Shown here in pieces: positions 1 through 58,115 of a DNA stretch of 58,115 bases (position 1 is its first letter; every line of letters begins with the position of its first letter). Position numbers and translations under genes: made by a program. The notes beneath the pieces were generated by a model, which made no database searches, was not told where the DNA came from, and was given only the letters and a program-made list of their open reading frames with translations. Origin of the DNA: an uncultured Candidatus Saccharibacteria bacterium (GTDB taxonomy: Bacteria > Patescibacteriota > Saccharimonadia > Saccharimonadales > Saccharimonadaceae); the NCBI GenBank assembly GCA_946804195.1, contig CAMPEU010000019.1, positions 1 through 58,115 on the forward strand, in the 5' to 3' direction.

Positions 1-1368
1 AATAGCACAGAGTTTCCAACACTAGAGTCCGTCGAAAGTGTTCTGGCGACGCATACCGTCCCTTCGCTTTATATAGAGAATTATATTGATACCGAGCTGT
101 ACGTATCACATGGAAGGTCTAGCGGAACTTCGGCGATAGTCAGTACGGGTGGTGAAATTTATGGACAAAGCCCGAGCCAATATCCGCTAAAATATGCTAC
201 GCCAGAATGTTCGTCCCCCGCTGAACTCACTACACATATGCGTGCCGGCGAAATTATTATGAACACCGCACTGGCTGGATTGGCGAGGCACGTAGGCAAA
301 TCTGACGTAGTATTTCGACGCAGTGGCAATCCTGATGTATATCGCAACGCCAGGCGTGTCATATCTGAACACAGTCTTGGGTATCGCGAGAGTTATACGA
401 GCGTGAATCTTTTTTCGGAACTCAGAGACAACAAATCTTCGATATTAGAGATTAATCCCGAGGCAAAGTTTTTTGCTGATTTTTTGGCGCTGAGAAAGAT
501 AATTGATGGCGCGGGAATGGTAGCCGATGGCCATTATTCAATCACTCAAAAGCCCGGCGCTATTAATTATCGCAAGTTTGGTGAACAAACAACACACGGC
601 AACAAACAACCATTTGCTCAAAAAGAGCCGAGCAGACTTATGGTTAACAGTGGTGAAGCTAGTAAGTCTGATTGGCAAACAACGTTTGTTATATCTTTGA
701 CTTCGTTGGTACTGCGCCTACTCGAACACAGTACATATCCTGGACATTTACGATTGGCCGATCCAAACCGGGCTGTTCTTGATTTATCCAAGGACCCACA
801 TAGCCTTGTACGACTAGAGTCGGGTGTACAAATGCGTGGAATTGATGTGTTGAGCGAAATTGTTGATGTGGCGATCGAAGAAACGGTGCTCGCTGGTCAA
901 GATATACCAATATATGAAGAACAGGCGGCTTATGCGTTCACGCAATTTCGCAATGATTTAGATATGGTCAGTTTGGCGGAAAATGATGTCACAGCCCTCG
1001 CCGATCGCATCGATTGGGCGGCACGATTTCGTGATTTACAGGAACTTGGTGCAACCTCGCAGACGATGACATCTGCTGACACTAAGCAGATGAATCGAGA
1101 TTTGCGCTGGAGTTCTATAAGGAATGATCCTGCCCGTCAGTATTTTCATAGTATGGGTCATGCAGTACTGGCGAGGAATTTGCAGATACCACGCGTACCG
1201 CAGGGTACGCGTGCAAAGCCACGGCTAGAAATCACTCGACGATTACAGGCGGCTAATGAACTTTCGGTCGTTGTTTGGGACACTGTTATGTCTCAACATC
1301 GTGTTAAATACGAGTTTCCGAACCCCCTGTCGACTGACATACCTACGATGCGGGGATTTTATAAGTAG
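1..1368 (+). CDS. Pup-ligase/Dop (PafA) family protein, 5' end cut by window
   Basis: The reading frame is open from base 1, so the start lies outside the window; 455 codons are visible. The family contains PafA, which joins the small protein Pup to lysines, and Dop, which deamidates Pup or removes it. What I see: YATPEC near codon 65, followed by an H-x-x-AGE motif, then GYRESY, then an FxxxRxxxxGAG stretch and an SDWQTTF...SLTSLVLRLLE block. These match in order the PafA blocks YATPEC, KAGERIL, GCHENY, RQLICGAGKV and SNMSETTTLLKVGSASLVLEMIE. The loop before YATPEC, where PafA has YLD with its catalytic Asp, reads IYGQ here, so that Asp seems to be absent. No Pup or proteasome gene lies in the window. 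It converges on the M13 gene. Family assignment is firm; activity is unknown. Confidence 0.85.
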   Translation, partial: NSTEFPTLESVESVLATHTVPSLYIENYIDTELYVSHGRSSGTSAIVSTGGEIYGQSPSQYPLKYATPECSSPAELTTHMRAGEIIMNTALAGLARHVGKSDVVFRRSGNPDVYRNARRVISEHSLGYRESYTSVNLFSELRDNKSSILEINPEAKFFADFLALRKIIDGAGMVADGHYSITQKPGAINYRKFGEQTTHGNKQPFAQKEPSRLMVNSGEASKSDWQTTFVISLTSLVLRLLEHSTYPGHLRLADPNRAVLDLSKDPHSLVRLESGVQMRGIDVLSEIVDVAIEETVLAGQDIPIYEEQAAYAFTQFRNDLDMVSLAENDVTALADRIDWAARFRDLQELGATSQTMTSADTKQMNRDLRWSSIRNDPARQYFHSMGHAVLARNLQIPRVPQGTRAKPRLEITRRLQAANELSVVVWDTVMSQHRVKYEFPNPLSTDIPTMRGFYK

Positions 1369-1373
1369 TACAT

Positions 1374-3332
1374 CTACCAGAGCGTAGGACGGTCTTTGGG
1401 ATCAATGTACATTTTGTCGCCTTCCACGACATTGAATGCCTCGTAGAATTCAGGAACAATTGCTAACACTCCATTCGTTCTCACCTCTCCCGGTGAATGC
1501 GGATCTGTTAAAATACGCCGTTGAGCTAGTTCGGGTGTCATTTTTTTCGCCCAGACACGTGCCCAGCCAGTAAATAGTCGTTGCTCGGGGGTGAGGTCGT
1601 CAACCGTACCGTGATTACTGTCACGTTCTAGGCGACGCTGTAGTGCATAGTATGCAATTGTTATACCGCCAACGTCCGCAATATTTTCACCGAGCGTTAG
1701 TTTCCCATTGACCTTCATGCCATCTGATTTCAGACTACTGTAATAATCAACAAACTTTTGCGTTTTTTGCTTGAAGCGTTTTTTATCTTGTGGCGTCCAC
1801 CAATCATTCACATTGCCGTCTAGGTCATATTTGCACCCTTCGTCGTCGATGAAATGTGTTAACTCATGCCCAATCACACCACCCAGGGCGCCATAGTTGT
1901 ATGCGTAATCTTGGCTCGTATCGTAAAACGGTGGCTGATGTATGGCTGCAGGAAACGTCATTTCACGCTTTAGGTCGGAACATGCATTGACTGCGGTTGG
2001 ATTCATTAACCACTCACTGTAATCAAAAGGTTCTTCTAGCCTGGCAAGTTTTCGTTTAAGCGAAAACTCCGACAATCGCATTAGGTTGTCTACGTATGTG
2101 TCGGGTTGTATGTCGACAGTTGATATATCGATCCATTCTTCGGGAAAGCCCATTTTAAAGATAATATTATCGACTTTTTTCAACATGAGTTTTTTTGTTT
2201 TTTGGGTCATCCAATCCAGGGCTTTAATTCTATCGAGGGCGGCCTGGCGAACATCTTCGACCATTATTTCGCTCTCTGCTTTGTCTCGTAAGTCAAAGTT
2301 TTCTTTGCAATATAGTGATCCGATGGCGTTGGTCAGTAAGGTTGAATCCATCACCCCGACGGTCGTTTTCCAGAGTGGCTGAGGCTCTTTGAGGCCCGAG
2401 AGTACTTGGCCGTTGAATTTAAAACTTTCTGTTTTGAAATCTTGGCTGAGGCTACTACCTTTGGATTGCATGAGCCTAAATTCTAAATAATCTTTGATGG
2501 GTTGTTGGTTTTCATTTTGCAGAATCTCACCAACTTTTTTGATAAACTCTGGTTGTTGTATTACGAAATCCTTAATATCCGGCTTTCCTAGTGCGTCGAA
2601 ATACGCCTCCCAGTTAATGTTTGGAAATTCCAGCTTTGCCTCGGCGAGGGTGAACTTTGTATAGTTTTCGTCAATTGGCCTTGCTTCGTCCTCGGGTTTT
2701 GATGCTTCGGCTAGCGCATATTCTATGTCGTAGACATCTTGCGCGGTACTATCGGCTTGGTCTTCGGATATTCCGAGCATCCGAAAAGTTTTCGCAATGT
2801 AATCTTTGTATTTTTGCTGTATGACCTGCATCTTTTCATCATCTTTTAAGTAGTAATCTCTGTCGGGTAAACCCAACCCGCCCTGACCGATGAACAGTGC
2901 ATAACTACCCGCCCTTTTATCATCCTCGCCTATACCCAGGCCAAAGAATGTTCCTGTTCCACGTAGCCTTAAGCTCGCCATGGCGCTCAGTGCACTTTTT
3001 TCGTCAGTAACATTACAGATCATTCTACGGAGCTCATCTAGAGGTTCAAGACCCAGGCTATCGCGCGTCGCCATATCCATACCTGATAGATAAAAATCTC
3101 GCGTTTGTTGCTCGGGACTTCCTTTGGCAAATTCACCATCACTTTGTAGGTTTTCAGCAATTTCGCGTAATTGTCCTATAGTGCGATCGCGCGCAATAGG
3201 AAAAGACCCCCATATAGCTTCACTTGGCGGTATCTGGACTGTTTCGAGCCACTCGCCGTTTACATATTGATAAAAGTCGTCACCTGGCGCAGGAAAAGTG
3301 ATAGATTCTTTGCGGTCTGAATAGCTTTCCAT
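1374..3332 (-). CDS. M13 family zinc metallopeptidase (neprilysin/PepO-like)
   Basis: A 652-residue protein of normal M13 length. The zinc site HELTH lies at residues 489-493 and the third-ligand motif ENIAD at 549-553, in the usual spacing for neprilysin/PepO enzymes. Such enzymes cut oligopeptides at the amino side of hydrophobic residues. I see no signal peptide or N-terminal membrane segment, so it is probably cytoplasmic, perhaps breaking down imported peptides. The start is supported by a purine-rich GAGGTAG upstream of the ATG. It stands alone, convergent with the Pup-ligase-like gene (5 bases apart) and divergent from the glycosyltransferase. Confidence 0.95.
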   Translation of the reverse strand: MESYSDRKESITFPAPGDDFYQYVNGEWLETVQIPPSEAIWGSFPIARDRTIGQLREIAENLQSDGEFAKGSPEQQTRDFYLSGMDMATRDSLGLEPLDELRRMICNVTDEKSALSAMASLRLRGTGTFFGLGIGEDDKRAGSYALFIGQGGLGLPDRDYYLKDDEKMQVIQQKYKDYIAKTFRMLGISEDQADSTAQDVYDIEYALAEASKPEDEARPIDENYTKFTLAEAKLEFPNINWEAYFDALGKPDIKDFVIQQPEFIKKVGEILQNENQQPIKDYLEFRLMQSKGSSLSQDFKTESFKFNGQVLSGLKEPQPLWKTTVGVMDSTLLTNAIGSLYCKENFDLRDKAESEIMVEDVRQAALDRIKALDWMTQKTKKLMLKKVDNIIFKMGFPEEWIDISTVDIQPDTYVDNLMRLSEFSLKRKLARLEEPFDYSEWLMNPTAVNACSDLKREMTFPAAIHQPPFYDTSQDYAYNYGALGGVIGHELTHFIDDEGCKYDLDGNVNDWWTPQDKKRFKQKTQKFVDYYSSLKSDGMKVNGKLTLGENIADVGGITIAYYALQRRLERDSNHGTVDDLTPEQRLFTGWARVWAKKMTPELAQRRILTDPHSPGEVRTNGVLAIVPEFYEAFNVVEGDKMYIDPKDRPTLW

Positions 3333-3471
3333 GGTTCTACCTCGATTATTACAGTAATGTATGTATTATAACTCCTTTCGGTGATTTATCCTCTACCCCT
3401 GTGATTTGTCGTAGATGGACGAAGATAATGGGAATTTTACCCATGCGTACATGAGATCGATCAATATGTTA

Positions 3472-3500
3472 TTGCTTTTTTTACAAATTTATGCTATACT
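3472..3500 (+). promoter_or_regulatory. Extended -10 promoter of the GT2 gene, leaderless type
   Basis: TTGCTT (3472-3477), a 17-base spacer, then TGC-TATACT with the hexamer at 3495-3500. The ATG is at 3509, 8 bases after the -10, so transcription should begin at or just before the start codon. There is no room for a ribosome binding site. Confidence 0.7.
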
Positions 3501-3508
3501 AACAAAAT

Positions 3509-5803
3509 ATGAAAAGCGTATTCCCATGGGGCGTAAAAAAACGCCTAAACAAAAATATGCCCAAACGCCAATGGGGCACTGAGCGCGATACGACGCCGCT
3601 CGGTATCATACACGAATCACCATCTGTTTTAAAGATAGCGTTAAGTAGGATTGCTGTCATTGCAACCGTTGCTTTTTGGTTCTTTTATTTAGTCTCAACT
3701 GTTGTTCGTCAGATGTTTGAAGGTCCACACACTTATCAGTTTGTACTGGAGTCATCTGGATATCTGATTGTTATGACCTTGCTAACGCTGTCTGCATTGA
3801 TGTATTTGATATCTCGACAAGGCGCGTTACAGCGTTTTAGTAAACATGTTCGCCCACCACGTTCACAGATTGAGGGCTTTTTCGATAAAGACCAACCATC
3901 CATCACCGTTCTCATCCCCTCATATAATGAAGAGGTTGAAGTAATTTACAAAACACTTATGAGTGCCGCCTTACAGGAGTATCCTGATATGCGCATTGTT
4001 TTGCTGATGGATGATAATCCCAATACTACAGATCCAGAAACCTTAGCGCGCCTCAAGGAAACACGTGCTCTCGCAAAACGAATCGAAAAGCAGTTAAGCG
4101 CACCTGCAAGACGATTCAAAAAGGCATCCATGGAGTTTCAGAAAACTCGCACCAAAAAACTGACCGTTCCGCAAATTCGCAAACTTGCTCGTGAGTATGA
4201 TTGGGCCGCCGATTGGCTATACGCGCAAGCTGACAATGTAACAATCGAAGATCATGTCGATACGTTTTTTGCTGATCAAGTGTATCGTGCACTGGCGGAT
4301 GAGTTGCGACTAACATCCGAAGCGCTTGAAGCATCGGCTGACGAAAAAGGCTCACTACCTCGTACTCGTGCCAAGCAATTGTATAATCGTTTGAATTGGA
4401 TATTCACCACAAAACTTGATAGCTTTGAGCGTAAGCAATATGCATCATTATCACATGAAGCCAACAAGGCCATGAACATAAATTCGTACATCGGTTTAAT
4501 GGGTGGAAGATATCGCAAGCAATCAACGCCACAAGGTCCGATACTAACGTCAATTGCCAAAGGCCGCAAAGCTGATCTCGTTATCCCTGATAGTGATTTT
4601 CTATTAACACTCGATGCTGACTCGGTTTTGTTACGTGATTATTGTTTGCGATTAGTGCATTATTCCCTACAACCGGGCAACGAACGTGTTGCTGTCGTAC
4701 AGACGCCGTATTCATCGTTCCGTGGTGCTTCAACACGCATTGAACGATTGGCTGGCGCGACAACTGATCTTCAACACATCCTACACCAGGGCAAGACTCA
4801 TTATGGTGCAACGTTTTGGGTTGGTGCAAATGCGATCATTCGTAAAGTTGCTCTGGAAGATATTGTTGAAAAAGAATGGATTGGTGGATTCGAAATTAAA
4901 AGATATGTTCAAGATAGGACTGTTATCGAGGATACTGAATCCAGTATCGATCTGGCGCTTCATGGATGGAAACTCATCAATTACCCGGAACGTTTGAGCT
5001 ATAGTGCGACCCCACCTGATTTTGGATCTTTGATAGTCCAGCGCCGACGTTGGGCAAACGGTGGATTGCTGATTATGCCTAAACTCATAGGTCGTTTCCG
5101 TGAACACAAGCGCATGCGTGAACCGGTGTCTTATATCGAGTTCATGTTACGAACTAACTATATGACATCAATTGCTTGGGCAAGCTTCGGTCTCGTATTC
5201 CTACTGGCGTACCCTTATGATAGTCGCCTGCTAAGTCCGCTGATCGTATTGGCTGCCCTCCCCTATTTCTTGGCGATGGCGAGTGACTTGCGTCATTGCG
5301 GATACAGGCGTATGGACGTTTTACGTATTTATGGCTTCAACTTGATTTTACTACCGGTGAATTTGGCAGGTGTACTCAAATCAATTCAGCAGGCTTTGAC
5401 TGGTAAAAAGATTGCGTTTGCTCGTACGCCCAAAGTAAAAAACCGAACGCTTGCACCGATGATTTATGTTTTGGCGCCGGCTGCTATTATCGCTTTTTCA
5501 GCTTTGACTTGTTGGCGAGATATCAGTGCTGAAAATTGGCCTAACGCAATCTTTGCCGCTTTTAATGCAATAGTTGCAACCTGGGCTTTTGTATCATATA
5601 TCGGTGTTCGTAATGCATTGGTGGATGTATGGCACGGTATGACGGATTGGATGTATGTCGATGTTAAAAAACCGCATGTAATGCAAAATACAATTAATCC
5701 AACGCTTGATTGGCGCGCTGTGCTATACCACGGTGATGATGTAAAACGTTTACCGCTCGGATTAGCTAGTTACGATAAAGACGTTAAGGAATCCGCAGCA
5801 TGA
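3509..5803 (+). CDS. Membrane GT2 glycosyltransferase (cellulose/chitin-synthase-like)
   Basis: A processive-type family 2 glycosyltransferase of 764 residues. Two N-terminal membrane segments (about 43-64 and 84-102) precede the GT-A fold. Nucleotide-sugar and acceptor motifs are visible: DD at 168-169, DAD at 369-371, a TED-like EDT at 474-476 and QRRRW at 511-515. Several membrane helices follow (about 545-700). The gap between the DD and DAD motifs is about 200 residues, versus 60-70 in BcsA, filled with a charged helical insert of some 130 residues. The next gene, a GH18-like glycosidase with chitin-type binding modules, overlaps it by 4 bases. Together they suggest synthesis and trimming of a beta-linked, perhaps GlcNAc-containing, surface polymer; the polymer is not identifiable from sequence. 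An internal Met at codon 17 is an alternative start. Confidence 0.88.
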   Translation: MKSVFPWGVKKRLNKNMPKRQWGTERDTTPLGIIHESPSVLKIALSRIAVIATVAFWFFYLVSTVVRQMFEGPHTYQFVLESSGYLIVMTLLTLSALMYLISRQGALQRFSKHVRPPRSQIEGFFDKDQPSITVLIPSYNEEVEVIYKTLMSAALQEYPDMRIVLLMDDNPNTTDPETLARLKETRALAKRIEKQLSAPARRFKKASMEFQKTRTKKLTVPQIRKLAREYDWAADWLYAQADNVTIEDHVDTFFADQVYRALADELRLTSEALEASADEKGSLPRTRAKQLYNRLNWIFTTKLDSFERKQYASLSHEANKAMNINSYIGLMGGRYRKQSTPQGPILTSIAKGRKADLVIPDSDFLLTLDADSVLLRDYCLRLVHYSLQPGNERVAVVQTPYSSFRGASTRIERLAGATTDLQHILHQGKTHYGATFWVGANAIIRKVALEDIVEKEWIGGFEIKRYVQDRTVIEDTESSIDLALHGWKLINYPERLSYSATPPDFGSLIVQRRRWANGGLLIMPKLIGRFREHKRMREPVSYIEFMLRTNYMTSIAWASFGLVFLLAYPYDSRLLSPLIVLAALPYFLAMASDLRHCGYRRMDVLRIYGFNLILLPVNLAGVLKSIQQALTGKKIAFARTPKVKNRTLAPMIYVLAPAAIIAFSALTCWRDISAENWPNAIFAAFNAIVATWAFVSYIGVRNALVDVWHGMTDWMYVDVKKPHVMQNTINPTLDWRAVLYHGDDVKRLPLGLASYDKDVKESAA

Positions 5804-7371
5804 CCTCGAAGACTGTACGTACGACAGTAAAAACGCGTCGCTTATCGCCATGGCGTGTATTGTTAGCGATCGCAGTTATTACGCTCATCGCTGCAATTAG
5901 TATGTTATGGTGGCGTGAATGGCGGGTTGATCCAGCGATTTTATCAAATAAGCCGTGGTTCGCTCCGTATGTCGATGTTACTGCATCGCCTCAGTTCTCG
6001 TTTGATCAAATAGGTGCTGGAACACACAAGGATGTCGTGTTGTCATTTATCGTATCTTCACCTGATGATAGCTGTCAGCCATCATGGGGGGGAACTTATA
6101 CGATGAAGCAGGCGTCCGATGATTTAGACTTGGATCGCCGTATCGCACGATTAAAGCAGCAAGGTGGTGATATTGCTGTGTCATTTGGCGGGCTTAAGAA
6201 TCATGAACTTGCGACAAAATGTAAAGATGATTCCAAACTACTCGGTGCGTATCGTGACGTGGTGAACCGCTACGACTTGACCACGATGGACCTAGACCTG
6301 GAAAAAGATAATTTGACTGATTCAGTTGTGAATGCACGCCGTGCGCAAGCTATCGCAAAACTACAAAATGAACGTCGCATAGCGGGTAAGCCACTTGCCG
6401 TATGGCTGACTCTGCCCGTTACGTCTCAGGGCTTGAATGAGGATGGCATCAATGCCATGACTGCACTACTCGAGGCCAATGTCGATATTTCTGGAATCAA
6501 TATTATGGCGATGAATTACAACGAATCAGAAATCAGTGGCAAATCAATGTCTGATGTTGCTATTAGTGCGCTCGAAAATACTAAACGACAGGTTGGTGTA
6601 ATCTATGATCGAATTGGAACGCATCTCAGTAGTCCATCGCTCTGGCGCAAAATTGGTGTCACGCCAATGATCGGTCAGACTGACGTAAAATCTGAAGTAT
6701 TCTCATTAGATGATGCAAAAAAGGTTAATAAATTTACTCGTGATCGCGGAGTTGGCCGTGTCTCGATGTGGTCGGCGAATCGTGACAAACAGTGTGGTAG
6801 CAACTACATTGATATATCAAAGGTGTCCGATTCATGTAGCGGCATAAAACAGGATAAATACGCATTTATGACGTTGTTGGGTGATGAGTTTGTCGGTAAT
6901 ATCGCTGGTAGCGCCGTGAACAAAACAGTCTCTGAGGCGAAGCCTACGGCAAAGGATCTAAAAGATGATCCAAAAACTAGCCCTTATTCTATTTGGTCTG
7001 AAAAAGGCTCATATTTAAAGGGGACTAAAGTAGTCTGGCATCGAAATGTCTATCAAGCAAAGTGGTGGACAAAGGGCGACATGCCAGACAATCCCGTACT
7101 TCAGTCATGGGAGACGCCATGGGAATTGATAGGCCCCGTCTTGCCCGGTGAAAAACTGATTTCACAACCAAAGCTCCCCGCAGGTACATACCCAGAGTGG
7201 TCTGGTGATAGTGCTTATGAGGCTGGACAACATGTATTGTACGAAGGAATCCCATATCAAGCGAAATGGTGGAATCGTGGCGAGAGTCCAGCGGCCTTTG
7301 CCTCTGATACCGATGGTTCACCCTGGATACCATTGACCCAGGCCGAAATTAACAAAATTATCAATAGCTGA
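5800..7371 (+). CDS. Membrane-anchored GH18 (chitinase-like) protein with two CBM5/12-type modules
   Basis: 523 residues. An N-terminal membrane anchor (about 19-39) puts the rest outside. The GH18 core carries the active-site motif D-x-D-x-E as DLDLE at 164-168, with the acid/base Glu168 present. Before it is a GGLKNHEL-like strand resembling the SxGG motif. Two Trp-rich repeats near 403-450 and 471-515, each with YQAKWW, are typical chitin-binding type-3 modules (CBM5/12). The predicted role is binding and hydrolysis of chitin-like or GlcNAc-containing polymer at the cell surface. Its start overlaps the GT2 stop by 4 bases (ATGA), implying translational coupling and a shared role. Specificity is inferred. 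Confidence 0.85.
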   Translation: MTSKTVRTTVKTRRLSPWRVLLAIAVITLIAAISMLWWREWRVDPAILSNKPWFAPYVDVTASPQFSFDQIGAGTHKDVVLSFIVSSPDDSCQPSWGGTYTMKQASDDLDLDRRIARLKQQGGDIAVSFGGLKNHELATKCKDDSKLLGAYRDVVNRYDLTTMDLDLEKDNLTDSVVNARRAQAIAKLQNERRIAGKPLAVWLTLPVTSQGLNEDGINAMTALLEANVDISGINIMAMNYNESEISGKSMSDVAISALENTKRQVGVIYDRIGTHLSSPSLWRKIGVTPMIGQTDVKSEVFSLDDAKKVNKFTRDRGVGRVSMWSANRDKQCGSNYIDISKVSDSCSGIKQDKYAFMTLLGDEFVGNIAGSAVNKTVSEAKPTAKDLKDDPKTSPYSIWSEKGSYLKGTKVVWHRNVYQAKWWTKGDMPDNPVLQSWETPWELIGPVLPGEKLISQPKLPAGTYPEWSGDSAYEAGQHVLYEGIPYQAKWWNRGESPAAFASDTDGSPWIPLTQAEINKIINS

Positions 7372-7405
7372 TAAGGATAGACGAGCCACCCTGCAATTGG
7401 ACGCA

Positions 7406-8044
7406 CTAGTCTTTCAGCATAAAGACCGTATCGATCTTGCCGTCACAGTCAAACGAGAACGAGATAACTTGATTGTTAGAGGCTTTGCCAACTAGGGCGA
7501 TTGCCGGAAAGTACTGTTTGTAATCACCGTTCTGATAGCCTGACAAGGTGGCCGCCGAAAGCGCAAAGTTATAATCCCAAGACGTATTGTCGGTCGAGAT
7601 AAAGCTCGATATGTCATCAACTGCTTGGGTTGGTGTTTGTGGTCCATATGCCTCTGTTGCAGCGAGGATGACGTTTACAGTCGATGCCATGTAGCCTGCT
7701 AATGCAGACGTGTTGCCCGAGGTTATTGATGCTTTGATACTGTCGATAGTTGCCGTTTTTGGCGCGACATCCGTGCAAGGTTCTGTACTATCTGCTGCGG
7801 CTTTTGCATCAGCTAGCTTCTTTTTTAGATCAGCAATAGTTGCCTTCTGGCTTGATATGTCAGATGCTTGTTCTTTTTGGAAGCTGGTAGCAACACTATC
7901 GCGCCACCAATATACGGCACCCCCGACTCCTGCCGCGACAAGGAGAGTTATGAGTGTATAAATCACAACCTTCATTTTAGATTTTTTGCTGTTCTGTTTT
8001 TGGTTCGCTTCTTGGTTTACTGTTGGAGTTGTTTGTTCGTCCAT
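7406..8044 (-). CDS. Single-pass membrane protein with extracytoplasmic coiled-coil and C-terminal domain
   Basis: Unrecognised, 212 residues from the chosen ATG. That start follows AAAGGGG with good spacing, whereas the earlier in-frame Met has none. A charged, Lys/Gln-rich cytoplasmic tail is followed by one membrane segment (about 25-45), a coiled-coil region (about 50-90), then a domain of about 120 residues with two cysteines that could pair outside the cell. It faces the GH18 gene tail to tail. Confidence 0.75.
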   Translation of the reverse strand: MDEQTTPTVNQEANQKQNSKKSKMKVVIYTLITLLVAAGVGGAVYWWRDSVATSFQKEQASDISSQKATIADLKKKLADAKAAADSTEPCTDVAPKTATIDSIKASITSGNTSALAGYMASTVNVILAATEAYGPQTPTQAVDDISSFISTDNTSWDYNFALSAATLSGYQNGDYKQYFPAIALVGKASNNQVISFSFDCDGKIDTVFMLKD

Positions 8045-8300
8045 GATTGCCCCTTTATTTCCGCACATTTAGGTGCCTATAGATTACCGTGTATTAATCA
8101 CCTATATTGTACAGCACTCCACTGGATGACACTAATGCTTATATTGGATATTTTCCGAAAAGATTAAGATTGCTTAAAATTTTCAGTACAATAATCAATG
8201 TCCTGTTGGTTTCAGGCTGGCACATTGCTGATTAATGCAACAGAAAAGTGTCAATATATGCTTGTGGTTATGGCTCTGGTTAATGTATAATCATTTGATA
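8045..8300. other. Divergent intergenic region with promoters for both flanking genes
   Basis: A 256-base gap between two divergent genes. TATAAT at 8286-8291, 9 bases before the rightward ATG, serves the fibre gene. A minus-strand TACAAT near 8108-8113 probably serves the membrane protein to the left, giving it a leader with a Shine-Dalgarno site. I see no gene in it. Confidence 0.5.
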
Positions 8301-9629
8301 ATGGATTCAAAGAATGCGGGGCGGAGTGGCATTTCCTGGAATAGTGCGGTTGCACTGGTTCTTTTGTCACTGATAGCTGGGCTTACCTTGTATCATTTCT
8401 CGTTTAATCGCAATGACTTTAATTATAATGAGCTACTCAGCAAGCTGAGTGCGGGGTCTGAATTTACGAAATATTTTGGGGACGGTCTGCAGTCGCTGAC
8501 TAATCTCGATACGGATAGCGATGGAACTCCTGATGTCAAAGACGATGACATCGACAATGACAACATAGTAAACGCCAAAGATGATGACATGGATGGCGAT
8601 GGTACTCCCAACTCGGCCGATCCATCTACCGCCTTGATAGAGATGCTAAAATTGGCCGGATTGACTGAGCCAGCGCAGGGTGCCAAAGGCGAAAAGGGTG
8701 AAAAAGGCAAAGATGGTAAAGATGGCAAGAATCTAATATCAAACAATGACGGTTCGGACAACTCGGCAACCATAGGATTTACTGATGATGACGGGACGGA
8801 AGATACGTCTTTGACAGGTCCCGAACTAGATGTACAGCTCATTATCTCTGAAAATTCTGGTTTAGTAGCGCTGAGCAACAAACTAAGCCTTCGAGTCGAC
8901 TGTAATTCCGGCCAGGTCTTAAAGTGGAACGGATTATCGTGGGATTGCTCGAGTGACAACTTGGGTATAACCTACTCCGCTGGTAGCGGAATCAGTATAT
9001 CGGGTGGCGTAATCTCTTCGGTTCTAGGCACCTCGATCAGTACTAGCGAGATTGCATCAAGGGCCGTCGACGGGACCAAGTTATTCCTAGGAGATGAATC
9101 ATCAGGCAGTCTGACCTACTATAACGGTACTCGTTGGGTGTCTCTGTCGAAAGGTAGCGCAAATCAAATACTATCTATGAATAGCGGCGGGAGTGGCCTA
9201 GAGTGGGCTGATCCGGCTTCAGCTGATGCGCCTGTATATGGCGAGAATAATAGCATCGTTGATGGAGGCACGATATCTACATCGGGTGGAGACGTACCTG
9301 GGTCTACCTTTACATTACCTTCGGCCGGCGTATGGAAAGTTCAGTACATTGTATATTATGCGCTTGATGCGTTACTTCAATTCGGCCTCGCTATTTATGA
9401 TAGCTCTAACACCCTAGTTCCAAATACCGGTAGCGGATCCGACGGATACATAGCCAATCAGCCGTTCGGCATGTTAACTAATACGGTATTTATTACTACT
9501 ACCGAATCTACAGATTACAAACTAAGGGGTAAATCTGACAGTGCTGCAACTGCAACTATATTTAACAACTATAGCTTCGGTGGTTCACGTACGGGTAATT
9601 CTAAAGTTCTCTGGGAAAAAGTCGAATAG
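8301..9629 (+). CDS. Surface fibre protein: membrane anchor, Ca-binding repeats, collagen-like run, jelly-roll-like C-terminus
   Basis: 442 residues from the ATG that sits 9 bases after TATAAT; the longer frame would overlap this promoter. Order of parts: N-terminal membrane segment (about 12-32); thrombospondin-type-3-like repeats rich in DxDxDG near residues 70-110, a calcium-binding pattern; a short collagen-like GxY run of about six triplets near 130-148; beta-rich repeats resembling tail-fibre shafts; and a C-terminal domain of about 130 residues whose FTLPSAGVW motif and length resemble the C1q/TNF trimeric jelly roll. This is the layout of a trimeric surface adhesin. The ligand is unknown. 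The collagen run is too short for a long stalk. Confidence 0.8.
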   Translation: MDSKNAGRSGISWNSAVALVLLSLIAGLTLYHFSFNRNDFNYNELLSKLSAGSEFTKYFGDGLQSLTNLDTDSDGTPDVKDDDIDNDNIVNAKDDDMDGDGTPNSADPSTALIEMLKLAGLTEPAQGAKGEKGEKGKDGKDGKNLISNNDGSDNSATIGFTDDDGTEDTSLTGPELDVQLIISENSGLVALSNKLSLRVDCNSGQVLKWNGLSWDCSSDNLGITYSAGSGISISGGVISSVLGTSISTSEIASRAVDGTKLFLGDESSGSLTYYNGTRWVSLSKGSANQILSMNSGGSGLEWADPASADAPVYGENNSIVDGGTISTSGGDVPGSTFTLPSAGVWKVQYIVYYALDALLQFGLAIYDSSNTLVPNTGSGSDGYIANQPFGMLTNTVFITTTESTDYKLRGKSDSAATATIFNNYSFGGSRTGNSKVLWEKVE

Positions 9630-9781
9630 TATAGGCGGCGGTGTTTCCGTTCCTCTGGTAATTTAAAACGAAACGGATTATATGCTAGTGGGTCTACGAT
9701 GGTTAATTTCTTTATTTATTTATAAATACCTAAATGATACAATTAAAACGCTTAGATAAGCTTAAACAGAAAGAAGAGACT

Positions 9782-10279
9782 ATGGCAACAAAAATCAGTA
9801 CAAAAAACAAGAAACTATTTATATTTCAGCTACTTGCTGTCGGAGGATCAGCTGCATTTTTTGGCGTGATGCTCACTATTGGGCTCGGACTGGGTAAATA
9901 CTGGCTAGACTTAGAACCTTTAGTGTTCGCGCAGTGGTTTAAAGATTACTACTCATTACTACTGCCTTGGGCTATGTTGGTGCTATCACCTGCTTTGATA
10001 GGGGTCATCGGTGCATTAGTAATGAGAAAAAGTCACCGTGTCGAATACAAGTGGTGGAAGATTGCTTTAATCAGCTTGTCTGTTGCGTTTTTGATTACCC
10101 TCGTCTATCACCTACCGGCTAACGTTCGTATTTGGTCACTGGAACAGTCCTCAACTGAAGTAGCTACAGAGTTGAACAGTTGGTTAATCATGCATGTTCT
10201 CAGAGTAGTAGCTAGCCTTGTGGCTGCATACGCTACCTTTAGGGCTATATTCGAAATGGCTATACGTACTAAAAAATAG
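9782..10279 (+). CDS. Four-helix membrane protein, DUF1772-like
   Basis: 165 residues with four hydrophobic segments (about 14-38, 60-84, 96-116 and 134-156). The LPANVRIW motif followed by W-x-x-x-H-x-x-R in the last helix resembles DUF1772/anthrone-oxygenase-like membrane proteins; this match is tentative. I chose the Met after AAGAAGAG at a suitable distance. An ATG 48 bases upstream (9734) is in frame but lacks a ribosome site. A terminator follows. Confidence 0.65.
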   Translation: MATKISTKNKKLFIFQLLAVGGSAAFFGVMLTIGLGLGKYWLDLEPLVFAQWFKDYYSLLLPWAMLVLSPALIGVIGALVMRKSHRVEYKWWKIALISLSVAFLITLVYHLPANVRIWSLEQSSTEVATELNSWLIMHVLRVVASLVAAYATFRAIFEMAIRTKK

Positions 10280-10301
10280 AGATTATTTAGATCTCGAAAT
10301 C

Positions 10302-10329
10302 AAAAAAGCGCCAATTCTGGCGTTTTTTT
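10302..10329 (+). terminator. Intrinsic terminator
   Basis: CGCCA-ATTC-TGGCG hairpin followed by seven T, about 25 bases after the membrane protein stop. Confidence 0.85.
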
Positions 10330-10425
10330 GATTAAAACCGGTCTTTGGCTAGTTCAATACTTCAACATGCTACTGAGAGACACGGGTATTATTCAAGTGT
10401 TAGAGCTGGCCGAGTGGGCTTATAC

Positions 10426-10452
10426 AAAAAAGACCCTGACGGGTCTTTTTTG
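10426..10452. terminator. Bidirectional intrinsic terminator
   Basis: GACCC-TGAC-GGGTC stem with A-runs on the left and T-runs on the right, so it can work on either strand. It is the likely end of the DUF2164 transcript on the minus strand. A second tetraloop hairpin, TGACCC-TTTC-GGGTCA, lies at 10480-10495 without a T-run. Confidence 0.75.
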
Positions 10453-10542
10453 CAATTCGAGTATTTCTCTCCTGGATGATGACCCTTTCGGGTCACCTTT
10501 GGTGTACTACTTGGCTGGGCTTGTAGGTCTAAAACTACCGCA

Positions 10543-10791
10543 TCAGACTTGGAGTAAATCAATCTCTGTCTGAATATCCGTCATTCGATCATCAACTAAT
10601 TTTCTAGCATCAAGAATCGCTTTATTATAAATCTCGGGTCCATAATTCTCTAATACAATATCAACTATATCTTGAGCAGCAATCAGGCCTACCGACTCTT
10701 CTTCGATTTCTTCGACTCTAGTGATAACTTCACTAATACACCTGTCTTGGACTTCTTTACTATTTGTAGTCCATTTCTTGATCATTCCCAT
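10543..10791 (-). CDS. DUF2164 family protein
   Basis: 82 residues. The pattern EES-VGLIAAQDIVD followed by GPEIYNKAI-x-DA and a C-terminal helix matches the DUF2164 consensus EELDEEIG...GPYIYNQAIEDA. The function of the family is unknown. The Met chosen lies 7 bases after a minus-strand TATAAT, giving a leaderless message; the longer frame would run through this promoter. Small, cytoplasmic and highly charged. Confidence 0.8.
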   Translation of the reverse strand: MGMIKKWTTNSKEVQDRCISEVITRVEEIEEESVGLIAAQDIVDIVLENYGPEIYNKAILDARKLVDDRMTDIQTEIDLLQV

Positions 10792-10900
10792 ACTTTTGAT
10801 TATAGCAAAAAATCTAGCAGCGTGAACGCTTACTGGATAGTTGCTCAAGTTCGTACTTGCCATAATGCTGGCCGGGGGTTCGAATCACTATCGCAAGTTA

Positions 10901-10930
10901 TGAAAAACGCCAGACCAAAAGGTCTGACGA
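10901..10930 (-). terminator. Terminator downstream of tRNA-Gln
   Basis: CAGACC-TTTT-GGTCTG hairpin followed by GCGTTTTT on the minus strand, just after the tRNA 3' end. Confidence 0.8.
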
Positions 10931-10936
10931 TTTTCA

Positions 10937-11011
10937 TGGCTGGGGTGGAGGGATTCGAACCCCCGAATGCCAGTACCAAAAACTGGTGCCTTACCACTTG
11001 GCCACACCCCA
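10937..11011 (-). tRNA. trnQ: tRNA-Gln(UUG), CCA encoded
   Basis: On the minus strand a full cloverleaf of 75 bases: acceptor TGGGGTG pairs with CACCCCA, the anticodon loop TTTTGGT sits on a CCAGT/ACTGG stem giving anticodon TTG, and the T loop is GTTCGAA. The discriminator G is followed by a genomically encoded CCA. A terminator follows directly. Confidence 0.97.
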
Positions 11012-11047
11012 TTGTGTGATTTTACCCTGTTATTATACCATGTTTAT

Positions 11048-11701
11048 CTATTCGTCGGAATTGGTCTTTTTGTCTTTTTCATGCAGGATGGTTGCAACAA
11101 TTTTTTCGCTAGTGTCGCGTTTGAACCTATCCATGAACGAATCGATGACGCTGTAACGTATCCCTACCTCACCCTGGCCATCAGAGATGACTCGTTTGAT
11201 ACGGCGCCTGAGTGTTTCGCGATAAATTTGGCTGGTTGCATGTCGCCTGTATAGATCGTAGTCTATATATTGTCCGCAATTTTCTTCTTCGAGTTCTTCG
11301 CCTCGTTGGATTAGTTCCGCGACAAACTGAACACGCTGTTCAGTGTCGGGGTATTCGTCAAAGTAAGCGTTGATACATGTTTTGCCTGATTCAATCATCG
11401 CGACATATCTGTTGTTCAAAAACTTCATGAAATCGACGTCTTCGTCGAACCATGAGGGATCAGCGAGTGCCATCGCTTCGCTAAAAGAATTTGAGGCCTT
11501 GTAGAATTCACTCAGAGTGGTCTTTATGATTGCCAGCTGGTCAAGCTTGTCCTCGGGCGCTGCGAATTCTAGCTCGTTTTCCCATTCTCGGATAGCGATA
11601 GCTGAAATAGAGGTATTCATCTCGGAAGAGATGACAATTCGGTTGAATTGCCTGTTGATAAAATCGTCGGAAAAACCTTCTCGAAACTCGTGCTCTGACA
11701 T
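11048..11701 (-). CDS. Hypothetical acidic cytoplasmic protein
   Basis: Not recognised. 217 residues, rich in Glu and Asp, with predicted helices, no membrane segment and no metal-binding cluster. The C-terminus is charged (Lys-Asp-Lys). A TATAAA lies about 13 bases before the ATG, so the leader is at most a few bases. It is the last of a leftward run with 11737-12528, each with its own promoter. Confidence 0.65.
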   Translation of the reverse strand: MSEHEFREGFSDDFINRQFNRIVISSEMNTSISAIAIREWENELEFAAPEDKLDQLAIIKTTLSEFYKASNSFSEAMALADPSWFDEDVDFMKFLNNRYVAMIESGKTCINAYFDEYPDTEQRVQFVAELIQRGEELEEENCGQYIDYDLYRRHATSQIYRETLRRRIKRVISDGQGEVGIRYSVIDSFMDRFKRDTSEKIVATILHEKDKKTNSDE

Positions 11702-11736
11702 ATTAAGATTATTTATATCACAATACTAACAAAAAA

Positions 11737-12528
11737 TCAATCTATTGTGTTGTGTTTAGATTCTTCGAACTCATCCGTGATCGCCAACATCGTTTCGGTC
11801 ACGATCATTAATCTGTCGGCATCGCCTACCTTTAGGTTGTTTTGCCTAGGACTATTGACTGCATTTTGCGCCTGGAAATGCTTTACCGCGAATGACTGAA
11901 TGTAATCAGGGTGATCCACAACGAGGTCGCGTATCGCGTCATGCTCAACTCCTCGCTGGCTTTGCACGAATTCATCGGTGATTTTTCTGGGTGATGTTAT
12001 GCCAAAATCGACAAATCTTGCTGGCACATCCTCGTTAATCTGTTCCGACTCACTGAGCAAGAATGATCCAACGGTTGCAGGAAACTGCTGATCGATAGCT
12101 GCGCTCAGTAGTTCATCGGCTTGTTTGGGGGCTGGAGCTGTCAAAACCGAAAGCCAACGCGAGATAACTTGTATAGGTGTTTTGGATAATGACGGCTGTT
12201 CCGAGTTTTTCTTTTTTACCTCTTCGTGGATCCCAAACTTTGTCAAAATTGAGTACTTATCACTAGTGCTTCTGTATCGGCCTAGATCGTTGAGCGCATA
12301 CACGCTAAGGTTTAGTCGGATTTCGGGTTTAGCTATTTCTTGCTCGATATGATACATGAATTGATTATCATCACTAAAAATGCTGGCAGAGCGTTTGCCG
12401 ATATTGACGCTTGCATTGTCTGCGCGGCTTTTCTCTTCCTGATGCAGGGCGATATCGGCAAGTGCCACGATACGATCAAGGGGCGCAATATTAGGACACA
12501 GACCTCTGTAGTACTCAGGTGAACTCAT
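11737..12528 (-). CDS. Hypothetical cytoplasmic protein
   Basis: Not recognised. 263 residues, soluble and mostly helical. The chosen Met is 6 bases after a minus-strand TATAAT; the Met five codons earlier overlaps that promoter. No domain motif stands out. Neighbours are also orphans. Confidence 0.65.
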   Translation of the reverse strand: MSSPEYYRGLCPNIAPLDRIVALADIALHQEEKSRADNASVNIGKRSASIFSDDNQFMYHIEQEIAKPEIRLNLSVYALNDLGRYRSTSDKYSILTKFGIHEEVKKKNSEQPSLSKTPIQVISRWLSVLTAPAPKQADELLSAAIDQQFPATVGSFLLSESEQINEDVPARFVDFGITSPRKITDEFVQSQRGVEHDAIRDLVVDHPDYIQSFAVKHFQAQNAVNSPRQNNLKVGDADRLMIVTETMLAITDEFEESKHNTID

Positions 12529-12572
12529 GCGAGTATTATACAACGTTTATTTGTATGCGCAAGGGTAGCTAT

Positions 12573-12875
12573 TTATTCGGTAACTTCGATACCATTCCAA
12601 AAGGCAACGTAATCCGAAAAGTCCTTGCCGACGCGTTCAGTTGAACCGTCCATAGGTGTGTGGTAATACCACGCGCCAAAGTCGTTCTTTTTGCCGTCAA
12701 CTGTGACGTCATAGTAATTTGATAAACCTTTCCAATGGCAAGTTGTTGTGTGGTCGCTGTCGCTGTAATATTCTCGTTTGATGCTGTCTGGTGGGAAGTA
12801 CCAGTTTCCTTCGATTCTGATGAGATCTTCTTTTGGGGCTTCTGCGATGACTGTGTTATTCCATATTGCTTTCAT
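12573..12875 (-). CDS. DUF427 domain protein
   Basis: 100 residues, the normal size for a single DUF427 domain. MKAIWN at the start, the GNWYFPPDSI strand, THTTCHWKG-type motif (here TTTCHWKGLSNYYDV) and the AWYYHTP block are characteristic. The biochemical role of the family is not established. The leaderless promoter TGC-TATACT ends 6 bases before the ATG. Confidence 0.92.
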   Translation of the reverse strand: MKAIWNNTVIAEAPKEDLIRIEGNWYFPPDSIKREYYSDSDHTTTCHWKGLSNYYDVTVDGKKNDFGAWYYHTPMDGSTERVGKDFSDYVAFWNGIEVTE

Positions 12876-12926
12876 ATATTTAGTATAGCATGTTAAATCG
12901 CACGCGTTGGTGCGAGCCGTACCCAC

Positions 12927-12955
12927 TTGACAGTAGTAAGACTTGGGTGTATAAT
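12927..12955 (+). promoter_or_regulatory. Perfect consensus sigma-70 promoter
   Basis: TTGACA (12927-12932), 17 bases, TATAAT (12950-12955). All twelve consensus bases match. It drives the 13014 gene with a leader of about 50 bases ending in AAGGAGGTG. Confidence 0.85.
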
Positions 12956-13013
12956 AGTAATTACACTGTAGTTTAACTGTGGGCTACACGACCCTTTCAA
13001 GGAGGTGAGCAAC

Positions 13014-13286
13014 ATGTCATTCAAATGTCGGTTACTTAACCAGCATGAGTGGAAGGTCACAAAAGACTTGTTCGTTGACGTCAAGACATGCATTTATTGC
13101 GGTCAGGTCAGCGTGAACAAGAAGCTTTTGCGCACCCAGACAGAGCTGTCCGAGCAACATGCGTGTAAACTCGATCATGAGCACAATCGCGTGTGTGAGG
13201 ATCGGACGTTTTGGGCAATTTGCAGGGGCCTTCAGCCCTTGTTTCAGGAAATTGAGATCCGCAGACGGACTTTTCACATTCCCTGA
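13014..13286 (+). CDS. Small Cys/His-containing protein, strongly expressed signals
   Basis: Not recognised. 90 residues with a CIYCGQ zinc-knuckle-like pair near residue 26 and further Cys/His residues (HACKLDHEHNRVC), so metal binding is possible. The ATG lies 6 bases after AAGGAGGTG, a near-perfect Shine-Dalgarno site; an in-frame GTG at 13005 overlaps it and is less likely. The consensus promoter upstream and the strong terminator downstream make this a single-gene unit built for high output, unlike its leaderless neighbours. Confidence 0.65.
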   Translation: MSFKCRLLNQHEWKVTKDLFVDVKTCIYCGQVSVNKKLLRTQTELSEQHACKLDHEHNRVCEDRTFWAICRGLQPLFQEIEIRRRTFHIP

Positions 13287-13328
13287 GCACGTGTCCTGTC
13301 GGGTTTTTAGCAGCCGACCCTTCACACA

Positions 13329-13361
13329 ACACCTATGCCATCCAGGCATAGGTGTTTTTTT
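13329..13361 (+). terminator. Strong intrinsic terminator
   Basis: An 11-base-pair stem, ACACCTATGCC with GGCATAGGTGT around a 5-base loop, followed by seven T. Confidence 0.9.
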
Positions 13362-13454
13362 GTCTATGTACGATGGATTAAAAATATGTTATAACATCTG
13401 AGGGTGTAGATAGCTCGGTGTGTCAACGACGACTAGCAACGAGGAGTGATGTAG

Positions 13455-13709
13455 ATGCAAGGTGCATCGGATAGACAGGCTTACCGATTGACGTATGACG
13501 ATGATACGGTCATTGCACCGTTGATGCGGAGTACGTACGAAGGGTATGTCCGCGAAGAGTGGTACGCACAGTCCAAGGTGTACGCGGAGTTTCGACACAG
13601 GATTCTTCCTGATCGTCGACTGCCCGATTTCGCCGAGACGATGCGAGCAACCGATGGGGTGTTCCCTATCGTTGTAATGCCCCTATGGGGCGCTTTTGGC
13701 TTCGACTAG
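13455..13709 (+). CDS. Small hypothetical protein
   Basis: Not recognised. 84 residues, Arg/Tyr/Asp-rich, no membrane segment until a mildly hydrophobic C-terminus (VFPIVVMPLWGAFGF). GAGGAG stands 8 bases before the ATG, and TGT-TATAAC near 13388-13396 is a possible promoter. Like its neighbour it is a single-gene unit closed by a terminator. Confidence 0.55.
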   Translation: MQGASDRQAYRLTYDDDTVIAPLMRSTYEGYVREEWYAQSKVYAEFRHRILPDRRLPDFAETMRATDGVFPIVVMPLWGAFGFD

Positions 13710-13749
13710 TGGTTTTATCCAGCACGAGTAACGAGGAGGCACCCATCAA

Positions 13750-13789
13750 GGCCGCGTGGCATTCAATGCACGCGGCCATTTCATTTTTC
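13750..13789 (+). terminator. Intrinsic terminator
   Basis: Stem GGCCGCGTG / CACGCGGCC around a 10-base loop, then a T-rich tail (ATTTCATTTTTC). The tail runs into the 3' end of the convergent gene. Confidence 0.8.
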
Positions 13790-14497
13790 TTCGTCTGTGA
13801 TTATGACATCTGGCGCTAATGCAACATCATTGATGAATAGCTTTTTGAATTTATTATTTTTTATCGCATCCATCAGTTCTTCTTTTTCGCCAGTAACCAT
13901 GCCGCTGAAACCGTGGATACCACTACTGTACCCTATCAATCGTGATGCTACACTCAGTATGTATGGCAATACAATACCTGCCTGCAAATATTCACGCTCT
14001 TGGTCACTTTGAATACACAGCATGTCTTCGGATAACGATTGTAAATGTGAGAGTTTTTCGTGTACGCGAGGATGGCTGTAAGCCATACAACGCCATGCGT
14101 ATTGCGCAAATTGTTGCGCCTGGTCGGATTTTTCTAATTGCATTTGAAATAGCTCATCACTAAAGTCGTCTGATATTGAGGGTAGGAATCTGGTTTCGTT
14201 AGAGAACGTGTTTGCAATCAGGTAGCCTGATGATGCAAATAAAAGATTTTCACCCATTTGCTGGTTCCATTCACGACATAAATCCAGTGCGGCTCGGTGT
14301 GTTTTACGCGATTTTTCTGAATAATCAGACGGCATCATACCACTAACACGAATGCGACCGATGAAGTGTCGTCTGTCTTGTTCTGCAATGTCATGTAGCC
14401 ATATGTCGGCTTTTTGGTGAGAGTGTTCCGAGGTAATATCGCCCATTGGAAACTGCTGAGTTGCCTGGGTAATGGGGATTTTTTCTGGATATTCCAT
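13781..14497 (-). CDS. Orphan protein, paralogue of 16230-17054
   Basis: Function unknown; 238 residues from the ATG, with a GTG six codons upstream as an alternative. The C-terminal half aligns with the 16230-17054 product: an AWR motif, then AGxxLxYxLSVxSRL, a GIxG segment, and a C-terminal strand ending in an acidic Glu/Lys tail. It is soluble and helical. The pair sit 2 kb apart on the same strand, so an old tandem duplication is likely. Confidence 0.65.
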   Translation of the reverse strand: MEYPEKIPITQATQQFPMGDITSEHSHQKADIWLHDIAEQDRRHFIGRIRVSGMMPSDYSEKSRKTHRAALDLCREWNQQMGENLLFASSGYLIANTFSNETRFLPSISDDFSDELFQMQLEKSDQAQQFAQYAWRCMAYSHPRVHEKLSHLQSLSEDMLCIQSDQEREYLQAGIVLPYILSVASRLIGYSSGIHGFSGMVTGEKEELMDAIKNNKFKKLFINDVALAPDVIITDEEK

Positions 14498-14542
14498 GTG
14501 TAGTAAAGGTAACACTGGGGATGGGCACAGTCAACAGATGCA

Positions 14543-14574
14543 ATAAATAAAATCGCCCATATTATTGTGGGCGA
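14543..14574 (-). terminator. Second terminator behind the SPFH-like gene
   Basis: CGCCCA/TGGGCG stem; on the minus strand it is followed by TTTTATTTATT. Confidence 0.6.
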
Positions 14575-14589
14575 AATAGATAAGTTCGG

Positions 14590-14633
14590 GTAAAGACCCG
14601 CCTCACCGACGCTATGCATCGATGGGGCGGGTC
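14590..14633 (-). terminator. Terminator of the SPFH-like gene
   Basis: GACCCGCC / GGCGGGTC stem with a long loop, followed on the minus strand by only a short TTTA. Confidence 0.6.
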
Positions 14634-14677
14634 GTGTGGATAATTGAGGTCGTATGACTGCTGTAGGTTCGAAGCCT

Positions 14678-15445
14678 CTAGCTGTCTTGCGGACCATCGG
14701 GGTTGTCGCGTTGATTACGACGGCGAATGCGGCGATTGCGTCTATGGCGCACGACCTTGAATGGCTCGACGAACAAAAAGTTCGTAAACTTGGCCAGTTC
14801 AAAGGCGATGCGACGAATCGACAGACCCATAACTTCGGGATCCGACAACGCATGCTCACGAATCAGCAGATCAGACCAGACAACACCATGTTCTTCCAAC
14901 TTGGCTTTCGTGCCTGGTTCGCAGGCGCTGAAAATTCGGTTGGAATGGATAGTGCCACCCCTCTGATTGACTGCCGCCTCTTCCAGGTAAGTGATGAGAC
15001 CGTCAGCGATTGCACCTCGAACGAATTCGCCGAGATCTTCGATCAACCACGGACAGGCCCTGTACGGATAGTCAAGCTCTTTGTTTACGTACCACTTTGC
15101 AGTGGCCGAAAGCTTCCATTTTTCCGTACGTCCATCTTCGCCTGGGCGCATGACTTCGATCACGATATCGTCTGTACGATTTCGGATGTGTACCTTTTCC
15201 GAGGTATACATGAACGCTGGACGAACGACAAGGCCGGGACTGAAGACTCGGACGAGTCCAGTCTTTTTGTCTTCGACCATGCCTCGCGGACGTGTCATGA
15301 CCATTCGTTCATAGTCACGTACCCAGTGCAAGGAACCTTTGCCGAAAGCGCCGAGTACGACGGTCAAGAGAACGTTGACAACACCCATGAAGGGATTGCC
15401 GTTCGCCAGTGGAACTGACGAAAAGAGTTCATTAAACCACTGCAT
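14678..15445 (-). CDS. SPFH/Band-7-like protein with basic C-terminal tail
   Basis: 255 residues starting at the Met 4-5 bases after GGGAGGTGG. A hydrophobic stretch (about 15-36) precedes a domain with strand-rich segments, and LLIREHALSDPEVMGLSIRR near 190-210 resembles the SPFH consensus in which a beta strand is followed by DP and an amphipathic helix. SPFH proteins scaffold membrane regions. The end is an Arg-rich tail (RHRRNRRIRRRNQR), unusual for the family and possibly binding nucleic acid or acidic lipid. The promoter is TTGAAT-17-TATACT with a leader of about 55 bases. Confidence 0.6.
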   Translation of the reverse strand: MQWFNELFSSVPLANGNPFMGVVNVLLTVVLGAFGKGSLHWVRDYERMVMTRPRGMVEDKKTGLVRVFSPGLVVRPAFMYTSEKVHIRNRTDDIVIEVMRPGEDGRTEKWKLSATAKWYVNKELDYPYRACPWLIEDLGEFVRGAIADGLITYLEEAAVNQRGGTIHSNRIFSACEPGTKAKLEEHGVVWSDLLIREHALSDPEVMGLSIRRIAFELAKFTNFLFVEPFKVVRHRRNRRIRRRNQRDNPDGPQDS

Positions 15446-15504
15446 GAGCCACCTCCCTTCAATGTACGATCTCTGACGACTCCACACGTGTCAGATTTGG
15501 GGGT

Positions 15505-15533
15505 AGTATACCATACAATAGATTTGCATTCAA
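15505..15533 (-). promoter_or_regulatory. Promoter of the SPFH-like gene
   Basis: Read on the minus strand: TTGAAT (15533-15528), 17 bases, TATACT (15510-15505). A leader with GGGAGGTGG follows. Confidence 0.75.
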
Positions 15534-15570
15534 CTCAACAAAGCACTACAACTATAGGTTTTTATCTGCC

Positions 15571-16227
15571 CTAGCTTTCTAGGAATTTTTTCGCAATATC
15601 AGGTTCCATGGGAACATTCATTGACTGTGCTACGTCGATGGCGCGCGAAATACTTTTTTTCTTTCGACCGATAGTCCTGCGACCGAGTTTTCTATGAAAA
15701 TCATTATTGAATTGGACTAATGTGTTAAATTCATTGTTAATTGTGGCAATTGATGACGGCCGTGTACCACTTTCATTATCGGGCATTGGCCATTGCACCT
15801 CGCTACGATAATGATAATCGAACTGCGAAAGTACCCCGAGTATCTCTAGCATGAGTGCTGGTGAGTATGATGCAAACTCCACGTCCGCATCGTTGACTAG
15901 CTGGATGCACTCGTTGCCTGAATGCCAGCGATATTTATTTGATACCCCCGTTGATTTATCGAGTCGCGTTAGTTCATAACTGACGATAGCTGCGGGTGCA
16001 TTGCCCGGTTTGCTTCTGCCCTTCTCGTAAACGGCATTTGTGGCTTCTAGTGAGCATTCTGTATTATTATCAAAGTCAGTCCAGCGAGCATAGCGCGGAT
16101 TTGCTTCACCGCCGATAGCAACATCAATGATATTGCCGCATTGTATGAGTAGCTTACCAAATGCACTTTTATGATTGTAGCCTCTGTACCTATCGGGGTC
16201 ATTGAGAGGAAAATCTTCACGCATCAT
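15571..16227 (-). CDS. Hypothetical protein, second gene of a two-gene operon
   Basis: Not recognised. 218 residues, soluble, with a Lys/Arg-rich patch (GRRTIGRKKKS) near residue 185. It begins 2 bases after the stop of 16230-17054, so the two are co-transcribed and probably act together. Start choice between the first two Met codons is open. Confidence 0.65.
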   Translation of the reverse strand: MMREDFPLNDPDRYRGYNHKSAFGKLLIQCGNIIDVAIGGEANPRYARWTDFDNNTECSLEATNAVYEKGRSKPGNAPAAIVSYELTRLDKSTGVSNKYRWHSGNECIQLVNDADVEFASYSPALMLEILGVLSQFDYHYRSEVQWPMPDNESGTRPSSIATINNEFNTLVQFNNDFHRKLGRRTIGRKKKSISRAIDVAQSMNVPMEPDIAKKFLES

Positions 16228-16229
16228 TA

Positions 16230-17054
16230 TTATTTTTCTGGATAATCGATGTTATCGATTGTTTCACCGTTGATAACAAATATTTCTGAATCTGTTTTTG
16301 GGTCAAAGTGTGATGCGCCTTTTTGAGGACGCTGGATGCCTGTCAATGAATCGAGAGGTTCGTATAATCGTGAATGTACGGATAGTGTGTATGCAAGCCC
16401 CATGCCGGCTCTAGATAGGCTTTTTTGTTCAGGAGTGTTCATTTTGAATCCACGAATGGCAATTGCGTTGAGGCGTCGAAATATACGGGCGACATTGCCG
16501 TGCTGTTCCATGCTTCGCCATGCCTGATCGCCGAAAAGTAGTGCACGATTGACACTCGATGAGGTTGGATCTAGATGGATAGCCGCCATCTCTTTCTTTT
16601 TCATACCAGGATGCTCTGCGAGGTGGTCTGTGTAGTCGATGAATGTCTCGGACATTTCCTCGAGGGTATCAGTAAAATCTGGATGGTTGAGTGGCAAGAT
16701 GCCGGTATGCGCAGCCAGGGCATGAGCAAGTTTGAATGAATAACTTGCGGCTATACGTACTCCCGGTGACTCAATGGTGTCTTTTTCCCATTTTTTTGTG
16801 AGTGCAACTGCGGATTCATAGGTTTTTATGGAAGTATCGGCTGGTTTTTTATTTTTCCAAGTACCATGGGCGTTATCGATAAATTGCGTGAGTGCACTTG
16901 ATACCTTGAAGGTATCCTTTGTTTTTTCGTAAGACGCGAGCCAGATTGAAGCTGAATTAAAAGATGGCGTAGCTCGAATATCACTCGCCGGAAAATGACC
17001 ACCTACTACGAGGTGTGGCAATTGGCGATCTGGGAGTTCTGGTTGTTTGCTCAT
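16230..17054 (-). CDS. Orphan protein, paralogue of 13781-14497
   Basis: Function unknown; 274 residues, soluble and helical. It shares with 13781-14497 the AWR motif, the AGxxLxYxLSVxSRL segment and the acidic C-terminal strand. It has an extra N-terminal region with HLVVGGHFPASDI. A minus-strand CATAAT five bases before the ATG points to a leaderless message. It is first in an operon with 15571-16227. Confidence 0.65.
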   Translation of the reverse strand: MSKQPELPDRQLPHLVVGGHFPASDIRATPSFNSASIWLASYEKTKDTFKVSSALTQFIDNAHGTWKNKKPADTSIKTYESAVALTKKWEKDTIESPGVRIAASYSFKLAHALAAHTGILPLNHPDFTDTLEEMSETFIDYTDHLAEHPGMKKKEMAAIHLDPTSSSVNRALLFGDQAWRSMEQHGNVARIFRRLNAIAIRGFKMNTPEQKSLSRAGMGLAYTLSVHSRLYEPLDSLTGIQRPQKGASHFDPKTDSEIFVINGETIDNIDYPEK

Positions 17055-17138
17055 GTTATATTATGTTGGATTGATAATATCATGACGCTTGAGGGGATAA
17101 AATACAAGCTTAACTGTGATTATAAATAAAAATAGTAA

Positions 17139-18191
17139 TTAGTTCTTTGCTATTTTTCGTAGAGCTACGACATACATACTTTCACTCCAGCCTAGTGGAG
17201 TGTTTTCGTTGTATTCGTCGCTGTTAGATAAATACAGTTCTGGAATACTACCGTCACGCGTAATGGTCTTTGTTGCTTTATCTAGGTATTCTTGGGCTTT
17301 CTCGTCATCGCCTATTTGTTTGTAGGCAATGGCTAGCCACGACAAACCAAAGCACCACTCGGCTTCTTCGCTGTACCCATCGTCGTTTTTATTATAGTAA
17401 CGATCGAATTTGTAACGCATAACACCGCGTTCTTTTTCTAGATGATACACCAAGTTTTCGATAATCATGTGTGCCATCTCGGGCTCTACGACATTATAAG
17501 GATAAATCAGTGATAATAGCGCCAAATCGGTGAATTTTGATTCGGATTCACGTGGTAAGAGATTGTGTAGAGCTTCGATTCCGCGATCTATAGCATCAAG
17601 GTCGATATCCATTGTTCCAACTTCGTGCCATTTTTGTAACCCAGCTACAACTGCACCGATCGAACTAGCGTGGACTTCTTCCTCTTCTTCCCACATACCA
17701 TTATCGGAATCATGCCAATATTCTACGTTACAGATATAGTGAATGAGCGTTTGGACAGTTCGACGATCCGTCTCATTTCTCAGCATGCTGTGGCCGTTTT
17801 GTTCGAACTCGGCTAGCTTGAATAGAACGGCGCCAATGGCATCATGTTGTTTATTGCCCCACGATTCCCAGAATTCTTCGAGCGTTTCGGGATTGTATCG
17901 AGCATGGATAAATTGCCAGGTTTCGAATGGTTTGCTTTCAACCGCCCAATTGATTTTATCGATATGTTTATCGAATATGTCTAGGAGGGCATGATAGTCT
18001 TTTTCGACAACTTCCCAATCACCTTCATATTCAAATGCTAGGGCCTCGTATACGTTATCTCGTATCCAAGCTTTGTCGTATCCGGTCGCTACTTCGTTGT
18101 GTGATGCGAGGAATAAACCCTTTGGAGTGAGTAGTTGGCGTAGGTTTTTTAGGTGGCGTTCTACGCGTTGGTCTAGGGTCGGCTCGGTCAT
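17139..18191 (-). CDS. GH15-like (glucoamylase/phosphorylase-kinase-type) alpha/alpha-barrel glycosidase
   Basis: 350 residues, close to the size of a lone GH15 catalytic barrel. Motifs in order: GYDKAWIRDNVYEALAF, NKQHDAIGAVL, a Trp-Glu-rich WEEEEEVHASSIGAVVAGL that may hold the catalytic acid, and GSIPELY...GWSESMYVVAL near the end. The family cuts alpha-glucans from the end, releasing glucose. No signal peptide is seen, so stored or imported glucan would be used in the cytoplasm. It overlaps the preceding gene by 4 bases. Substrate is inferred from family only. Confidence 0.82.
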   Translation of the reverse strand: MTEPTLDQRVERHLKNLRQLLTPKGLFLASHNEVATGYDKAWIRDNVYEALAFEYEGDWEVVEKDYHALLDIFDKHIDKINWAVESKPFETWQFIHARYNPETLEEFWESWGNKQHDAIGAVLFKLAEFEQNGHSMLRNETDRRTVQTLIHYICNVEYWHDSDNGMWEEEEEVHASSIGAVVAGLQKWHEVGTMDIDLDAIDRGIEALHNLLPRESESKFTDLALLSLIYPYNVVEPEMAHMIIENLVYHLEKERGVMRYKFDRYYNKNDDGYSEEAEWCFGLSWLAIAYKQIGDDEKAQEYLDKATKTITRDGSIPELYLSNSDEYNENTPLGWSESMYVVALRKIAKN

Positions 18192-18604
18192 TTCTTGCCT
18201 CCATCGTGGCTATGGCTATAATCATCGTGGATGCCTCGGTCGTGCAAAAATCCGTTTAGGCGATCGATGATTTTTTCGCTACCCTTTCCATTATGTAGCT
18301 CGGCACGGATAATCGCAGTTTCGGCTTCCTTTTTCAATAATTCAGCTGCAATCTCGATGTGCTCTTTGACCTCGGGGTCATCAGTGTGAGCTGCACGCAT
18401 CTCGAGCGCGTCATACCCAGCTTGCGCTTCTGCGATGGGTCTTGTGCATGTTGCGCATACGTCGTATTCACCGAGCGTTAGGATATGTCCGCCGTAGTCG
18501 TATGATTTCGCTATGGGAAGTTCATCAAGCGTATCTTTAATAATCACCAGAGCTTGCTCTGCTGCGTGCGCAACATTCGAGTCGTCCGACTGCTTGCGTA
18601 TCAT
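18188..18604 (-). CDS. Small CxxC-containing protein coupled to the GH15 gene
   Basis: Not recognised. 138 residues, mostly helical, with CATCTRPIAEAQ around residues 50-62, a single CxxC pair that could be redox-active or bind metal, and a His-rich C-terminus (DDYSHSHDGGKK). The leaderless promoter TGC-TATAAT ends 6 bases before the ATG. Its stop overlaps the GH15 start (ATGA), so translation is coupled. Confidence 0.7.
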   Translation of the reverse strand: MIRKQSDDSNVAHAAEQALVIIKDTLDELPIAKSYDYGGHILTLGEYDVCATCTRPIAEAQAGYDALEMRAAHTDDPEVKEHIEIAAELLKKEAETAIIRAELHNGKGSEKIIDRLNGFLHDRGIHDDYSHSHDGGKK

Positions 18605-18653
18605 GCGTATATTATAGCATTAGCGGAATAAAATATAACCTAGTGTGTCGCGA

Positions 18654-19748
18654 CTAGCGAATTTTGATCTGAGCAATGTTTTTGAGAATGTGATTCTTGA
18701 GTAGATGACAGGCACCTTCGGGTGTCATGTTGCTGAACGTCATCGAGGGCTCTTGGTCGTTATATTCTGTAAATGTAGTAACGAGTAGCTTTTCGTACAT
18801 TGGAGTCATTGTTTCCAGTGTAAATTTTGAATCAAGTGACATCATTACTTCGTAGTGGTCTAGGGTGCTCTGTCGTACGATCGAAGCAAATATCTCCTGC
18901 GGATTCGTTGTCTCTTTGTCAGCCATCAGTGTGTCGGCGAGAAATGTTAATTTGCTCGTCCAGGTATCGATCGCTTCATCGAGTTCTTTTTTCGAGATTG
19001 TCTTTAGCTTGAGATGGCCATACATCGTATTTTGGAGTTTTCTGAGGGACGCATCATGATGATTGATAGCTACCTGAAGGGTGTTAGGCTGCTTTAGGTG
19101 ACTATCGTGGGTAGAAATATTATTGAGTATTTCATTAACATCATTGTTCGATAATCCATCAGGGGTGCTTGTAGGGTTTAGCTGATAGTTGGAGGTTGCT
19201 TTTTTGAATGCATCTTGAGTAATTTCGCGTTGCGGTGAGTAGTACAAGATGTTATGGATAGCATGTTTGATCGTTTCGTTGTATACCGTGGTTAGCGGAT
19301 CAGGTGTGCCGGCTTTATCATCCCATTCCCTATATACATCAGTGAGTGACCAAAGCGCCGCATCGCTTGTTGCCTCGTACATATCTGCACCACAACTCTG
19401 ATAGAATTTTTGTTCAATAATTTCATCACGAATTTTCATAAATTCTACCCAGTCGGCCGCATCTTCATCTCTGTGAGTACCATTCAACATGTATTCTGCA
19501 AATTCGGCGTACATATCGGTAATTGCTGCTAGTGTGACGGCAACACCCTCGGCGTAGTCCGTAATGTCTGCGTCGTTAATTGCGCTCTTGAGGCTATCTA
19601 GCTCACAAAACAAATCATCCCATGTTTTGTCGAATTCTTGTATAAGTTCGTTGTACTTCTGGAGTCGTTCAGACAGGTTCGTATCAGCCCAATCCATCTC
19701 ATAGTGATTGATGACATTTCTGATGTAATCCTTTGACGGCTCGCTCAT
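18654..19748 (-). CDS. Hypothetical cytoplasmic protein
   Basis: Not recognised. 364 residues, acidic, helix-rich, without membrane segments. TGT-TACAAT ends 8 bases before the ATG, implying a leaderless message. It lies in a leftward run with other orphans but has its own promoter. Confidence 0.65.
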   Translation of the reverse strand: MSEPSKDYIRNVINHYEMDWADTNLSERLQKYNELIQEFDKTWDDLFCELDSLKSAINDADITDYAEGVAVTLAAITDMYAEFAEYMLNGTHRDEDAADWVEFMKIRDEIIEQKFYQSCGADMYEATSDAALWSLTDVYREWDDKAGTPDPLTTVYNETIKHAIHNILYYSPQREITQDAFKKATSNYQLNPTSTPDGLSNNDVNEILNNISTHDSHLKQPNTLQVAINHHDASLRKLQNTMYGHLKLKTISKKELDEAIDTWTSKLTFLADTLMADKETTNPQEIFASIVRQSTLDHYEVMMSLDSKFTLETMTPMYEKLLVTTFTEYNDQEPSMTFSNMTPEGACHLLKNHILKNIAQIKIR

Positions 19749-19912
19749 TATTAACTATTGTAACATAATACTGTATATATTGCAAGTCTTGGTGCAACGC
19801 CTCTACTTTCCATAGGGGTCAAATTATTGCAAATCTATGACATGTGTGGTGAAATAAGTGTAATGGCAGTAGCGTTGCTACCGTCCAAGGTCTTCGAAAG
19901 ATGGAGAGAGTT

Positions 19913-20188
19913 ATGATCGAGAAATGGGCGTGGCTGTTTGCTTATCTGGTGGCCGTAGTCACTATTATTACGATCGTTAAGGTGGCGGATGATGAGTTTT
20001 TGTGGCCTCTGTTGATCCCGTTTTTTATCGGTGCGGCAGTGCTTCTTGTTGGTGTATCGTCCCCTGTTGCTGGTGTCGCAGTAGTTATTTCGTTCGTGTT
20101 GGCTACATTCTTTCAGTCACACGCAGAGCGATCCAGGCGTCGAACTTTTCGATTGAACCATCTGCGTAACACCGGCTCAATGCCTTGA
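19913..20188 (+). CDS. Small membrane protein with two to three helices
   Basis: Not recognised. 91 residues: hydrophobic segments at about 5-22, 29-50 and 55-70, then an Arg/His-rich cytoplasmic-type tail. GGAGAGAG precedes the chosen ATG; an ATG at 19901 is in frame but overlaps that site. A hairpin terminator follows. It runs against the flanking leftward genes. Confidence 0.6.
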   Translation: MIEKWAWLFAYLVAVVTIITIVKVADDEFLWPLLIPFFIGAAVLLVGVSSPVAGVAVVISFVLATFFQSHAERSRRRTFRLNHLRNTGSMP

Positions 20189-20210
20189 CTCTTTCGTCCG
20201 ACAAGACCGA

Positions 20211-20266
20211 TCCGGGTGCCGTATCCGCATAGCGGGTGTGGCACCCGGATAAGTCAATGATTTTTT
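20211..20266 (+). terminator. Probable terminator
   Basis: CCGGGTGCC / GGCACCCGG stem (20212-20248) with the T-run displaced about 10 bases downstream. Confidence 0.6.
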
Positions 20267-20287
20267 GTAATTAACGGGTATGGACTA

Positions 20288-21109
20288 TTATTTACGTCGT
20301 CTAAAGAGGTACGCCGCTCCAATTGCTATTCCGGTGCCAAGTGCATTTGCGGCAACTTGTCCTAGGAAATGGCGTACTGATTCGATTCTTTGTAGCTCTA
20401 GAATCTCTTTTGATTTGTTGAGCAGGTATTGTTCGTGCTTTGCCTTGTCATTAATGTTTTGTGGCAGGTATTCGCATAGCACGTCGTATACGCTGGCAAC
20501 TGAGTCTTCATAACAGCCCTTAGCCCACATCATAGGGCTTTGGGATCCGTCATTTGTATGCCAGCCGAAGTGGATACCGTCGCTTGCGCCTTCCATGACA
20601 TCATCGTAGTCTTGAGCATCATTTTTGTTAACACTTTTCTCATCCCACAGTGCGAGTGCGTATATTCTCGCGATAGTCTTGTAATCGTCGTATTCTGCTA
20701 GTTCTAGGTCGAGGTCATTATTGTCATAAGATAGATTTACAGCCGATAGCATACGATCATAACGGATATTTTCGTCCTTGACGAATTCGTCTGCAAAGTA
20801 AGTAATGAATTTTTCTTTGTCATTTTTACCGATGTAATCATGGGCAAATTCCATGAGTTCGTAAAAGCGTTGATTAATGTCACTTGCAAGCCATTGATAG
20901 ATTTCTACCGCATCAACTTGGGAGTCGCCTCCTCCGCCTTGAGCCATGTCTTCAAACTGTAACAGCATTGCTTCGCGGGCATCTTTGAGATTCTTTTCTT
21001 TTGCATGGAGGGGTCCGAGGTCGGCATTTTCGAGCTCGCTGAAAAGCATCTCGGTGTTGCTGAAATTATCCTCACCACTCTCGTTATAGCCATGGATGGG
21101 TTCTGACAT
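20288..21109 (-). CDS. Tail-anchored hypothetical protein
   Basis: Not recognised. 273 residues: a long acidic soluble region followed by one C-terminal hydrophobic segment (ANALGTGIAIGAAYLF) and RRRK, the layout of a tail-anchored protein facing the cytoplasm. A Gly-Gly-Gly-Gly run lies near residue 60. TATAGT ends 6 bases before the ATG, a leaderless arrangement. Confidence 0.65.
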   Translation of the reverse strand: MSEPIHGYNESGEDNFSNTEMLFSELENADLGPLHAKEKNLKDAREAMLLQFEDMAQGGGGDSQVDAVEIYQWLASDINQRFYELMEFAHDYIGKNDKEKFITYFADEFVKDENIRYDRMLSAVNLSYDNNDLDLELAEYDDYKTIARIYALALWDEKSVNKNDAQDYDDVMEGASDGIHFGWHTNDGSQSPMMWAKGCYEDSVASVYDVLCEYLPQNINDKAKHEQYLLNKSKEILELQRIESVRHFLGQVAANALGTGIAIGAAYLFRRRK

Positions 21110-21153
21110 AGTATCACTATAATCTAACTACCCCTGTTCGGCAAGAATGAATA

Positions 21154-23694
21154 TTAATCAATGAGGTGCGCGGTGCGCTTTTTTCTGAATAGTTGACGTC
21201 CAATTAGCTTATGGATTTCGACGAGAATAATAGGTACAAAGAATGCAATTGCACCGGTGATAAGTATGTCTGGGAGGGCGACTGGCGCGATGTGTAGAAT
21301 TCCTCCGAGCGGTCCAGAAAGGACGAGGATTTGTAGGGTCATTGCAATGCCTAGGCCGACGTAGAAGGGTCCGTTCCAAATCCGTAGACGCGTGAATAGC
21401 GATTGATGATCGCTTCGTGCGTTGAACGCGTTTGACCACTGCATGACGACAAGAGCGCTAAAGGCGATTGTGCGAGCGTATTCTTCGCCGTGTGTATCGA
21501 TAAAGTGTGCAAATAGCGCGAGGACGGTGGCTGCCATGCTGAGCGCAACGAGCACCATTCGCGTAATGATGAACTTATTGAGAATTGGTGCATTGGGGCG
21601 TTTAGGCTTTAGTTTCATGACATGTTTTTCACCCGGTTCCAGACCTAGCGGGATAACCATAGCTGTGTCGGTAACGAGGTTCACCCAGAGGATTTGCACG
21701 GGTAGAATCGGTAGAGGCAGTCCTACGACTAACGAACCCATCATCGTTAGCGCTTCGCCTGAACTTGTCGATAGCAAGTAGTACAGCATGCGACGAATAT
21801 TATTAATGATGATGCGACCCTCACGCATGGCATCGATAATTGATTTGAAGTTATCGTCTAGTAGTATGATGTCGCCTGCGTCTTTTGCGATATGGCTACC
21901 GCTTCCCATTGCTAGCCCAACATGTGCATCGGTCAGCGCCGGGACATCGTTGACTCCATCACCTGTCATGGCGGTGATATTGTGACGATTTAATAGTTCG
22001 AGAATTCGGTATTTATGTTCGGGTATCACTCGGGCAAAGACGCGAACATCACGGATTGCTTGGTCTAATTCATCATCGCTCATAACATTCATATGGCGAG
22101 CGTCGAACACTTGTTCTCGCGATTCGGCCATGCCGAGTTCACGAGCAATGTGATAGGCGGTTTCGACGTGATCTCCCGTCACCATTCGAACAGTGACGCC
22201 AGCGCTCAGTGCGGCGCTAATGGCGCGTTTCGCCTCGGGGCGTAATACATCTGAAACAGCAATGAAACCTATAAACTCAAACTTTTGTCCTTTTGGCAGA
22301 TCACCAAATTTCTTTATTCGTTTGCCGATTGTTGTTGTTGCGAGTGCTATGACACGATAACCTTCTGCCGTCATTTCGTGCAGCATGTGCTGAGCTTTTT
22401 CATGTTCACCAGATGTTAAATCACTACGTTGAAGGACGTGCTCGGGAGCGCCTTTGATGTCGAGTGTTAGCGTGGCTCCGTGATCCCATATATTGCCACT
22501 CATGCTGGCTGCTTGGTCAAACGGAAGCGTGCCAATGACTTTGTGCTTGAGGGCCGTCATCTTTTTTTTGGATATGTAGTCCTGCAGGGCTGTATCTAGT
22601 GGGTCATGTGTTTTTGCTCCGCTATTATTCACTGATTTCTGAATATATTCATCGATTGGATGGCGGCTAAACGGTGGTTGCCAAACCCTACCTACCGTTA
22701 GCTTGTTTTGTGTTAGTGTTCCGGTTTTGTCAGTTGCAATGGTAGTGATTGCGCCAATAGTTTCGATAGCGCGCATAGATCGAACGAGTGCTTTGCGGGC
22801 GGCCATACGCCTAATACCGAGTACTAAAACGATCGAGATAGCAATCGGCAAGCTCTCGGGTACGGCACTGACGGATAGCGCTATGACAAAGCGGATTGCT
22901 TCGGTTATTTCCATGTTTCGTAGCAGCGCCAGGCCGAAAGCGACGACTGCCATTGCACTGACGACGCCAATAATTTGTGTGACGAGTTTGTCGATTTTTT
23001 GTTGAACGGGGCTTGCGCCTGATGGACGTGTCGCTAGAGCTGCGAGTTGCCCGAATTGAGTCCTGTTGCCGGTGCTTGTTACGATTGCATGCGCTGTTCC
23101 AGCGATGATAAATGCACCTTGGAACAGAAGGTTCGTGCATTCATATGTTTGTTTTTCTCCGCGGAGTGCATCGATTTGCTTGTTGATGGGCTGTGATTCA
23201 CCAGTGAGCATTGATTCGTCAGAGCGTACATTGTCGCTTACCATAAGGCGTGCATCAGCTGGAATTTTTTCACCCTCTGACAATATAATGACGTCCCCCG
23301 GCACCAATAGCTGAGCTTCGATCTTTGTCGGTGAGCCGTCACGGAGAACGTCTACACTCTGTGACTGATGCTTCGATAGCGAGCGCATAATTCGCTCGGT
23401 TGAGAATCGCTGAACATAATATATGGTGGCACTAATAGCCATAATGACAATGATAATGACTGAATCAAGAATTTCGTGCTGGAGTAGGCTGATAGCTGCA
23501 GCAACAAAAAGGACCAGCATGAATACATTGGCGAATGGTTCAATGATTTTACGCCACAACGGCTCACCTTTGACTGTAATCGCATTGCGACCATGAATAC
23601 GTAAACGTTCTTTGGCTTCGACGCCGGATAGACCATTCTCACTCGAATCTAAATCCTTGAGCGTCGCAGTGACGGACTTATCATAATAAAGCAT
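21154..23694 (-). CDS. P2-type cation-transporting ATPase (Ca2+-pump-like)
   Basis: 846 residues, full length for a P2 ATPase. Visible signature sites: TGES at 164-167, PESLP at 279-283 in helix M4, phosphorylation site DKTGTLT from Asp322, KGAPE at 414-418 and GDGVND at 578-583. Ten membrane helices fit the hydrophobic pattern. It would export a cation, Ca2+ being the best guess since PE[GS]LP is the SERCA/PMR1-type M4 motif; Na+ or K+ cannot be excluded. TGT-TACAAT ends 7 bases before the ATG, a leaderless start. It follows a GreA-like gene but is separated from it by a terminator. Confidence 0.92.
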   Translation of the reverse strand: MLYYDKSVTATLKDLDSSENGLSGVEAKERLRIHGRNAITVKGEPLWRKIIEPFANVFMLVLFVAAAISLLQHEILDSVIIIVIMAISATIYYVQRFSTERIMRSLSKHQSQSVDVLRDGSPTKIEAQLLVPGDVIILSEGEKIPADARLMVSDNVRSDESMLTGESQPINKQIDALRGEKQTYECTNLLFQGAFIIAGTAHAIVTSTGNRTQFGQLAALATRPSGASPVQQKIDKLVTQIIGVVSAMAVVAFGLALLRNMEITEAIRFVIALSVSAVPESLPIAISIVLVLGIRRMAARKALVRSMRAIETIGAITTIATDKTGTLTQNKLTVGRVWQPPFSRHPIDEYIQKSVNNSGAKTHDPLDTALQDYISKKKMTALKHKVIGTLPFDQAASMSGNIWDHGATLTLDIKGAPEHVLQRSDLTSGEHEKAQHMLHEMTAEGYRVIALATTTIGKRIKKFGDLPKGQKFEFIGFIAVSDVLRPEAKRAISAALSAGVTVRMVTGDHVETAYHIARELGMAESREQVFDARHMNVMSDDELDQAIRDVRVFARVIPEHKYRILELLNRHNITAMTGDGVNDVPALTDAHVGLAMGSGSHIAKDAGDIILLDDNFKSIIDAMREGRIIINNIRRMLYYLLSTSSGEALTMMGSLVVGLPLPILPVQILWVNLVTDTAMVIPLGLEPGEKHVMKLKPKRPNAPILNKFIITRMVLVALSMAATVLALFAHFIDTHGEEYARTIAFSALVVMQWSNAFNARSDHQSLFTRLRIWNGPFYVGLGIAMTLQILVLSGPLGGILHIAPVALPDILITGAIAFFVPIILVEIHKLIGRQLFRKKRTAHLID

Positions 23695-23716
23695 TAGTAC
23701 TATTGTAACAGATATA

Positions 23717-23742
23717 AAACAACCCGCCTAGGCGGGTTGTTT
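23717..23742 (-). terminator. Terminator of the GreA-like gene
   Basis: ACAACCCGCC-TA-GGCGGGTTGT stem, near-perfect palindrome, followed on the minus strand by TTTTAT. It could also act on the plus strand. Confidence 0.8.
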
Positions 23743-23761
23743 CGTGTGGACATGCCTCTGA

Positions 23762-24238
23762 CTATGAGATTCGAACGAGCCGCATTTGTTGACTCCCCAT
23801 TCCGTTTAGGGTGATTGTATCGGAAGCCTTTCTGCCTATCAGGTGTTGGCCAAGTGGGCTCGCGACACTGATGCGTCCATGGCTAGGATCGGCCTCAATA
23901 CTGTCAACCAGACGATAGATAAAGCGATGTCCGCGTCGATCCATGAGTTCGACAATCGAGCCCAGAGCTACTTGTAGTCTGCTGCGTTTTCGTGGTAGTG
24001 GTTGTGACATCTGCAGTAGCTTGCGTTTTTCATCGAGGTTTACTTCGATTGCATCTAGTCGCGCCAATCGTTCCATTCTTTCAAAGCGTCCGTCATGATT
24101 ATTTATCTTGTCTAATTCATGCAGTCCGCGTATTAGTTTACGCCTTTCTTGATCGAGCTTATTGATATCCTTCTTGATATCTTTCTTGCCTCGTTTACTC
24201 AGATATACGGTTTTGGTGGTGATTTCTGCGGTTTCCAT
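23762..24238 (-). CDS. GreA/GreB-family transcription factor with atypical coiled-coil tip
   Basis: 158 residues, exactly GreA size: an N-terminal coiled coil (about 10-80) and a C-terminal FKBP-like domain (85-158) with GSIVEL, SPLGQHLIGRKASDTITL. GreA rescues backtracked RNA polymerase through acidic residues at the coil tip (GDLSENAEY type). Here the tip reads NNHDGRFERMERLAR, without the ENAEY motif, so cleavage-stimulating activity is doubtful; it may act like Gfh or Rnk factors. AAGGAGG lies 5 bases before the ATG. Confidence 0.8.
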   Translation of the reverse strand: METAEITTKTVYLSKRGKKDIKKDINKLDQERRKLIRGLHELDKINNHDGRFERMERLARLDAIEVNLDEKRKLLQMSQPLPRKRSRLQVALGSIVELMDRRGHRFIYRLVDSIEADPSHGRISVASPLGQHLIGRKASDTITLNGMGSQQMRLVRIS

Positions 24239-24332
24239 GATACCTCCTTTTTTTCTCGTTATTTGCGAACCAATGTTTAATCGATTCTGCCCCCACTATG
24301 ACAAATGAACCTTAGAATAGAATGAGAAAGTA

Positions 24333-25331
24333 TTACTTTTTTTTCGCAGGTAGGCTGACGGTAAAGATGGTTCTTTTGCCCGGTGTGCTACTAGCTGTTA
24401 TGTTGCCACCATGCAAGTTGACTATCTCTTTTGCAAGAGCGAGTCCCAGCCCGGTACCTTGAGTGTTTCGAGATGCATCTACGCGATAAAAACGTTTAAA
24501 TATGTGAGGTAGTTTGTCGGCTGGTATGTTTTTACCTTCATTGCTAATAACAAACAAAATGTTTTTGCCTTTTTTCATGAGCGTTGCATTTATCTTTGTC
24601 CGCTCTGTGCTGTATTTGAGTGCATTATCAACAAGGATAGTGATCAATTCATCGATACTCGCCTGGTTTCCCTGGATATACAGAGGACTTTGTGGCAGAT
24701 CGATATGTATGCGATTGGCGTTTTTGTCATATTTTTGGATGATTTCTGCTGTAGTTTTATGCATATCAATACGCTTGATATCTAAATTGACGTAGTCCAA
24801 GCGTGATAGGTGGAGGAGCGTTTGCGACATCGACGCAAGCTTGTCCACCTCCTCCAAGTTACTTTCCAATATTTCGCGCATTTCGGACATTGTGAGTTTC
24901 TTTGCCCTAAGTGCGACCTCCAACTCCGCTTTCATTGCTGCTAGCGGAGTACGCATTTCATGACTTGCATCACTCGTAAAGCGTGACTGTGCCTCGTGCG
25001 CACGTTCTATGCTCGCCATCGAACGTCGAGCTAATATATGGCATAGTGCACCACCGCCACTCAAGATAATCAAATTAACGTAGAGGAGCGTTAAAAAGAT
25101 ACTTCGCTCAGCTGATGAGTATTGGTCTTGTTCGAAGCTTGTAAAGAAATTAGGTTTTGGAATGACGACGCTACCTAGCCCGCGCTGTTCGAGCTTGACC
25201 TGAAGATCAGATAGTCTATCGCGAATTTCAGCTGTTGTGACATTGTAGATCGTGAGGCTAAATAGCAAACTAATACTCATGAGGATGAGGATATACCAGC
25301 TCGTTAATCTAATGACAGCAGAACGGAACAT
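24333..25331 (-). CDS. Membrane sensor histidine kinase
   Basis: 332 residues. Two membrane segments (about 10-30 and 78-100) flank a short external loop of some 45 residues, followed directly by the HisKA domain with HEMRTPL (His124) and a HATPase domain carrying the N box (ELITILVDNALKYS), FKRFYRVD and the G box GTGLGLALAKEI. There is no HAMP or PAS domain of note. It lies 28 bases after its response regulator and is its partner. The signal is unknown. Confidence 0.93.
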   Translation of the reverse strand: MFRSAVIRLTSWYILILMSISLLFSLTIYNVTTAEIRDRLSDLQVKLEQRGLGSVVIPKPNFFTSFEQDQYSSAERSIFLTLLYVNLIILSGGGALCHILARRSMASIERAHEAQSRFTSDASHEMRTPLAAMKAELEVALRAKKLTMSEMREILESNLEEVDKLASMSQTLLHLSRLDYVNLDIKRIDMHKTTAEIIQKYDKNANRIHIDLPQSPLYIQGNQASIDELITILVDNALKYSTERTKINATLMKKGKNILFVISNEGKNIPADKLPHIFKRFYRVDASRNTQGTGLGLALAKEIVNLHGGNITASSTPGKRTIFTVSLPAKKK

Positions 25332-25359
25332 AGTTAATTATTAGCAGACTTTTCTGAGA

Positions 25360-26031
25360 TTAAGCTTCAATTTTGTAACCAAAGCCACGAACGGTTTTGA
25401 TAAGTTTTGTATCAAAGGGATCGTCAACCTTGGCGCGCAGGTATTTGACGTATACTTCAACGGTGTTGAGTAGTACGTCCGCGTCATAGTCCCACACGTG
25501 AGAGATGATGACTTCTTTACTGGATGGTCGATTTTGGTTGCGAAGTAGAAATTCTAGCAATGCGAATTCTTTGCTAGTCAGAGAGATCGCCTTGCCAGCG
25601 CGCGTGACGGCAAATGTTACCGTGTCTAGCTCTAGATCACCCGCTACCAAAGTTGTTCCAGTTTGTTCAGGCGGACGACGCAAAAGCGCACGTACGCGTG
25701 CGAGGAGTTCGGCTAGCGCGAATGGTTTGACTAGATAGTCGTCGGCACCGCTATCGAGTCCTTTTGTTTTGTCGGCAATCGTACCTAGTGCTGTGAGTAT
25801 GAGGACTGGCGTATGAATCTTTGCTTCACGCATGGCTTTGATAATTCCGATGCCATCGTAGTCTCCGGGGATCATCCGGTCAATAATCGCTAGATCGTAG
25901 GGCTCTGTTGTCGCCATGGCGAATCCTTCATCTCCATCATATGCAACGTCAACTGCATAACTTTCCTGTTCTAGGGCGCGTTTGATTGCTATTGCAATCT
26001 TGTGTTCGTCTTCGACTACGAGTACTCTCAT
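25360..26031 (-). CDS. OmpR-family response regulator
   Basis: 223 residues: a receiver domain with Asp51 in IIDRM as the phosphate acceptor and Lys in the VKPF motif, then an OmpR-type winged helix (VEVYVKYLRAKVDDP...RGFGYKIE). It binds DNA when phosphorylated by the kinase in the next gene. TATAAT ends 6 bases before the ATG, giving a leaderless operon message. Confidence 0.95.
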   Translation of the reverse strand: MRVLVVEDEHKIAIAIKRALEQESYAVDVAYDGDEGFAMATTEPYDLAIIDRMIPGDYDGIGIIKAMREAKIHTPVLILTALGTIADKTKGLDSGADDYLVKPFALAELLARVRALLRRPPEQTGTTLVAGDLELDTVTFAVTRAGKAISLTSKEFALLEFLLRNQNRPSSKEVIISHVWDYDADVLLNTVEVYVKYLRAKVDDPFDTKLIKTVRGFGYKIEA

Positions 26032-26070
26032 AATTCTATTATACCTCCCTTTCTGATATGAACCTTAGGA

Positions 26071-26397
26071 TTAGCTAAAATGAGCAGATGGATATTTACT
26101 ACTCCATGATTGCATAGATTGTAGGACCGGCATTAGGTCGTGGCCCTTCTGAGTCAACTGATATGCGCAACGATTCTTGCCGTCGAGCATTTTTTTCTCG
26201 ATTATGCCCTCGGACTCTAGCTGCTCTAGTCGTGCACAAAGCGTTCGTGGGTTGATACCCCCAACGAGTTCCTGTAATTGACAGAATCTGACTGTTTTTT
26301 CATTCAAAAAGTAGCGCAACAATAAGGGAGTCCATTTATTACCGAGTATCCCTGTTGCGCTGTCAACGCACCCAATTGCCTCAGACGCAGTTTTCAT
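26071..26397 (-). CDS. HxlR-family transcriptional regulator
   Basis: 108 residues of winged helix-turn-helix with the family hallmarks GNKWTPLLLRYFL, FCQLQELVGGINPRTLCARLEQLE and YQLTQKG. HxlR proteins regulate redox or aldehyde responses in other bacteria. One Cys (near residue 12) sits close to the classic sensing position. The start used lies 6 bases after TATAGT; the longer frame includes the promoter. It is just downstream of the 26433-27383 gene. Confidence 0.9.
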   Translation of the reverse strand: MKTASEAIGCVDSATGILGNKWTPLLLRYFLNEKTVRFCQLQELVGGINPRTLCARLEQLESEGIIEKKMLDGKNRCAYQLTQKGHDLMPVLQSMQSWSSKYPSAHFS

Positions 26398-26432
26398 GAC
26401 TATACTATACATCAGATGGGGCAATCTAGCAA

Positions 26433-27383
26433 TTAGAGGACGAGCCGACTGTCGTCTATAACGCGTTGAGTCTGATGGTGGCTATGTGCTTGCAACGAAT
26501 CGTTTAGTTCCACGCCGCCCCGTAGATATCGAGAGTATCGCCAGGGTGTCGATGTTGTCACTGCACCAAGGATATCGATAATTTCATGAGGTTCGGCGGT
26601 CGAGACAGGCTCTACGAAACGAGCGAAGTAGCTTTCCTCTGGCATATCACTAAGGAATAACCATAGCGTTGCTTTGTATACTTCGCCAATTGCTTTGCTC
26701 ATGGTTTGAAAGTATTCATTAGATAACGTGTCACATCCGTCAATGATAGGCGTGCCAGGAATGATATGTCCGTTTTTTAGGGATTGTTTTCGGAGATTCA
26801 AGCCGTTGTCACGCTGTTCATATATGACAGCTGCTTCGAACATCTTTGAACATAAGTGAGCTCCGATTCTATGATCGCGACCAACATGCGGGTCAATTAC
26901 CTCAAGGTCGCTGTAGAGTGCGGTCAAGACGACATGAGCGCGGTACGGGAGTACAGTTTGACGCTCCGATAAATAGCAAAGTCGGCGTCTGTCGTCGTCG
27001 ATATCCATGTTTGCATATAGTTTTTGTTGTTGAACATGATCAATATTGTCGTTGAGATTGATGATTGCAAGCTGGTGGTCGGGTGGATAACATTTGTTTT
27101 TCTCTAGTTTTTGTCGGATATCCTGGATCCGTGCCTTCGGAAAGGTGTGTCCGGGGACAAAGAGTGATCTCAGCTGCGTCATAAATGCCGGTATGTCAAC
27201 GATCTGGTCGTATTTATTCTTGTCGAGGAGAGGTTTATTTAAGGGAGTGAATTCTCGTTTGAGTTGATCGTTGTCATCCAGAAAATCCCTCTGTGCGTCT
27301 TCTGTCCAAAAACGCCTTTCAGGAATCATGAGGCGGGATATTTCACCCGGTATATTTTCGAATGAACCGATGACTTCCGTCAT
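26433..27383 (-). CDS. Hypothetical cytoplasmic protein
   Basis: Not recognised. 316 residues, soluble, without obvious repeats or metal sites. GGAGTAGGG stands just before the ATG. The last third contains SDMPEESYFARFVEP. It may share a transcript with the HxlR gene 35 bases downstream, although that gene has its own promoter. Confidence 0.65.
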   Translation of the reverse strand: MTEVIGSFENIPGEISRLMIPERRFWTEDAQRDFLDDNDQLKREFTPLNKPLLDKNKYDQIVDIPAFMTQLRSLFVPGHTFPKARIQDIRQKLEKNKCYPPDHQLAIINLNDNIDHVQQQKLYANMDIDDDRRRLCYLSERQTVLPYRAHVVLTALYSDLEVIDPHVGRDHRIGAHLCSKMFEAAVIYEQRDNGLNLRKQSLKNGHIIPGTPIIDGCDTLSNEYFQTMSKAIGEVYKATLWLFLSDMPEESYFARFVEPVSTAEPHEIIDILGAVTTSTPWRYSRYLRGGVELNDSLQAHSHHQTQRVIDDSRLVL

Positions 27384-27454
27384 AGCCCTACTCCGTTACT
27401 TTAATTTCTTGACGATATTATTACATAAAAAATAAAAATAGTAAATGGTAACAA

Positions 27455-27502
27455 CGACAAAACGGGCGGTCAAAGTTGGATATATCCAGCCCTGACCGCC
27501 CG
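27455..27502 (-). terminator. Intrinsic terminator
   Basis: CGGGCGGTCA / TGACCGCCCG stem with a nested TGGATATATCCA inner stem, followed on the minus strand by TTTTG. Confidence 0.75.
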
Positions 27503-27517
27503 CCTTCTCTTTTGTTT

Positions 27518-27763
27518 TTAATTGATACCGATTAACGTCCAGCTGCCGCCGCGGTTGTCGCTGCGCAGATGAAACGTCTGTAAGCCATCGCTGAGCGCAA
27601 ATATCTGAGCGATCTTGCTACCTCGACGGATAGTCGTTCTCAGGCCGCTATCGATAAAATCAATTGCTCTGCCTTCGAACTCCATGCGGCGTGGGATGGC
27701 GCAAAGATTGCGTCCAAAACCCATGCGTAAAATGGTTACCGGTGTATTAAAAGTATTTGTCAT
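27518..27763 (-). CDS. Small hypothetical protein
   Basis: Not recognised. 81 residues with beta-rich composition; ends RGGSWTLIGIN. A GGGGGAATAGGA purine run precedes the ATG, and a clear terminator follows the stop. It is read as a single gene with a leader. Confidence 0.6.
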   Translation of the reverse strand: MTNTFNTPVTILRMGFGRNLCAIPRRMEFEGRAIDFIDSGLRTTIRRGSKIAQIFALSDGLQTFHLRSDNRGGSWTLIGIN

Positions 27764-28035
27764 GTCCTATTCCCCCTTCGGATTTTTTAAATAACGTGCG
27801 GATTTTGTAGGGAACTATATTGGCTGACAGATGTACCGCTGAATCTGCTTTTGCCTTTATAGCGTATGTCCGTTGATAGGGACGCCTGATAAAACTATCG
27901 GTGTGTATACCAACGAAATTGTTAAAAGTCTGTGGGTGAAAAGACGGTGATGTACTCCCGCCAGTACTCACATGACCACGTATTATTATGCGCTTATGCT
28001 ATCGCCAACGCAATCCAATTTGTCGTTTTTACAAC
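27764..28035. other. Intergenic region without a supported gene
   Basis: 272 bases. The minus strand should hold the leader and promoter of 27518-27763 (possible TATACA near 27907 or TATAAA near 27856). A 74-codon minus-strand frame overlapping it has no start signals and was not accepted. Confidence 0.4.
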
Positions 28036-29397
28036 CTATTTTGAGTCGGTGTCTTTATTTAGATCAGGCTCAGTTGCGATGTTGGGTTCGGATTTGTTCT
28101 CTGTGTCTAGGAATGTGATTTTTGCTTCGTCCTTTGTGTCGGCACTTTTTTTTGCAATCAGTTCTCGCTCGGCTGGAGTTATAACAAAATCACGAAATGG
28201 ATTTTTCACTTTTTTCGATTTCTTTTTGGATTTGCTATTCGTCGTTGCCTTACCGACCAAGTCGAGTGCGTATAGGTTTTCGCGCATACCTGCCTCTACA
28301 GTCGGAACAGCGATAGATACTGCGAGCCGTAGATTTTCTTGATCAAGTGGCCAAAAACTTATGCCTTGGAAAAAGCCCGTTATCCTTTTTGGTTCAGCGT
28401 CATGGAGAACAATGACGGTATCTATGATCGTCCCTCTTTGAACCGTAGACGTGATATCAAATGGCTGTCCAACAATATCTTGAAGTTTGTCGTCGAGATA
28501 TAAGACGAGTTGATCGCGCATATGTTCGGACATGCTATTGTGCTTGTCATCGTCGGCGATCATCGGTATTTTCGAGAAGTCTATCTTTCTCAAGTTGTGC
28601 AATTTTTCATCAAGTGTGCGACCTTCGTCGAGAGACTTGTCGATCGTATTTAGTAAATCAGGTATGTATCGTTTTAGATGATTGATGTCCAGTATTGCAA
28701 TGTCGCTAATTGCGTCGACATCAACACTGCCATCGATTGGGATGTACAAAAGATCCTGCTGTAAAAATACACCATAATCATCGGTTGGATCTCCGTACTC
28801 ATTGAGCACAGGCCTGACCTGTTCTGGTTCGGTGGTTGCGATATGTACGATGTCGATGTATTTACCAGTAGAGCTGTCCGCCTCGAGCGCTCTAAAGCCC
28901 ATGGCTTTTACGTATGCGAATTTTGTATCGTCAAGCTCTGATTCTTCATCTTCGTCAAACTCATCCCGGTCATCACCGGCCTCTTCGTCATCTTTATCGT
29001 TTAGTTGGTTTAGAAATGTTGCGAGGTCCATGACTTCAAAGGCGTTCTGTCGGAGGATTGCAGAATTATCAAAGTGGATTTTTTCAACGAATTTTTCTGG
29101 CTGCCCACCTATGTCAAGATTTGATAAGTCTGCTCGTTTTCTCGTAATGACACCTTTAATAATGATGAGCTGCTGGGCTAATCTGCCAAATTCCTGATTT
29201 AGAGCTTGTACTTTGCTTTCAACTGCTTCACCCCGTTCGGTGTAATCGGTGATTGCGTTTAGTTCTGCCTCGTATTCGCTTGCCCGTAAGTAGGCCTGAC
29301 TAAAGTTACCACGCGGACCCATCATCATTTCAAGTTCGTCTTGTTGAGGATTTTCGTCCGGCGTATTTGCACCCAGGTTGTCCTGATGCTCTGCCAT
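28036..29397 (-). CDS. Large orphan protein with acidic linker
   Basis: Not recognised. 453 residues from the Met that lies 6 bases after TGG-TATAAT; a longer frame would cross this promoter and the tgt start. It has an N-terminal coiled-coil region (about 40-90), a strongly acidic linker rich in Asp/Glu near 150-165, a central mixed domain and a basic stretch (KSKKKSKKVK) near 395. It is soluble and divergent from tgt. Confidence 0.7.
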   Translation of the reverse strand: MAEHQDNLGANTPDENPQQDELEMMMGPRGNFSQAYLRASEYEAELNAITDYTERGEAVESKVQALNQEFGRLAQQLIIIKGVITRKRADLSNLDIGGQPEKFVEKIHFDNSAILRQNAFEVMDLATFLNQLNDKDDEEAGDDRDEFDEDEESELDDTKFAYVKAMGFRALEADSSTGKYIDIVHIATTEPEQVRPVLNEYGDPTDDYGVFLQQDLLYIPIDGSVDVDAISDIAILDINHLKRYIPDLLNTIDKSLDEGRTLDEKLHNLRKIDFSKIPMIADDDKHNSMSEHMRDQLVLYLDDKLQDIVGQPFDITSTVQRGTIIDTVIVLHDAEPKRITGFFQGISFWPLDQENLRLAVSIAVPTVEAGMRENLYALDLVGKATTNSKSKKKSKKVKNPFRDFVITPAERELIAKKSADTKDEAKITFLDTENKSEPNIATEPDLNKDTDSK

Positions 29398-29456
29398 AAG
29401 CGAATTATACCATATTGCGTTTGGTAGCGTAAAGAACCTATGGTACTCTACCACTG

Positions 29457-30662
29457 ATGACATTGCCATTGGAATTCACTATCCGTAATCGCCTACAAGG
29501 TGTACTAGCACGTACGGGTGAGATAAAAACACCGCATGGAACAATTGCGACACCTGCATTTATTCCCGTTGGAACTCGTGCTGCAATGAAGGCGCTGACA
29601 ACGGATCAACTAAAAGATACGGGCGCACAAGCTATGTTGGTGAATGCGTATCATTTATATTTAAGGCCCGGATATGACGTTATTGATGGTGCTGGTGGTA
29701 TAAACACATTCATGAATTGGAAGGGACCCACGTTTAGCGATAGTGGCGGCTTTCAGGTTATGTCGCTTGGTGTTGGATTTAAAAAAGTGATTGATATGGA
29801 TGGTACATCGGCCGAAAAACCGCTAGGAAAGAAAGAAAAACTTGCATGGATTGATGACGATGGTGTTCGTTTTAAATCACATATTGATGGAAGCATGCAT
29901 AAATTTACGCCAGAACTATCAATGCAAATACAGCATGGTATCGGTGCGGATATTACGTTTGCTTTTGACGAGCTGACGACGCTTTATCATGACTATTATT
30001 ATCAAGTTGAATCTTTGGATAAGCGTACGCATCCATGGGCGCAGCGTAGTTTGGCTGAGCATAAGCGTCTGAATAGCGAACGTTCGCATCGACCACCTCA
30101 GGCGTTGTTTGGTGTTGTACAGGGCGCCGATCACGAAGATTTACGACGCAAGAGTGCAAAGTTTTTGGGTGAAATGGATTTCGATGGATATGGTCTGGGT
30201 GGTGCATTACGCAAGGACGCCATTGGTAACATTGTTCGCTGGATGGTCGAGGAGTTGCCCGAGAAAAAGCCTCGACATATGCTGGGTATTAGTGAACCGA
30301 ATGATATATTTGCGTGTATTGAAAATGGTGCCGATACATTTGATTGCGTATCCCCTGCCCGCGTGGCGCGTAATGGCGCACTGTATACGCGATATGGTCG
30401 CGTGAATATTACACGCGCTCAGTACACTCGGGATTACACATCGTTTGATGCTGAGTGCGATTGTTATACGTGCCAAAATTATTCCTCCGCATATCTCCAT
30501 CATCTATTTAATGCAGACGAGATGCTGGGCAAGACCTTGGCGACGATTCATAACGAACGATTTATCGTACGGCTTGTTGATGATATCCGTTCAAGTATTG
30601 ATGACAATACTTTCTTTGAGTTTAAAGAACAATTCTTGACGGATTATTACTCTAAAAAATAG
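29457..30662 (+). CDS. tgt: Queuine tRNA-ribosyltransferase
   Basis: 401 residues. Tgt swaps guanine-34 for queuine or preQ1 in GUN-anticodon tRNAs. Seen: TPAFIPVGTRAAMK, NAYHLYLRPG, the catalytic FSDSGGFQ, FAFDELT, and the zinc site CDCYTC plus a His about 25 residues on. No queuosine synthesis genes are nearby, so the base is probably salvaged. The ATG comes a few bases after TATGGTACTCT, again suggesting a leaderless transcript, divergent from 28036-29397. Confidence 0.97.
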   Translation: MTLPLEFTIRNRLQGVLARTGEIKTPHGTIATPAFIPVGTRAAMKALTTDQLKDTGAQAMLVNAYHLYLRPGYDVIDGAGGINTFMNWKGPTFSDSGGFQVMSLGVGFKKVIDMDGTSAEKPLGKKEKLAWIDDDGVRFKSHIDGSMHKFTPELSMQIQHGIGADITFAFDELTTLYHDYYYQVESLDKRTHPWAQRSLAEHKRLNSERSHRPPQALFGVVQGADHEDLRRKSAKFLGEMDFDGYGLGGALRKDAIGNIVRWMVEELPEKKPRHMLGISEPNDIFACIENGADTFDCVSPARVARNGALYTRYGRVNITRAQYTRDYTSFDAECDCYTCQNYSSAYLHHLFNADEMLGKTLATIHNERFIVRLVDDIRSSIDDNTFFEFKEQFLTDYYSKK

Positions 30663-30663
30663 A

Positions 30664-30714
30664 GAGCCCGCGACGTATCGCGGAGCTCACTATGGTGCTC
30701 AACGCGTGTCGCGG
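30664..30714 (-). terminator. Terminator between convergent genes
   Basis: GCCCGCGAC / GTCGCGGGC stem with a branched loop. On the minus strand it is followed by TCTCTATTTTTT, formed by the end of tgt, so it fits the 30741 gene best. Confidence 0.65.
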
Positions 30715-30740
30715 GCGGATTTGATTGTGTGATGACGGAA

Positions 30741-31091
30741 TCAGACGACGGTGTACACAGTCGTTCCTCGAATACGGTACTCCTTGATGCCGTACGAGTC
30801 CTTCCAGTGGACCTCCCAGTCCGCAGGTAGAGAGTCGAGCTGTATCAATGGGGACCTTGCGCATTCGATGACGAGGTGCCGGCGTAAGGCGTTCGTAATG
30901 GAATGTATACTGAATTGTTCGAAATCGACCGCGTGATCAAGCGTAACGATCAATCTACTGCCAGACCCGTAGCGTCTAGCACCGCTGATCGCACATTGGT
31001 TGATTTCTTTTGCAATCATCGCCAGGCTTGCTGTCGCATCTTGTTCGGAGCATATGTGTCCTACCGTATGTGTCATGTTGGGATTCGACAT
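30741..31091 (-). CDS. Small hypothetical protein
   Basis: Not recognised. 116 residues, soluble. The chosen ATG follows GGAAGGGAAGTGG; an in-frame GTG upstream overlaps that site. The promoter is probably TTGATA-16-TACAAT in the gap to the divergent membrane gene. It has the Shine-Dalgarno style and somewhat GC-richer codons, like 13014 and 13455. Confidence 0.6.
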   Translation of the reverse strand: MSNPNMTHTVGHICSEQDATASLAMIAKEINQCAISGARRYGSGSRLIVTLDHAVDFEQFSIHSITNALRRHLVIECARSPLIQLDSLPADWEVHWKDSYGIKEYRIRGTTVYTVV

Positions 31092-31185
31092 TGATTCCAC
31101 TTCCCTTCCGGAAAATCAGACAATGTGTCAATTGTATAACTATAATAATGTTTATCAAGCATAAAAAGTTTGTTATCATGGGACT

Positions 31186-31479
31186 ATGAACATACTTTTG
31201 GTTGCACATATAGCTCTCATGGGTTCATCAATGATATTGATGTCAACGGCAACTTTGATGGCGCTTGGTGGAGTGAGGCGCTCGCTACCTATAGCAACGA
31301 TGGGTATGATATCGACGAGCGTAGGCTCTATTGCTGGTGCATTTTTGTTGATTCAATCACCGATATTGTCCCAATGTGTACTGCTGAGTACGTATCTATT
31401 GGCCACCTTGTCGCTTTATGCATTTGGTTTTGGATTTGGCTCTGTCGAAAAGGCGCGTTTGCTAAAAAACACAAGCTAG
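31186..31479 (+). CDS. Small three-helix membrane protein
   Basis: Not recognised. 97 residues with hydrophobic segments at about 4-27, 38-58 and 64-84 and a basic C-terminus. TATCAT ends 6 bases before the ATG, so it is leaderless. The AI-2E transporter gene follows after 33 bases with its own -10. Confidence 0.65.
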   Translation: MNILLVAHIALMGSSMILMSTATLMALGGVRRSLPIATMGMISTSVGSIAGAFLLIQSPILSQCVLLSTYLLATLSLYAFGFGFGSVEKARLLKNTS

Positions 31480-31512
31480 TCATTACTCAAGTATTCGGTT
31501 ATACTAACAGTA

Positions 31513-32655
31513 ATGAAGCTAAAGATTGAAATCGAGACAAAGACATTTGTGCGTTTTTGGCTGGTTGTTGTTGCGTTTGTCGCTCTTTACGCTATTATCT
31601 CGAGCGCTCTGCAGGCACTGATTATTATTGGTGTCGCTTTCTTTTTGGCGCTTGTACTAAACGGACCGGTTGGAAGATTGGCGAGTGTTATGCCTGGCAA
31701 AAGTCGCGCAGCCGGTACGTCAATCGCGTATGTGCTAGTCTTGGTATTTTTAGGTGCATTTATGTTTTTGATCGTCCCCCCCGTCATTGATCAATCGGTT
31801 CGTGTTGCCGAATCGATACCGGCCTTTGTAGACCAGGCGCAAACCCAGTGGCACGGCCTTTCGAATCTGGCAACACATTATGGTGTATCGGACCAGCTAG
31901 ATCAGGCATTTACGTCTGTCAAGGATAGCGCTGGCAGCTGGGCTAGTGATTGGGCATCGAGCGTAGGCTCCAATGTAATTGCGAGTGTCGGGTCATTGCT
32001 TGGCTTTGTCGTCGCTGCATTTTTAGTTATAGTCTTGACGTTCTTTATGTTAATTGAGGCACCGCGTTGGCAGGAGATCTTGTGGGGCGCATATAATGAC
32101 GAGGACAAGATGAAGCATCATCGAGATTTGGTGACCAAGATGCACAATGTTGTTACGGGATTTGTGACCGGTCAATTTGCGGTGGCTGGGCTGGCTGCAT
32201 TCTTTGCCGGCTTGACTGTGTTTGTCCTCAGTTTAATCTTTGCCGTACCTGCTAACTTATCACTACCCGCTGCAGCAATTGTATTCATACTGACACTTAT
32301 TCCGATGTTCGGTGCGACGATTGCAGGCGTGCTAATCAGCCTATTGTTAGCATTCAATGATGTTGGTGCTGCGATTGTCTTTGTTGTGTATTTCGTTATC
32401 TACCAACAGGTTGAAAATAATTTTATCTCGCCTGCCATTCAGTCAAAAACAGTAGAGCTTTCGGCGCTCGCTATCCTAGCCTCCGTAACGATCGGTATAT
32501 ATTTATTTGGTATCGCAGGTGGTATTATTTCGATCCCAATTGCGGGAAGTATCAAGGTACTTTTGGAAGATTACGCAGAGCATGCAAAAAAGCATCGCAA
32601 AGAAGGCATGCATCCATTACATAAATTGATCAAAAAAGTTCAAGAAGACTCATAG
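31513..32655 (+). CDS. AI-2E/PerM family membrane transporter
   Basis: 380 residues with about eight membrane segments and the family's long central loop (about 95-150). Conserved blocks include the GFVTGQF region, PMFGATIAGVL, and QQVENNFISPAIQSKTVELSAL. The family includes AI-2 exporters and Na+/H+ antiporters, so the substrate is not settled. TATACT ends 7 bases before the ATG. Confidence 0.92.
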   Translation: MKLKIEIETKTFVRFWLVVVAFVALYAIISSALQALIIIGVAFFLALVLNGPVGRLASVMPGKSRAAGTSIAYVLVLVFLGAFMFLIVPPVIDQSVRVAESIPAFVDQAQTQWHGLSNLATHYGVSDQLDQAFTSVKDSAGSWASDWASSVGSNVIASVGSLLGFVVAAFLVIVLTFFMLIEAPRWQEILWGAYNDEDKMKHHRDLVTKMHNVVTGFVTGQFAVAGLAAFFAGLTVFVLSLIFAVPANLSLPAAAIVFILTLIPMFGATIAGVLISLLLAFNDVGAAIVFVVYFVIYQQVENNFISPAIQSKTVELSALAILASVTIGIYLFGIAGGIISIPIAGSIKVLLEDYAEHAKKHRKEGMHPLHKLIKKVQEDS

Positions 32656-32670
32656 TTCGATAACTACTGA

Positions 32671-34044
32671 CTAGCTTGCCTGGGATCGTTCCCAGATTGT
32701 TCCATGATTGGTATCGCGTACAACGATACCCTGCTGTGCTAATTGGTCACGAAGTTCATCGGACTTTGTCCAGTCTTTGGAGTCACGTGCAGTCTCACGC
32801 TCGTGGATCAGAGTCTTTTGTGCGTCACTGATATCGTCTCTGTGTAGGGTTATACCGAGTAGGTCGCGAATCTCATCTAGTAGATGATGCAATCCGGATA
32901 AGTTATCGGCGTCCAAGAGCTTATCAATTTGAGCGACAGCGTCTGGTGTATCAAGATTACTCTGGAGGCATTCTAGTAGTCCAGTTGGTTGGTTTCCATC
33001 CCCTGCTCCTTGCCAGCGAAGATCCCCTATAGCGCGCCAATTATTCAGTCGATTTTGCGCAGCCTCGAGTATATCCCATGTAAAGTTACCCTCGGTACCG
33101 TAATGTTTACTCAGTACGAGTAATTTGAATGCTTGTAAGTCGTAGCCTTTATCCTGAATATCTTGCAACGTATAAATATTCCCTAGGCTTTTACTCATCT
33201 TCGTTCCATCAACCTTGATGTGGTTTGCATGCATCCATATGTTGCTAAATGGCTTGCCGGTGATAGCTTCGGTTTGAGCAATTTCGTTTGTATGGTGCAC
33301 TGGAATATGGTCGATACCCCCAGTGTGAATGTCGATCTGGTCGCCTAATAGCTCGCGTGCTAGTACGCTACATTCCAAGTGCCATCCGGGAAAGCCTTTC
33401 TTTTCAGGTGTGATAGGGCTCTCCCATTCCATATCTCGTTTTTCGTTGGGATTACTAAATTTCCAGACTGCAAAGTCGGTAGGATTTTTTTTGCCGGTGT
33501 CGGTAACGCGAATGCCAAATTGTAATCCGTCAATATCGAGCCGTGCTAGTTTGCCGTAATCATTAAGCTTGCTGGTATCAAAGTAGATGCCATCGTCAAT
33601 GACATAGACATATTGCTTGTCGTTCAGCTGGTTGACGAATGATTTTTGTTGTTCGATGTAGTCGGTTGCTCGAGGCATATGATCGGGACGAACGAGATCG
33701 AGTTGGTTATAGGCTTCGTCATCGGCGATAGCAATATATTTATCTGCGACTTGCCACGCGGTCATTCCTTCCTGTAGGGCACGTTCTTGCATCTTGTCTT
33801 CACCGGCATCTTCATCGCTGGTTAGGTGGCCGACGTCAGTAATGTTTTGGACACGGTTGACCTCGTAACCACTCGCACGAAGAACGCGCACGAGCACATC
33901 CCAATATATGTAGCTAACCCAGTTGCCAATGTGTGGTTGACTATACACGGTTAACCCACAGGTATATAAATTGATTTTGTTGCCATCAAGTGGTCGTAAC
34001 TCGTCATCGCTTCGTGTCAGCGTATTATGAAGTTTGATTGTCAT
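32671..34044 (-). CDS. cysS: Cysteine--tRNA ligase
   Basis: 457 residues. Class I synthetase signatures: CGLTVYSQPHIGN (HIGH variant) at the N-terminus and KMSKS in the middle. The zinc site is present, with the first Cys near residue 29, LECSVL, and HHTNEIAQ where HHENE is more usual. The anticodon-binding C-terminus is compact. The start overlaps the end of the DHH gene by 20 bases, so the two are coupled. Confidence 0.97.
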   Translation of the reverse strand: MTIKLHNTLTRSDDELRPLDGNKINLYTCGLTVYSQPHIGNWVSYIYWDVLVRVLRASGYEVNRVQNITDVGHLTSDEDAGEDKMQERALQEGMTAWQVADKYIAIADDEAYNQLDLVRPDHMPRATDYIEQQKSFVNQLNDKQYVYVIDDGIYFDTSKLNDYGKLARLDIDGLQFGIRVTDTGKKNPTDFAVWKFSNPNEKRDMEWESPITPEKKGFPGWHLECSVLARELLGDQIDIHTGGIDHIPVHHTNEIAQTEAITGKPFSNIWMHANHIKVDGTKMSKSLGNIYTLQDIQDKGYDLQAFKLLVLSKHYGTEGNFTWDILEAAQNRLNNWRAIGDLRWQGAGDGNQPTGLLECLQSNLDTPDAVAQIDKLLDADNLSGLHHLLDEIRDLLGITLHRDDISDAQKTLIHERETARDSKDWTKSDELRDQLAQQGIVVRDTNHGTIWERSQAS

Positions 34045-35017
34045 ATTCTTTGAGCGCCTTGTCTGTTGCTTGGATTAATTCCTGCACTATTTTATCGTAG
34101 CTTTCGTATGCTCGGAATCCGGCCGCATAATTGTGTCCACCGCCACCGAAATAACCAGCGATTGTTTCGGATACGGGTATATTGCTGCGAAGTTTTCCGG
34201 TGATCTTGCCGTCGGGATATGTTTTGAGCGCGATACCCACATCAACACCCTCTACTAGTCGCATTTCGTCCAATACGAGTACGCTAGGGTTGTATTGATC
34301 GCTGTATTTTTGGATATCTTCCCATGGAATGTGAACGAGGGCTAATTTGCCATCGAGTAGATATTCAATTCGGCCGATTAGTTCGCCTTTATATGCGAGG
34401 ATTTCTGGAGATTTCTTCATGAATTCGCGTCGACGCTCTTCGACGACCGAACTATGTGCGCCGAGTTCATGTAGTTTGCCAACTACATGAAAAGTATCAT
34501 GATTAACGTTTTGCGTTGTGAGCCCCAGGCTATCGCTTAGGATTGCTACCAGCATGTTTTCAGCTGCCTGTTGGCTGATTTGCCAGTGATTAGCGCTTGC
34601 GAGGTTGTAGATCACCTGACTTGTTGCGACGGCTTGTTCGGAAAGCATTGTGTGTTCAAACGATAAATTAGACTCAGTTGTGTGATGATCGATAACTAGT
34701 ACGGGATGTGATTCCAGGAAGTGTCGTACCCCGCGTGATTCCAATACCTTACTCAGCAATACGTCTGCAGCGGTATCAACGATAATGGCTAGATCTGCGT
34801 TGGTATCAAAGTCAGAGACTATCCTATCCCAGCCTTTGATATAGCGAAGATATTTAGGGACGTCGACGGGACAGTATAGAATAACATCCTTGCCTAGATC
34901 GCTTAGGATCTCTTCAAGTGCGACGCTACTACCGACGCTATCGCCATCGGGATTTTCGGCCTGTATAACAATAATTTTTTGTGCATCGTTAATGAGTTTA
35001 GTTGCTGTTTCGTACAT
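34025..35017 (-). CDS. DHH/DHHA1 phosphoesterase (NrnA-like)
   Basis: 330 residues with motif I as NPDGDSVGS, the DHH motif in VIDHHTTE and the C-terminal DHHA1 GGGGHNYAAGF. NrnA-type enzymes degrade oligoribonucleotides, dephosphorylate pAp or cut cyclic dinucleotides using Mn2+. Which of these applies cannot be told. TATAGT ends 5 bases before the ATG. Upstream gene of cysS. Confidence 0.92.
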   Translation of the reverse strand: MYETATKLINDAQKIIVIQAENPDGDSVGSSVALEEILSDLGKDVILYCPVDVPKYLRYIKGWDRIVSDFDTNADLAIIVDTAADVLLSKVLESRGVRHFLESHPVLVIDHHTTESNLSFEHTMLSEQAVATSQVIYNLASANHWQISQQAAENMLVAILSDSLGLTTQNVNHDTFHVVGKLHELGAHSSVVEERRREFMKKSPEILAYKGELIGRIEYLLDGKLALVHIPWEDIQKYSDQYNPSVLVLDEMRLVEGVDVGIALKTYPDGKITGKLRSNIPVSETIAGYFGGGGHNYAAGFRAYESYDKIVQELIQATDKALKEYDNQTS

Positions 35018-35095
35018 AATCTACTATACATTTTAACAGAGTATTGATGTAAGCATACAATTGACAAATAATTTAAAATGTAATATAAATCTACT

Positions 35096-35431
35096 ATGAA
35101 TAATTTTGAGTTTTCTAGGGACCCTAAAACTATCGTATTAGCTGATGAGCGAGCTGTGCCTATGTCGTGTCGAATGACTCACGCCAAGGCTGGCTTACTA
35201 TTAAATTTACTTGATCGACGCATGAATTGGTGCGACGATAGATTGAATGATGTTGATGATACGGGCAACTTCGTTATGACAAATGTTGATCGCAGTACAA
35301 ATTCCGAGCTGTCCATTGTTTCTAACGGTGAGACACTAGAACATATTGGTATGACATATACTCCTGGGAATGCGTCAATCGGTTTGTCCGAACCTGAAGA
35401 ACATCGTCAACTTTTTGACTCGCATTCATAA
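35096..35431 (+). CDS. Small hypothetical protein
   Basis: Not recognised. 111 residues, soluble and acidic. TATAAA ends 6 bases before the ATG, and the gene is divergent from the DHH gene, whose -10 is equally close to its own ATG. Confidence 0.6.
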   Translation: MNNFEFSRDPKTIVLADERAVPMSCRMTHAKAGLLLNLLDRRMNWCDDRLNDVDDTGNFVMTNVDRSTNSELSIVSNGETLEHIGMTYTPGNASIGLSEPEEHRQLFDSHS

Positions 35432-35453
35432 TCGCACACTGTTTGATGAGTGA

Positions 35454-36068
35454 TTATAGTTCTTTGCGTCCTTCGAGTGCGTGACCGAGTGTGATTTGAT
35501 CGGCATACTCCAAATCGACACCAACAGGAATACCACGAGCTAAACGACTCATTTTTATATCAACCTTTGCTTCTTTGATGTGACGCTGAAGGAATAGTGC
35601 CGTTGACTCACCCTCAACACTTGCATTTGTTGCAATGATTAATTCCTGGACGCCATCATTTTGGATACGGTCGATCAATTCTGCGATGTGGAGCTGTTCG
35701 GGTCCAACGCCGTCGATTGGACTGATAGCGCCACCCAGTACGTGATAGGTGCCTTGATACTGCCCTGTACGCTCGATAGCGATGATGTCTAAGGGCTCTT
35801 CTACGACTGCAATGGTGGTCTTGTCGCGTGATGTATCGCTATAGAGTGGTGATATATCCATTGATGAATCAATAAGTGCAAATGTCACCGGACATGACTT
35901 AACACCGGTATGTAGGCGCTCTAAACTTCCCGCTAATTTGTTTGCAATCGTTGGTTTTGCACGTAGTAAATAATATGCATAGCGCTCTGCTGTGCGCGCA
36001 CCAACACCTGGCAATTGGCCAAGTTCATCAATGACATCATTCAATGCCCTGGGTAGCAGATGGTTCAT
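35454..36068 (-). CDS. recR: Recombination protein RecR lacking most zinc ligands
   Basis: 204 residues: helix-hairpin-helix (LPGVGARTAERYAYYLL) and Toprim core (VVEEPLDIIAIE, YHVLGGAISPIDGVGP, ATNASVEGESTA, GIPVGVDLEYAD). RecR works with RecO and RecF to load RecA at gaps. The C4 zinc finger normally between these parts is degenerate: of four cysteines only the first (KSCPVTF) remains, with Phe and other residues at the other positions. It starts 2 bases after ybaB, a common pairing. Confidence 0.96.
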   Translation of the reverse strand: MNHLLPRALNDVIDELGQLPGVGARTAERYAYYLLRAKPTIANKLAGSLERLHTGVKSCPVTFALIDSSMDISPLYSDTSRDKTTIAVVEEPLDIIAIERTGQYQGTYHVLGGAISPIDGVGPEQLHIAELIDRIQNDGVQELIIATNASVEGESTALFLQRHIKEAKVDIKMSRLARGIPVGVDLEYADQITLGHALEGRKEL

Positions 36069-36070
36069 GA

Positions 36071-36373
36071 TTATAATCCGAGATTGCCGAGGCCGCCCAT
36101 GAGCGGTTTCATTTTTTCTGCTGCGATTTCTTGAGCTTTTGTCATGCCATCACGAATTGCAACTTCGATGTTACTTTCGAGTTCTTCGATATCGTCCAGA
36201 TCAACATGTGCTGGGTTGATTGTTACTTTTTCAACCTTCAGCTCGCCATTAATCGTAATTTCAACAGCTGGATCGTCGTCGTCACCACCGGCGACTACGA
36301 CAACCTTTTGTTTTTTTAATTCCTTTTGCGCTTTGCGTAATTCATTTAGCATTTTCATTTGGTCAAAAGCCAT
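36071..36373 (-). CDS. ybaB: YbaB/EbfC nucleoid-associated protein
   Basis: 100 residues, standard size. N-terminal helix with QMKMLNELRKAQKELKK, then the beta sheet VEITINGELKVEKVTINP and a C-terminal helix. Dimers bind DNA. AAAGGGAG before the ATG and a TATAAT about 30 bases upstream give a short leader. Operon with recR. Confidence 0.95.
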   Translation of the reverse strand: MAFDQMKMLNELRKAQKELKKQKVVVVAGGDDDDPAVEITINGELKVEKVTINPAHVDLDDIEELESNIEVAIRDGMTKAQEIAAEKMKPLMGGLGNLGL

Positions 36374-36408
36374 AGTGTATCTCCCTTTACAGTTGCGTTA
36401 ATTATACC

Positions 36409-37848
36409 TTATTTTTTATAGATGTAGAAACGGTCGCTCTCTTCGCTGGTAGCGGTCGTTATGATTTTGGTCGGCGTGAGGTCTATTTGTTTATGGGCAT
36501 CATGCGTTGCGGCGAACTCGCCACTAGATGGTGTAACACTGAGTATGAGTGGCGGAGTATCGTCGTAACTCACGAGTGCTAGATAGAATGGTCGTTCTTT
36601 GTTTGTAACAACGAGCTTGCTAATGTTCTTGCTGTCTATATGTTCGTTGTACAAACTGACGTCATGACTAAAGCTAGTTGCGGTGACAGGATCGTAGCGA
36701 TACCCATCGAAATAACGTCCCAGTCCAGATATTACGAGTCCAAAAACCAGGATAGCGAGAGGGATGATTCCGATAAATCGGGCGTAAGGGTTGCGCGGAA
36801 ACATGTCGTACCAAAAACGCAATATATAGCTCAGCCCACTCGCGAGTAGGAGCAGTAATGGCACAAATCCTACACTGGCGAATTCTGGGTTGACGACGAG
36901 TACGGGTAGCAATAATAGAATCCAAGCAACAAGTGTATAGCTACGTGCTGTGTAGCGAATGGTAAATTGTTGCCACGCGCCTAGTAGGATTAATGCGATT
37001 GAACCGAGCCCGAGTACCGGTGTCATTAGCGTGCCGCTTTGTGGCCAGATAAAATTAAGATATTGTTGCGACAGTATCTGTAAGTTTGCCCAGAGGTCGG
37101 GTGGCCACGTAGCCGGCATACCTAGTAGATCCAGGAGGAGCGATGGCCTGTTGAGCGATAAGTACATAAGTGGAGTAACGACTGATAAGCTGATGAAAAG
37201 TAAAAGTAAGAGATGTGGGATTGGCATTCGTTTCAATACATATCGTACGTGTGGATGCAGTAGTCCGGCACTACAAATTGCAAACGCCAAGTAAATACCC
37301 AGGGGCGTATAGAGGCTTAGCGGTAAGATAACAAAGAACAGTAATTTCCAGAATCGTTTGTTATGCGGTGATGATGTGATCATTGTCGCGGCGAGTAGTA
37401 GCCAAATTGGCCACAGGAGATATGTGATGGCGCCGGAGCCAGCCTGTGCCACGAATAGAAATTGTCCTGTAGTAATCATAATAATAGTTGCGAGTATAGC
37501 GATATTGGGCTTGAACCATCGACGTAGTAAAAAGACCGCACCAATGCCTGCGAATAACGCTGCCACAAGAGCTGGTAATTTGAAGGCAAATTCAGTCGGA
37601 CCCAAAAGCTCCATGCTTAGGCGTTGCATTGTAAAGAAAGGCATATTTGGGATTGCGAGCGTATCGATGTTTTGTAGGTCCATTGATGCCGTGTCAACGA
37701 ATTGTGCGCGTTCCGCCTCGCTCAGTCCACCGGGTACAAATAATCCAGCGACAACAAGGAGGGCTATAAAAATTAAAACGACAAATGAATAACCAATTTG
37801 GTAGCGAAAACGATACGTCAGAAATTTGCTAAAAAGTAATCCCGCCAT
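36409..37848 (-). CDS. Polytopic GT-C-type membrane glycosyltransferase (GT39/GT83-like)
   Basis: 479 residues with 11-12 membrane helices (first about 14-34) and a soluble C-terminal domain from about 390. After the first helix, GLSEAERAQ supplies the acidic residues expected of the GT-C external loop, followed by NMPFF and FAFKLPALVAALFAGIGAVFLLRRWF, the typical second-helix region of PMT/ArnT-like enzymes. They move sugars from polyprenyl carriers to protein or lipid outside the membrane. TGC-TATACT ends 8 bases before the ATG. Confidence 0.75.
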   Translation of the reverse strand: MAGLLFSKFLTYRFRYQIGYSFVVLIFIALLVVAGLFVPGGLSEAERAQFVDTASMDLQNIDTLAIPNMPFFTMQRLSMELLGPTEFAFKLPALVAALFAGIGAVFLLRRWFKPNIAILATIIMITTGQFLFVAQAGSGAITYLLWPIWLLLAATMITSSPHNKRFWKLLFFVILPLSLYTPLGIYLAFAICSAGLLHPHVRYVLKRMPIPHLLLLLFISLSVVTPLMYLSLNRPSLLLDLLGMPATWPPDLWANLQILSQQYLNFIWPQSGTLMTPVLGLGSIALILLGAWQQFTIRYTARSYTLVAWILLLLPVLVVNPEFASVGFVPLLLLLASGLSYILRFWYDMFPRNPYARFIGIIPLAILVFGLVISGLGRYFDGYRYDPVTATSFSHDVSLYNEHIDSKNISKLVVTNKERPFYLALVSYDDTPPLILSVTPSSGEFAATHDAHKQIDLTPTKIITTATSEESDRFYIYKK

Positions 37849-37874
37849 GTGTTCTTAGTATAGCACGAGCCCTA

Positions 37875-39227
37875 TTAATCTCGTCTTTTGTCGAGTGACA
37901 TAAAGCGTAGACGTTCTGGGTGGAAGTATAGCTCTACCTTACCTACGGGACCGTTACGGTGCTTTGCTATATGGAGTTCGGTAATATTTTTTAGTTCAGG
38001 ATCGTCGGGGTTGTAGTAGCCCGGTCGATAAATAAACGTAACAATGTCGGCGTCTTGTTCAATAGAACCCGATTCGCGCAGGTCGGCCAGCATCGGGATC
38101 TGTGGGTTGCGAGACTCGACACTTCGCGATAACTGACTCAGTGCGATGACGGGTACATTAAGCTCGCGAGCTAATAACTTGAGTCCACGACTGATTTCAC
38201 TCACTTCTTGGACTCGGTTACCATCGCTTCGCGTTACATTTGCCTGCATTAACTGCAGGTAATCAACAATCACCAGGCCAAGGGGTGCGCTGTGTGCCGC
38301 ACGTCTCGCCTTGGTTCGCATTTCTAATACGGTTGCTCCAGGCGTATCGTCGATAAATAACGGAGCTTCGGCCATTTCGCCTGATGCCTCTGATAATTTT
38401 GCAAAATCTTCATCACTCAGGTTTCCTGTTCGGATTTTCCAGGCGTCAACACCGCTGACATCAGACAGCATACGATCTATTAACTGCTCTTTACTCATCT
38501 CTAGGCTAAAGAATAGGACGGATTGCTTGTTGAGCGTCGCAACGTTGTAGGCGAGGTTTGTAACAAGCGTTGTTTTACCCATCGCAGGTCGCGCAGCCAG
38601 GATGATCAAGTCACTTCTTTGGAGCCCGGCGGTCATATTATCTAGATCTCGATAACCTGTTTTCATGCCTCGTAGTTGACCCTTATTTTTGTGAAGCTCT
38701 TCCAGGCGGTCGAAGTTTTCTAACATGATTGTTTCGAGACTCGTTAGGTCTTGTTTGACGTTTTGGTCACTAACAGCAAATAAGTCAGCTTCAGCCTTTT
38801 CCAGCAGTTCAGCAATACTCCTATCTTCGTTATACCCAAGTTCGGATATGTCTCCGCTGGCTTTGATGAGGCGTCGTCGAATGGCCTTTTGTGAGACTAT
38901 TTCTGCATATGACCTCGCATGTGCGGCGGTGGGGACATAATTCGTGAGTTCGGTTAGATATGCAGAGCCACCGATTTCATCTAGTTGCTTCTTCTTCTTC
39001 AGTTCGTCCGTGAGCGTGAGTAGGTCGACAGGTTTACGGTGTTCGAATAATCGAAGCATAGCCTCATAGATCGTTAAATGACGCTTGTCGTAGAAGTCTC
39101 GTGAGAGTATTTCTTCGGTAACGTCTGCGAGGACATCTTCATCGATGAGGATGGCACCCAGTAGGCTCATCTCGGCATCGGTGTTTTGGGGTGGAATTTT
39201 TGCGTCAATAGATTTTTGAGCACTCAT
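37875..39227 (-). CDS. dnaB: Replicative DNA helicase DnaB
   Basis: 450 residues. An N-terminal DnaG-interacting domain (about 10-110) starts with PQNTDAEMSLLGAIL, a linker follows, then the RecA-like motor with Walker A ARPAMGKTT at 212-220, the Walker B region LGLVIVDYLQLM and the C-terminal ESGSIEQDADIV. No intein is present. Its start overlaps the dnaX stop by 4 bases. Confidence 0.98.
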   Translation of the reverse strand: MSAQKSIDAKIPPQNTDAEMSLLGAILIDEDVLADVTEEILSRDFYDKRHLTIYEAMLRLFEHRKPVDLLTLTDELKKKKQLDEIGGSAYLTELTNYVPTAAHARSYAEIVSQKAIRRRLIKASGDISELGYNEDRSIAELLEKAEADLFAVSDQNVKQDLTSLETIMLENFDRLEELHKNKGQLRGMKTGYRDLDNMTAGLQRSDLIILAARPAMGKTTLVTNLAYNVATLNKQSVLFFSLEMSKEQLIDRMLSDVSGVDAWKIRTGNLSDEDFAKLSEASGEMAEAPLFIDDTPGATVLEMRTKARRAAHSAPLGLVIVDYLQLMQANVTRSDGNRVQEVSEISRGLKLLARELNVPVIALSQLSRSVESRNPQIPMLADLRESGSIEQDADIVTFIYRPGYYNPDDPELKNITELHIAKHRNGPVGKVELYFHPERLRFMSLDKRRD

Positions 39228-40675
39228 TTACTGTCTCCTCCTTCATCTAACGAAACTTCGACTCCCCCACCCATCATTTCGGCGACACGTGCTAGTTTTT
39301 CGTCTGACGGTAACTTGGTGGTTTGATGTGTGATAATTTCTACGTTTGGCTGACCCATCTTGGACAGTGCATCAGTGAGCACTAGGCGATATCTTGGCTC
39401 ATCTAGCTTTGTTTTGTTGAATTTACGACCAGCATACAACGTTAATACACCATCCGCATAATCGTATCCGCACTTGGCCAGTACGCTGTAGAGCACTACT
39501 TGTTCCTTTTTGGTGTGATCGAGCAACTTTTGCCAGTCGAACGGTTGATTGCTAATAGTTTTTTTCAGTTGTGGTACGGGGGTTTCTTCTGTTTTTGTGT
39601 CACTTTTAATTTCCGCTTTGTCGATGACGATGACGGGCGCCTCGATAACAGTAGGATAAGGCTTGGTGGCAACTGCTGCCTTGGTGACGACAGGTGCTTT
39701 TGGTTTTGCGGATGCTATTAATGCAATGAGTAGTTTTATTTGAGGGTGCGATGAGCGCGCCACATCTAGAAGTGAATCGAGTAGATCGATCATTTGAGGG
39801 TGTTCAGCGAGTTGATCGCGAACAGCTTCTACTAGCTGGTCGGTAAGTGTACCCGGTTGGATGCCTTCGTTTTCCAGGGTATTTAACGTGCCGATAATCG
39901 TACTGACGTCGCCATTTCCGACGGCGCCAAGTAGTGTGTCAACAGCATCGGCAGGTGCAAAGCCTAACGTCGATTCAACCAGTTCGCGCGTGATGCCTTC
40001 TTTGCCGTCTGCATAGCCTGACATTTGGTCGAGCAAGCTGATTGCATTTCGAAAACTACCATCGCCACGAGCAGCAATGATGTCCAATGCTTCGTCTGAC
40101 GCCTTGATATCTTCGCCCTTAGCGATTTTTTTCAACTGTGTCGCCAAATCAACGCGACTAATTGCATGAAAGGCAAAATGTTGAGTGCGGCTGATAATGG
40201 TTGCTGGCACTTTATGGAGGTCTGTTGTAGCTAGAATGAACACAACATGCGCCGGTGGTTCTTCGAGGGTTTTTAGTAAAGCGTTAAATGCGGGCTTTGA
40301 CAGCATGTGAACCTCGTCAATAATATAAATCTTGCGAATAGCAGCAATTGGCGTTAGATTGACTCGGTCGCGTAGCTCGCGTACATCCTCGACGCCGTTG
40401 TTGCTCGCTGCATCAATTTCAATAATATCTAGGTGAGGTTCGTCATTACTGTATGGTAATTGATTGATTTCATGCGCCAATACTCGGGCGATCGATGTCT
40501 TGCCGACACCCTTTGGGCCAGTGAGCAAATAGGCATGCGAGATCTTGCCTTGCTTTAAACTGCGACGCAAAATATCCGTCGCATGATTTTGGCTGACGAT
40601 TTCGTCGAGCGAACGCGGACGGTATTTACGATACAGCGCCGTATGAGCGCTAGTATTCTCCCCTTTTTTCACCAT
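39224..40675 (-). CDS. dnaX: DNA polymerase III gamma/tau subunit without zinc module
   Basis: 483 residues. Clamp-loader AAA+ ATPase with YRKYRP, Walker A GPKGVGKT (53-60), IDEVHMLS and the sensor region; a shorter C-terminal region follows. The zinc module that usually follows Walker A (C-x8-CxxCxxC) is replaced by a short Cys-free stretch, so this copy cannot bind that zinc. TACAAT ends 6 bases before the ATG, with AGGAGT in between, so it is leaderless or nearly so. Operon with dnaB. Confidence 0.97.
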   Translation of the reverse strand: MVKKGENTSAHTALYRKYRPRSLDEIVSQNHATDILRRSLKQGKISHAYLLTGPKGVGKTSIARVLAHEINQLPYSNDEPHLDIIEIDAASNNGVEDVRELRDRVNLTPIAAIRKIYIIDEVHMLSKPAFNALLKTLEEPPAHVVFILATTDLHKVPATIISRTQHFAFHAISRVDLATQLKKIAKGEDIKASDEALDIIAARGDGSFRNAISLLDQMSGYADGKEGITRELVESTLGFAPADAVDTLLGAVGNGDVSTIIGTLNTLENEGIQPGTLTDQLVEAVRDQLAEHPQMIDLLDSLLDVARSSHPQIKLLIALIASAKPKAPVVTKAAVATKPYPTVIEAPVIVIDKAEIKSDTKTEETPVPQLKKTISNQPFDWQKLLDHTKKEQVVLYSVLAKCGYDYADGVLTLYAGRKFNKTKLDEPRYRLVLTDALSKMGQPNVEIITHQTTKLPSDEKLARVAEMMGGGVEVSLDEGGDSK

Positions 40676-40743
40676 ACTCCTATTGTACGATGTTTTGGCG
40701 CTGTAGAGCGTTGTATTTTAAGGGTGTGGATTGAGGGTGGAAA

Positions 40744-40773
40744 GATAACAAAAAGCCCCCATCGCGGGGGGCT
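40744..40773 (-). terminator. Intrinsic terminator
   Basis: AGCCCCC / GGGGGCT stem followed on the minus strand by TTTTTG, just downstream of 40791-41306. Confidence 0.85.
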
Positions 40774-40790
40774 TGGTGAATTCTCTAAGC

Positions 40791-41306
40791 CTAAAGGGGA
40801 GCTTCGACTGCTGCCCATGTAGCATCTGGATTGTCGACCGGCACGATAATAGTGACTTGATCGCCTTCTTTGACATGAAAAAATGTCACACTTGCTAGGA
40901 GGATACGATATTCTCTACCGCCAGCTTCGACATAATAAGCACCATCGTGCTGTACGAGCGTACCAACAATTTGTTTTCGTTCGATTGGACCAATTTGCTT
41001 ATAAATGAAGCTACCGTCGTCGGCAATAGTTAATTTCAGTACGTCACCTTCGAGCAACTTTGATTTACTGGCATAATTAGCAGGTACCGGATAATTTTTG
41101 CCGTCCGGACCAACCATGACTTGGCCGTCGAATACTCCTTCGATAACTTTACCCGTAACGTCTTCTTGGCTAGACCTTGGAGTCAAGACAGTACCATCGT
41201 CGCCGATGATGCTAATCAAAAGTTCTTTGGCTGCTGCCAAATTAGTTTCTGCTTCTTGTATCAGTGATGTAAGTCTTTTTACTTGTTTTTCTGGTAAATC
41301 AGACAT
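40791..41306 (-). CDS. Conserved-looking hypothetical protein with coiled-coil N-terminus and beta-rich C-terminus
   Basis: Not recognised by name. 171 residues: a coiled coil (about 5-32), then strands of a barrel-like fold with DGQVMVGPDGKNYPVPANYASKSKLLEGD and IGPIERKQIVGTL. This suggests a small OB- or SH3-like domain. TTGACA-17-TATATA supplies a good promoter, with AAGGAA in the leader. Unlike most orphans here it has housekeeping-style signals. Confidence 0.7.
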   Translation of the reverse strand: MSDLPEKQVKRLTSLIQEAETNLAAAKELLISIIGDDGTVLTPRSSQEDVTGKVIEGVFDGQVMVGPDGKNYPVPANYASKSKLLEGDVLKLTIADDGSFIYKQIGPIERKQIVGTLVQHDGAYYVEAGGREYRILLASVTFFHVKEGDQVTIIVPVDNPDATWAAVEAPL

Positions 41307-41348
41307 GTTCTCGCATTCCTTGTCTGTTTTTGATGATATTCCTGTCTA

Positions 41349-41377
41349 TATATAACAGCTACACTCTGCCGTGTCAA
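41349..41377 (-). promoter_or_regulatory. Promoter of the 40791-41306 gene
   Basis: On the minus strand: TTGACA (41377-41372), 17 bases, TATATA (41354-41349). Confidence 0.75.
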
Positions 41378-41600
41378 TCAAAAACGAAGTTGTCCACAAA
41401 TTTAACAGTAAAAAATTGATATACGTTGTAAAAACGACGGCATAAACTTATTTTTTGCGCAAGACAAATCCATTTGACTGACGGCGGTAGAGTATTGCAA
41501 GATAGTCAAAAACATGGCTATGTAAACTCAAATTCATACGGCAGATTCCAAAAAGACTAGGTTGAACCTGGAGAGTTTCATCGGCTAGAATCGTGTACGA
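41378..41600. other. Intergenic region, no supported gene
   Basis: 223 bases between two leftward genes. It contains one DnaA-box-like TTGTCCACA (41390-41398) and no terminator I can see. Nothing else stands out. Confidence 0.4.
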
Positions 41601-42167
41601 TTAGTACGGTTGTTCGGGTGCGTAAAGTCGTGCATAGTAGAATCCCGTTTGGTCGTCATCGTCCTCGTCATCCCCGGCGGATTCGTAGATGGCACTACGT
41701 GTTGCAGCGTATTCGACACTGTCTTCGAAACTCTTGAGTTTTGTGCGCCCCGGAGCGATCTCGGCACCGTTATAGGGCGATACGTCAAAATCAACGATAT
41801 TTATAGGCTGTATAATGTCGTGTGCAATTGCCGCTATACCGAATTTTGAGTTGAGTACATACGTCAATCCGTCAAAAAAGAATACCTTGTCGCCAATAAA
41901 GTCATTACGTACGATTTTACGATATTCAGTCATCTCACCGCGGTCATTTAGCTCGTATGTCATACCGTCCATGAACGTCATAATTCTGTAGTCCGGTGAC
42001 ATCATATTGTTGATAAAGTCTACATAGTAATCAATTTCTTGTACGCGTCGGCTATTTTCTCCTTCGGCTTCTTCTTCGATGACGGCAGAGCGATAGACGA
42101 TGTCGTACTTTGCATCTATTGACCACATCTTTTCAGTGTTGGAGTTATTGCTTTCTGGATTTGTCAT
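41601..42167 (-). CDS. Hypothetical acidic protein
   Basis: Not recognised. 188 residues, soluble, beta-rich centre (FFFDGLTYVLNSKFGI) with an acidic patch (DDEDDDDQ) near the C-terminus. It starts 17 bases after 42185-42442 ends and probably shares its transcript. Confidence 0.65.
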   Translation of the reverse strand: MTNPESNNSNTEKMWSIDAKYDIVYRSAVIEEEAEGENSRRVQEIDYYVDFINNMMSPDYRIMTFMDGMTYELNDRGEMTEYRKIVRNDFIGDKVFFFDGLTYVLNSKFGIAAIAHDIIQPINIVDFDVSPYNGAEIAPGRTKLKSFEDSVEYAATRSAIYESAGDDEDDDDQTGFYYARLYAPEQPY

Positions 42168-42184
42168 ATTATTGCGCTTTCTGG

Positions 42185-42442
42185 TTAGTGCCAGCCGTCA
42201 GGCTCCCAGCCGTGCTTTTTATCGTTTAATGCCTTCATACCTCTCATTAAGATGTCTATTAGGCGTTGTTCTGGGGTCGGTTCGCCAGGTGCACGTTCTA
42301 TATCTACATGTCCTAGTGGGATGTAGGGCTTTTCGTATGGGCGCAACCTAGGTTGGTATGTTCTGACGCGCCGCACTGGTTGTGTGCGGGGCTGTTCCGG
42401 TTTCGGAGGGGGAGGTGTGTTTTTTCGAAAGTGTTCAAACAT
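42185..42442 (-). CDS. Small proline/arginine-rich protein
   Basis: Not recognised. 85 residues; a disordered Pro- and Arg-rich N-terminal half (NTPPPPKPEQPRTQPVRRVR) and a short helical C-terminal half. The upstream extension would need a TTG start lying on the -10 (TATAAG), so the ATG was chosen. First gene of a pair with 41601-42167. Confidence 0.6.
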   Translation of the reverse strand: MFEHFRKNTPPPPKPEQPRTQPVRRVRTYQPRLRPYEKPYIPLGHVDIERAPGEPTPEQRLIDILMRGMKALNDKKHGWEPDGWH

Positions 42443-42523
42443 CTGTACGTCTATCTTATATGACAATAGTACGCCTAAATGGGCGGAATGAAAACATGGA
42501 ATATTGTATATGTTGATGTGCGA

Positions 42524-42556
42524 AAAACAAAAAGCACCTCGAAATGAGGTGCTTTT
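42524..42556 (-). terminator. Terminator of the rplJ-rplL operon
   Basis: AAGCACCTC-GAAAT-GAGGTGCTT stem; the minus strand continues TTTTTGTTTTT. Confidence 0.9.
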
Positions 42557-42596
42557 GCGTGACGTTTCGGATCGATTATTGCGGCGTTGTACTCGA

Positions 42597-42980
42597 TTAA
42601 ACGAGTTCGACAGTTGCGCCAGCTTCTTCTAGAAGTTTCTTTGCGTTTTCTGCTTCGTCTTTTGTAGCCTTTTCCTTAACAGCCATTGGTGCGCCGTCAA
42701 CGATAGCTTTTGCTTCACCTAGTCCTAGACCAGTGATTTCTTTTACTGCCTTGATAACAGCAACTTTTTGCGCACCAGCGTCAGCTAGTTTTACAGTGAA
42801 TTCGCTTTTTTCATCTTCGGCAGCAGCACCGGCGTCACCGCCAGCAGCTGGACCAGCAACAGCGACAGCTGCAGCAGCTGGCTCGATGCCGTATTCATCT
42901 TTTAGTACAGTTTTAAGTTCGTTGACTTCTAATACAGTCAACTTTGTTAGCTCTTCAGCTAGTTTCTTTACATCAGCCAT
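42597..42980 (-). CDS. rplL: Ribosomal protein bL12 (L7/L12)
   Basis: 127 residues. N-terminal dimer domain, Ala/Gly-rich hinge ([20 protein letters not shown]) and C-terminal domain with EFTVKL and [24 protein letters not shown]. It forms the ribosomal stalk with uL10. AAGGAG precedes the ATG. It lies 31 bases after rplJ. Confidence 0.99.
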
Positions 42981-43011
42981 GGTGTGTAGCTCCTTTATTA
43001 TTCTTGGTTAA

Positions 43012-43536
43012 TTATGCGGTTGCTTTAGCTTCAACACCGTCTAGTAATGCATGTAGATTGCCAGATAGTGCGTTTGTAACATCGTTTACTGGTGACAAGA
43101 GCATGGATACGACTTGACCAACGAGTTCGTTTTTGGACGGTAGTTTGGCGAGTGCCTTTACGGCATCTGCATCCATTACTTCACCTTCCATTCCAAATGC
43201 ACCAACGAATTGCAACGCGGGATGCGTTTTTGCGAATTCATCGAGTACTTTTGCTGGGCTCACTTCGTCTTCAGCACTAACTGCGTACATTAATTGACCA
43301 GTTAATAGTGAAGTGTCGGTATCTTTGTAGGTCTTGTTTTCGCTCATTGCGACGCGTACGAGGCGGTTTTTGACCACCTTGATTACAACGCCAGCTTCCC
43401 TTGCCTGTCGGCGTAGGTCTTGCATATCTGCAACGGATAGTCCGTTGCATGTTGCAAAAACTGTCAACTTGGCAGTTGATAGCAGATTTGAAACTTCAGC
43501 AACCAATTCGTTCTTTTTCGATTTGGTAATCGCCAT
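43012..43536 (-). CDS. rplJ: Ribosomal protein uL10
   Basis: 174 residues. MAITKSKKNELV, CNGLSVADMQDLRRQAREAGVVIKVVKNRL and the C-terminal helix that binds L12 dimers are all present. AAGGAG precedes the ATG. It is preceded by a structured leader, where L10 or the L10-L12 complex represses its own operon in other bacteria. Confidence 0.98.
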   Translation of the reverse strand: MAITKSKKNELVAEVSNLLSTAKLTVFATCNGLSVADMQDLRRQAREAGVVIKVVKNRLVRVAMSENKTYKDTDTSLLTGQLMYAVSAEDEVSPAKVLDEFAKTHPALQFVGAFGMEGEVMDADAVKALAKLPSKNELVGQVVSMLLSPVNDVTNALSGNLHALLDGVEAKATA

Positions 43537-43725
43537 TGAATCTCCTTGGTTAAGTTTGTTCGATCCGAATTGTCAAAGTTCGCATCATCGCTTGGTACTT
43601 TGGGAAAACAAAAACGAGTCTTGGATTCTCGCAGTTACCAAAGACTCGTGGTGGAAAATAATCAAAGTTGATTGTTCACCTAGGTAGCTAATTAAGTCTT
43701 GCGACAGCTACTGTCTTCGGATGCT
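43537..43725 (-). promoter_or_regulatory. L10 leader (autoregulatory 5' UTR)
   Basis: The transcribed region between the rplJ promoter and its ATG. Near its 5' end the minus strand carries CCGAAGACAGTAG, CTGTCGCAAGACTT and CTACCTAGGT, which resemble the conserved L10-L12 binding core of the Rfam L10 leader. Further down lies a terminator-like attenuator. Assignment is by pattern and position; covariance was not computed. Confidence 0.75.
43604..43649 (-). terminator. Attenuator hairpin inside the L10 leader
   Basis: On the minus strand ACGAGTCTTTGG pairs with CCAAGACTCGT (one bulge) around a 13-base loop and is followed by TTTTTGTTTT. It lies about 70 bases before the rplJ ATG, so it would stop transcription before the operon. 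Confidence 0.75.
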
Positions 43726-43731
43726 GTAAAA

Positions 43732-43759
43732 AGTATAACAAATGAGCGTGAAAAGTCAA
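43732..43759 (-). promoter_or_regulatory. Promoter of the rplJ-rplL operon
   Basis: On the minus strand: TTGACT (43759-43754), 16 bases, extended TGT-TATACT (43737-43732). Confidence 0.8.
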
Positions 43760-43879
43760 CATTACGACTATTATTGCGCTTCAGAATCTTTTTTTGCTAA
43801 ATACTAATACTTTTTTAATTTTTGATGCTGCAAGGGTAACCCTGCATACACTGTGGTCAATTGTTGTACGATGTTAGTT

Positions 43880-44227
43880 ATGAAGTCAAAGCACAAAAAC
43901 AATACACCGTTTATTATTCCAGCTGCTATTCTTGTAGCGAGTTTAATCTTAGCATTCACATGGTACAACATCGAAGCGAATAAACAGGAGCAAGCAACAG
44001 TACGTGCTAAATTACAGCAACAAGAAAAGGCGAGTTCACAGGCGAAGGAAAATTTGAACAATAACCTCTTCCAATCATGTCTTGATAAAGCGACGGATGC
44101 ATATCCATGGGCGAACCTCGAAAAAGATGTTCAACGTGATCCTACAAATTCGAAAGCGTATTCAGATTACTTTTATAAGAGTAAGGATGAAGCTGAGAAA
44201 AGTTGTAAGCTGAGATACGGCAGTTGA
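43880..44227 (+). CDS. Small single-pass membrane protein
   Basis: Not recognised. 115 residues: a Lys-rich N-terminus, one membrane segment (about 12-34), a Gln/Glu/Lys coiled coil (about 38-65) and a C-terminal part with two Cys that could form a disulphide outside. TACGAT ends 7 bases before the chosen ATG, so it is leaderless; the longer frame overlaps the promoter. Confidence 0.65.
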   Translation: MKSKHKNNTPFIIPAAILVASLILAFTWYNIEANKQEQATVRAKLQQQEKASSQAKENLNNNLFQSCLDKATDAYPWANLEKDVQRDPTNSKAYSDYFYKSKDEAEKSCKLRYGS

Positions 44228-44255
44228 TGTTTTATTAGTGGTATGGGCACTACAA

Positions 44256-44284
44256 AAGAATAGGCCGACTGGCCTATTCTTTTT
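44256..44284 (+). terminator. Intrinsic terminator
   Basis: AAGAATAGGCC-GACT-GGCCTATTCTT stem with trailing T-run. Confidence 0.9.
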
Positions 44285-44635
44285 AGTCATCATCCGATGA
44301 TGGCAATAATGTTGAACTTGAAATTCATACTTATTCTCCCCAGCCCGTATATTTACATTATAGGAAAGCCCAGATTCTAAGATGCTCCAGAGAACGGTTC
44401 TCTTGAAATTCACTTCAATTATCTAAAACACAATGATTAATGTGGTAGATCAGTTTTTGTGAAATGGGCATTAAGCTATTTGCGCATAATAGGGATAGGA
44501 TTCCAGGGTCTAACTCTTAATAGATAAGAAAATTCCAACCTAGATATATTTATAAGAATATTATCTCGTAACACCGTCGACAATACGATACCCCTGTCTA
44601 CTAAGCATTATCGGTAACATGCTAATATGGTAATT
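44285..44635. other. Gene-free AT-rich stretch
   Basis: About 350 bases. I see no convincing coding frame or RNA gene. At the right end the extended -10 TGC-TAATAT (hexamer 44623-44628) serves the next gene. Confidence 0.4.
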
Positions 44636-44935
44636 ATGAAAAGTAATATAGTAATAGCAACTTGTGCAGTAAATATTCTGATATCTGTGTGGTTATTATG
44701 GCCTACGTTCGATCCCGGATTGCATTTAACGGGATGGATGATTGTTCTCTGGTTAATTTCCTGGTTACCAGGTGCGTTATTGGGATCGATCGCAGCGATT
44801 AGCGGATTGATTTTAGTCCACAGGCGCTCCGTTACGGGCGGAGAAAGGTTGGTTGTGCTAACTCTTAGTCGGCTAACTATAATTCTCAATATTACAGTCG
44901 TTATACTAATATTTTATGCACTATTAACTAAATAG
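44636..44935 (+). CDS. Small three-helix membrane protein
   Basis: Not recognised. 99 residues with hydrophobic segments at about 5-24, 32-60 and 78-97. TAATAT ends 7 bases before the chosen ATG (leaderless). Overall layout resembles 31186-31479, but I see no sequence match. Confidence 0.65.
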   Translation: MKSNIVIATCAVNILISVWLLWPTFDPGLHLTGWMIVLWLISWLPGALLGSIAAISGLILVHRRSVTGGERLVVLTLSRLTIILNITVVILIFYALLTK

Positions 44936-45012
44936 CTTTAAATCCAGTACATGGTCGTAAGACGGACCTTGAAATAGTTACATGTCCATCTTACTAGTTT
45001 TATAAATGGAGA

Positions 45013-45055
45013 GACCCCGCCATAGTGAGGTCCGGGACCATGCTATGGCGGGGTC
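45013..45055 (-). terminator. Long hairpin, probable terminator of the deacetylase gene
   Basis: Thirteen-base-pair stem GACCCCGCCATAG / CTATGGCGGGGTC. Flanking T-runs are weak in both directions. Confidence 0.55.
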
Positions 45056-45074
45056 ATTATAAATCTACTTCCTA

Positions 45075-45737
45075 CTACTGGTGGTAATACCGGCCTGTCG
45101 GCGGAGTGCCGATTAGGTCTTGGACCGTTACCATGCTGAAGCCGCGCGACTGCAAGTTGTCCAGTATAGGCCACACTGCCGCGGCTGTGCTCGAATGGAT
45201 GTCGTGCATCAGCACGATCGCCCCACAATGCGCATTGCTTATGACGCTATTGATCGTTGATTGGGTATTGTGAGTTGCCCAGTCCCTGGTGTCAATCGAC
45301 CACAGGATTTCGGGCATGCCCACAGCAGCGACGATTGCATTGTTGGTCTCACCGTATGGGGGTCGCATGATGAGCGGCGTGACACCCGTGACCGCGGCGA
45401 TTGATGCCTGGGTTCGGTTAATATCATCTGCTGCAGCTTGGGCGCTCTTCAGTGTCAGCTGATCGTGTTGCCAGCTGTGGTTACCGAGTTGGTTGCCCGT
45501 AGCGACGACATGCTGCGCCGCACCCGAGTATGTTTGCATTCGGTTACCGACCATGAAAAAAGTCGCTCGTGCACCGTGTGCCGCAAGGGCGTCGACCACC
45601 TGATTAGTGTACGGCCCGGGGCCGTCGTCGAACGTCAATGCGATCGGGCAATTTTCGGTTGCGTTTGCGGTACCCCCGGTGAGAGTGGCTACCGTTGCCG
45701 CTATCGATACCATTAGTAGGCTAAACTTGTTGCTCAT
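45075..45737 (-). CDS. Secreted polysaccharide deacetylase (NodB domain)
   Basis: 220 residues: signal peptide (about 1-26, ending TANA-T) then a full NodB domain. Motifs: TFDDG (Asp37-Asp38), HSWQHD (His87, His91), RPPYG (125-129), WSIDTRDW and MHDIH (His178). Such CE4 enzymes remove acetyl groups from peptidoglycan GlcNAc/MurNAc or chitin. Being secreted without an anchor, it could act on its own wall or on a host's. It is GC-richer than most neighbours and uses GGAAGG plus a TTGAGT-17-TATAAT promoter. The short length and context resemble actinobacterial and Gram-positive enzymes. Confidence 0.93.
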   Translation of the reverse strand: MSNKFSLLMVSIAATVATLTGGTANATENCPIALTFDDGPGPYTNQVVDALAAHGARATFFMVGNRMQTYSGAAQHVVATGNQLGNHSWQHDQLTLKSAQAAADDINRTQASIAAVTGVTPLIMRPPYGETNNAIVAAVGMPEILWSIDTRDWATHNTQSTINSVISNAHCGAIVLMHDIHSSTAAAVWPILDNLQSRGFSMVTVQDLIGTPPTGRYYHQ

Positions 45738-45806
45738 TTTGTACCTTCCGGAGTAGGAGTATGATTTATGTGCTACCTCGAATTTTATAAACTCAAGAGT
45801 AAAAAT

Positions 45807-45835
45807 ATTATATCATAAAAATTAGAAAAACTCAA
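45807..45835 (-). promoter_or_regulatory. Promoter of the deacetylase gene
   Basis: On the minus strand: TTGAGT (45835-45830), 17 bases, TATAAT (45812-45807), then a leader of about 60 bases with GGAAGG. Confidence 0.8.
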
Positions 45836-45858
45836 TGCTCTACTGAGTAATCTTGGGG

Positions 45859-46233
45859 CTAGGCCGCTGAACTATTGAGGACACCGTCAACGATTTGTTT
45901 CATCTCTGCAGGAGTAACATTCGCCTTATCGATGTAGTTGTTTGCGCCTAGTGCTATCGCTCTATTAATCAAAGGTATATCGTTTGAATTGGTAAGCATG
46001 ATGATTTTTATGCCACCATGCTTTTTACGGTCGTACGTTTCTAAAAAGCCGAAACCGTCCATTACTGGCATATTTACATCGAGGAGGATGAGGTCGATAG
46101 AATTTTGATCGAGCAGTTCTAACCCCTCTTGTCCGTTGCTAGCGACGGTTATATTGTGTCCAGCGCTCCCTAGAACGGTGGAGTACATAGTTTGTAGGGC
46201 GTCATCATCATCAATAAGTAGTATGTTTGTCAT
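45859..46233 (-). CDS. Stand-alone receiver (CheY-like) protein
   Basis: 124 residues, a single receiver domain: DDDD near the N-terminus, phosphoacceptor Asp in LILLDVNMP (about residue 52), TNS, and Lys in IDKANVTP. There is no output domain, so it would signal by protein contact, for example in pilus motility. The kinase is not next to it. TGT-TACAAT ends 6 bases before the ATG. Confidence 0.93.
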   Translation of the reverse strand: MTNILLIDDDDALQTMYSTVLGSAGHNITVASNGQEGLELLDQNSIDLILLDVNMPVMDGFGFLETYDRKKHGGIKIIMLTNSNDIPLINRAIALGANNYIDKANVTPAEMKQIVDGVLNSSAA

Positions 46234-46331
46234 GAGATTATTGTAACAGTACAAACCTTATTAACGAATAGTGTAAAAAAATTGAATGATGATTAATCGG
46301 TGAATCCATAGCTCGTATTTCAACAAATGAA

Positions 46332-46376
46332 AAAGCGACAAGCAGATAGGTGTTTATCCTATCTACTTGTCGCTTT
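46332..46376 (-). terminator. Strong terminator of the acyl-CoA dehydrogenase gene
   Basis: Stem of about 19 pairs, AAAGCGACAAG-C-AGATAGG with its complement, followed on the minus strand by TTTTTC. Confidence 0.88.
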
Positions 46377-46400
46377 GTGACCTCCTTGTGGTTGGTCGAT

Positions 46401-47612
46401 TCAGCGAATCGGTAAACCGGTGATTGTGCGTCCGATTACCAATCTCTGGATTTCGCTGGTGCCTTCAAAGATCGTAAAGATCTTTGCATCGCGGTGCCAA
46501 CGTTCGACGGGGTAATCACGTGTATAGCCGTTGCCGCCGAGGATTTGGATAGCCTCGTCGGTAACATACACTGCAGTCTCGCTGGCGTGCAACTTTGCCA
46601 TCGAACCTTCCGCTGATTCGAATGTCTTGCCATTGCGTTGCATCCATGCGGCTCGCCACACCAATAGGCGTGATGAGTCGATTCGCATTTTCATGTCTGC
46701 GAGCTTGAAGGCGATAGCCTGAAAGTTACCAATCTTTTGACCGAATTGCTCACGTTGATTGGCGTATTCAAGTGCGTATTCGTATGCAGCGCGTGCGACA
46801 CCGAGCGCCATTGCACCCACTATCGGGCGGGTGCGTTCGAAGGTTGCCATTGCGGCTTGCCCCGATGTACGCTTGCCCTCACGGGCACGAGCGATTCGTT
46901 CTTCAAACTTCTCCATTCCACCCAGAATCAGGTTGCCGGGAAGCCGTACATCGTCGAGCACCACTTCTGCGGTGTGCGATGCGCGGATACCGTGCTTTTT
47001 GAATTTCTGTCCCTGTGACAGTCCCGGGGTGTTTGGGGGAACGATGAATGTGGCTTGACCGCGAGAGCCCAAATCCGGGTGTACCGATGCTACCACGATG
47101 TGGACATCGGCGATACCTCCATTTGTGGCCCAAGTTTTGGTACCATTGAGCACCCATTCATCACTTGCCTGATCGTACCTTGCACGAGAACGCACTGCGC
47201 CAACATCTGAACCGGCATTTGGCTCGGATGAGCAGAATGCGCCCAGGCGTGGGTCATCGGCTGTGCCAAACATTGGGAATAGCCATTCGCCGAGTTGTTC
47301 ATTCGTGCCATTCGCTGCAAGTGCTGCAGCGGCTAGGCCGGTTCCCATGATAGACAAACCGATGCCGGCATCACCCCAGAATAGCTCTTCGTACAGCGTC
47401 GGCATACCGAGACCGCTCTGTTCAAAGAACATTTGCGCGAATGTTTCGGGGCTGTATAAGCCGATCTTGGCCGCTTCCTTGATGATTGGCCATGGGGTTT
47501 CTTCACGTTCGTCCCACTCATGGGCTGCTGGGCGCACCACCTTGGTGGCGAACTCATGTACCCAATCGCGAATGGTAACAACTTCTTCGGGAAGTTCCAG
47601 AGAGAATGTCAT
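46401..47612 (-). CDS. Acyl-CoA dehydrogenase (FadE-like), orphan
   Basis: 403 residues from the Met behind AGGAG; full-length flavoprotein fold. Seen: FCSSEPNAGSD, WVLNGTKTWATNGG, the YANQREQFGQKIGNFQAI helix, QILGGNGYTRDYPVERWHRDAKIFTIFEGTSEIQRLVIGR with the Glu in FEGT at the usual catalytic position. The enzyme forms the alpha-beta double bond of an acyl-CoA and passes electrons to ETF. No other beta-oxidation or ETF gene is in the window. It is GC-richer than its surroundings and looks like actinobacterial FadE, so recent transfer from a host is likely. The true substrate is unknown. Confidence 0.95.
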   Translation of the reverse strand: MTFSLELPEEVVTIRDWVHEFATKVVRPAAHEWDEREETPWPIIKEAAKIGLYSPETFAQMFFEQSGLGMPTLYEELFWGDAGIGLSIMGTGLAAAALAANGTNEQLGEWLFPMFGTADDPRLGAFCSSEPNAGSDVGAVRSRARYDQASDEWVLNGTKTWATNGGIADVHIVVASVHPDLGSRGQATFIVPPNTPGLSQGQKFKKHGIRASHTAEVVLDDVRLPGNLILGGMEKFEERIARAREGKRTSGQAAMATFERTRPIVGAMALGVARAAYEYALEYANQREQFGQKIGNFQAIAFKLADMKMRIDSSRLLVWRAAWMQRNGKTFESAEGSMAKLHASETAVYVTDEAIQILGGNGYTRDYPVERWHRDAKIFTIFEGTSEIQRLVIGRTITGLPIR

Positions 47613-47734
47613 GATTACTCCTGTCGTCTTGTCAATGTGCCTCAATAATTGAAGTTGGATATATTCTGACATATTTTTATGATATATGCAACTATATACA
47701 CGCGTCACTCCCTGTACGACAGATGTCGGTAGTC

Positions 47735-47763
47735 TTGACTCAGGATTGAATTAATGCTATAAT
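47735..47763 (+). promoter_or_regulatory. Near-consensus promoter of the PE-PPE esterase
   Basis: TTGACT (47735-47740), 17 bases, extended TGC-TATAAT (47758-47763). A leader of about 85 bases follows with a CCTGCC-TCGAT-GGCAGG hairpin and AGAAGG 9 bases before the ATG. Confidence 0.85.
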
Positions 47764-47854
47764 AGTGTTAATTCTATCAATTACAGCAATGTGATTGTTG
47801 AATCGCACCACCCCTGCCTCGATGGCAGGAAACTACAATCAGAAGGTTAAATAA

Positions 47855-49225
47855 ATGAAGTCACTGCAGTTTGTCGGAAAAATGCTTCCCGCTGCCCTAG
47901 CGGCAGCGCTTGTCGCAGTAGCTCCACTGTCAGCACCGGGGTCAACTTCGGTTCCCAGTGCCAACTATGATGTTGCTCCGGCAACAAGTGTACTCACCCT
48001 GGAAGGGACACGTGTCCCCTTCGTGCAGAGCACTCCGGTGCAACAGGCGCTTCGCGGCAAAATGTGCAAGGGTGAGTTTACCTGCAAGGCAGTGAACTAT
48101 CCTGCGTCACTTGCGTCGTCATCTACACCCAAGGGTGTGACTGCGCTTAGTGCTGAGCTACAGAAGGCGACAGAGCCTGTCGTCGTCTTTGGTTTTAGCC
48201 AGGGTGCAAGTGTTGCAACGCAGATGATTATCGCACGATCTCAAGGTAAAATGCCCGAAGCGGTAGTACCGGAGTCGTACGTGTTCATTGGCAATCCGCA
48301 TCATGGTTTGAACGGGATGACGAAGATCAAAAATTTCGTAAACCCGTACCCGACCACGAATATTTCGGTTGAGTACGATTTGTTTTCGGATTTTCCGAAC
48401 AATCCGTTCAACTTCCTGGCGATGGCCAATGCATTCGCCGGTTTGGCGCAAGCTCACCGGTTGGGTTACGGTAACGTAGACGTCAACAGCTATGACAACC
48501 TGATTTATCAGGATGGCCAGACGACCTACATTCTCGTGCCGACCAAGAATCTACCCATTTTGCAAGGTTGGCGGGACATCGGGCTCGGCTTTATCGCCGA
48601 TTCGCTCGAGGAACCGTTCAGGCAAAGCATTAATCGGGCCTATGATCGGTCGATGTATGAGGTTCAGACTCCTCCCGCTGCATCAGTAGCGGTACAGGAT
48701 GAAGAGACTCAGCAGGACGCGCCAAATGCACGGACAATGATGACGGTGGATGAACCAAGCCAGGTTCAACCAGGATCGTCTGAAGCTGATTTCGTGGAGC
48801 AGCAGGTTCAATCGGCGGCATCTGGTTCAGTGAAGCAAGAGCCAATCGAACAGCCCGAGCAGTCGCAGTCAGTTAATGATCGTGATCAGGATGGCGATGT
48901 CGAGACGGTGCTTTCGGAGCCCGAAGTCCAACAAGAAGAAGCCGAAGAGCAGTCATTGATCGATTCGATGACTAACAATGAGGAAGAATCTGCGCTGGGC
49001 GACGACGAGGATGTCACTGAAGATATCAAGGCTGAGGCTGAAGCTGAAGCGGACGTTGCATCCAACAACGATGATGATAGCGAAGAGTCGAAGCAACGCT
49101 TTGGTTCATCGTCATCTGAATCGGACAGTCAGACCGCTGGCTCTGATGATGACAATTCGTCATCCGACAGTGATTCCGATTCCAATTCGGACTCCAGCTC
49201 AAGCGACAGCGGTAGCGACGAGTAG
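47855..49225 (+). CDS. Secreted PE-PPE-type serine esterase with long acidic Ser/Asp tail
   Basis: 456 residues. Signal peptide (about 1-30). Residues about 50-270 match the mycobacterial PE-PPE alpha/beta-hydrolase domain: nucleophile elbow GFSQG with Ser115, the D-FPNNPFNFLAMANAFAG segment with Asp179, and AQAHRLGYG with His201; then LVPTKNLPILQGWRDIG and the closing AYDRSMY. The family hydrolyses short- to medium-chain esters and is almost confined to mycolate Actinobacteria. From about 285 on the chain is disordered, Gln/Glu-rich and then nearly pure Ser/Asp (last 25 residues). No LPXTG or anchor is seen. Promoter, leader and terminator mark it as a strong single-gene unit. Confidence 0.82.
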   Translation: MKSLQFVGKMLPAALAAALVAVAPLSAPGSTSVPSANYDVAPATSVLTLEGTRVPFVQSTPVQQALRGKMCKGEFTCKAVNYPASLASSSTPKGVTALSAELQKATEPVVVFGFSQGASVATQMIIARSQGKMPEAVVPESYVFIGNPHHGLNGMTKIKNFVNPYPTTNISVEYDLFSDFPNNPFNFLAMANAFAGLAQAHRLGYGNVDVNSYDNLIYQDGQTTYILVPTKNLPILQGWRDIGLGFIADSLEEPFRQSINRAYDRSMYEVQTPPAASVAVQDEETQQDAPNARTMMTVDEPSQVQPGSSEADFVEQQVQSAASGSVKQEPIEQPEQSQSVNDRDQDGDVETVLSEPEVQQEEAEEQSLIDSMTNNEEESALGDDEDVTEDIKAEAEAEADVASNNDDDSEESKQRFGSSSSESDSQTAGSDDDNSSSDSDSDSNSDSSSSDSGSDE

Positions 49226-49245
49226 AAGTTAACCTTCTGAATTAA

Positions 49246-49291
49246 CCCCATCCAGACGTCTTTGCCAAAGACGAAACTGGGTGGGGTTTTT
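49246..49291 (+). terminator. Terminator of the PE-PPE esterase gene
   Basis: CCCCATCCAG / CTGGGTGGGG outer stem with an inner CGTCTTTG/CAAAGACG stem, then TTTTT. Confidence 0.9.
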
Positions 49292-49313
49292 CATATACTA
49301 AAAAATCATGAGG

Positions 49314-50162
49314 TTATTGACGGTTGTATGCTGATTCTATGTGTTTACGCATAGCGGTGATCTGATCGGCGGTGACGGATTTATTTGCATAAATTGGTAG
49401 CCCCGATTCCTTAGTTAGAACAAATGTTGTGTTGCCTTTGGTCCATACGGTATGGGTTGGGTCATTTATATTAACCTCGCCGTAGTGAACGTGGAGCGAT
49501 AGTTTGCCGGCGGTTGCGTTCTTGGTCGCATCAGAGTTCTTGGTGTCTTGAGGCCAATCAGCCCAGCCATCGTAGCGACGAGCAACATCCACGATGTGCC
49601 AAGGCGTATCGGTCCGGGTCGCATAGCCCAGTGTGCCGTCCCATGTAAGCTTGCCAATTCCGGCACCACCAACGGCGCGATAGGGATTTCCGAACAGGAT
49701 GAATGTGAGTTTTGCAGGACTCGGGGCACTTGCATCATCTGCGTACTGGCGCATCCAATTGGAGGCTACTTGTGCACCCTGACTGTAGGCTAGAACGATT
49801 ATTTTGCCCGATGTTGATCGAAGGGCTGTATTGAGGTTTTTAACGCCTGTAGATATAGACGTACTAGAAGCGCTGCGCGGATAATCTACCACACTCATTT
49901 TGTATGGTGATTTGCTGAAGTAGCCCTGAAACTGCTTTGGCATGTTGTTTGCCAGATGAAAATCCATGCCTGGTAGTGCGAGTACTGTAGCCTTAGCGGG
50001 TATGCCGAGCCCCCGATTATTATCTGATGCGCTACTAGACGCTGCCGTATTGCTGGGTTGCTCGTGGTTTGAACTGGCAGGCGTTTGATTCAGGTATAGG
50101 ATTCGTATCGTAACGAGTGATAGAACTAACAGAATGCCCAGGATAGTAAACATTCGTTTCAT
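49314..50162 (-). CDS. Second PE-PPE-like esterase, membrane-anchored or secreted
   Basis: 282 residues. N-terminal membrane segment (about 5-24) serving as anchor or signal, then a Ser/Asn-rich linker (30-50). The hydrolase domain has AYSQGAQ with Ser127, the hallmark YDGWADWP with Asp202 and LSLHVHYGEV with His224/His226, which match the PE-PPE consensus even better than the neighbour does. It ends without the acidic tail. It converges on the other esterase, with only 88 bases between them. Likely substrate: extracellular lipid or ester; mycolate-type host lipids are a plausible but untested target. Confidence 0.8.
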   Translation of the reverse strand: MKRMFTILGILLVLSLVTIRILYLNQTPASSNHEQPSNTAASSSASDNNRGLGIPAKATVLALPGMDFHLANNMPKQFQGYFSKSPYKMSVVDYPRSASSTSISTGVKNLNTALRSTSGKIIVLAYSQGAQVASNWMRQYADDASAPSPAKLTFILFGNPYRAVGGAGIGKLTWDGTLGYATRTDTPWHIVDVARRYDGWADWPQDTKNSDATKNATAGKLSLHVHYGEVNINDPTHTVWTKGNTTFVLTKESGLPIYANKSVTADQITAMRKHIESAYNRQ

Positions 50163-50328
50163 TCAATACACCTAGCCGTGACGCAACTTAAGAAGCGTTG
50201 ATTACAGAGTGTGCTGTTACTTGATAGCACGGACATACTACCCGTCATAATAGCATAATCAAAAAGAGTAAGCCGCTTGCCATGATATTGCGTATAGGCG
50301 CATCTGGAGGTGGCCTTCATGCCGCTCA

Positions 50329-50337
50329 TGCTAAAAT
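50329..50337 (+). promoter_or_regulatory. Extended -10 of pilin 1
   Basis: TGC-TAAAAT, 7 bases before the ATG at 50345. Confidence 0.65.
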
Positions 50338-50344
50338 AGAATCA

Positions 50345-50905
50345 ATGTTATCAAGGTTTCAGTACACACGAACCAAGCGACGACAAAAATACTCCGGTTT
50401 TACCATTGTTGAGCTACTGATTGTTGTTGTCGTCATAGGTATTCTGGCTGCGATAGTCACGGTCGCATATACGGGTGTTACAGACAGTGCAAGAGCGGCT
50501 TCCGTGGGCGATGCTATGAAGAAGGTCGACAAGGCTATGCAATTGTTCGTGGTAGAAAACGGCTATCCTAGCTGGCCTAGTGAGGGTGTATTAGGAGGTG
50601 GAAACCCGGCACTTCCTACGGCAATTGCAACCGTCCCAACATTAGCAAAATATTTACCGTCAGCCCCCTCGGTCGCTGGGATTAGCGCTTCGGATTGGAG
50701 ATATGACAACGACGGTGATACGTATAATGGTTGCTCAGCTAACTTCAATGGCGTTAATATTATCATCTTTAATTTTACAGATGCCACACTAGCTCAGGGC
50801 ATAGATGACAAAATTGATGACGGCAATGTATCATGCGGAAAGCTGCGATACGTTAGCGCTAGTTCGCAACTAGTATATTCATTGAGTATAGATGGCGCGC
50901 TGTAG
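50345..50905 (+). CDS. Type IV pilin-like protein 1
   Basis: 186 residues. Basic leader, then the prepilin cleavage site G-FTIVELL (Glu at +5) and a hydrophobic helix. The body differs from the other four: it has an Asp-rich loop (YDNDGDTYNGC) and two Cys, and lacks the CLGTGFP motif. A prepilin peptidase would cut after Gly and the pilus machinery would assemble it; neither is encoded here. The ATG after the extended -10 was chosen over the longer frame. The helix-coding stretch is identical over 47 bases to pilin 3. Confidence 0.92.
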   Translation: MLSRFQYTRTKRRQKYSGFTIVELLIVVVVIGILAAIVTVAYTGVTDSARAASVGDAMKKVDKAMQLFVVENGYPSWPSEGVLGGGNPALPTAIATVPTLAKYLPSAPSVAGISASDWRYDNDGDTYNGCSANFNGVNIIIFNFTDATLAQGIDDKIDDGNVSCGKLRYVSASSQLVYSLSIDGAL

Positions 50906-50985
50906 AGTTGATACTTCTATAACAACTTTAATGCTTCGACTGCACGGACAGTAGGGGACTTTTTACGCTATTATAAAAGTGCTTA

Positions 50986-50994
50986 TGCTAGTAT
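50986..50994 (+). promoter_or_regulatory. Extended -10 of pilin 2
   Basis: TGC-TAGTAT, 6 bases before the ATG at 51001; no Shine-Dalgarno site. Confidence 0.65.
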
Positions 50995-51000
50995 AAACAT

Positions 51001-51612
51001 ATGAGTATGCGTACTCCAAAATTATTTTTTTTGAACTCAAAGTATATAAAATCATCTGGTTTCACAATTGTCGAACTTCTAATCGTTGTTGTAGTTATCG
51101 GTATTCTTGCGGCTATTGTTACGGTTGCGTATACCGGCATCTCAAAGACAGCGCAAACAGCCTCGATTACGAGTGAATTAAAGGCATGGCAAAAGCTCCT
51201 TGAGGCCTATAAGGCAACCAACGGGGCCTATCCTGAACCAGCGGCATCGAACCCCACCTCTAGTGGCGGACCTGGCTCAAGCGCTCTAAATAGATACTGT
51301 CTTGGTACGGGGTTTCCACAGTCCGGGGGGAGCGGCTACTGTCAAGTTATCAGTACCACGTCTATATACAGAATTGCGGAATCAACTGGTGCATACTTAT
51401 TGTCGCAACTCTCTACCGTAGGTGTGCCACCAAGTAATTCGACAAAGTATACTTATGGTACTGTCGTCGGTCCTTGGCTTTGGTATGTTAATGCTACCAA
51501 CGTTCGTCTGTATACCACCTATCCTGGCGGTACTACCTGTCCTACTGGTGCAACTACCGGATATGGCAACGCCGATCGACAGGATTGCTACTTTATACTC
51601 GACTATAGCTAG
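51001..51612 (+). CDS. Type IV pilin-like protein 2
   Basis: 203 residues. SG-FTIVELLIVVVVIGILAAIV cleavage site and helix (about 18-40), then a globular head with SGGPGSSALNRYCLGTGFP, AESTGAYLLSQL, TYGTVVGPWLWY and a C-terminal TTCPTG...RQDCYFILDYS. Four conserved head cysteines suggest two disulphides. It shares this head type with pilins 3, 4 and 5, and shares DNA blocks with pilin 4 just after the helix. Confidence 0.93.
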   Translation: MSMRTPKLFFLNSKYIKSSGFTIVELLIVVVVIGILAAIVTVAYTGISKTAQTASITSELKAWQKLLEAYKATNGAYPEPAASNPTSSGGPGSSALNRYCLGTGFPQSGGSGYCQVISTTSIYRIAESTGAYLLSQLSTVGVPPSNSTKYTYGTVVGPWLWYVNATNVRLYTTYPGGTTCPTGATTGYGNADRQDCYFILDYS

Positions 51613-51639
51613 TAGATAAATGTTGTCATAAAATACTTA

Positions 51640-51648
51640 TGCTAAACT
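51640..51648 (+). promoter_or_regulatory. Extended -10 of pilin 3
   Basis: TGC-TAAACT, 6 bases before the ATG at 51655. The upstream GTCATAAAA-N2-CTTATGCTA is shared with pilin 5. Confidence 0.65.
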
Positions 51649-51654
51649 AACATT

Positions 51655-52248
51655 ATGAGTATGTGCACTCTCGGACGGCTGCTTTTTAAATCGAAAATTC
51701 GAAGGTCATCGGGCTTTACGATCGTTGAGCTACTGATTGTTGTTGTCGTCATAGGTATTCTGGCTGCGATTGTTACGATCGCGTATAACGGTATTCAACA
51801 GCGAGCACAGGTGGCAGCAATTACAAGTGAATTGAAGCAGTGGCACAAACTTTTTGAAGCATATAGAGCAATCAACGGTTACTATCCCGCCCCATCGGCA
51901 ACGCCAACAACTGGCGGCGGGCCGGGATCAAATGTTTTGGGCGGATATTGTTTAGGAACAGGATTTCCAAATAATCACTGCTACCTACCTTATGCGTCAT
52001 CTTACGGCGCCGCCGAATCTACGGGCACGGCACTGATGGCGGCATTGTCGACTGTTGGCACTCCACCAAAAAACTCCGCAAAGTATACGTACGAGACTGT
52101 GGGCCCGTTTCTTTGGTATAGATCAGATACGGATGTTAGACTGTTAACTACATTTCCAGCGGGCACTCCATGTCCCAGCGGAACGGTTTCGCAGTATGCT
52201 AACACGGTGAGACAAGAGTGTTTCTTCAGATTAGATTACACCGAATAA
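51655..52248 (+). CDS. Type IV pilin-like protein 3
   Basis: 197 residues. SG-FTIVELLIVVVVIGILAAIV, then AYNGIQQRAQ where pilins 2 and 4 have AYTGISK. The head keeps GGGPGSNVLGGYCLGTGFP, AESTGTALMAALSTVGTPPKNSAKYTYETVGPFLWY and TPCPSG...RQECFFRLDY, with the same four-Cys plan. Its helix DNA is identical to that of pilin 1 over 47 bases, while its head belongs to the pilin 2-5 type, pointing to recombination. Confidence 0.93.
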   Translation: MSMCTLGRLLFKSKIRRSSGFTIVELLIVVVVIGILAAIVTIAYNGIQQRAQVAAITSELKQWHKLFEAYRAINGYYPAPSATPTTGGGPGSNVLGGYCLGTGFPNNHCYLPYASSYGAAESTGTALMAALSTVGTPPKNSAKYTYETVGPFLWYRSDTDVRLLTTFPAGTPCPSGTVSQYANTVRQECFFRLDYTE

Positions 52249-52298
52249 CATAACCTTTACTGGCACAGAACTCTAAATTGCGAATCGCGTACCACTCA

Positions 52299-52307
52299 TG
52301 CTAAACT
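52299..52307 (+). promoter_or_regulatory. Extended -10 of pilin 4
   Basis: TGC-TAAACT, 6 bases before the ATG at 52314, intact although the gene is frameshifted. Confidence 0.6.
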
Positions 52308-52313
52308 TCAGCT

Positions 52314-52918
52314 ATGGTTGGGCTATTTTTGAAATTGTCAAAACAACAAAAGCACAACCCATTAATGAAGGGTTTTACCATCGTCGAACTCCTCATTGTT
52401 GTCGTTGTCATAGGCCAATCGTCACAGTTGCGTATACCGGCATCTCAAAGTCAGCACAAACAGCCTCGATTACTAGTGAGTTAAAACAGTGGCACAAACT
52501 TTTTGAAGCGTACAAGGCTGTCAATGGTAGTTACCCTGCGCCCGCACCGTCGAGTCCTGCAATGAGTGGTGGGCCGGGCACGAATGCATTGAGTACCTAT
52601 TGTCTGGGGACTGGATTTCCACAGTCTGCTGGGGCTGGATATTGTCGGGCTGCTAATTCAACAGCTACATATCGCGCCACCGAAACGACGGGCGCCTCAC
52701 TCATTACACAATTGACGACTGTAGGTACGCCACCAAAAAATTCTGCAAAGTACGTCTATGATACCAATGTCGTTGGACCGCATCTTGTGTATAATGGCGT
52801 GACTGATGTACGGCTATACTCAATTTTTCCACCCGCTAGTGCATGCCCGTCTGGCATGATTCTCGGATACACTAACGCCAATAGGATTGATTGCTATATA
52901 CGTTTAGACTACAGCTGA
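52314..52918 (+). pseudogene. Type IV pilin 4, frameshifted in the helix
   Basis: From ATG 52314 the frame reads MVGLFLKLSKQQ..., then MKG-FTIVELLIVVVVIG and leaves the pilin frame at about 52415. Compared with its sisters, the codons for I-L-A-A are replaced by a shorter junction: about 10 bases are missing. The rest of the gene, from IVTVAYTGISKSAQ to the C-terminal RIDCYIRLDYS, is intact in another frame with all head motifs and cysteines. So this is a single-lesion gene with a live promoter: a recent pseudogene, a silent donor cassette or a switched-off variant. Confidence 0.85.
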
Positions 52919-52972
52919 TACAACGTCAGTGTTTAAGTGTGAAATGAGAGATTATCGTCATAAAAACGCTTA

Positions 52973-52981
52973 TGCTAAAAT
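52973..52981 (+). promoter_or_regulatory. Extended -10 of pilin 5
   Basis: TGC-TAAAAT, 6 bases before the ATG at 52988, preceded by GTCATAAAA-N2-CTTATGCTA as at pilin 3. Confidence 0.65.
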
Positions 52982-52987
52982 ACACTC

Positions 52988-53605
52988 ATGGATACTAGCG
53001 CCCTTAAAGAATTATTTTTGAATTCAAAACGTAAGCAATCATATGGTTTCACGGTCGTTGAACTACTTATTGTCATCGCTGTTATCGGTATCCTAGCATC
53101 GGTAGTTACAGTTGGGTACAGCAGCGTTACGCAGTCCTCGCAAACGACTGCAATTACAAGTGAATTAGAACAGTGGCACAAGCTCTTTAGGGTTTATAAG
53201 GCTACCAATGGTAGCTATCCCTTACCCGTAGCACCTCCGGCAAACCCCACGACCAGCGGTGGACCTGGTACGAGCGCAGATCACAGATACTGTCTCGGCA
53301 CAGGCTTTCCTTCAAGCGGTGGTAGTAACTGGTGTTTTGTTGTTAACTCAGGTTCAGTATATAGAGTCGCGGAATCTACTGGTGCGTACTTAATGTCCCA
53401 ACTAGAAACGGCTGGAACGCTACCGTTGAATACTACGAAGTATTCATATGGTACGGTTACGGGTCCCTTCTTGGGATATGTTAGTGCTAGTGATGTACGT
53501 TTAGGTACAGTATATCCCCCAGGCACTACGTGTCCGTCGGGGATGATTCAGGAATACAGTAGCTCTACTCGTGTGGATTGTTTCATTAGATTAAACTATA
53601 ACTAG
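52988..53605 (+). CDS. Type IV pilin-like protein 5
   Basis: 205 residues. YG-FTVVELLIVIAVIGILASVVTV helix, the most divergent of the set. The head has SGGPGTSADHRYCLGTGFP, AESTGAYLMSQLETAGTLPLNTTKYSYGTVTGPFLGY and TTCPSG...RVDCFIRLNYN with the four conserved Cys. It is an independent leaderless unit; no operon links it to pilin 4. Confidence 0.93.
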   Translation: MDTSALKELFLNSKRKQSYGFTVVELLIVIAVIGILASVVTVGYSSVTQSSQTTAITSELEQWHKLFRVYKATNGSYPLPVAPPANPTTSGGPGTSADHRYCLGTGFPSSGGSNWCFVVNSGSVYRVAESTGAYLMSQLETAGTLPLNTTKYSYGTVTGPFLGYVSASDVRLGTVYPPGTTCPSGMIQEYSSSTRVDCFIRLNYN

Positions 53606-53671
53606 CAAATAACCACACGCCCTAGCCTGAAATTATTGCAAATACGTTATATTTATGCTATAATATATAGC

Positions 53672-53953
53672 ATGTCAGAAATATGTCATAATTGCCCGAT
53701 CAAGAGTAATGATGAGGATTACGCCGTACTATGTGCGGTTGCTGAAGTATTCGTTGACGTGAACGACCCCATAGATGATGGGTGGATTCGTTTGCATAGT
53801 TCAGATATCCCCGCTCATGAACTGTACGATGACGAGTTGCTACGCGGACTTGCTAATAAAGGCGATGAACTTTCATCTGAAAAGATAGACAAGGCTCGAA
53901 AATGTGCGCAGTTAATACTGTGGAATCAGTGCGAATTTAGAAATTTAGAGTAG
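53672..53953 (+). CDS. Small Cys-containing hypothetical protein
   Basis: Not recognised. 93 residues, acidic, with CHNCPI near the N-terminus (CxxC) and three more Cys, so a small metal site is possible. TGC-TATAAT ends 7 bases before the chosen ATG, a leaderless start. Confidence 0.65.
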   Translation: MSEICHNCPIKSNDEDYAVLCAVAEVFVDVNDPIDDGWIRLHSSDIPAHELYDDELLRGLANKGDELSSEKIDKARKCAQLILWNQCEFRNLE

Positions 53954-53974
53954 ACTTGTACCTTTGAAAAGGTA

Positions 53975-54670
53975 TTATCCAAGAACGCGTTTGATTTGAT
54001 CGATACTTATTGGTTGATCTAAGGGGAATTCAGGATCGGCTGATAGGTTCTTTGCCGCTATATCACGCGCATCGTCGTTTGATACGTTTAATATAATCAG
54101 GCCGTTTTCGTCATATATGCTATCGCTATGATTTGTAAGCTTTTTATCGCCTGGAAGCAACGAAGCGCGCTGTACGAGTTCTTTGTTATTTGTCGTGTAT
54201 CGATGTAATGAAAATCGTACCCCTGTTGTTTCTACGGTGCCCTTGCCTAGTAATTGCATTAATTCAATACGTGCTTTTGTGGGCTTACCTCCTATCTCCA
54301 GGTAGCGAGCTGCCTGGATTTTATATGTACCCATTTCGGAGGTATCGGTTGCTTGGGTTGCCTGCTGGTGAAGTACCTCGAGCATTTGAATTGATTGTTC
54401 AAAACTAATACCGGCGGATGCTGTCATGCTGACATAACCTAAATTCTTTTTTCTATACGCTCGTTTATTTACCATGTCTAGGTCTATGCCTTCACGGTAG
54501 CGATCAACTGTACGTCTGTTGATTTTGAAATCTGGCGAAATAACGTCGCATCTATTGGCGGACATGTCGTCTAACGTTATCGCAGGGGCTGTTTCGCAAA
54601 TCTCATTTGATCGCGCTATTGCTTGCGATATCTGCATATCTATCTGATTCATTTCCGATTCAGGATTCAT
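53975..54670 (-). CDS. Hypothetical cytoplasmic protein
   Basis: Not recognised. 231 residues, soluble, helical. The Met behind GTGGAG was chosen; an in-frame ATG 13 codons upstream has no ribosome site. It follows the 3D-domain gene on the same strand and may share its transcript. Confidence 0.6.
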   Translation of the reverse strand: MNPESEMNQIDMQISQAIARSNEICETAPAITLDDMSANRCDVISPDFKINRRTVDRYREGIDLDMVNKRAYRKKNLGYVSMTASAGISFEQSIQMLEVLHQQATQATDTSEMGTYKIQAARYLEIGGKPTKARIELMQLLGKGTVETTGVRFSLHRYTTNNKELVQRASLLPGDKKLTNHSDSIYDENGLIILNVSNDDARDIAAKNLSADPEFPLDQPISIDQIKRVLG

Positions 54671-54724
54671 TGTTTGCTCCACTTCAATAATTTGGTGTAT
54701 CTCTAGCATACAGCAAAGTTGCTA

Positions 54725-55579
54725 TTATCGCCCGTCGGCGTATGACCAATCGGTCGCAAGGTCGAAGCCGTGAGGATACCTGAGTGCAAAACCTCCTGTA
54801 TCATAAACCTTACCCGGCCCCATACTAGTTTCGACGATGGAACATCGAGGGTATACTCCGTAGTTTGCTGCTACTAATATATATCCGTCTTTGTCTATTT
54901 TGGCGCCGTCGGAGCGAATTGTGTAATTCTTGCCGCCGCACGCCCCAATAACAATATTCATTGGTAAATCATAATAGGTTTCACGGTGTACGACGCCATC
55001 AGCATCGGTGTATAGCTGGGCGCCTCGTGATTTTGTGAGTGCATTTGGCTTTGGTTGGTAGATAATTTTTTCTGGCTTTACTACTTTTCTTTTGATGGTG
55101 AGTATAATACTGACACCGTCTGTAACAAAGCTACTTGTCGTAAACGTTGTTTTATCTTTATTACTCAATGCTTCGAATCCTGCAATCTTGGCAATTTCCC
55201 TGGGCGCGGCGGCGGCCGTGACGACTTTTTGTCGTAAGGCGCCATCAACGACTAAAACTGGTCGTGCGCGGTAAATGATTACAGCCGTATCTGATGAAAG
55301 CAACTTATCGTTTATTTCTGGCTCTACTACGTCACTAGAGCTAACCGATATATCGGCATCCTTGAGGGCATCACGGATTGTTTGGGCGTGTGTCAGGATG
55401 ACGTGCTCTTGTCCGCGGTCATGAAACGTAATCAATCGACCCAGTTGCGTGGCCTGATTGTTATTTATCGTACTCAGCAGCCATGCCATTGAGCTAACAA
55501 TTGTTAGGGCGGATAGGATGACAGCCAAAATAATTGCATGTTTTTTGTGCACGCGTCTTTTTTTGCTTTTGCTTTTCAT
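54725..55579 (-). CDS. YabE-like exported protein with DUF348 repeats and 3D domain
   Basis: 284 residues. A Lys/Arg-rich N-terminus and membrane segment (about 14-35), ubiquitin-like DUF348-type repeats (THAQTIRDALKDADI and later), and a C-terminal 3D double-psi-barrel domain with MGPGKVYDTGGFA and HGFDLATDW, the Asp residues that give the fold its name. The fold is shared with MltA-type lytic transglycosylases and YabE/RpfB-family wall enzymes that remodel peptidoglycan. TATGAT ends 6 bases before the ATG (leaderless). Confidence 0.82.
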   Translation of the reverse strand: MKSKSKKRRVHKKHAIILAVILSALTIVSSMAWLLSTINNNQATQLGRLITFHDRGQEHVILTHAQTIRDALKDADISVSSSDVVEPEINDKLLSSDTAVIIYRARPVLVVDGALRQKVVTAAAAPREIAKIAGFEALSNKDKTTFTTSSFVTDGVSIILTIKRKVVKPEKIIYQPKPNALTKSRGAQLYTDADGVVHRETYYDLPMNIVIGACGGKNYTIRSDGAKIDKDGYILVAANYGVYPRCSIVETSMGPGKVYDTGGFALRYPHGFDLATDWSYADGR

Positions 55580-55600
55580 AAACTAATCATACCAAAAATA

Positions 55601-55630
55601 CAGAAAACTCCGCGACCATCGGCCGCGGAG
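55601..55630 (-). terminator. Intrinsic terminator
   Basis: CTCCGCG / CGCGGAG stem followed on the minus strand by TTTTCTGTATTTTT, downstream of 55697-55987. Confidence 0.8.
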
Positions 55631-55696
55631 CTCTGCTCGCACGCGTACCATGATGACGGAGTGTGTGCCGTTATCGGCTGACTGGACGAAGAATTG

Positions 55697-55987
55697 CTAC
55701 CAATCTTCGTTAGGGTTATCGCCTTCCTTTTTACCCCAGCGCCACTTTGGTTTTGGTCCCTTGACCACGCAGATGCGGACAAGTGCAGCTGTTGCGATTG
55801 CTGCGAACAGCAAAAAGAATCCAACTTCTGCGGTGTACTCATTGTGCTGGGTGTCCTTTAGTGTCAGAACGCCAGCGCCCATAAGAGCGATGTACATTGT
55901 AGTAACTATAGCTCCTTCGCGCGTGGTGGGTACCCAGCCATAGCCGAAGCGATGACGTTTAAACCAGTATTGCGGTGTTTTTCCCAT
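55697..55987 (-). CDS. Small two-helix membrane protein
   Basis: 96 residues: GYGWVPTTREGAIVT before the first membrane segment (about 26-42) and a second at about 52-72, ending in a charged Lys/Trp tail. The GW-x-P-T-x-x-G motif recurs in a common family of small bacterial membrane proteins of unknown function. TAAGAT ends 6 bases before the ATG. Confidence 0.75.
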   Translation of the reverse strand: MGKTPQYWFKRHRFGYGWVPTTREGAIVTTMYIALMGAGVLTLKDTQHNEYTAEVGFFLLFAAIATAALVRICVVKGPKPKWRWGKKEGDNPNEDW

Positions 55988-56018
55988 GCATTAATCTTAC
56001 CATACCATCTGTTATACA

Positions 56019-56050
56019 TAAAAAACTCCGCTATAGATTCCGCGCGGAGT
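56019..56050 (-). terminator. Intrinsic terminator of the AurF-like gene
   Basis: ACTCCGC / GCGGAGT stem followed on the minus strand by TTTTTTAT. Confidence 0.85.
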
Positions 56051-56068
56051 ATTTTATGAATTTTTGTA

Positions 56069-57076
56069 TTAAGAGCTAGGGCTGTCTAGTCCCGTGACAC
56101 GCCAAGCTAATTTACCAATCTTGCTTTTGTGTTCGCCGTCGCGCATGCCTATATTATCTGCGAGCTTTCGTGCATCCGGAAACATGTTTTGAAGGTTTTC
56201 TTTGCCGGCATCTGATTTAAACCATAATTCTTTAGCGACGGATTTCGGAATACCCATATCTTTTCGTGCCCTTTTGTCGGGTTTTATCATAACGCTGGCA
56301 AAAGATCTTAGCGTAAGCGGGAGTGCGACGGCGAGCAATGCACGTTGTGTGCGAGTCATTTTTTCGGGCTGGACGTGGCGTTCAAGATACATGTGCGCAA
56401 AGCTGATATGACGAGCTTCCTCGGATATATGTACTTCCATAATCTTGTCTAATAATTTTGGGATATTGTCGTTCTTGCGGATAGATCTTTGCAGGTGGTC
56501 AACTGGCTCTTCGCCTGCTAGGACTGCCGACCAAAAAAGGATAGGTAACTTTCTGCCAGCATAATCTGACAATAATGGAACGATACGTCGGAACCATGCA
56601 GGTGCGCCTTTTGTATCGACAGAAGTACGTTTAACGAATTCTCGAAACATTTGAATATGATGTGTTTCTTCGGTGGCCTCGTGTAGTACGTAGCGAGCCT
56701 CAAGTGAATCTATTGGTTGCTTGTCAACAAAGCTCATAGCCCCATTGATTAATGATTGCTCAAATTGCGAGCCAACCTCTACGGTATGCGCATACCGGTA
56801 TTTACCGATCCGAATCTGTTCTTCTTCGGGCAATGATTGATACCATGGATGAGCACCTAGTTCCAATTCGGGCCCAAGTTTCCACTTCGAATCGTTTGGA
56901 TCTAAGGCATATTCTGGGTCATCCCAGGGTATAGTAACAAACGCCTCAGAGCGCCTACCGTGCGCTGATCTATCGCATAGTCTGTCGAGCTCCTTCTCGT
57001 AGTCTGCCTTGGAACCACCGCCCCTACCGCGACTACGGCGTGGACGCTGGGTGTTGTCTATTGGCTTTTTTTCCAT
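56069..57076 (-). CDS. AurF-like diiron oxygenase
   Basis: 335 residues from the Met behind AAGGAG. A ferritin-like helical core with two carboxylate/His clusters: E-x-x-x-ETHHIQMF around residues 135-150, an AGEEPVDH segment, and HISEEARH (HxxxExxH), which together match the seven iron ligands of AurF. Relatives oxidise aryl amines or other small substrates with O2; in mycobacteria they are common and mostly uncharacterised. The N-terminus is a basic Arg/Gly-rich extension (RPRRSRGRGGG). An oxygen-using enzyme is odd in a reduced CPR genome; transfer from an actinobacterium is plausible. Confidence 0.88.
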   Translation of the reverse strand: MEKKPIDNTQRPRRSRGRGGGSKADYEKELDRLCDRSAHGRRSEAFVTIPWDDPEYALDPNDSKWKLGPELELGAHPWYQSLPEEEQIRIGKYRYAHTVEVGSQFEQSLINGAMSFVDKQPIDSLEARYVLHEATEETHHIQMFREFVKRTSVDTKGAPAWFRRIVPLLSDYAGRKLPILFWSAVLAGEEPVDHLQRSIRKNDNIPKLLDKIMEVHISEEARHISFAHMYLERHVQPEKMTRTQRALLAVALPLTLRSFASVMIKPDKRARKDMGIPKSVAKELWFKSDAGKENLQNMFPDARKLADNIGMRDGEHKSKIGKLAWRVTGLDSPSS

Positions 57077-57183
57077 ATTTTCATCACTCCTTGACTTGTC
57101 TACTATTTTATTCCCTTGATGATAAAAAATCAATGTTATAAAACAGCATGCTCTACCTGACAATACTCAATGCTACATGCAAT

Positions 57184-57342
57184 TTATTGCATGCGTTTAA
57201 ATCGCATGTATATGTATACGATAACAAAAGCGAATGCTGCAAGGATGCCGATTACTCCGTAGGGTGCCCATATCTGTCCTAGGTAGTAGCCGGCCAACAG
57301 GCTAGTGATCGCAAGTCCAATTGCAATATAAATATTGTTCAT
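57184..57342 (-). CDS. 52-residue two-helix membrane peptide
   Basis: A short gene: ATG at 57342, stop at 57184, with CAGGAG 5 bases before the start. The product has two hydrophobic segments (about 3-20 and 29-46) around a short YYLGQIWAPYG loop and ends in a basic MRFKRMQ. No known family. It sits between the AurF-like gene and 57354-57596 on the same strand and probably shares their transcript. Confidence 0.65.
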   Translation of the reverse strand: MNNIYIAIGLAITSLLAGYYLGQIWAPYGVIGILAAFAFVIVYIYMRFKRMQ

Positions 57343-57353
57343 ATGCTCCTGCG

Positions 57354-57596
57354 TTATTTTTTTGTAATTTTTGTCATGAGTCTGAGATTTGACAGGTATT
57401 GCATGTGGTCCATTGTTGAGTATGTACTCATGTAGTTCATGTGTTTTTCGATGAAATGAACACCCTTTGGATCACTTGTCAAACTGTACAGTCGAGTGTT
57501 GTAGTTACGACTTTTTACCATCGCTTCGAGCTCGCCACGTAGTAGTTTGCCCTTTTCGGATTTTATAAACGCTTGTCTGGATTGAGCATTTGCCAT
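57354..57596 (-). CDS. Small basic hypothetical protein
   Basis: Not recognised. 80 residues, Lys/Met/Tyr-rich, soluble. AAGGAGCG lies 5 bases before the ATG. It begins 22 bases after the RRM gene ends, so it is operon-like. Confidence 0.7.
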   Translation of the reverse strand: MANAQSRQAFIKSEKGKLLRGELEAMVKSRNYNTRLYSLTSDPKGVHFIEKHMNYMSTYSTMDHMQYLSNLRLMTKITKK

Positions 57597-57618
57597 GCGT
57601 CGCTCCTTATTAGGTTAG

Positions 57619-57909
57619 TTACCAGCTTCGTCGGAAGCCAGCTTGATTCCGCGGTTTGTCTTCGCGGGGTTTGGCTGCATTTACAACGACAGTACGTCCG
57701 TCGAGGTCTTTGCCGTCTAGTTCGGTGATTGCTTTTTGTGCTGATTTTAGATCGGTCATTTCAACAAAACCAAAGCCTTTTGATTTGTTGGTAGCGCGGT
57801 CGATAATGACTGATGCGCTAGCTACTTCGCCGTAAGGAGCAAAGAAATCGTTCAACCCTTGGTCTGTTGTGTCGTAGGATAATTTTCCTACAAAAATTTT
57901 TGTTGTCAT
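57619..57909 (-). CDS. RRM-domain RNA-binding protein
   Basis: 96 residues, a single RNA recognition motif. RNP2 is KIFVGKLSY near the N-terminus and RNP1 is KGFGFVEM; the C-terminus is a short Arg/Gly/Pro tail (PREDKPRNQAGFRRSW). Such bacterial RRM proteins (Rbp type) bind RNA, often with cold or stress control. GGAAGG precedes the chosen ATG. A possible promoter TGG-TATACT on the minus strand near 58018-58023 would give a leader of about 100 bases, compatible with post-transcriptional control. Confidence 0.93.
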   Translation of the reverse strand: MTTKIFVGKLSYDTTDQGLNDFFAPYGEVASASVIIDRATNKSKGFGFVEMTDLKSAQKAITELDGKDLDGRTVVVNAAKPREDKPRNQAGFRRSW

Positions 57910-58115
57910 GTGTTGCCTTCCGTTCATTTTTATTGAAGCGAGAGATACCTCGTTTCCTTATATAATGAGTAGCTACACATCGATATAATAAGAAAGTTTA
58001 GAATAACTGCTGTAAACAGTATACCACAAGAGGCGGAATAATGGTATTGCTAATTGCAAAATATTATGTTAGAATAGATCTCAGTAGTTGAAAAATCTCT
58101 ACTGGATGAATACAC

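What the first reader, a model, noticed from the sequence alone, without database searches (positions are those of the whole stretch)
47855..50162. Convergent pair of secreted PE-PPE-type esterases
Two neighbouring, convergent genes encode exported serine hydrolases with the PE-PPE hallmarks (G-x-SQG, YDGWADWP-like segment, His). This domain is typical of mycobacteria and their relatives. In a host-attached Saccharibacterium such enzymes could cleave or remodel host mycolate or other ester lipids, helping attachment, entry or nutrient release. I know of no described system of this kind.
Basis: partly seen in the sequence, partly recalled or inferred. Interest (0 to 1): 0.85.

Follow-up and report, generated by a model that had tools for sequence, protein, structure and literature searches.

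The report
Mycobacteria-type esterases in a Saccharibacterium
A tiny bacterium of a group that lives on other bacteria carries two neighbouring exported enzymes of a family otherwise found in mycobacteria, their relatives and their viruses, probably to cut the waxy outer layer of its host, alongside sugar-cutting enzymes for the layer beneath.

Summary
Genes A (47855-49225, +) and B (49314-50162, -) encode predicted exported serine hydrolases with the PE-PPE (PF08237) hydrolase domain (114 and 86 bits; cut-off 21), Ser-Asp-His candidates, and a strong two-way terminator between them. Neither has an N-terminal PE or PPE domain. The genome (989 kb) holds two further PF08237 genes and two tandem exported DUF4185/GH183 genes, a family of endo-D-arabinanases. 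In its genus 9 of 10 genomes carry PF08237 hits and 7 of 10 carry GH183 or GH172; outside it, PE-PPE is nearly absent from about 400 sampled Patescibacteria. The closest relatives are mycobacterial and mycobacteriophage proteins; all 60 phage records matched by A infect Mycobacterium or Gordonia. A tree rejects a single origin of the canonical Saccharibacterial copies. Best reading: enzymes that hydrolyse ester lipids of a mycolic-acid-bearing host's outer membrane, complementing the arabinanases. Substrate, host, and hydrolysis versus acyl transfer are untested. A probable Ca. Mycosynbacter amalyticus genome lacks canonical PE-PPE genes. New setting and combination for a known family; I found no paper linking PE-PPE enzymes to Saccharibacteria.

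The parts
47735..47763 (+). promoter-like site upstream of gene A (TTGACT-17-TATAAT, TG before the -10)
   Evidence: consensus scan, 11 of 12 matches; about 90 nt before the ATG; function not shown
47855..49225 (+). gene A: exported PE-PPE-domain serine hydrolase, 456 aa
   Evidence: ORF; PF08237 E 8.2e-33; ortholog 84% identical over the domain in G387/JAUIFG010000010.1
47855..47935 (+). gene A: N-terminal signal-peptide-like segment
   Evidence: sequence; hydropathy maximum 2.0 within residues 6-27; no signal-peptide predictor available
47966..48679 (+). gene A: alpha/beta-hydrolase (PE-PPE) domain; Ser115 codon 48197-48199, Asp175 48377-48379, His201 48455-48457
   Evidence: PF08237 match; invariant triad columns; AlphaFold2 model pLDDT 81, pTM 0.79; Foldseek
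48695..49222 (+). gene A: 176-aa acidic Ser/Asp/Glu-rich C-terminal tail
   Evidence: net charge -48, pI 4.05; similar tails on several Saccharibacterial paralogs; tail dN/dS about 0.16
49244..49291 (.). two-way intrinsic terminator between A and B
   Evidence: 12-bp plus 7-bp stem, -30.9 kcal/mol on + (z -6.7) and -26.1 on - (z -5.0); T run on the + strand
49314..50162 (-). gene B: PE-PPE-domain serine hydrolase, 282 aa; Ser127 codon 49782-49784, Asp198 49569-49571, His224 49491-49493
   Evidence: ORF; PF08237 E 3.7e-24; orthologs in G362 and G385
50091..50150 (-). gene B: N-terminal hydrophobic segment, probable membrane anchor
   Evidence: hydropathy 2.48 at residues 6-22, no lipobox Cys

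Best explanation
A and B are exported serine esterases of the PE-PPE hydrolase family. The Ser-Asp-His triad attacks acyl esters; A is released or surface-held with an acidic disordered tail, B is tethered by its N terminus. They act on ester-linked lipids of the outer (myco)membrane of a mycolic-acid-containing actinobacterial host, such as acylated trehaloses or mycolates on arabinogalactan, while GH183 arabinanases (and GH172 in some genus members) cut the arabinan beneath. Together they loosen the host envelope for attachment, feeding or lysis, in the way lysin B and arabinanases serve phages of these hosts. Shown by computation: family, triad positions, conserved genes, genus restriction, coexistence with GH183, relatives in mycobacteria and their phages, more than one origin. 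Inferred: export, catalysis, substrate, host, role.
For: PF08237 well over cut-off, cutinase far weaker. Triad residues invariant in nine aligned Saccharibacterial PE-PPE proteins. The model of A matches the Mycobacterium phage Chris hydrolase (E 9e-18, TM 0.71), a Gordonia phage PE-PPE protein and lysin B proteins in the viral library, and, weakly, acetylxylan esterases and Mtb Rv3802c among solved structures. All 60 phage records matching A, and all 17 matching B, are Mycobacterium or Gordonia phages; 25 weak matches of A are lysin B/endolysin of Gordonia phages. All plasmid matches are Mycobacteriales. Genus g1: PE-PPE in 9 of 10, against 5 of about 402 others, only one of which (G391) covers most of the domain. 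GH183 in the own genome, two tandem exported copies, one lipoprotein-like; GH183 or GH172 in 7 of 10 genus members. The C14 PE-PPE gene is divergent to an exported GH43 gene. No enoyl-CoA hydratase in the genome, which speaks against fatty-acid oxidation as the purpose. Biochemistry of the families: Rv1430 esterase (PMC3562317); GH183 and GH172 activity on mycobacterial arabinan, including GH172 of M. amalyticus (PMC10115798).
Against: No activity, host or localisation data. Two genus members with PE-PPE (G385, G386) have neither GH183 nor GH172, and G383 (81% complete) has none of the three. G200, probably M. amalyticus with Gordonia hosts, has no canonical PE-PPE, so these enzymes are not required for a mycolata host. 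Characterised PE-PPE enzymes include an acyltransferase (Chp2; PMC4183827; that Chp2 is PE-PPE is own knowledge). The structure of B was predicted poorly (pLDDT 56).
Confidence: 0.62

Rival explanations
1. Acyltransferases rather than hydrolases: like mycobacterial Chp2, they move acyl chains between trehalose or other glycolipids, building or altering the epibiont's own surface with host-derived lipids.
For: Chp2 acts by transesterification (PMC4183827); B shares Chp2's plan of one N-terminal membrane segment plus hydrolase domain; weak match of both to NCBIfam acyltransferase PE (27.7 bits A, 38.7 bits B).
Against: The NCBIfam cut-off is 580 bits, so neither is the equivalog. Nearest relatives include phage proteins, for which lipid synthesis is a less likely task.
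Confidence: 0.15
2. General secreted lipases that free fatty acids from host or environmental lipids for membrane building, with no special tie to mycolates.
For: Saccharibacteria generally depend on outside lipids (own knowledge). Rv1430 takes generic short and medium chain esters (PMC3562317). A lone acyl-CoA dehydrogenase lies beside A and is the only PF00441 in the genome.
Against: No enoyl-CoA hydratase. Nearly restricted to one genus, though lipid need is phylum-wide. Phage relatives only in mycolata phages. Arabinanase genes alongside.
Confidence: 0.18
3. Assembly artefact: mycobacterial DNA misbinned into this genome.
For: The family is typical of mycobacteria.
Against: Same contig as ribosomal L10/L12 and other core genes, and the neighbourhood of A is conserved in G387; GC 0.53 and 0.49 against a window mean of 0.45; orthologs in several other genomes of the genus.
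Confidence: 0.01

Closest known systems
PE-PPE hydrolase domain proteins of Mycobacterium (PF08237; Rv1430/PE16 esterase)
   Same: Profile match, Ser-Asp-His positions, Asp-His spacing of 26
   Different: No N-terminal PE or PPE domain; Saccharibacterial; long acidic tail on A; about 26-35% identity to the mycobacterial proteins compared
PE-PPE hydrolases of mycobacteriophages (Chris, Marshawn, SirPhilip, KayaCho, Jolie2; phrog_9390)
   Same: Best phage sequence and fold matches
   Different: Phage genes, about 27-35% identity; I know of no functional test of them
Lysin B, mycolyl-arabinogalactan esterase of mycolata phages (phrog_102)
   Same: Weak sequence and fold similarity, probably a like role
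   Different: A distant subfamily; scores far weaker than for PE-PPE
Chp2/Rv1184c and NCBIfam acyltransferase PE (NF041570)
   Same: Same kind of fold and, for B, the same anchor-plus-domain plan
   Different: Scores far below the equivalog cut-off
GH172/GH183 enzymes of Ca. Mycosynbacter amalyticus
   Same: GH183 genes in this genome; GH172 in genus-mates
   Different: The published set as read here names no esterase arm; G200, its probable genome, lacks canonical PE-PPE

Membership tests
PE-PPE domain (PF08237) | Curated profile score over 21 bits | tested here: met
   114.2 and 85.9 bits
PE-PPE domain (PF08237) | GxSxG/S pentapeptide | tested here: inconclusive
   A: GFSQG, met. B: AYSQG, departs in the first residue
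PE-PPE domain (PF08237) | Ser-Asp-His triad with the known spacing | tested here: met
   Asp-His 26 in both, as in Rv1430; invariant in nine proteins
PE-PPE domain (PF08237) | alpha/beta-hydrolase fold | tested here: met
   A: pLDDT 81, Foldseek to phage hydrolases and esterases. For B alone inconclusive
PE-PPE domain (PF08237) | Esterase activity | not testable with these tools
   needs expression and assay
PE or PPE protein families | N-terminal PE or PPE domain | tested here: not met
   no such Pfam match
Cutinase (PF01083) | Best match to the cutinase profile | tested here: not met
   30.5 and 25.5 bits, far below PE-PPE; B under the cut-off of 25.9
Lysin B | Close match to lysin B proteins | tested here: not met
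   phrog_102 E 1e-5 (A) and 3e-13 (B); Gordonia lysin B E 3e-3: distant relation only
Acyltransferase PE (NF041570) | Score over 580 bits | tested here: not met
   27.7 and 38.7 bits

The most novel reading that the evidence does not exclude
This genus of Saccharibacteria has repeatedly captured PE-PPE enzymes from its mycolic-acid-bearing hosts or their phages and combined them with arabinanases into a phage-like set for taking apart the mycomembrane, which would be the first lipid-directed weapon described in Patescibacteria as far as I could search.
Probability: 0.4. Interest if true: 0.82.

Novelty: new variant of a known kind. Interest (0 to 1): 0.62.

Why it matters
How tiny parasitic Saccharibacteria breach the waxy mycomembrane is open. 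Mycolic acid pathway mutations are reported to make Gordonia amarae resistant to M. amalyticus (title of Rose et al. 2025 as cited in PMC12592800; paper not held). A genus with exported PE-PPE hydrolases plus arabinanases gives named enzymes to test and a gene signature for predicting mycolata hosts from genomes, of use against foaming Gordonia in wastewater.

Tried and rejected
Ordinary cutinase or lipase: rejected on scores. Recent duplication of A into B: not supported; the domains are about 26-28% identical and are separated in the tree by mycobacterial rows, though one clade for A+B is not rejected (p 0.22). Single acquisition of the canonical Saccharibacterial copies: rejected (p 1e-5). 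PDB sequence search of each protein gave only weak matches. The model of B was too poor to interpret. PF08237 hits in genus g3 (L006-L008) and G067 (L009) look cutinase-like with extra domains and cover only part of the profile; not counted as full PE-PPE. An alignment of nine paralogs had no stretch conserved enough to scan with. Rose 2025 is not held; Batinovic 2021 did not turn up among the held papers.

Full report
Observation. The two ORFs are real and convergent. Both pass the PF08237 cut-off widely, with cutinase a distant second. Triad positions are A Ser115/Asp175/His201 and B Ser127/Asp198/His224; the Asp-His spacing of 26 equals that of Rv1430. B has AYSQG, so the stated G-x-SQG holds only for A. 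A starts with a signal-peptide-like segment; B with a hydrophobic segment that looks like an anchor, the plan described for Chp2. A ends in a 176-residue acidic Ser/Asp/Glu tail, also seen on several paralogs of the genus. A strong terminator lies between the genes, and a near-consensus promoter before A.

Genome and genus. The window's genome has 989 kb and is 99.8% complete, with four PF08237 places: A, B, one on C14 and a weak one on C10. On C14 the gene lies divergent to an exported GH43 enzyme; on C10 three tandem divergent hydrolases, two of them with Pro/Ala-rich tails, follow one another. In the phylum sample 7 of 380 genomes gave a match; in the genus 9 of 10 did. Against about 402 other genomes the excess is large (Fisher 2e-14), but the genomes are not independent, so the number is only descriptive.

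Companions. Two tandem DUF4185 (GH183) genes with export signals, one with a lipoprotein-like motif, lie on C1. GH183 occurs in 6 and GH172 in 4 of 10 genus members; 7 have at least one. GH183 and GH172 enzymes were shown to cut mycobacterial arabinan, and GH172 from Ca. Mycosynbacter amalyticus was active (PMC10115798). G200, of the same family, 1.1 Mb in one contig with one GH183 and one GH172, fits M. amalyticus but is not named here. It has no PF08237 match, only a divergent GYSEG hydrolase.

Relatives and descent. Phage matches to A (60 records) and B (17) are all phages of Mycobacterium or Gordonia. Plasmid matches are Mycobacterium, Mycolicibacterium and Tsukamurella. The best match outside Patescibacteria in the genome collection is Mycolicibacterium at 35%. 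In a 59-row tree the Saccharibacterial rows are scattered among actinobacterial ones; holding 14 canonical rows together is rejected (p 1e-5), holding the A and B orthologs together is not (p 0.22). Long branches limit the detail, and the actinobacterial set was drawn from hits to A and from the genomes holding them, so the donors are not identified.

Gene order. In G387 the acyl-CoA dehydrogenase, response regulator, A, DUF348 protein and AurF-like gene keep company, but B and the pilin genes between A and the DUF348 gene are missing there. The two genes are therefore not a fixed pair across the genus and need not act together.

Structure. The model of A is good; its best viral matches are a mycobacteriophage hydrolase and esterase, a Gordonia phage PE-PPE protein, then Gordonia lysin B. 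Solved-structure matches are acetylxylan esterases and Rv3802c at low TM-score. B could not be modelled well.

Mechanism and verdict. The simplest reading is host-directed ester hydrolysis in the mycomembrane next to arabinan cleavage. The missing enoyl-CoA hydratase makes fatty-acid oxidation unlikely as the purpose, although freed fatty acids could still feed membrane building. Acyl transfer remains possible. No paper in the held library joins PE-PPE with Saccharibacteria or with the candidate phyla radiation; that library lacks most subscription papers, so priority cannot be claimed firmly.

Noticed in passing
L117 4783-9974 (G000:C10); relatives L111, L018, L025-L028: Three tandem divergent alpha/beta hydrolases (310, 386, 852 aa; GYSEG, SFSLG, GFSEG), two with Pro/Ala-rich tails; related proteins in the genus and in G200. 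The larger two match no Pfam family.
   Followed up: partly
L116 3088-6112 (G000:C14): Exported GH43 gene divergent to a third PE-PPE gene with an acidic tail.
   Followed up: partly
window 46401-47708: Lone acyl-CoA dehydrogenase, the only PF00441 in the genome, next to gene A and also near it in G387; no enoyl-CoA hydratase found.
   Followed up: partly
window 50282-53605: Five tandem genes related to type IV pilins beside gene B, varied in their C-terminal parts; not present as a cluster at this place in G387.
   Followed up: no
window 56069-57163: AurF-type diiron N-oxygenase (PF11583 E 2e-70), unexpected in a Saccharibacterium; also present in G387.
   Followed up: no
window 238-1368: Pup-ligase-like protein (PF03136 E 2e-26).
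   Followed up: no
L094, L095 and other phage records: RefSeq calls the mycobacteriophage PE-PPE hydrolases 'DNA binding protein' while the matching GenBank records say hydrolase or esterase; probable misannotation, carried into phrog_9390.
   Followed up: no
L039: A contig labelled Bifidobacterium breve MAG carries a PE-PPE gene that groups tightly with mycobacterial ones; probably a mislabelled bin.
   Followed up: no
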